Source: Lachnospiraceae bacterium (GTDB lineage Bacteria; Bacillota_A; Clostridia; Lachnospirales; Lachnospiraceae). From it: DNA of 18,120 bases. The notes under the pieces were generated by a model. That model searched no databases. It saw nothing but the letters and a program-made list of their open reading frames with translations, and had not been told where the DNA came from. Both the position numbers and the translations under genes were made by a program. Of this stretch, positions 1 to 18,120 are shown in pieces. Positions within the stretch are counted from its first letter, which is position 1, and each line of letters opens with the position of its first letter. The DNA lies in contig JAEEWS010000051.1 of NCBI GenBank assembly GCA_016287765.1, forward strand, positions 1 to 18,120, in the 5' to 3' direction.

Positions 1-1
1 A

Positions 2-226
2 AGAAAATCAACTCCTTACGCTGCACAGATGGCAGCTGAGACAGCAGCAAAGGTTGCAGCTACTCAGGGTCTTAAGAGCGTAGACGTTATGGTTAAGGGA
101 CCCGGTACGGGCCGTGAAGCAGCTATCCGTGCACTTCAGGCATGCGGTATCAACGTAACTTCCATTAAGGACGTTACACCTGTTCCTCACAACGGATGCA
201 GACCGCCTAAGCGCAGAAGAGTATAA
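2..226 (+). CDS. rpsK: 30S ribosomal protein S11, 3' part (cut by window edge)
   Basis: C-terminal part of S11, a platform protein of the 30S subunit that binds 16S rRNA near the mRNA exit region. The reading frame is open from base 2, beginning [13 protein letters not shown], which matches the mid-region of S11, and runs through the conserved [16 protein letters not shown] segment to the family's basic end ([10 protein letters not shown]). The true start lies before the window; an internal ATG at 29 is not the start. It is followed after 19 bp by rpsD with a strong ribosome binding site, the order expected in clostridial alpha operons. The identification rests on strongly conserved sequence and context. 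Confidence 0.96.
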
Positions 227-245
227 TTGAAGGAGGAAAAAGCAA

Positions 246-842
246 ATGGCTAGAAATACAGATCCTGTTTTAAAGCAGTGCAGATCACTGGGCATTGAAC
301 CCGCTGTTCTCGGTATCAACAAGAAATCTAACAGAAGATTCGCCAGAGCCGGCAAGAAGGTCAGCGAGTATGGTAACCAGTTGAAAGAGAAGCAGAAGGC
401 TAAGTTCATTTATGGTGTTCTTGAGAAGCCTTTCCGCAACAATTTTGAAAAAGCAAAGAAGATTAAGACCGGTACAACCGGTGATAATATGATGATCCTT
501 CTTGAGCGTCGTCTTGACAATGTTATCTTCCGTCTCGGATATGGCAGAACAAGAACAGAAGCTCGTCAGATCGTTGACCACAAGCAGGTTCTCATTAACG
601 GTAAGTGCGTAAACATTCCTTCTTACCTTGTTAATGCAGGCGATGTTATTGAGATCAAGGATACTAAGAAGGCATCCCAGAGATATAAGGACATCCTCGA
701 AGTAACCGCAGGAAGAGCAGTTCCCGCATGGCTTGAAGCAAACCATGAGAACCTTTCCGGTAAGGTTTTGGAGTTCCCTACAATTGATATGATCGACGTT
801 CCTGTAAACGCTACACTTATTGTCGAGTTGTATTCCAAATAG
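246..842 (+). CDS. rpsD: 30S ribosomal protein S4
   Basis: S4, a primary 16S rRNA binding protein that nucleates 30S assembly. The product is 198 residues, normal for the family. The N-terminus (MARNTDPVLKQCRSLG) keeps a single Cys and lacks the four-Cys zinc knuckle, so this is the zinc-independent form usual in clostridia. The S4 RNA-binding domain is visible from about residue 86 (LERRLDNVIFRLGYGRTRTEARQIVDH) and the protein ends in the typical ETLIVELYSK-like tail (NATLIVELYSK). AAGGAGG at 230-236 lies 9 bases before the ATG. In Bacillus rpsD is a solitary gene; here it is inside the alpha operon between rpsK and rpoA, as in many Clostridia. Confidence 0.97.
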   Translation: MARNTDPVLKQCRSLGIEPAVLGINKKSNRRFARAGKKVSEYGNQLKEKQKAKFIYGVLEKPFRNNFEKAKKIKTGTTGDNMMILLERRLDNVIFRLGYGRTRTEARQIVDHKQVLINGKCVNIPSYLVNAGDVIEIKDTKKASQRYKDILEVTAGRAVPAWLEANHENLSGKVLEFPTIDMIDVPVNATLIVELYSK

Positions 843-850
843 TAGGCTGA

Positions 851-889
851 TTCGGTTGTTTTACCGAAGCATCGGGGAAAATATCCCCG
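851..889 (+). other. Two tandem small hairpins between rpsD and rpoA
   Basis: Two adjacent perfect inverted repeats fill the 75-base rpsD-rpoA spacer. TTCGGT (851-856) pairs with ACCGAA (863-868) across a 6-base loop, and CGGGGA (873-878) pairs with TCCCCG (884-889) across a 5-base loop. Neither is followed by a T-run, so they do not look like terminators. They could be mRNA stability or processing elements, or part of a translational control site. Function is unknown; only the pairing is seen. Confidence 0.5.
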
Positions 890-917
890 GGACAACAATA
901 TTAAAGGAGGGTCCGAT

Positions 918-1886
918 ATGTTTGATTTCGATTTTAAGCCGGCAAAGATTGAGATTGCCGAAAGTACAGAGGACAATAAATACGGTCGTTTTGTCGTAGA
1001 GCCCCTTGAACGCGGATACGGCACAACGCTGGGTAATTCCCTGAGAAGAATCATGCTTTCTTCACTTCCGGGTTCGGCTGTAAGCCAGATTAAGATCGAT
1101 GGCGTAGTCCATGAATTCTCGGAAATTCCGGGCGTTAAGGAAGACGTTACCGAAATCGTTATGAACATCAAGAGTCTTGCAATAAAGAATAACAGCTCTA
1201 CAAACGAGCCCAAGGTCGCATACATTGAAGCCGAGGGTGAGGGTGTTGTAACGGCTGCCGATATTATCGTTGACTCGGATATCGAAATTATCAACAAGGA
1301 TCAGGTTATTGCTACACTTAACGGCGGTGAGGATTGCAAGCTTTACATGGAACTCACGATCACTAACGGTCGTGGTTATGTAAGCTCTGAGAAGAACAAG
1401 AACGATGAACTTCCTATCGGAGTTATCGCTGTTGATTCCATCTACACACCTGTTGAGAGAGTAAACTTAACGGTTGAGAATACCCGTGTCGGCCAAATGA
1501 CCGATTACGACAAATTAACACTTGATGTTTACACAAACGGAACTTTGGCTCCCGACGAGGCAGTCAGCCTTGCAGCTAAGGTTTTGAGCGCACATCTTGA
1601 GTCTTTCATTCAGCTTTCCGAGCGTGCTGCTTCCGCAGAAGTTATCGTTGAAGCTGAATCTGATGAAAAGGAAAAGATTCTTGAAATGAGCATTGATGAA
1701 CTCGAGCTTTCCGTTCGTTCCTTCAACTGCTTGAAGCGTGCAGGTATCAATACCGTTGGCGAACTTGTAAACAAGACTCCCGATGACATGATGAAGGTTC
1801 GTAACCTTGGTCGTAAGTCACTGGAAGAAGTACATGCTAAATTAAAAGAACTGGGCTTGTCTTTAAGACAGAGCGAAGAGAGTTAA
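918..1886 (+). CDS. rpoA: RNA polymerase alpha subunit
   Basis: Alpha subunit of RNA polymerase: the dimeric N-terminal domain nucleates core assembly, and the C-terminal domain binds UP-element DNA and activators. The product is 322 residues, within the usual range. The N-terminal domain shows the hallmark [22 protein letters not shown] at about residues 32-53 and runs to about residue 230. A short acidic linker ([17 protein letters not shown]) joins the C-terminal domain, which has two helix-hairpin-helix motifs ([14 protein letters not shown] and [16 protein letters not shown]). AAAGGAGG at 903-910 is 7 bases before the ATG. It lies between rpsD and rplQ, the standard arrangement. Confidence 0.98.
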
Positions 1887-1888
1887 GA

Positions 1889-1904
1889 TCAGATCACGAT
1901 CTGA
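1889..1904 (+). other. Short inverted repeat between rpoA and rplQ
   Basis: TCAGATC (1889-1895) and GATCTGA (1898-1904) form a near-complete palindrome immediately after the rpoA stop. There is no T-run, so it is not an intrinsic terminator. It may be an mRNA hairpin in the 60-base spacer before rplQ. Function is unknown. Confidence 0.35.
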
Positions 1905-1946
1905 GGGACAGGTCGGGATGATACATATTATTTAGGAGGAATTACG

Positions 1947-2483
1947 ATGGCAGGCTATAGAAAACTTGGCAGAACAGCAAGCCAGAGAAAAGCACTGCTC
2001 AGAAACCAGGTTACCAATCTTCTTTACAACGGCAAGATTGTTACCACTGAGTGCAGAGCCAAAGAAGTGCAGAGCATCGCTGAAAAGATGATCACACTTG
2101 CTGTTAAGGAAAAGGATAACTTTGAAACAGCAACCGTTAAGGCTAAGGTTGCTCGTAAGGATAAGGACGGAAGACGCGTTAAGGAAGTTGTAGACGGCAA
2201 GAAGGTTGACGTTTTCGACGAAGTAGAGAAGGAGATCAAGAAGGATATGCCTTCCAGACTTCATGCTCGCAGACAGATGGAAGCTTATCTTTATGACGTA
2301 ACTGAAGTTCCTACAGAAGTTGCAGGCAAGAAGAAGAACACAAAGAAAGTTGATGTTGCACAGAAGCTCTTTGATGAGATCGCACCCAAGTATGCAGATC
2401 GCAAGGGCGGCTACACACGTATCGTTAAGATCGGTGAGCGTAAGGGCGATGCAGCTATGGAAGTTCTTCTCGAGCTGGTTTAA
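1947..2483 (+). CDS. rplQ: 50S ribosomal protein L17, with internal insertion
   Basis: L17 of the large subunit, near the peptide exit tunnel. The N-terminus [26 protein letters not shown] is diagnostic. At 178 residues it is well above the roughly 115-130 of most bacterial L17 proteins. The extra length is a lysine- and valine-rich insertion at about residues 55-105, before the conserved RLHARRQ block, a form I associate with Lachnospiraceae. The C-terminus ([25 protein letters not shown]) is canonical. AGGAGG at 1934-1939 lies 7 bases before the ATG. It is the last gene of the alpha operon, followed by a strong terminator. Confidence 0.97.
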
Positions 2484-2508
2484 TTTAAATCATTACATCA
2501 ATAATAAA

Positions 2509-2550
2509 CGGACATCTTACAAGCTGATTGTAAGGTGTCCGATTTTTTTT
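2509..2550 (+). terminator. Rho-independent terminator after rplQ
   Basis: A 14-bp stem (CGGACATCTTACAA 2509-2522 with TTGTAAGGTGTCCG 2528-2541, one G-T pair) with a 5-base loop is followed by a run of eight T at 2543-2550. This is a textbook intrinsic terminator ending the ribosomal operon and separating it from the ECF transporter operon. Confidence 0.93.
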
Positions 2551-2582
2551 ACACCACTCTTTTCTTAAACTCCATCCTTGTA

Positions 2583-2611
2583 TTGAAACGGTGGATATGT
2601 TAAAATAAAGT
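2583..2611 (+). promoter_or_regulatory. Candidate sigma-A promoter for ecfA1-ecfA2-ecfT-truA
   Basis: TTGAAA at 2583-2588 and TAAAGT at 2606-2611 are separated by 17 bases, just downstream of the rplQ terminator and about 50 bases before the ecfA1 ATG. Each box matches the consensus at 4-5 of 6 positions. Position after a terminator supports a promoter here, but the -10 box is weak and an overlapping TAAAAT at 2601-2606 makes the exact assignment uncertain. Confidence 0.45.
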
Positions 2612-2658
2612 TTACTGTGGGTAAATAGAGACTTTTGTTGAAAGACAGGATTTTACGG

Positions 2659-3513
2659 ATGATAAAAGCAAGCAAACTTGCATATGAATATATAAGAAGA
2701 GACGAAGAAGGCAACGTGGAAGGCATAGTAAGAGCCATCGACGGGATCGATCTTGACATAAAAAAAGGGGACTTTGTGGCTATCCTAGGTCACAACGGTT
2801 CAGGAAAGTCCACAGTGGCAAAGGAGATCAATGCGATCCTGGAGCCCACTGAGGGAGTGCTTTTCGTTAACGGGTTTGATACTTCAAAAGAAGAAAATAT
2901 CTGGGATATACGTCAAAGCGCCGGAATGGTTTTTCAGAATCCCGATAACCAATTGGTGGCTTCCGTGGTGGAAGAGGACGTGGCTTTTGGCCCTGAAAAC
3001 CTGGGCGTTCCCACGGATGACATAGTTAAGAGAGTGGCTTTTGCTCTTGAAAAGGTGGGAATGACCGCTTACAGGACTTCATCTCCCAATCATCTTTCGG
3101 GAGGACAGAAGCAAAGGATAGCAATAGCGGGCATTCTTGCTATGAAGCCCAAGTGCATAGTGCTTGACGAGCCCACGGCCATGCTGGATCCCAACGGTAG
3201 AAAAGAAGTAATAGCCACAATACATGAACTTAACAAAAAAGAGGGTATCACCATCCTTCTGATCACTCATTATATGGATGAAGTGGTGGATTGCGATAAG
3301 GTCATAGTCATGGATAACGGTAAGATAGTTATGCATGGCACACCCAGAGAGATATTCTCAAGACCCGAGGAAGTAAAAAAACACAAATTGGATCTGCCTC
3401 AGGCTACAGAGCTGGCATATGAACTTAAGAAAGACGGATTGGATCTTCCGGAAGGAGTACTTTCGGTGAATGAATTTGTGGATGCTTTTGTTTCCAAATA
3501 CGGTAAGAAATGA
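2659..3513 (+). CDS. ecfA1: ECF transporter ATPase EcfA1
   Basis: ATP-binding subunit of an energy-coupling-factor vitamin/micronutrient importer, working at the inner face of the membrane with EcfA2, EcfT and interchangeable S components. ABC motifs are complete: Walker [10 protein letters not shown] at residues 44-52, Q-loop FQNPDNQ, signature LSGGQKQR from residue 146, Walker B with D170-E171, and switch His204. A C-terminal extension typical of EcfA follows. I place the start at the ATG at 2659 ([11 protein letters not shown], 284 residues) because AGGA at 2647-2650 is 8 bases upstream. In-frame TTG codons at 2635 and 2638 would add 7-8 residues but have no convincing ribosome site. No S component is encoded here, so the substrate cannot be read from the context. 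Confidence 0.95.
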
Positions 3514-3522
3514 GGAAAGACT

Positions 3523-4371
3523 TTGCTTTATTTAGATAAGGTAAATTATATTTATCAAAAGGGCACGGCAATGGAAATGCCGGCTTTACATGATGTTTCC
3601 ATCGAGATCAGGGACGGGGAATTTATCGGTATAATCGGCCACACGGGTTCCGGTAAATCTACTTTGATCCAGCACCTGAACGGTCTTGTGCGTCCCACCG
3701 GCGGAAATATTTATTATAACGGCAGAGATATCTGGGATGAAGACTTTTCGAGAAAAGAACTCAGAACCAAGGTGGGGCTTGTTTTTCAATATCCCGAGTA
3801 TCAGCTTTTTGAAACTACGGTGGAAAAGGATGTGGAATTCGGGCCTTCCAATATGAAACTTCCGAAACTTGAAGTACAGCTCAGAGCTTTTGAGGCTCTT
3901 AAAACCGTAGGTATCGGAGAAGATCTTTACGATGTTTCCCCCTTCGACCTTTCAGGAGGTCAGAAGAGAAGAGTGGCTATTGCGGGAGTCCTCGCCATGA
4001 AGCCGGAAGTCATAGTATTGGATGAGCCCACAGCCGGGCTGGATCCCAGTGGAAGAGACGAGATACTGGAAGCTATAGATCGTATCCGTGAGGAAAGAAA
4101 GATAACTGTTGTTCTGGTTTCTCATTCCATGGAAGATGTGGCCAGATTTGTGGACAGACTGATAGTTATGGATCATGGCTGCGTCCGGTTTGACGGACCG
4201 ACCAAAGAGGTATTCCAAAACTACGAAGAACTTGAAAAGATCGGCCTTGCCGCTCCTCAGGTCACCTATCTTACCGCAGCCCTTATAAAGCGTGGCATAC
4301 CTTTGCCGGGAATCGCAACCACTGTGGAAGAAGCAAGGGAAATGCTGAAGGCTGTTACAGGAGTTAAATAA
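3523..4371 (+). CDS. ecfA2: ECF transporter ATPase EcfA2
   Basis: Second ATPase of the ECF module, forming a heterodimer with EcfA1. It has 282 residues: Walker A GHTGSGKST from residue 39, Q-loop FQYPEYQ, signature LSGGQKRR from residue 143, Walker B ending D167-E168, and switch His201. The start is a TTG at 3523: GAGGA at 3512-3516, overlapping the ecfA1 stop, sits 6 bases upstream and no ATG fits before the conserved N-terminus (LYLDKVNYIYQKG). Its stop at 4369-4371 abuts the ecfT ATG. The YPEYQLFETTVEKDVEFGP stretch is characteristic of EcfA2 and separates it from EcfA1. Confidence 0.95.
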   Translation: MLYLDKVNYIYQKGTAMEMPALHDVSIEIRDGEFIGIIGHTGSGKSTLIQHLNGLVRPTGGNIYYNGRDIWDEDFSRKELRTKVGLVFQYPEYQLFETTVEKDVEFGPSNMKLPKLEVQLRAFEALKTVGIGEDLYDVSPFDLSGGQKRRVAIAGVLAMKPEVIVLDEPTAGLDPSGRDEILEAIDRIREERKITVVLVSHSMEDVARFVDRLIVMDHGCVRFDGPTKEVFQNYEELEKIGLAAPQVTYLTAALIKRGIPLPGIATTVEEAREMLKAVTGVK

Positions 4372-5184
4372 ATGTTACGAGATATTACACTGGGACAATA
4401 TTATCCCTCACAATCGGTCATACACAGACTGGACCCCAGAGTTAAGCTGACAGCCACCTTGCTGTTTATAGTATCCATGTTCCTGTTTCACACATTTGTG
4501 GGATACATTATTGCAGGGATCTGTCTGGCTACAGTCATCATCGTTTCCAGGGTTCCTTTTAAGTTTATGATGAAGGGACTTAAGACCATCTGGTTTTTGC
4601 TTATATTTACAATGTTTTTTAATATATTCCTCACTTCGGGAACACCTGTGTTTCAGTGGCAATTCATTACTGTGACCAAAGAAGGACTGACTACGGCAGC
4701 ATTTATGGGGCTTAGGCTTTTCTTCCTGATCATCGGTTCATCACTGATGACTCTTACTACCACGCCAAATCAGCTTACAAGCGGTATGGAAACAGGCTTA
4801 AGATGGATGAAGAAGATCCACGTGCCGGTGCATGAGATATCCATGATGATGTCCATTGCCTTAAGATTCATTCCGATCCTGATGGAGGAAACTGACAGGA
4901 TAATGAAGGCTCAGCAGGCAAGAGGAGCTGATTTTGAGGAGGGCAGGTTCATGGACAGGATAAAGGCTCTGGTGCCTGTTTTTGTTCCTTTGTTCGTGTC
5001 AGCCTTCAGACGTGCAAATGAGCTGGCTATGGCTATGGAAGCAAGGTGTTATCATGGAGATGAGGGCAGGACTTCCATGAAACCTTTGAGATATGCAAGA
5101 AGAGATGGTGTAGCTTATCTTCTTCTCTTGCTTTATATCGTTGTGATCGTGGCAACAGACAGGGTGGTACTTGGTTTATTATGA
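4372..5184 (+). CDS. ecfT: ECF transporter transmembrane scaffold EcfT
   Basis: Membrane scaffold linking the EcfA1/A2 ATPases to exchangeable substrate-binding S proteins. It has 270 residues. N-terminal YYPSQSVIHRLDPRVKL is diagnostic of EcfT. Hydrophobic segments follow at about residues 24-60, 65-85, 100-125 and at the C-terminus (VAYLLLLLYIVVIVATD). Of the two coupling-helix Ala-Arg-Gly motifs, the first is intact (A183-R184-G185 in QQARGADFE). The second reads Ala-Arg-Cys (224-226), a variant I recall in other Firmicutes. The ATG follows the ecfA2 stop with no gap, and the stop overlaps the truA start in ATGA, indicating translational coupling. Confidence 0.95.
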   Translation: MLRDITLGQYYPSQSVIHRLDPRVKLTATLLFIVSMFLFHTFVGYIIAGICLATVIIVSRVPFKFMMKGLKTIWFLLIFTMFFNIFLTSGTPVFQWQFITVTKEGLTTAAFMGLRLFFLIIGSSLMTLTTTPNQLTSGMETGLRWMKKIHVPVHEISMMMSIALRFIPILMEETDRIMKAQQARGADFEEGRFMDRIKALVPVFVPLFVSAFRRANELAMAMEARCYHGDEGRTSMKPLRYARRDGVAYLLLLLYIVVIVATDRVVLGLL

Positions 5185-5927
5185 AAAGGGTAATGCTGGA
5201 AGTGGCATATGACGGAACAAAATATTCCGGTTGGCAGATTCAGCAAAACAGCGAGACTGTTGCCGGTGTTCTGACTAAGGAGCTTAAAAGATTATTGGGT
5301 GAAGACATCCTTTTGATAGGCGCCAGCAGAACAGATGCCGGTGTGCATGCAATGGGAAATATATGCGTGTTCGATACAGAGTCCGAAATACCGGGAGAAA
5401 AGTTTTGTTATGCCTTAAATCACTCATTACCGGAAGATATAGTTATACAAAGATCTTGCGAAGTTCCTTCGGATTTTCATCCCAGAAAGATAAAATGCAA
5501 AAAGACCTATGAATACAGGATATGGAATGCTGACCATATTCAGCCCTTTAACAGAAAATATACCTATTTTGTATATAAAAAACTGGACATGGAAAAGATG
5601 AAGGAAGCTGCGGGTTATATCACAGGAACCCATGATTTCACGGCATTTTGTTCGATACATACGGTTGTTCCCGATCATGTGAGAACCATATATGAAGCAG
5701 AAGTGTTTAAAGAAGGCAATCTCATCACTTTCAGGATCACAGGAAACGGTTTTCTGTACAATATGGTCCGGATAATAGCCGGCACGCTGGTACAGGTGGG
5801 ACTGGGAGAAAAGACACCCGAAAGCATAAAGGATATACTGGCTTCCGAGGACAGAAGCAATGCGGGGCCTACAGCACCTGCTCAGGGACTTACGTTAATG
5901 AGGATAGATTATTTAAATGAGAATTAA
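5181..5927 (+). CDS. truA: tRNA pseudouridine(38-40) synthase TruA
   Basis: Converts uridines 38-40 of the tRNA anticodon stem to pseudouridine in the cytoplasm. It has 248 residues, normal for the family. The catalytic aspartate is D52 in the invariant motif SRTDAGVHA. Other family landmarks are the N-terminal YDGTKYSGWQ, KTYEYRIWN, FTAFCS and the C-terminal GNGFLYNMVRIIAGTLVQVG. The ATG overlaps the ecfT stop by four bases. In Bacillus truA follows ecfT and precedes rplM-rpsI; here the next gene is a surface lipoprotein whose start lies inside the last 11 bases of truA. Confidence 0.96.
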   Translation: MKRVMLEVAYDGTKYSGWQIQQNSETVAGVLTKELKRLLGEDILLIGASRTDAGVHAMGNICVFDTESEIPGEKFCYALNHSLPEDIVIQRSCEVPSDFHPRKIKCKKTYEYRIWNADHIQPFNRKYTYFVYKKLDMEKMKEAAGYITGTHDFTAFCSIHTVVPDHVRTIYEAEVFKEGNLITFRITGNGFLYNMVRIIAGTLVQVGLGEKTPESIKDILASEDRSNAGPTAPAQGLTLMRIDYLNEN

Positions 5928-7290
5928 TAGGTTAAAATACAAGATACTGCTTTCCGTTCTGGTAGTAGCAATGGCTGCAGGTTGCGTCCAAAATGAGGAA
6001 ACGGGAGAAAATGGAGTTATTGAAACACAGGTGACAGCAATAGCCACCTTTACCCCGACACCCACTTTTACCCCTGTACCTACGGAAACCCCTACGCCCA
6101 CCTTCACGCCGACACCCACCTTTACCCCTACGCCCACCTTCACACCCACTCCCACTCCGGAGCCGGCCATGACAATATCCATGGTCGGGGATATATTGAT
6201 GCACACAGGGGTGGAAAAAGACTGTTTGCAGGCTGACGGGACATATGACTATACATCGATCTTTAAAAATATGAAGGATCGTATTTCTGCCTTTGACTAT
6301 TCTTTTGTCAATCAGGAAGTTATCATCGGAGGCAGGGACTTGGGAGTAAACGGATATCCGAATTTCAATGCTTCCTTCGAACTGGCGGATGCACTTTCGG
6401 ATGCGGGTTTCGATGTGGTGCTCCACGCCACTAACCATGCACTGGACAAAGGAAAGTCCGGTATACTTAATTGCCTTTCCAACTGGAAGAGATTTTCGGG
6501 CATATATGTTCTCGGCATCTATGATAGCGAAGAAGCGGCAGAGGATCAGATAGTCTACCTTGAAAAGGACGGAATGAAGATCGCGGTTTTGAATTTTACT
6601 TATGGAACCAATGGGATCAAAGTTCCTTCCACAATGCCTTATGCAGTGGGACCTTTTCTTGTAAATGATCCGGCTTCTGAAAGCAATGCGGTAGCCGTTA
6701 AGAAAGTTACGGATCTTATTGACAGGGCAGAACAAAATGCGGATTTCACCATTGTATGTCCTCACTGGGGAACAGAGTATTCCAATAAGCAGGACTATTC
6801 CCAGAGATCCTGGAACAGGATATTTTACGAGCATGGAGTGGACCTGGTGATGGGAACTCATTCCCACGTTATCCAGCCCATTGTAGTGGTTGACGAAAAA
6901 TCCACCTATGACGTTTGGGAACTGGGCATTGGAGAGAACGGACCAAGAGAAGTGTCGAGTGATCGTATGCTTGTATATTACTCTCTCGGAAATTTTGTGA
7001 ACTGGACTGAGGAAGAGGGGGAAAAGATCCTTAAAAGAATGCTGGGTGGAATGTCCGAGGTTCTTTTGGGACGAGATGATGAAGGCAACGTTATCATAAA
7101 GGATTTTGATATAACACCTGTTGTATGTCATGTGAAGACAGGAAAAAATGCTGTTACAGTATATGCCTTATCTGATTACAATGAGGAATTGGCAGCAGAA
7201 AATGAAGTATATGTCCGGGCAGGTAAAAAGTTGACGATAGATTATTGCACAAACTTATTGGACGAAGTTTGGGGGAACCTATGGCGATGA
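5917..7290 (+). CDS. CapA-family (PGA_cap) metallophosphatase-like lipoprotein
   Basis: 457 residues. A lipoprotein signal peptide (basic N-region, hydrophobic core, lipobox AAG-C with Cys23) is followed by a Thr-Pro-rich linker at residues 45-83 and a CapA/PgsA-type calcineurin-like domain. Visible metal-site motifs in order are G91-D92, N132-x-E134, N173-H174, H283-WG and GT-H315-S-H317. CapA proteins are linked to poly-gamma-glutamate capsule synthesis or export, but no pgsB/pgsC-like genes are here, so another envelope polymer or a stand-alone phosphoesterase role is equally possible. The protein should sit on the outer face of the membrane. The ATG at 5917 overlaps the end of truA; the only upstream AGGA (5901-5904) is 12 bases away, so initiation may rely on coupling. 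The gene overlaps the next one. Confidence 0.88.
   Translation: MRINRLKYKILLSVLVVAMAAGCVQNEETGENGVIETQVTAIATFTPTPTFTPVPTETPTPTFTPTPTFTPTPTFTPTPTPEPAMTISMVGDILMHTGVEKDCLQADGTYDYTSIFKNMKDRISAFDYSFVNQEVIIGGRDLGVNGYPNFNASFELADALSDAGFDVVLHATNHALDKGKSGILNCLSNWKRFSGIYVLGIYDSEEAAEDQIVYLEKDGMKIAVLNFTYGTNGIKVPSTMPYAVGPFLVNDPASESNAVAVKKVTDLIDRAEQNADFTIVCPHWGTEYSNKQDYSQRSWNRIFYEHGVDLVMGTHSHVIQPIVVVDEKSTYDVWELGIGENGPREVSSDRMLVYYSLGNFVNWTEEEGEKILKRMLGGMSEVLLGRDDEGNVIIKDFDITPVVCHVKTGKNAVTVYALSDYNEELAAENEVYVRAGKKLTIDYCTNLLDEVWGNLWR
6049..6165 (+). repeat. Thr-Pro-Phe linker repeat in the CapA-like gene
   Basis: The stretch encoding residues 45-83 repeats an 18-base unit reading Thr-Pro-Thr-Phe-Thr-Pro, with pairs of units forming a nearly identical 36-base repeat in the second half. 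The protein segment is a stiff extended spacer between the lipid anchor and the catalytic domain. Repeats of this kind can change length by slippage. Confidence 0.8.
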
Positions 7291-8816
7291 AAAAAGATAA
7301 AGTGGTGTTCAGAATACTGTATGGCATATTGTTGGCAGCCATTATCCTTTTAACGGATTATGCGGTTGTTTTCGTACAGGCCAATATAGATGATTATGAA
7401 GCGTCTCAGCCTGACCATGTGGTAAATGAAACCATGGAAAAATTTATCGATGCGGTGAGAAATGAAAGAGCTTCGGAAGTGATCAACTATCCGGAGATCA
7501 AAGTCAGCCCTTACGACAGCGATGTGTATGAAGAATACAACAGAAAATTGGCCATGGCTCAGAACTGGACATGGAAGATCCTTTCCGGCAGTTACAGTGA
7601 AGTAAGGCAGGTCTACGGCTTTTACGGAGACGGAGAGCTGCTTGCAAAGTTTATCCTTAACTGTACCGATTCCAGGATCATAATGGAGATATTGACGGCC
7701 AATACCTGGGAGGCGGGAGAGATCTCACCTGTTCTTACACTTACAAATTACACGGAATATATTGAGATCCCTTCGAATTTTACCGCTGTTCTTAATGATC
7801 AGGCAGTATATAAAAATGCCAACGGAGTGGAATGTACGGAGAAGGAAGGCAATGTTATCTACAGCATTCCGGATATGTATAATCTTAAGGAAGTAAAGGT
7901 TTATGACCACGCGGGAAGAGAATGCAAAACCGTAAACAATAACGGATATGTTACCGCTGAGTACAATACCTACAATCTGATACTCCCTTCAAGTTATAAA
8001 TTGACGGATGAGGGATATGAAGTGGCGGGAGTGCCCGATAACGGCGGAGTGCATTATATTTATAACACGGCAGCCGAAAGCCTTACGATAAGTGACGGCT
8101 ACGGAAACAGCATCGACTACAAAAACGGAGATCAGGTGTCCACCTTCGATCTGGCGTTTACGATCCCGGATAATTTTGACATTAAGTGGCAGGGTAAGGA
8201 TCTGAGCCTTTTTGAGACCGAAAGAGTGGTTTTGAGTAAGTATGACGATTACAGACCCTTTGCTGAAATGCCGGGGCTTGTAAAATATGAGATCAAGGGC
8301 CTTTTAAAGGAGCCGGAGCTTGAGATCAGAGATAATTTAGGTGATATTGTGGAACCTGAATTTGTGGGTAATCATTTTGAGATAACGGAACAGGCTGCAT
8401 TAAGGGAAGTTCCTCAGGAAGTCCTGGTGGAAGCGGATCCCATAGGAAGCGTGGAAATGTGGTCCCTTTTCCTGTCAAACGACCTTAAGGGTACCAGACA
8501 CGGCTTTGGGATCATAAAGGAATATCTTGTTCCGGATACATATCTTTATAAAAATGCAGAAGCTTTTGCAAAGAGTATAGACATAACATTTGCTTCATCC
8601 CATGAGACACCTGTATTTATAGAAGAAGGAGTTTCGAATTATGTCAGATATTCGGATAACCTGTTCTCCTGTGATGTATATGTTAACAAGGAAATGAATG
8701 TTATAACGAATTACGAGAAGAAGATTGTAAATGATAAGATAAACAGCACATTTTTCTTCTGTTATTATGAAGGAAAGTGGAGGATCGCCGGACTTATTGC
8801 CAAAGGAGCGGAATGA
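7281..8816 (+). CDS. Membrane-anchored surface protein with internal repeats, first paralogue
   Basis: No family recognised. 511 residues: a short basic N-terminus, one membrane segment at about residues 9-32, then a large outside region. Residues 38-150 (NETMEKFIDAVRNE..., KILSGSYSEVRQVYG) look like a small alpha/beta domain. From about residue 161 a 60-70 residue unit repeats (units beginning near 161, 233 and 295), each opening with an (I/L)P-x-x-(F/Y) motif and containing a D-x-x-G turn. From L347 (LEIRDN) to the end it aligns well with the gene at 13226. GGGGGA at 7271-7276 precedes the ATGs at 7281 and 7287; the latter overlaps the previous stop as ATGA and is an equally valid start. 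Each paralogue is followed at once by a NAGPA-domain gene, suggesting that the two products act together. Confidence 0.8.
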   Translation: MAMKKDKVVFRILYGILLAAIILLTDYAVVFVQANIDDYEASQPDHVVNETMEKFIDAVRNERASEVINYPEIKVSPYDSDVYEEYNRKLAMAQNWTWKILSGSYSEVRQVYGFYGDGELLAKFILNCTDSRIIMEILTANTWEAGEISPVLTLTNYTEYIEIPSNFTAVLNDQAVYKNANGVECTEKEGNVIYSIPDMYNLKEVKVYDHAGRECKTVNNNGYVTAEYNTYNLILPSSYKLTDEGYEVAGVPDNGGVHYIYNTAAESLTISDGYGNSIDYKNGDQVSTFDLAFTIPDNFDIKWQGKDLSLFETERVVLSKYDDYRPFAEMPGLVKYEIKGLLKEPELEIRDNLGDIVEPEFVGNHFEITEQAALREVPQEVLVEADPIGSVEMWSLFLSNDLKGTRHGFGIIKEYLVPDTYLYKNAEAFAKSIDITFASSHETPVFIEEGVSNYVRYSDNLFSCDVYVNKEMNVITNYEKKIVNDKINSTFFFCYYEGKWRIAGLIAKGAE

Positions 8817-9979
8817 TCATGGAAGAGAAAAGATCTCTTAAAAACATAATATTGGTAAATGTGGGCAGAGTTTTTGCATGCATAGGCACTGTCGTCGCCG
8901 GGATATTGATGATCCTTATCCTTTCCATGAACATTATCTGTAACGGCGGATCTGCCACCGCCAGGGAAATCTTCGTTAGTACCATACTTGAGACAGGTGC
9001 TTTAAAATTTCTGGCCTCCTGGTATCTTACGGATGAAGAGATAAGCGAGATCGTTAAGAATAACTCCATGGAGGAGTTTAAAGAGGAAGTTGATACCAAT
9101 CTCATTACCGTAGTTGCCGGAAATGCAGATGCGGGAAAGAACATGGGAGCAGCCTCCGGTAAAAATCAGGAAGCTGTTACAGCCACTCATTCCGACGCTT
9201 TTGGATCCGAATTGAACCGTGAAGTGGATGAGGACGGAGACGGTGTGATCTTTTACGAAGTTGAGGGCCGAAATTTTTACGGAACCATGATGGTAGTCCT
9301 GGATCCTTCCAGGGTAACTCTGGAATCTTATTACAACGATTACAGAAAAGGTGCTCCACTGGATAAGATCGTAGCCGAATACGGCGGAGTGGGAGGAATA
9401 AACGGCGGTATCTATATACAGACAGAATTGGGCGGAAGACCTTACGGTGTGACCGTGGGGCATGGTGAGATACAGACCAACAAACCCAGAGAGCTTAATG
9501 GACTGGTACTTATAGCACTGACCGAGGATAACATCCTGATCATAGAAGATATTTCCGACCTGGATGAAGCGGGTGTGGAAAAACTGGTCAAAGATAAGAA
9601 GATTAGGGATGGCTGCAGTTTCCAGGAGGAATTCAAGGACGAGAACAATCACTTTGTATCTCTTGTGATCAACGGTAAGCCCCGTGAGCTTAACGGCAAC
9701 CTGGGAAGCGGATACAATCCAAGAACAGCCATAGGTCAAAGAGCAGACGGTGCTTTACTGCTTTTCGTTACCGACGGCAGAGGAGCTTCCGGACATCTGG
9801 GAGCATCGGCTTCGGATCTTATAGAGATAATGAGTGAATACGGCGCCGTAAATGCCGCAAATCTTGATGGAGGAAGTTCATCAAGCATGGTATATAACGG
9901 TAAATATATTATGGACAGTGTGACCTTCAGAAAGGCAAATACATCCTGGAATCTTCCAATTGCATTTGTGGTCAAATAA
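8813..9979 (+). CDS. Membrane-anchored phosphodiester glycosidase (NAGPA domain) protein, first paralogue
   Basis: 388 residues. One membrane segment (about 20-41) is followed by a helical neck (EIFVSTILETGALKF..., NNSMEEFKEEVD) and, from about residue 155, a phosphodiester glycosidase / NAGPA domain (the fold of GlcNAc-1-phosphodiester alpha-N-acetylglucosaminidase). Signature motifs are GGINGGIY, GRPYGVTVGHGEI, NPRTAIGQRADGALLLFVTDGR and N350-LDGGSSSSM. Family members cleave sugar-phosphate-diester bonds; the substrate here is unknown but would be outside the cell. The ATG at 8813 overlaps the preceding stop (ATGA), with AAAGGAG at 8802-8808; the ATG at 8819 is an alternative. Closest relative in the window is the gene at 14432, nearly identical in the TDGR-to-LDGG core. 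Confidence 0.9.
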   Translation: MIMEEKRSLKNIILVNVGRVFACIGTVVAGILMILILSMNIICNGGSATAREIFVSTILETGALKFLASWYLTDEEISEIVKNNSMEEFKEEVDTNLITVVAGNADAGKNMGAASGKNQEAVTATHSDAFGSELNREVDEDGDGVIFYEVEGRNFYGTMMVVLDPSRVTLESYYNDYRKGAPLDKIVAEYGGVGGINGGIYIQTELGGRPYGVTVGHGEIQTNKPRELNGLVLIALTEDNILIIEDISDLDEAGVEKLVKDKKIRDGCSFQEEFKDENNHFVSLVINGKPRELNGNLGSGYNPRTAIGQRADGALLLFVTDGRGASGHLGASASDLIEIMSEYGAVNAANLDGGSSSSMVYNGKYIMDSVTFRKANTSWNLPIAFVVK

Positions 9980-11476
9980 ATGCAGGAATGGGAAAGATCA
10001 ATGGGATATGGTAGATCAAACGTGAAGAAAACTTTAAAATATAAAAAGATCATAGTATTGATGGTTATGATGGTATCATTGTTAACCATGTCTTCCGGAA
10101 AAACGGAAGTAAAGGCCGAAGAATTGGAGATCACACTTGAGGATCTTCTCGAAGGAATTACCTTTGAGGTTGGACCTGACGGAACACTGATCATCGTAGA
10201 TGAGGACGAAAATGATAAGTCCCTTGATTATATGGTGTTACCTTCATATGCATTGCCGGAGGGACATGGGCTTTCTGCACTCAGGGATGATAATACGGAA
10301 ACCGCAGAAATGATACCGGAAAACTCTGTTTTGGGCATAAAGGCAGATGAAAAGATCTACGGCGTGTATGTGACCTGGGATTGTTTAAATCTTCCCGGAG
10401 AATGGAAACTGGAGTATGGTTCAGAGTCCATAGTCTGCGGAAAAGACGGTTTCCTTCGTGAATTTATAGAGATTCCGGGAGGAGCGGATACTTGCAGACT
10501 TTCCTTTACGGGACAGGCAGGGATCTGTGAACTGGAAGTGTTCGGTGAAGGAGAAATACCCGACAGGGTTCAGAGATGGGAAAAACTGGATAAGGATGCG
10601 GACATATTGATATTTGTACCTCATGAAGGTGATGAGATAGCAGATTTTGGGGCCGTCGAGGCAATATATGCAGGAAAGAGGGATCTGCGTGTCAAGGTCG
10701 TCTACATGTGCGAATATACTTCTTCGGAAGAAAGGATGAAGGAGTACGAAAAACTTGATTCTCTGTGGAAACTGGGAGTAAAGTATTATCCTGAAATGGG
10801 GAAATTCAGGAATAAGCTGCTCATGAGTTATCAAACGGCGGACAAGTTTTACGGATATGATAACGTGCTTTCTTTTGCGACTGAGAATATCAGAAGATTT
10901 AAGCCCATTGTTGTGGTGGCGCCGGATATCGAGGGTGAAAACGGCAATGCAGTACATATGCTGCTGGCTAAGGCAGTAATTGAGGCTGTTGAGATTTCAG
11001 GGGATGATAATGTGTTTTGGGATCTTGTTGAAAAATACGGTATCTGGGACGTTCCCAAAACATACCTGCACAATTATGTGGGTAACGGAGCCATTTCTCT
11101 TGATATGGGGAACGGTGTAACGGAACTGCTTGAGGATGCGATCAAGAGCAGGAAGGCAGAAAGCTGGTGCGGATCGTTGATCGAAGGTGCTGAATTTTCA
11201 GCAGACAATGCTCCATATTTTGGACTGTATCGGACCAATGTGAGGGTTGACAAGCGAAACGATATGATGGATAATGTCAGGTCTTATCAGGATCAGGAAG
11301 ATCTGGCAAAGTACAAGGCCGAACGAGATAAAATGGCCGCATATGAGAAAGAAAACAATAAATACAACGAACAGCTTATAAGGGTACAAAAAGAGGGCAA
11401 TTATTTATATGGAAAGTATCTCTTTGATGAATTGGGAACTTTTTTGGATAAAATAAGAGCTAATGAGTGGGAATAA
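9980..11476 (+). CDS. Secreted LmbE/PIG-L-like protein with altered active-site motifs
   Basis: 498 residues. A signal peptide (KKTLKYKK, then a hydrophobic stretch, likely cleavage after VKA) leads to a beta-rich domain at about 80-195 (IYGVYVTWDCLNLPGEWKLEYG, GICELEVFGEGEIPD) and an LmbE/PIG-L-like domain from about 207. LmbE/PIG-L enzymes are zinc N-deacetylases of GlcNAc conjugates. The usual (A/P)H-x-DDE motif reads PH215-E-G217-DE here, so the general-base Asp is Gly. D218 and a third-ligand candidate H326 (GENGNAVHML) remain, while a downstream HKSQ-like motif reads S-R391-K-A-E. FGLYRTNV at 414 is the family's tail motif. A coiled segment rich in Lys/Glu ends the protein. The start at 9980 abuts the previous stop; ATG at 10001 with GGGAAAG upstream is also plausible. 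It may be a pseudoenzyme or glycan-binding protein. Confidence 0.75.
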   Translation: MQEWERSMGYGRSNVKKTLKYKKIIVLMVMMVSLLTMSSGKTEVKAEELEITLEDLLEGITFEVGPDGTLIIVDEDENDKSLDYMVLPSYALPEGHGLSALRDDNTETAEMIPENSVLGIKADEKIYGVYVTWDCLNLPGEWKLEYGSESIVCGKDGFLREFIEIPGGADTCRLSFTGQAGICELEVFGEGEIPDRVQRWEKLDKDADILIFVPHEGDEIADFGAVEAIYAGKRDLRVKVVYMCEYTSSEERMKEYEKLDSLWKLGVKYYPEMGKFRNKLLMSYQTADKFYGYDNVLSFATENIRRFKPIVVVAPDIEGENGNAVHMLLAKAVIEAVEISGDDNVFWDLVEKYGIWDVPKTYLHNYVGNGAISLDMGNGVTELLEDAIKSRKAESWCGSLIEGAEFSADNAPYFGLYRTNVRVDKRNDMMDNVRSYQDQEDLAKYKAERDKMAAYEKENNKYNEQLIRVQKEGNYLYGKYLFDELGTFLDKIRANEWE

Positions 11477-11484
11477 TTTTTAGA

Positions 11485-13224
11485 ATGAAAAGAAGACGTA
11501 AAATCGCAAAAATACTAATACTTGCGTTGTTGCTGGAATTTTTTATGCGGGTTACTTACGGCATCAGTCCGGAGCCTGCCTATGCAGCGACAACATTGAC
11601 TGTTGAAAGTTATGACGATGGAAAGGCCAATCGCGGTGAACAGTTCTCGGCAGATAAATACATTGCACAGAGAATAGACTATGCGTTCAGTTTGTACGGT
11701 CCGGGGTCTTTCTTCAGCAAAAACGGAAGAGCATGTACCTGTCACCCCAATCATCCGGAGATCAGATGCCTGGAAAACAACCTGACAGACCCAAGATGTA
11801 ACTGCCTCAGATATGTTGATATAGAAGGTGAAACGGTAGACCTTAAAGCAACTCAATGTATGGGCTATGCTATGTTCATACAGCAGGTACTTTTCGGTGT
11901 AAACAACATTGCCAACCGTAACAAGTTCCAGTATATTTCCGGACCCAATCAAAAGGCTCAGGAAATTACAGGAAAAGAAGTTGAAAAGTGGTTTATTGAT
12001 CATGCCGAACTTATCCATCCCGGAACCCATCTTCGTTGTAATTACGGTAACCATTCGGTTATAATCCTTGGCGTGGATTATGACGATGGAAAGCTCTATG
12101 TTATTGACTGTAACTGGGGTATGAGATGCTATGTAAGTGAGATCCAGGTACTTTCATGGAACGGATTTGCATTAAAGTATCATTCACTTAACTGGGCATA
12201 TGTTTACAAGAACTATTACGATACCTTCTATGGTGAGATCAGTAAGGAAGATCTTTCCGTTATCAGAAAGAACACCACTCCCACACCCACCAGTACTATG
12301 GCTCCCAAGCCCACCAGCACACCCAAGCCTGCACATTACAATGCAGGATATTATATCGTAAATGTTGACAAGGGTTCTTATTTAAATCTTCGTGCCGATA
12401 CCAACACGGAATCCGACGTTGTTTCCAAGCTGGAGGTAGGATCACTTGTAGAGATATCCGACTTTGTATATAACGAAAACGGTCACCATTGGGGATACGT
12501 CTTCACGGTACCCAATGCGAGCAATCCCGGTACTCAGACGGGCGCAACCGCAACACCTGTACCGGATGATATTGAAGGACAGAGCAATAACCAGGTATGG
12601 GGTTGGCTGGCTATGGAATACGTTACCCTGAAGGCAGTTTATTCACCCACACCCACACCTACACCTCAGCCGGCATCAAAGTATGAAGCGGGTGAGTATG
12701 AGGTGGTTACGGAATTTGGACGACTTACCGTAAGAGAGTCATACACAACGAACTCGAAGATCTTGAGCATGCTTGTAAGCGGAACCAGACTTGATCTGGA
12801 GATCTTTGTCCAGGGCGGAAATGATATGGACTGGGCAAGAGTGATCGTGGAAAATGAATCGGGAAAGACCTATGGATGGGTTTCTACGGAATATCTCAAG
12901 CTGATACCTTCACCGACACCGACGCCGACAAACACGCCGACGCCGACAAACACTCCGACACCGACGCCTACACCTACCAATACACCGACGCCGACAAACA
13001 CGCCAACGCCAACGCCCACTCCAACGCCTCTTCCTGCATTGGTTAAACTTGGAAAGAGCACGAAAAACGGGTTGATGACGATAATAAACAGTGACTTTGT
13101 ACAGGCACATAAAATAGCGTTGATCCTTGTGGGGATCGCACTCGTTGCACAGTTCCCGCTTATTGGCATTTTAAAGAGAAAGAGCAGGAGAAGATTAGAA
13201 CGATTACATCATAGATTGGGATAG
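11485..13224 (+). CDS. Secreted papain-like/SH3 protein with Thr-Pro linkers and C-terminal membrane anchor
   Basis: 579 residues. A signal peptide ([18 protein letters not shown], cleavage near AYA-A) is followed by an N-terminal domain at about 30-255 with a Cys cluster (C84, C86, C95, C105, C107 plus H87 and H90) and a possible Cys-His-Asp/Asn set: C125 in QCMGYAMF, H190 in [10 protein letters not shown] and D208/N210 in IDCNWG. This resembles NlpC/P60, CHAP or papain-like folds, but no single family is certain. After a Thr-Pro linker come two bacterial SH3 domains (about 288-380 and 401-472; YLNLRAD and LTVRES motifs), a long Thr-Pro-Asn linker (about 476-516), a membrane helix (about 543-562) and a Lys/Arg-rich tail. 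An in-frame GTG at 11467, overlapping the previous gene, would add six residues; the ATG gives a cleaner signal peptide. Likely tethered at the membrane, reaching the wall. Confidence 0.8.
12910..13032 (+). repeat. Tandem Thr-Pro-Asn coding repeat in the SH3 protein
   Basis: An 18-base unit (ccgacgccgacaaacacg and close variants) recurs, encoding TPTPTN and TPTPTP blocks as a spacer between the second SH3 domain and the C-terminal membrane helix. Two units near the start and one near 12990 are almost identical at DNA level, so recent slippage or unit conversion is likely. Shorter Thr-Pro linkers occur at 12277-12330 and 12643-12672 in the same gene. Confidence 0.82.
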
Positions 13225-13225
13225 A

Positions 13226-14428
13226 ATGCAGAACAAGTTACTTAAAACTTATTTGATCACAGTGGTATTGCTGCTCCTGGCAGGGGCAGCAGTACTTGTA
13301 GTGGGATATAATTATCTGGAGCGCTACGAAAGAGAGCAGGAAAGGCTGGAGCAGGAAAGGATCGCCAATATCACACCTACTCCTACCCACACGCCCATAC
13401 CGACTCTTGAACCTGAAGAGATCGTGGAAGCAAAGTACAAATACACCATAGAAGTTCCGGAGGGCTTTACGGTTTTGGGGGATAATGTTTCCGAAAGTGA
13501 AGCCAAAGAGGGTAAAAAAGCTGTTTTAATACAAACTGATTCACCGGAATTTGAGGTGAAGATAATCGATGAATACGGATATGAAGTGGATTACAGATCC
13601 GGAAATACCCTTGAAACAAAAACCTATAATCTGATACTTCCCGATAATTTTAAGGTTACGTTAAAAGAAGCTTCCAAGACCGCTGAGGATTATATAGTAT
13701 CTGTAGAAGAAGCAGAAGAATATAGGTGGTGCTACGAGTATGCGGATATGCCTAAAATAGCTTCCTATGCATTTACCAATGCTTTAAATGCGCCGGATCT
13801 TGAGATCAGGGATAATCTTGATGCTTTGGTTACACCTTTTTGGACGGACGGCTATTTTACAATACGTGAACAGGCGGTTTTACATGAAATACCTTCGGAA
13901 GTCATTACCGAAGAGGAGATCATGGAATATGTGAAGACCTGGAGCAGTTTCATGACCGATGATCTTAAACCTGATGGGTTTGACGCTTATATTTTTACGG
14001 ATAAAAAGACCGGCAAGAGAGTACCTTATGTTAAGGGGATGGATGTTCAAGGGCTTGATTACCGTTCCAGATCTCCAAGGGATTATGGATTTAGTGTGCT
14101 GGAAGAGTATTTACTTCCCGATTCCTACAGATATAGGGTCTTGAAAGAATATGCCTATGGAAGTGACATAGGTCTGACCAGCAGGCATTTACCTGATCCG
14201 GAGTTTATCAATGAAAAGATCGATAACTTTGTAATGTATACGGATTCATTCTTCTCCATCGACAGTTCCTTTACAAAAATACTTATATTACCTACCCTTG
14301 GATACAGTAAAAGGTACGATACAACATCTGTCAGGGTCTATTTTATAAAGAATCCGGACAGTACGGGAAACAGAAAATGGCTAATGGCCGACATGATCAC
14401 CTTATCGGAAAACAGTGAGACTAAATAG
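13226..14428 (+). CDS. Membrane-anchored surface protein, second paralogue
   Basis: No named family. 400 residues: one membrane segment at about 9-28, a charged helix (YERYEREQ-like, EQERLEQERI), a short Thr-Pro linker (NITPTPTHTPIPT), a single copy of the repeat unit at about 75-136, then the conserved C-terminal region from L192 (LEIRDN). It aligns with the protein at 7281 across LEIRDN, the REQAVLHEIPSEV helix, WSSFMTDDLK, YGFSVLEEYLLPDSY and NFVMYTDSFFSIDS. It lacks the extra N-terminal domain and two of the three repeat units found there. The ATG lies one base after the preceding stop; no strong ribosome site is seen, so coupling is likely. It is followed three bases later by a NAGPA gene, repeating the earlier pairing. 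Confidence 0.8.
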   Translation: MQNKLLKTYLITVVLLLLAGAAVLVVGYNYLERYEREQERLEQERIANITPTPTHTPIPTLEPEEIVEAKYKYTIEVPEGFTVLGDNVSESEAKEGKKAVLIQTDSPEFEVKIIDEYGYEVDYRSGNTLETKTYNLILPDNFKVTLKEASKTAEDYIVSVEEAEEYRWCYEYADMPKIASYAFTNALNAPDLEIRDNLDALVTPFWTDGYFTIREQAVLHEIPSEVITEEEIMEYVKTWSSFMTDDLKPDGFDAYIFTDKKTGKRVPYVKGMDVQGLDYRSRSPRDYGFSVLEEYLLPDSYRYRVLKEYAYGSDIGLTSRHLPDPEFINEKIDNFVMYTDSFFSIDSSFTKILILPTLGYSKRYDTTSVRVYFIKNPDSTGNRKWLMADMITLSENSETK

Positions 14429-14431
14429 ATT

Positions 14432-15574
14432 ATGAGTAGAACAGCCAAAAGTAACAGCATAGGGAAAAATATTTTGGGAGCTTTCGCCTTCCTTTTGACT
14501 TTTATTGTGATCCTGCTGATAGTGGTTTATTGCCTGTGCGCAATGGCCTGCTCCGACAAGAGACCATATGCCCAAAAGACTTTTGTTACAACTTTATTGG
14601 AAACGGGTGAACTGAAATTTGTTGTTAAGCTCTTTTTAAATGAAGACAAGATAAATGAGATAGTGGACTCCAACTCCATGGAAGATCTGGAAGCAGAGGT
14701 GGATGAAAGTCTTATAACCATAAAACCCAGAGAAGTTGTGATCAGGGAAGAGGTTGTCGAAGTAAATGCAGGCAGCATCACAGATAATAAGGAGATGACC
14801 GCCAAGGAGAATAAGACTGAGGATCCGGACGGAGACGGCGTTGATGTATTTGAAGTTATCGGAAGAAGTTTTTCGGGGAAAATGATGGTGGTCTACGATC
14901 CCTCAAAGGTGTTTGTAAGCGCGAAATATCCTTTCGGTAAGACCGGGCAGACGCTGGATAAGTTTGTTGAAAAAGAAAAGGCTTTGGGCGCTATTAACGG
15001 AGGCCTTTACGAAGAATCGGGCAACAGCGGGGGAACACCTTACGGTGTTGTGGTGAGTAACGGTGAGATCTTAAGAAACAAACCACGGGAAGAAAAAGGA
15101 CTGGTGCTTATCGGATTGACTGAGGAAGGTGTACTGATAGTGGAAAATATCAGTGATATGACCGAAGGTCAGGTAAAGGCACTGGTTGAAAAAAAGAAGA
15201 TCAGAGATGCGGTATGCTTCCAGGAGGAGGCATCGGATAAAAACAATCATTTCGTTCAGCTCATTATAAACGGGGAGAAACGTGAGATGAAGGGAATGGG
15301 AAGCGGATTGAATCCGAGAACCGCAATAGGACAAAGAGCTGACGGTGCATTGCTTTTGCTGGTTACTGACGGCAGAGGCGCTTCGGGACATCTCGGAGCA
15401 TCGGCATCGGATCTGATCGACGTTATGTCGGAATACGGCGCAGTTAATGCCGCTAATCTGGACGGAGGAAGCTCGTCCTGTATGTATTATAACGGGGAGT
15501 ATCTTATGAACAGTGTAACCTTTTATTACGCAAACAGTTCATGGAATCTTCCTTTGGCATGGGTTGTGAAATAA
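14432..15574 (+). CDS. Membrane-anchored phosphodiester glycosidase (NAGPA domain) protein, second paralogue
   Basis: 380 residues, same architecture as the gene at 8813: membrane helix (about 12-39), helical neck with the shared FVTTLLETGELKF and NSMEDLEAEVDESLITI, a variable charged spacer, then the NAGPA domain with GAINGGLY, GTPYGVVVSNGEI, NPRTAIGQRADGALLLLVTDGR and N342-LDGGSSSCM. Motifs thought to form the active site are intact, so both copies are probably active. The neck and spacer differ much more than the core, suggesting divergence in how each copy is positioned or in its partner rather than in chemistry. It is the last gene of the surface block; no clear intrinsic terminator follows before the sigma factor gene. 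Confidence 0.9.
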   Translation: MSRTAKSNSIGKNILGAFAFLLTFIVILLIVVYCLCAMACSDKRPYAQKTFVTTLLETGELKFVVKLFLNEDKINEIVDSNSMEDLEAEVDESLITIKPREVVIREEVVEVNAGSITDNKEMTAKENKTEDPDGDGVDVFEVIGRSFSGKMMVVYDPSKVFVSAKYPFGKTGQTLDKFVEKEKALGAINGGLYEESGNSGGTPYGVVVSNGEILRNKPREEKGLVLIGLTEEGVLIVENISDMTEGQVKALVEKKKIRDAVCFQEEASDKNNHFVQLIINGEKREMKGMGSGLNPRTAIGQRADGALLLLVTDGRGASGHLGASASDLIDVMSEYGAVNAANLDGGSSSCMYYNGEYLMNSVTFYYANSSWNLPLAWVVK

Positions 15575-15579
15575 TTTTT

Positions 15580-15648
15580 ATCACGTTTAGGATTTTTTTA
15601 CGAAATATTTCGTTGTTAGTAGAAACCAAAAGAAATATTTAACGTGAT
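15580..15648 (+). promoter_or_regulatory. Inverted-repeat-rich regulatory region before the sigma factor gene
   Basis: The 85-100 base gap holds a perfect 14-base palindrome (ACGAAATATTTCGT, 15600-15613) nested between the arms of a wider 8-base inverted repeat (ATCACGTT 15580-15587 and AACGTGAT 15641-15648). Neither is followed by a T-run on the plus strand, so termination is not indicated. The palindrome has the size of a typical dimeric regulator site; no regulator can be named. Confidence 0.4.
15622..15646 (+). promoter_or_regulatory. Candidate ECF-type promoter of the sigma/anti-sigma operon
   Basis: GAAAC at 15622-15626, 16 bases, then CGTG at 15643-15646 resembles the ECF promoter pattern (GAAAC-N16-CGTA/C) known from Bacillus sigma factors and suits autoregulation. 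It would place the transcript start near 15653-15655, just before the ATG at 15669. An overlapping weak sigma-A-like pair (TTGTTA 15613-15618, TATTTA 15636-15641) is an alternative. Confidence 0.4.
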
Positions 15649-15668
15649 TTAGGGTAAGAGTGGAAAAA

Positions 15669-16229
15669 ATGGAAGATGCTAAGATAGTGCAGCTTTACTT
15701 TGACAGGAATGAAGCTGCGCTGAAGGAAACACAAACGAAGTACGGAAAGTACCTGCTTAAGATAGCCAATAATATCCTTTACAATAATGAGGATTCGGAA
15801 GAGTGTGTCAATGACACTTATCTGTCAGCATGGAATGCCATGCCGCCTCATAAACCGGATGTATTGTCACTCTTTTTGGGCAAACTGACCAGAGGTCATG
15901 CTATCGACGTATACAGAAAAAATCACGCCGGGAAAAGGATACCTTCGGAATATACCACTTCTATTGATGAACTGGAAGAGTGTATTCCCGGTGGTTCGGA
16001 CGTGGAAGCAAATCTCGAGGCGAAGCGCCTGGGAGAAGTAATAAGTGCATTCTTGAGAGAACAGGATGATGAGGCCAGAAACCTTTTTGTGGGACGTTAT
16101 TTCTATGCCGATTCACTTAAAGATGTTGCAAGTTATTACGGTATGACTGATACAAAAGCTAAAATGATACTTTTCAGAACGCGTCAGAGACTTAAGGAAT
16201 ATTTGGAAACGGAGGGTTTCACCGTTTAA
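15669..16229 (+). CDS. ECF-type RNA polymerase sigma factor
   Basis: 186 residues. Region 2 spans about residues 15-80, with the core motif NNEDSEECVNDTYLSAWNAMPP and FLGKLTRGHAIDVYRKN. Region 4 is at about 120-180 (ARNLFVGRYFYADSLKDVASYYGMTDTKAKMILFRTRQRLKEYL), a helix-turn-helix for -35 recognition. This MEDAKIV... subgroup is widespread in Lachnospiraceae. The start is ambiguous: GTG at 15660 has AGGG 5 bases upstream and adds three residues, while ATG at 15669 matches the family N-terminus and fits the candidate ECF promoter. It is followed after one base by a membrane anti-sigma candidate. Its regulon is unknown; the adjacent surface genes are an obvious but untested target. Confidence 0.92.
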   Translation: MEDAKIVQLYFDRNEAALKETQTKYGKYLLKIANNILYNNEDSEECVNDTYLSAWNAMPPHKPDVLSLFLGKLTRGHAIDVYRKNHAGKRIPSEYTTSIDELEECIPGGSDVEANLEAKRLGEVISAFLREQDDEARNLFVGRYFYADSLKDVASYYGMTDTKAKMILFRTRQRLKEYLETEGFTV

Positions 16230-16230
16230 T

Positions 16231-17049
16231 ATGGATAAAGAGAAAATATCGGATGCATTGTCCTATCTGGATGATGATATAATTGAAGAAACCGAAAAGT
16301 TGAGACAGCGGAGTGCGAGGAGCCGGAGTTCAAAACTGGCTGAATTTACACGGAGACCCTGGTTTAAAACTGCGCTTGCGGCAGCGGCTGTTATTGTTAT
16401 CCTTATCGGTGGCGGAGCTGTAGCCGGAAATATGCATTTGAAAAAAAAGGAAAGCAGCGCGGATACTAATATGATACAGAAGAGCGCTTTGATGAAGGAC
16501 ATGGAATCAAGGGCGAATGAAGAAACTGACAGCTCCGGTTTCAGTGATTCCTTGGATCCGCAGGAAAGTAAGTACCTTAATCAGTCGGCAACAAGTTATC
16601 CGGCAACAGTAAGTGATAATAGCGGTATAAGCAAGGGAGGTTTTGGCGAATCAAACTCCTTGGTAGATTATGACCTTAGTTATATTTCAACAACATGTGT
16701 CGTTTCACGTAATGATGAAAGTGTAAGCGGAAGTTATAGCATCGACCTTTCGGAAAAAGCAGATTATTATCTGGAAACCGGTGAAGCGTGGAGTCTGGAG
16801 ATCTTGAAGGACGATAGCTGGGAATACATCGGCCCCAAGTCAGAGCAAACATGGAACCAGGCTGTATATGGTATAGGAAAGTTCGCAGGAACCGGTCATC
16901 TGGAAAGAACTTTTAATCTGAATGCTTACGGTACTCTTAAAAAGGGCAAATACCGGATCGCTAAGAATATATATGTCTTTAAGACGGTAGATGGCAAGGA
17001 AAATGTTTATAACGATACTGTTTATTGTGAGTTTGAACTAAATGATTAA
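16231..17049 (+). CDS. Membrane anti-sigma factor with extracellular Ig-like domain (putative)
   Basis: 272 residues. A short cytoplasmic N-terminus (ISDALSYLDDDIIEETEKLRQ) that probably binds the sigma factor is followed by a membrane helix at about 44-67 (WFKTALAAAAVIVILIGGGAVAG), a low-complexity Ser-rich stretch (70-145), and a C-terminal beta-rich domain at about 155-272 (TGEAWSLEILKDDSWEYIG, LKKGKYRIAKNI) that resembles bacterial Ig-like domains found in many Lachnospiraceae anti-sigma candidates. No zinc-binding HxxxCxxC anti-sigma motif is visible. The anti-sigma role is inferred from one-base spacing to the sigma gene and topology, not from a proven motif. The outside domain could sense envelope state. 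Confidence 0.78.
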   Translation: MDKEKISDALSYLDDDIIEETEKLRQRSARSRSSKLAEFTRRPWFKTALAAAAVIVILIGGGAVAGNMHLKKKESSADTNMIQKSALMKDMESRANEETDSSGFSDSLDPQESKYLNQSATSYPATVSDNSGISKGGFGESNSLVDYDLSYISTTCVVSRNDESVSGSYSIDLSEKADYYLETGEAWSLEILKDDSWEYIGPKSEQTWNQAVYGIGKFAGTGHLERTFNLNAYGTLKKGKYRIAKNIYVFKTVDGKENVYNDTVYCEFELND

Positions 17050-17071
17050 AGTGAAGCAGAAAAATCACTTT
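17048..17071 (+). other. Short hairpin at the anti-sigma gene stop
   Basis: AAAGTGA (17048-17054) and TCACTTT (17065-17071) form a 7-bp stem with a 10-base loop beginning within the stop codon. No T-run follows, so it is unlikely to terminate transcription by itself; it may protect the mRNA 3' end. Confidence 0.35.
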
Positions 17072-17100
17072 GAGAATGGGAATATAACACAAACAATCGG

Positions 17101-17128
17101 ATTTTTTTGAAAAAATTTTAAAAAAGAT
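17101..17128 (+). promoter_or_regulatory. A/T tract upstream of the rplM promoter (UP-element-like)
   Basis: Alternating T and A runs (ttttttt, aaaaaa, tttt, aaaaaa) lie directly upstream of the -35 box at 17140-17145, covering roughly -48 to -74 from the predicted transcript start. This is the composition and approximate place where RNA polymerase alpha C-terminal domains bind at strong ribosomal promoters. Confidence 0.5.
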
Positions 17129-17129
17129 G

Positions 17130-17161
17130 AGAAACACTGTTGACAGGCAGTGTTTCTTTTT
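17130..17161 (+). terminator. Intrinsic terminator of the upstream operon, overlapping the rplM promoter
   Basis: A perfect 10-bp stem (AGAAACACTG 17130-17139 with CAGTGTTTCT 17148-17157), an 8-base loop and five T at 17157-17161 form a likely terminator for the sigma/anti-sigma transcript. The stem is relatively AT-rich, so efficiency may be moderate. Its loop holds the -35 box of the next promoter. Confidence 0.7.
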
Positions 17162-17168
17162 ATATAAT
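17140..17168 (+). promoter_or_regulatory. Perfect consensus sigma-A promoter for rplM-rpsI
   Basis: TTGACA at 17140-17145, a 17-base spacer and TATAAT at 17163-17168 match the housekeeping consensus at all 12 positions. Transcription should start near 17175, giving a leader of about 60 bases before rplM. The -35 box is in the loop and the spacer contains the right arm of the terminator hairpin. Confidence 0.93.
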
Positions 17169-17173
17169 TCCAC

Positions 17174-17209
17174 CGTTCAGAAATACGAATGAAATTTGCC
17201 TTAAGGCAA
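17174..17209 (+). promoter_or_regulatory. Probable L13 autoregulatory leader in the rplM 5' UTR
   Basis: Two small stems lie between the predicted transcript start and the rplM ribosome site: CGTTC (17174-17178) with GAATG (17187-17191), and TTGCC (17196-17200) with GGCAA (17205-17209), closed by a TTAA loop. The size, order and position fit the L13 leader motif described upstream of rplM in Firmicutes. The match is from memory of the motif and needs a covariance-model check. Confidence 0.5.
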
Positions 17210-17236
17210 GAATAATCTAATTTAGGAGGAATCTCA

Positions 17237-17671
17237 ATGAAGACTTATGTTGCAAGCGCCGCTAACGTACAGAGAAAATGGTATGTTATCGATGCAGAGG
17301 GACAGACACTTGGCCGTCTTGCATCCGCAGTTGCGCAGATATTAAAAGGTAAGAATAAGCCCGAGTATACACCTTTCCTTGATCTCGGTGACAATGTTAT
17401 CATCATCAATGCTGCAAAGATCAAAGTTACCGGAAAGAAGCTTGATCAGAAGGTATACTTCTCACATTCCAAGTATGCAGGCGGCACTACTGAGTTAACC
17501 CTCAGAGAAATGCTCGCTAAGGACCCTTGCGAAGTAGTAAAGATCGCAGTTAAGGGCATGCTTCCTCATGGACCTCTCGGAAGAGGCATGATCGAGAAGC
17601 TTCACGTATACGCAGGACCTGAGCACAACAATCAGGCTCAGAAGCCCGAAGTATTAGAGATCAAGTTTTAA
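17237..17671 (+). CDS. rplM: 50S ribosomal protein L13
   Basis: L13, an early-assembling large-subunit protein. It has 144 residues, typical length. Family landmarks are [17 protein letters not shown] near the N-terminus, the [20 protein letters not shown] block, [22 protein letters not shown] and a C-terminal [14 protein letters not shown] at 17224-17229 is 7 bases before the ATG. It is expressed from its own perfect consensus promoter, unlike the Bacillus arrangement, where it follows truA directly. rpsI follows after 18 bases. Confidence 0.98.
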
Positions 17672-17689
17672 TGAAGGGAGGACAAAACA

Positions 17690-18094
17690 TTGGCTAAAGC
17701 ATCTAAATCAGCAAGATATTACGGAACAGGAAGAAGAAAGAGCTCTGTTGCCAGAGTATATCTCGTACCCGGCACAGGCAAGGTTACAATAAATAAGCGT
17801 GACATGGAAGAGTACTTCGGTCTCAACACCCTTAAGATGGTTGTTCGTCAGCCCCTTGAGCTTACCCAGACCGGCGATAAGTTCGATGTTATCTGCACCG
17901 TTCGCGGCGGCGGATTCACAGGTCAGGCAGGAGCTATCCGTCACGGAATCTCCCGCGCTCTCCTTAAGGCAGACGCAGACTACAGACCCGCTCTCAAGAA
18001 GGCAGGCTTCTTAACAAGAGATCCTCGTATGAAGGAAAGAAAGAAGTACGGCTTAAAGGCAGCGAGAAGAGCACCTCAGTTCTCAAAGAGATAG
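17690..18094 (+). CDS. rpsI: 30S ribosomal protein S9
   Basis: S9, whose C-terminal tail contacts P-site tRNA. It has 134 residues. Conserved features include [41 protein letters not shown] and the terminal APQFSKR with the invariant Lys-Arg end. The start is TTG at 17690, supported by GGGAGG at 17676-17681 eight bases upstream and by the alignment of [14 protein letters not shown] with S9 N-termini; no ATG is suitably placed. It is complete: the stop is at 18092-18094. The remaining 26 bases of the window show nothing identifiable. Confidence 0.97.
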
Positions 18095-18120
18095 TATTCG
18101 CTTACATACCCTGGAAACAA

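Follow-up and report, generated by a model that had tools for sequence, protein, structure and literature searches.

A truA-linked block of surface-sugar genes in a rumen Lachnospiraceae lineage, possibly an offshoot of a glycosylation module pairing NAGPA-domain proteins with a polyprenyl-phosphate-sugar synthase and flippase

The glycosylation systems CsbB-GtcA-YfhO and GtrB-GtrA-GtrX, as described in PMC8035078, combine a GT2 synthase and a GtrA flippase with a third, extracytoplasmic component, which is a polytopic GT-C transferase. A third component outside the GT-C type has been proposed in Actinoplanes for a transmembrane GT2 protein (PMC13390465). Two Bacillus subtilis enzymes of the regulon of the ECF sigma factor SigM, UshA and UpsH, use sugars linked to undecaprenyl phosphate or diphosphate as substrates; UshA is similar to alpha/beta hydrolases and UpsH to metallophosphoesterases, unlike NAGPA, and the main text of that paper uses neither the word 'NAGPA' nor 'glycosidase' (PMC11898649). 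NAGPA domains are known from further contexts too, for instance predicted phage depolymerases (PMC9862828). The same domain is present in animal NAGPA (the mannose-6-phosphate uncovering enzyme), in bacterial DUF2233 proteins and in g7, one of the genes described here. The animal enzyme acts on the GlcNAc-1-phosphodiester of glycoproteins. In contrast, the NAGPA family considered here sits with a lipid-sugar synthase and flippase, whose recurrent partner is not a polytopic GT-C transferase but a single-TM or fused NAGPA, mostly accompanied by a membrane protein that we call G2.

We analysed a stretch of 18,120 nucleotides (the window) from a rumen bacterium of the Lachnospiraceae, in which a block of surface-sugar genes is set among ribosome genes. 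The block fills the interval between truA and rplM (5917-17049), as the preliminary description had placed it. The eight genes counted there, six of them for envelope proteins, had to be corrected to nine: seven encode extracytoplasmic proteins, and the remaining two are the ECF sigma/anti-sigma pair already recognised at the block end, both members of which score over their cut-offs. The features are as follows.

truA, 5181..5927, + strand: left boundary; the final codons overlap the g1 start
g1, 5917..7290, + strand: CapA/PGA_cap calcineurin-like lipoprotein with a Thr-Pro linker (PF09587, 207 bits, cut-off 27; alignment)
g2, 7287..8816, + strand: 'G2' membrane protein with an N-terminal TM helix (by eye and in a model), a beta-rich middle and a C-terminal NTF2-like domain
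g3, 8813..9979, + strand: membrane-anchored NAGPA phosphodiester glycosidase (PF09992, 102 bits, cut-off 25)
g4, 9980..11476, + strand: PIG-L-like secreted protein of class B, probable pseudoenzyme (PF02585, 18.6 bits, below the cut-off of 28.2)
g5, 11485..13224, + strand: NlpC/P60- or papain-like cysteine hydrolase with SH3_3 domains, a Thr-Pro linker and a C-terminal TM helix
g6, 13226..14428, + strand: shorter paralogue of g2
g7, 14432..15574, + strand: NAGPA, paralogue of g3 (53%; PF09992, 111 bits)
ECF-type promoter GAAACC-N15-CGTG, 15622..15651, + strand: upstream of the sigma gene
ECF sigma factor, 15660..16229, + strand (TIGR02937, 59.7 bits, cut-off 42.9)
Membrane anti-sigma factor with an extracytoplasmic Big_14 domain, 16231..17049, + strand (PF20251, 47.2 bits, cut-off 27)
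Consensus sigma-A promoter TTGACA-17-TATAAT of rplM-rpsI, 17140..17168, + strand: 12/12 matches; outside the block
rplM, 17237..17671, + strand: right boundary

A signal sequence or membrane anchor was read by eye on each of the seven envelope products. From truA to g7, successive genes are spaced by -11 to +8 bases (g5 start taken as ATG 11485), so that the claim of almost no gaps holds for the envelope genes and extends to truA. One pair, a G2 protein and a NAGPA, is present in this run in two copies, g2-g3 and g6-g7. G001, the nearest genome, is 80% complete; its g2 copy aligns with the window's g6 at 31%, and its g6 copy with the window's g2 at 30%, in each case over about 240 residues. 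The sigma-A hexamers of rplM-rpsI are present in all seven rows aligned.

The block lies at the same place in all seven genus genomes drawn, which supports the view of an old, lineage-fixed insertion put forward earlier. Its GC3 (0.40-0.475, versus 0.42-0.49 in the flanks) confirms a base composition like that of the surroundings, and the two boundary stretches have no common word of 10 bases and no repeats in either, in agreement with the reported lack of att repeats. Since neither boundary repeats nor a composition shift was seen, a recent mobile element was rejected. A tRNA scan detected none, and a search of Rfam gave no match at the gathering score. Among the matches listed, 57 family genomes outside the genus have both truA and rplM. 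In 37 of them the two genes share a contig and strand and are at most 20 kb apart, and in 31 of these 37 they are separated by less than 0.6 kb; in the other six the junction is occupied by 1.0-10 kb of unrelated genes. The truA-rplM junction is not unique to the block as an insertion site. The remaining 20 genomes carry the two genes on separate contigs or far from each other, the latter in at least G012 and G042. The gap is also below 0.6 kb in 10 of 17 such pairs from other families of the order.

Both g3 and g7 pass PF09992 with the conserved NAGPA motifs (NPRTAIG, DGRG and NLDGG in the motif table), and g7 is matched by the PDB chains 6pki, 6pkg and others. Hydrolysis of a sugar-1-phosphodiester is their predicted activity. 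In the family outside the genus, G2 is a neighbour at 44 of 44 NAGPA places (the place G068:C3:98-376 was left out), a count that is partly trained, as these very loci supplied hits for the iteration of the G2 profile. As a check, the profile before iteration found G2 at 26 of 26 loci. For 19 of the 20 loci that were not given to the profile, the closest training sequence was 22-66% identical, and the twentieth (L072) was already in the profile as a database copy. At E 1e-20, NAGPAs similar to g7 were found in at least 34 of the 397 family genomes searched, the counts being lower bounds with at most four candidates scored per genome. An order-wide search added 18 NAGPA places; nine of them have neither G2 nor GT2-GtrA, eight of these being in other families. 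A C-terminal NTF2-like fold was found in G2. The TcaA/YvbJ envelope proteins may be a lead to its architecture; at E 0.05, 39 G2 members had matches to 10 families, none of them a TcaA family. The preliminary description had regarded the genes as one system. This stands for the NAGPA-G2 core, which recurs as neighbours elsewhere and for which independent scattering of the genes was not found, and it gains from a fusion of CapA and PIG-L in two genus genomes; it is weaker for the rest (PIG-L, CapA and g5).

A GT2-GtrA gene is a neighbour at 24 of the 44 NAGPA places and is lacking at 20; in two linked relatives both PF00535 (GT2) and PF04138 (GtrA) score over cut-off. A sample centred on the glycosyltransferase drew on 150 family genomes, of which 42 contributed a total of 44 GT2-GtrA places; at one place (G051) GT2 and GtrA are separate genes next to each other. 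NAGPA was adjacent at 20 of these places, in the same open frame at two and absent at 22. Both fusions have Pfam matches for the GT2, GtrA and NAGPA domains, the GT2 match of one being just under cut-off. A search with one fusion, in which the 7998 candidates sharing most words were scored, found 2803 proteins, and all three domains were present in 116 of 120 among the matches listed. The named homologues are from Lachnospiraceae including Butyrivibrio, Solobacterium, Mogibacterium and Anaerolineaceae. In the tree, the NAGPAs of the block are nested with 100/100 support in a clade of 30 rows; 16 members come from outside the genus, all with G2 and 12 with GT2-GtrA too. Twelve NAGPAs with GT2-GtrA that are fused or lack G2 form a separate clade (100/100). 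The window itself contains no GT2-GtrA, which is encoded in trans in six of seven genomes of the genus (in G004 as a partial match at a contig end; G001 gave only weak partial matches). No NAGPA or G2 was found near the unlinked loci of the genus (six places read in five genomes).

A neighbour with at least eight TM helices occurs at one of 22 GT2-GtrA places with NAGPA versus seven of 22 without (Fisher p 0.046), as counted by crude hydropathy over two genes on either side, so that a more distant GT-C gene is possible. Just eight of the 44 sampled places have a multi-TM neighbour able to be the usual transferase. As such neighbours match only DUF2142, DUF6020, DUF6077, a PAS fold or nothing in Pfam, a GT-C label would be a guess. 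The crudeness of the count, a p value just under 0.05 and these uninformative names count against an exclusion of GT-C. Given the single multi-TM neighbour at the 22 NAGPA-bearing places, we describe the module as working like a transmembrane glycosylation system and do not file it as a member. In the literature surveyed we found no description of the association of NAGPA, G2 and GT2-GtrA, nor a settled role assigned to the bacterial NAGPA proteins that these loci encode.

The other envelope genes are less closely tied to this core. The g1 product has a lipobox (VAMAAGC, read by eye) and shares the PGA_cap domain with CapA of poly-gamma-glutamate capsule systems, next to a weak Metallophos match below cut-off. 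Unlike in those systems, no capsule-synthase partner was recognised by eye among the window's genes, and it is to PIG-L that the g1 relatives are fused in the two genomes. Of 62 NAGPA places outside the genus, four have PIG-L no more than four genes away, and at a single locus (L196) a gene near NAGPA was labelled as CapA-like. The class B motifs of g4, HxGDE and GNxxH in place of HxDDE and GHxxH, are found in six of six class B rows, the window included, while the intact metal/catalytic motifs are kept in six of six class A rows and in all four PIG-L genes that neighbour NAGPA in genomes outside the genus. The Asp and His missing from class B presumably have the roles of their counterparts in MshB, to which the PIG-L alignment is weak, and g4 is probably a pseudoenzyme. 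PF02585 is passed by the class A paralogue of G003 (31.1 bits) and also by some class B relatives (G003, 31.7; G002, 31.2; G005, 29.2 bits); in a search of the genome collection with g4, the nearest relative was the only match. In g5, Q123, C124, H189 and N209 (alignment numbering) are invariant in 13 rows, and the model (pLDDT 59) gave a weak fold match to SH3-NlpC/P60 enzymes. With three candidates scored in each of 397 family genomes, matches to g5 outside the genus cover only the SH3/linker part, and the N-terminal part is matched in genus members only. G001 is absent from the g5 and CapA alignments, and the alignment displays took in the window, G003, G006, G007 and six family loci only.

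A putative surface-glycosylation module with NAGPA, G2 and GT2-GtrA recurs in a minority of Lachnospiraceae. We propose, with the chances about evenly balanced, that the block arose from this parent module as an expanded offshoot, now fixed in the genus, in which NAGPA acts on a flipped polyprenyl-phosphate sugar supplied by GT2-GtrA in trans. The GT2 domain would make the polyprenyl-phosphate sugar inside the cell and the GtrA domain would flip it; the sugar-lipid, itself a sugar phosphodiester, would then be the NAGPA substrate outside the membrane. The anchored NAGPA would cut the sugar off the lipid phosphodiester and hand it to a cell-wall polymer, standing in for the usual GT-C transferase, and the NTF2-fold G2 may assist by serving as a scaffold or by binding the acceptor. 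In the window's genus, GT2-GtrA would have been kept in trans, and two NAGPA-G2 pairs would have joined CapA, PIG-L, the cysteine hydrolase and the ECF pair in a tight run behind truA. Transfer is favoured over plain hydrolysis because a synthase fused to a plain hydrolase would run a futile cycle. GT2 synthases of this type usually yield beta-linked polyprenyl-phosphate sugars and animal NAGPA acts on alpha-linked GlcNAc-1-phosphate, so the anomeric specificity may not match. Also counting against the proposal, g7-like NAGPA is a minority trait, the glycosyltransferase is unlinked in the genus and half of the GT2-GtrA places (22 of 44) are without NAGPA. The same holds for the 20 NAGPA places without a GT2-GtrA neighbour, the nine order-wide places with neither partner, the lack of the ECF motif ahead of the envelope genes and the phage-type contexts of NAGPA domains. 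A broader reading, which we advance only tentatively, is that NAGPA constitutes a new type of third component that uses the flipped sugar-lipid as donor and replaces GT-C, with one-chain, all-in-one enzymes in several Bacillota lineages and Anaerolineaceae, and that the block is its duplicated, split transfer arm beside an ECF sigma factor of its own. The link would give both NAGPA and GT2-GtrA a testable function, a glycosidase-fold enzyme using a lipid-linked sugar outside the cell. If true, it offers biochemists a glycosylation enzyme in a single chain and connects the truA-linked block of this rumen lineage with the attachment of sugars to the surface; the module hints at a little-known route by which cells may decorate their exterior.

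The genes had been described earlier as handling a phosphodiester-linked surface polymer. This wording is not specific enough. NAGPA is recurrently partnered by a synthase/flippase for polyprenyl-phosphate sugars, and the phosphodiester in question may therefore be that of a lipid-carried sugar and not of a polymer. Nevertheless, NAGPA, CapA and PIG-L might hydrolyse or remodel a finished polymer, teichoic-acid-like or made of sugar-1-phosphate, the GT2-GtrA link then reflecting synthesis of the same polymer. The extracytoplasmic appearance of all seven products, the PGA_cap and weak Metallophos matches of CapA and the lipocone survey, in which NAGPA frees phosphodiester-linked sugars (PMC12419801), are consistent with such turnover. 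We consider it rather unlikely, as it leaves unexplained both the fusion of NAGPA to the synthase/flippase and the rarity of PIG-L and CapA near NAGPA outside the genus.

Release of undecaprenyl phosphate (UndP) from flipped sugars under envelope stress, in the manner of UshA, is improbable in our judgement. According to PMC11898649, the SigM-controlled UshA of Bacillus subtilis frees UndP from UndP-sugars, and the ECF pair of the block, with its conserved ECF-type promoter and a looser motif copy ahead of a TVP38-like gene in G001, could be a SigM-like counterpart. However, the motif is absent ahead of the seven envelope genes, UshA has a different fold (alpha/beta hydrolase), and it would be wasteful to fuse a pure hydrolase to the synthase of its own substrate. 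It is very improbable that a permissive junction simply gathered surface genes without joint function: the unrelated genes at truA-rplM in six of 37 other family genomes, the restriction of the g5 N-terminal part to the genus and the absence of CapA beside truA in G005 would fit, but not the NAGPA-G2 pairing at all 44 places elsewhere, the retention of the block in seven of seven genus genomes, its tight packing in the window or the CapA-PIG-L fusions.

The core GAAACC-N15-CGTG upstream of the sigma gene is invariant in all eight genus sequences, and a wider pattern occurs once per genome in seven of seven genus genomes, the reversed pattern in none. We infer that the sigma factor of the block recognises the motif and would regulate its own gene, in response to a signal that the pair may sense. 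The sole exact copy in the window is that at 15622 and, accordingly, we rejected the idea that the sigma factor directly drives the seven envelope genes through another copy of its own promoter. A looser pattern gave 25 matches over the seven genomes versus four for the reversed pattern; six of the 25 are the sigma factor's own promoter, which has two mismatches in G001. The looser sites could belong to another ECF factor. One of them precedes a gene in G001 that we read as TVP38-like, although a 120-residue piece had no match in Pfam, and in G002, G003 and G004 such sites precede similar secreted proteins, SH3-like by eye.

The ribosomal order rpsD-rpoA-rplQ-ecfA1-ecfA2-ecfT-truA is followed in the window by nine genes, and then by rplM-rpsI. 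The preliminary description, which placed eight genes between truA and rplM, was thus one gene short. The nine genes are, in order:

g1: CapA/PGA_cap lipoprotein
g2: membrane protein, paralogue of g6
g3: phosphodiester glycosidase (NAGPA), paralogue of g7
g4: PIG-L-like protein
g5: SH3 protein, cysteine-hydrolase-like at its N-terminus
g6: paralogue of g2
g7: NAGPA, paralogue of g3
eighth gene: ECF sigma factor
ninth gene: anti-sigma factor

The intergenic gaps from truA through the seven envelope genes range from -11 to +8 bases, and 85 bases separate the envelope genes from the sigma gene. The perfect TTGACA-17-TATAAT promoter belongs to rplM itself.

Using two whole-genome searches, truA and rplM were paired if they lay on the same contig and strand and at most 20 kb apart. 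The distance was 9.8-12.9 kb in all seven genomes drawn from the genus. Among the other family genomes having both genes, 37 of 57 gave a pair within 20 kb; the gap was below 0.6 kb in 31 of these pairs, and 1.0-10 kb with unrelated genes inside in six. In other families of the order, the gap was below 0.6 kb in 10 of 17. These gap sizes indicate that the junction tolerates inserts, the block being one of them, fixed in its genus. As a lineage-specific insertion at a permissive site, it is ordinary. The interest of the block lies in the module to which its core belongs, rather than in the insertion itself. Among named relatives, the nearest is a Lachnospiraceae MAG from goat rumen (locus L030). 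The fillers at four loci of other family genomes (L044, L045, L046 and L048) are unrelated to the block and resemble by eye a carboxylase/oxoprolinase-like set, an ABC efflux set and a MATE-like transporter. At L172 and L173 (G084 and G102, another family), a NAGPA gene without G2 or GT2-GtrA immediately follows rplM-rpsI, a second, unrelated-looking NAGPA close to the same ribosomal genes.

For g2, a word-limited search of 5.8 billion proteins found 37 relatives at E 1e-3. In its model, a single TM-like helix accompanies beta-rich domains, and the C-terminal domain is NTF2-like. A search with g7 matched at least 34 of 397 family genomes and yielded at least 45 NAGPA places outside the genus. 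All 44 of the places read had a neighbour of the g2/g6 family (G2), and 24 had a GT2-GtrA neighbour, a predicted polyprenyl-phosphate-sugar synthase and flippase. With an un-iterated G2 profile, G2 was present at 26/26 loci and GT2-GtrA at 16; of the 20 loci not supplied to the profile, 19 were 22-66% identical to their closest training sequence, and the remaining one, L072, had a database copy in the training set. From 392 genomes of the order, at least 18 further NAGPA places were obtained, with G2 at nine and GT2-GtrA at four; nine lacked both, eight of them in other families.

In a midpoint-rooted tree of 88 NAGPA domains, the block NAGPAs fall inside a 30-row clade with 100/100 support. 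G2 accompanies every one of its 16 outside members, and GT2-GtrA 12 of them as well. A separate 100/100 clade holds 12 rows, G2-less and fused NAGPAs. GT2-GtrA was located elsewhere in 6/7 genus genomes (one a partial match), and in the six loci inspected it had no NAGPA or G2 as a neighbour. Clade membership and the GT2-GtrA in trans suggest that the block would most simply derive from a GT2-GtrA-NAGPA-G2 module, with the glycosyltransferase left behind.

The association was also analyzed starting from GT2-GtrA proteins, which gave 44 places in 42 of 150 family genomes. NAGPA was adjacent at 20, fused at two and absent from 22. One fusion, at L157, has 908 residues and the other, at L160, has 663-666. 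Both match Pfam GT2, GtrA and NAGPA above the cut-offs, except for GT2 in L157 (21.7 vs 23.3). Among the database matches listed for L160, 116/120 carry all three domains, and those with a name belong to Lachnospiraceae including Butyrivibrio, Solobacterium, Mogibacterium and Anaerolineaceae. This rules out an assembly accident as the source of the fusion. Neighbours with at least eight hydrophobic segments occurred at 1/22 NAGPA-bearing vs 7/22 NAGPA-free places (Fisher p 0.046), which hints that a place has either NAGPA or a polytopic transferase.

The link in a polyprenyl-phosphate sugar is a sugar-1-phosphodiester, the type of bond cleaved by NAGPA. NAGPA is encoded with, or within, the protein whose predicted task is to synthesize and flip this kind of lipid. 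We favour a reading in which NAGPA would move the sugar from its polyprenyl-phosphate carrier onto an acceptor, with G2 as a helper. Transfer is preferred to hydrolysis because plain hydrolysis by a domain fused to the synthase would squander the sugar. The proposed mechanism is weakest in its anomeric stereochemistry, in that half of the GT2-GtrA places lack NAGPA, and in that the synthase is unlinked in the window's genus.

In a 2021 review of multi-component transmembrane glycosylation systems the transferring component is a GT-C enzyme, other protein families being allowed (PMC8035078), and in a 2026 paper on Actinoplanes a transmembrane GT2 protein that is not GT-C is proposed for this step (PMC13390465). 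Roney and Rudner described UshA and UpsH, SigM-controlled enzymes freeing carrier lipid, whose folds differ from that of NAGPA (PMC11898649; PMC11081497). For the Lactobacillus johnsonii GtrA-GtrB pair, no further glycosyltransferase close by is reported (PMC7117936). Among the matches listed in searches of the open-access literature, no paper was found that links NAGPA with GtrA or polyprenyl-phosphate sugars.

Within the genus, G001 is arranged like the window. Two tandem PIG-L genes occur in G002, G003 and G004; G005 also has two and lacks CapA beside truA. In G006 and G007, CapA and PIG-L are fused into a protein of 820-840 residues; both genomes also have a second CapA-like gene and just one G2-NAGPA pair. 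One PIG-L class has intact HxDDE and GHxxH motifs (four rows and two fusions), the other HxGDE and GNxxH (six rows, the window among them). The latter is the sole class in the blocks of the window and G001, and no further PIG-L over threshold was found in the rest of G001 (80% complete). This suggests that the active copy was lost from both and a degenerate one retained. Outside the genus, PIG-L near NAGPA had intact motifs in 4/4 cases (L086, L174, L175 and L181, at most four genes away). An in-frame stop breaks g5 of the nearest relative (L030 11488-13245, G001:C174); g5 of the window is open. At L095 9425-11485, a BrkB-type membrane domain is fused to PGA_cap.

Upstream of sigma, all eight genus sequences share GAAACC-15 bases-CGTG. 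A pattern built on this motif matched once per genome in 7/7, each time upstream of sigma, and the reversed pattern gave zero matches in the same seven genomes. Such a single conserved motif would be expected of an autoregulated ECF factor. No ECF motif was found upstream of the seven envelope genes, which are more likely transcribed with the ecfA-truA unit. Paralogous sigma/anti-sigma pairs in the genus adjoin MBOAT and DHHW genes (L095; MBOAT also at L099), consistent with a role in modifying surface polymers. By sequence likeness, L101 also has a paralogous ECF pair beside MBOAT/DHHW-type polymer acetylation genes. A second sigma/anti-sigma pair lies at L068 5389-9196 (G007:C134), with a transglutaminase-fold protein upstream and a g5-like gene at the contig end. 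ECF-like promoter sites at L118, L114, L110 and L121 precede a TVP38-like gene (G001) or secreted proteins that resemble one another and look SH3-like by eye (G003, G002 and G004).
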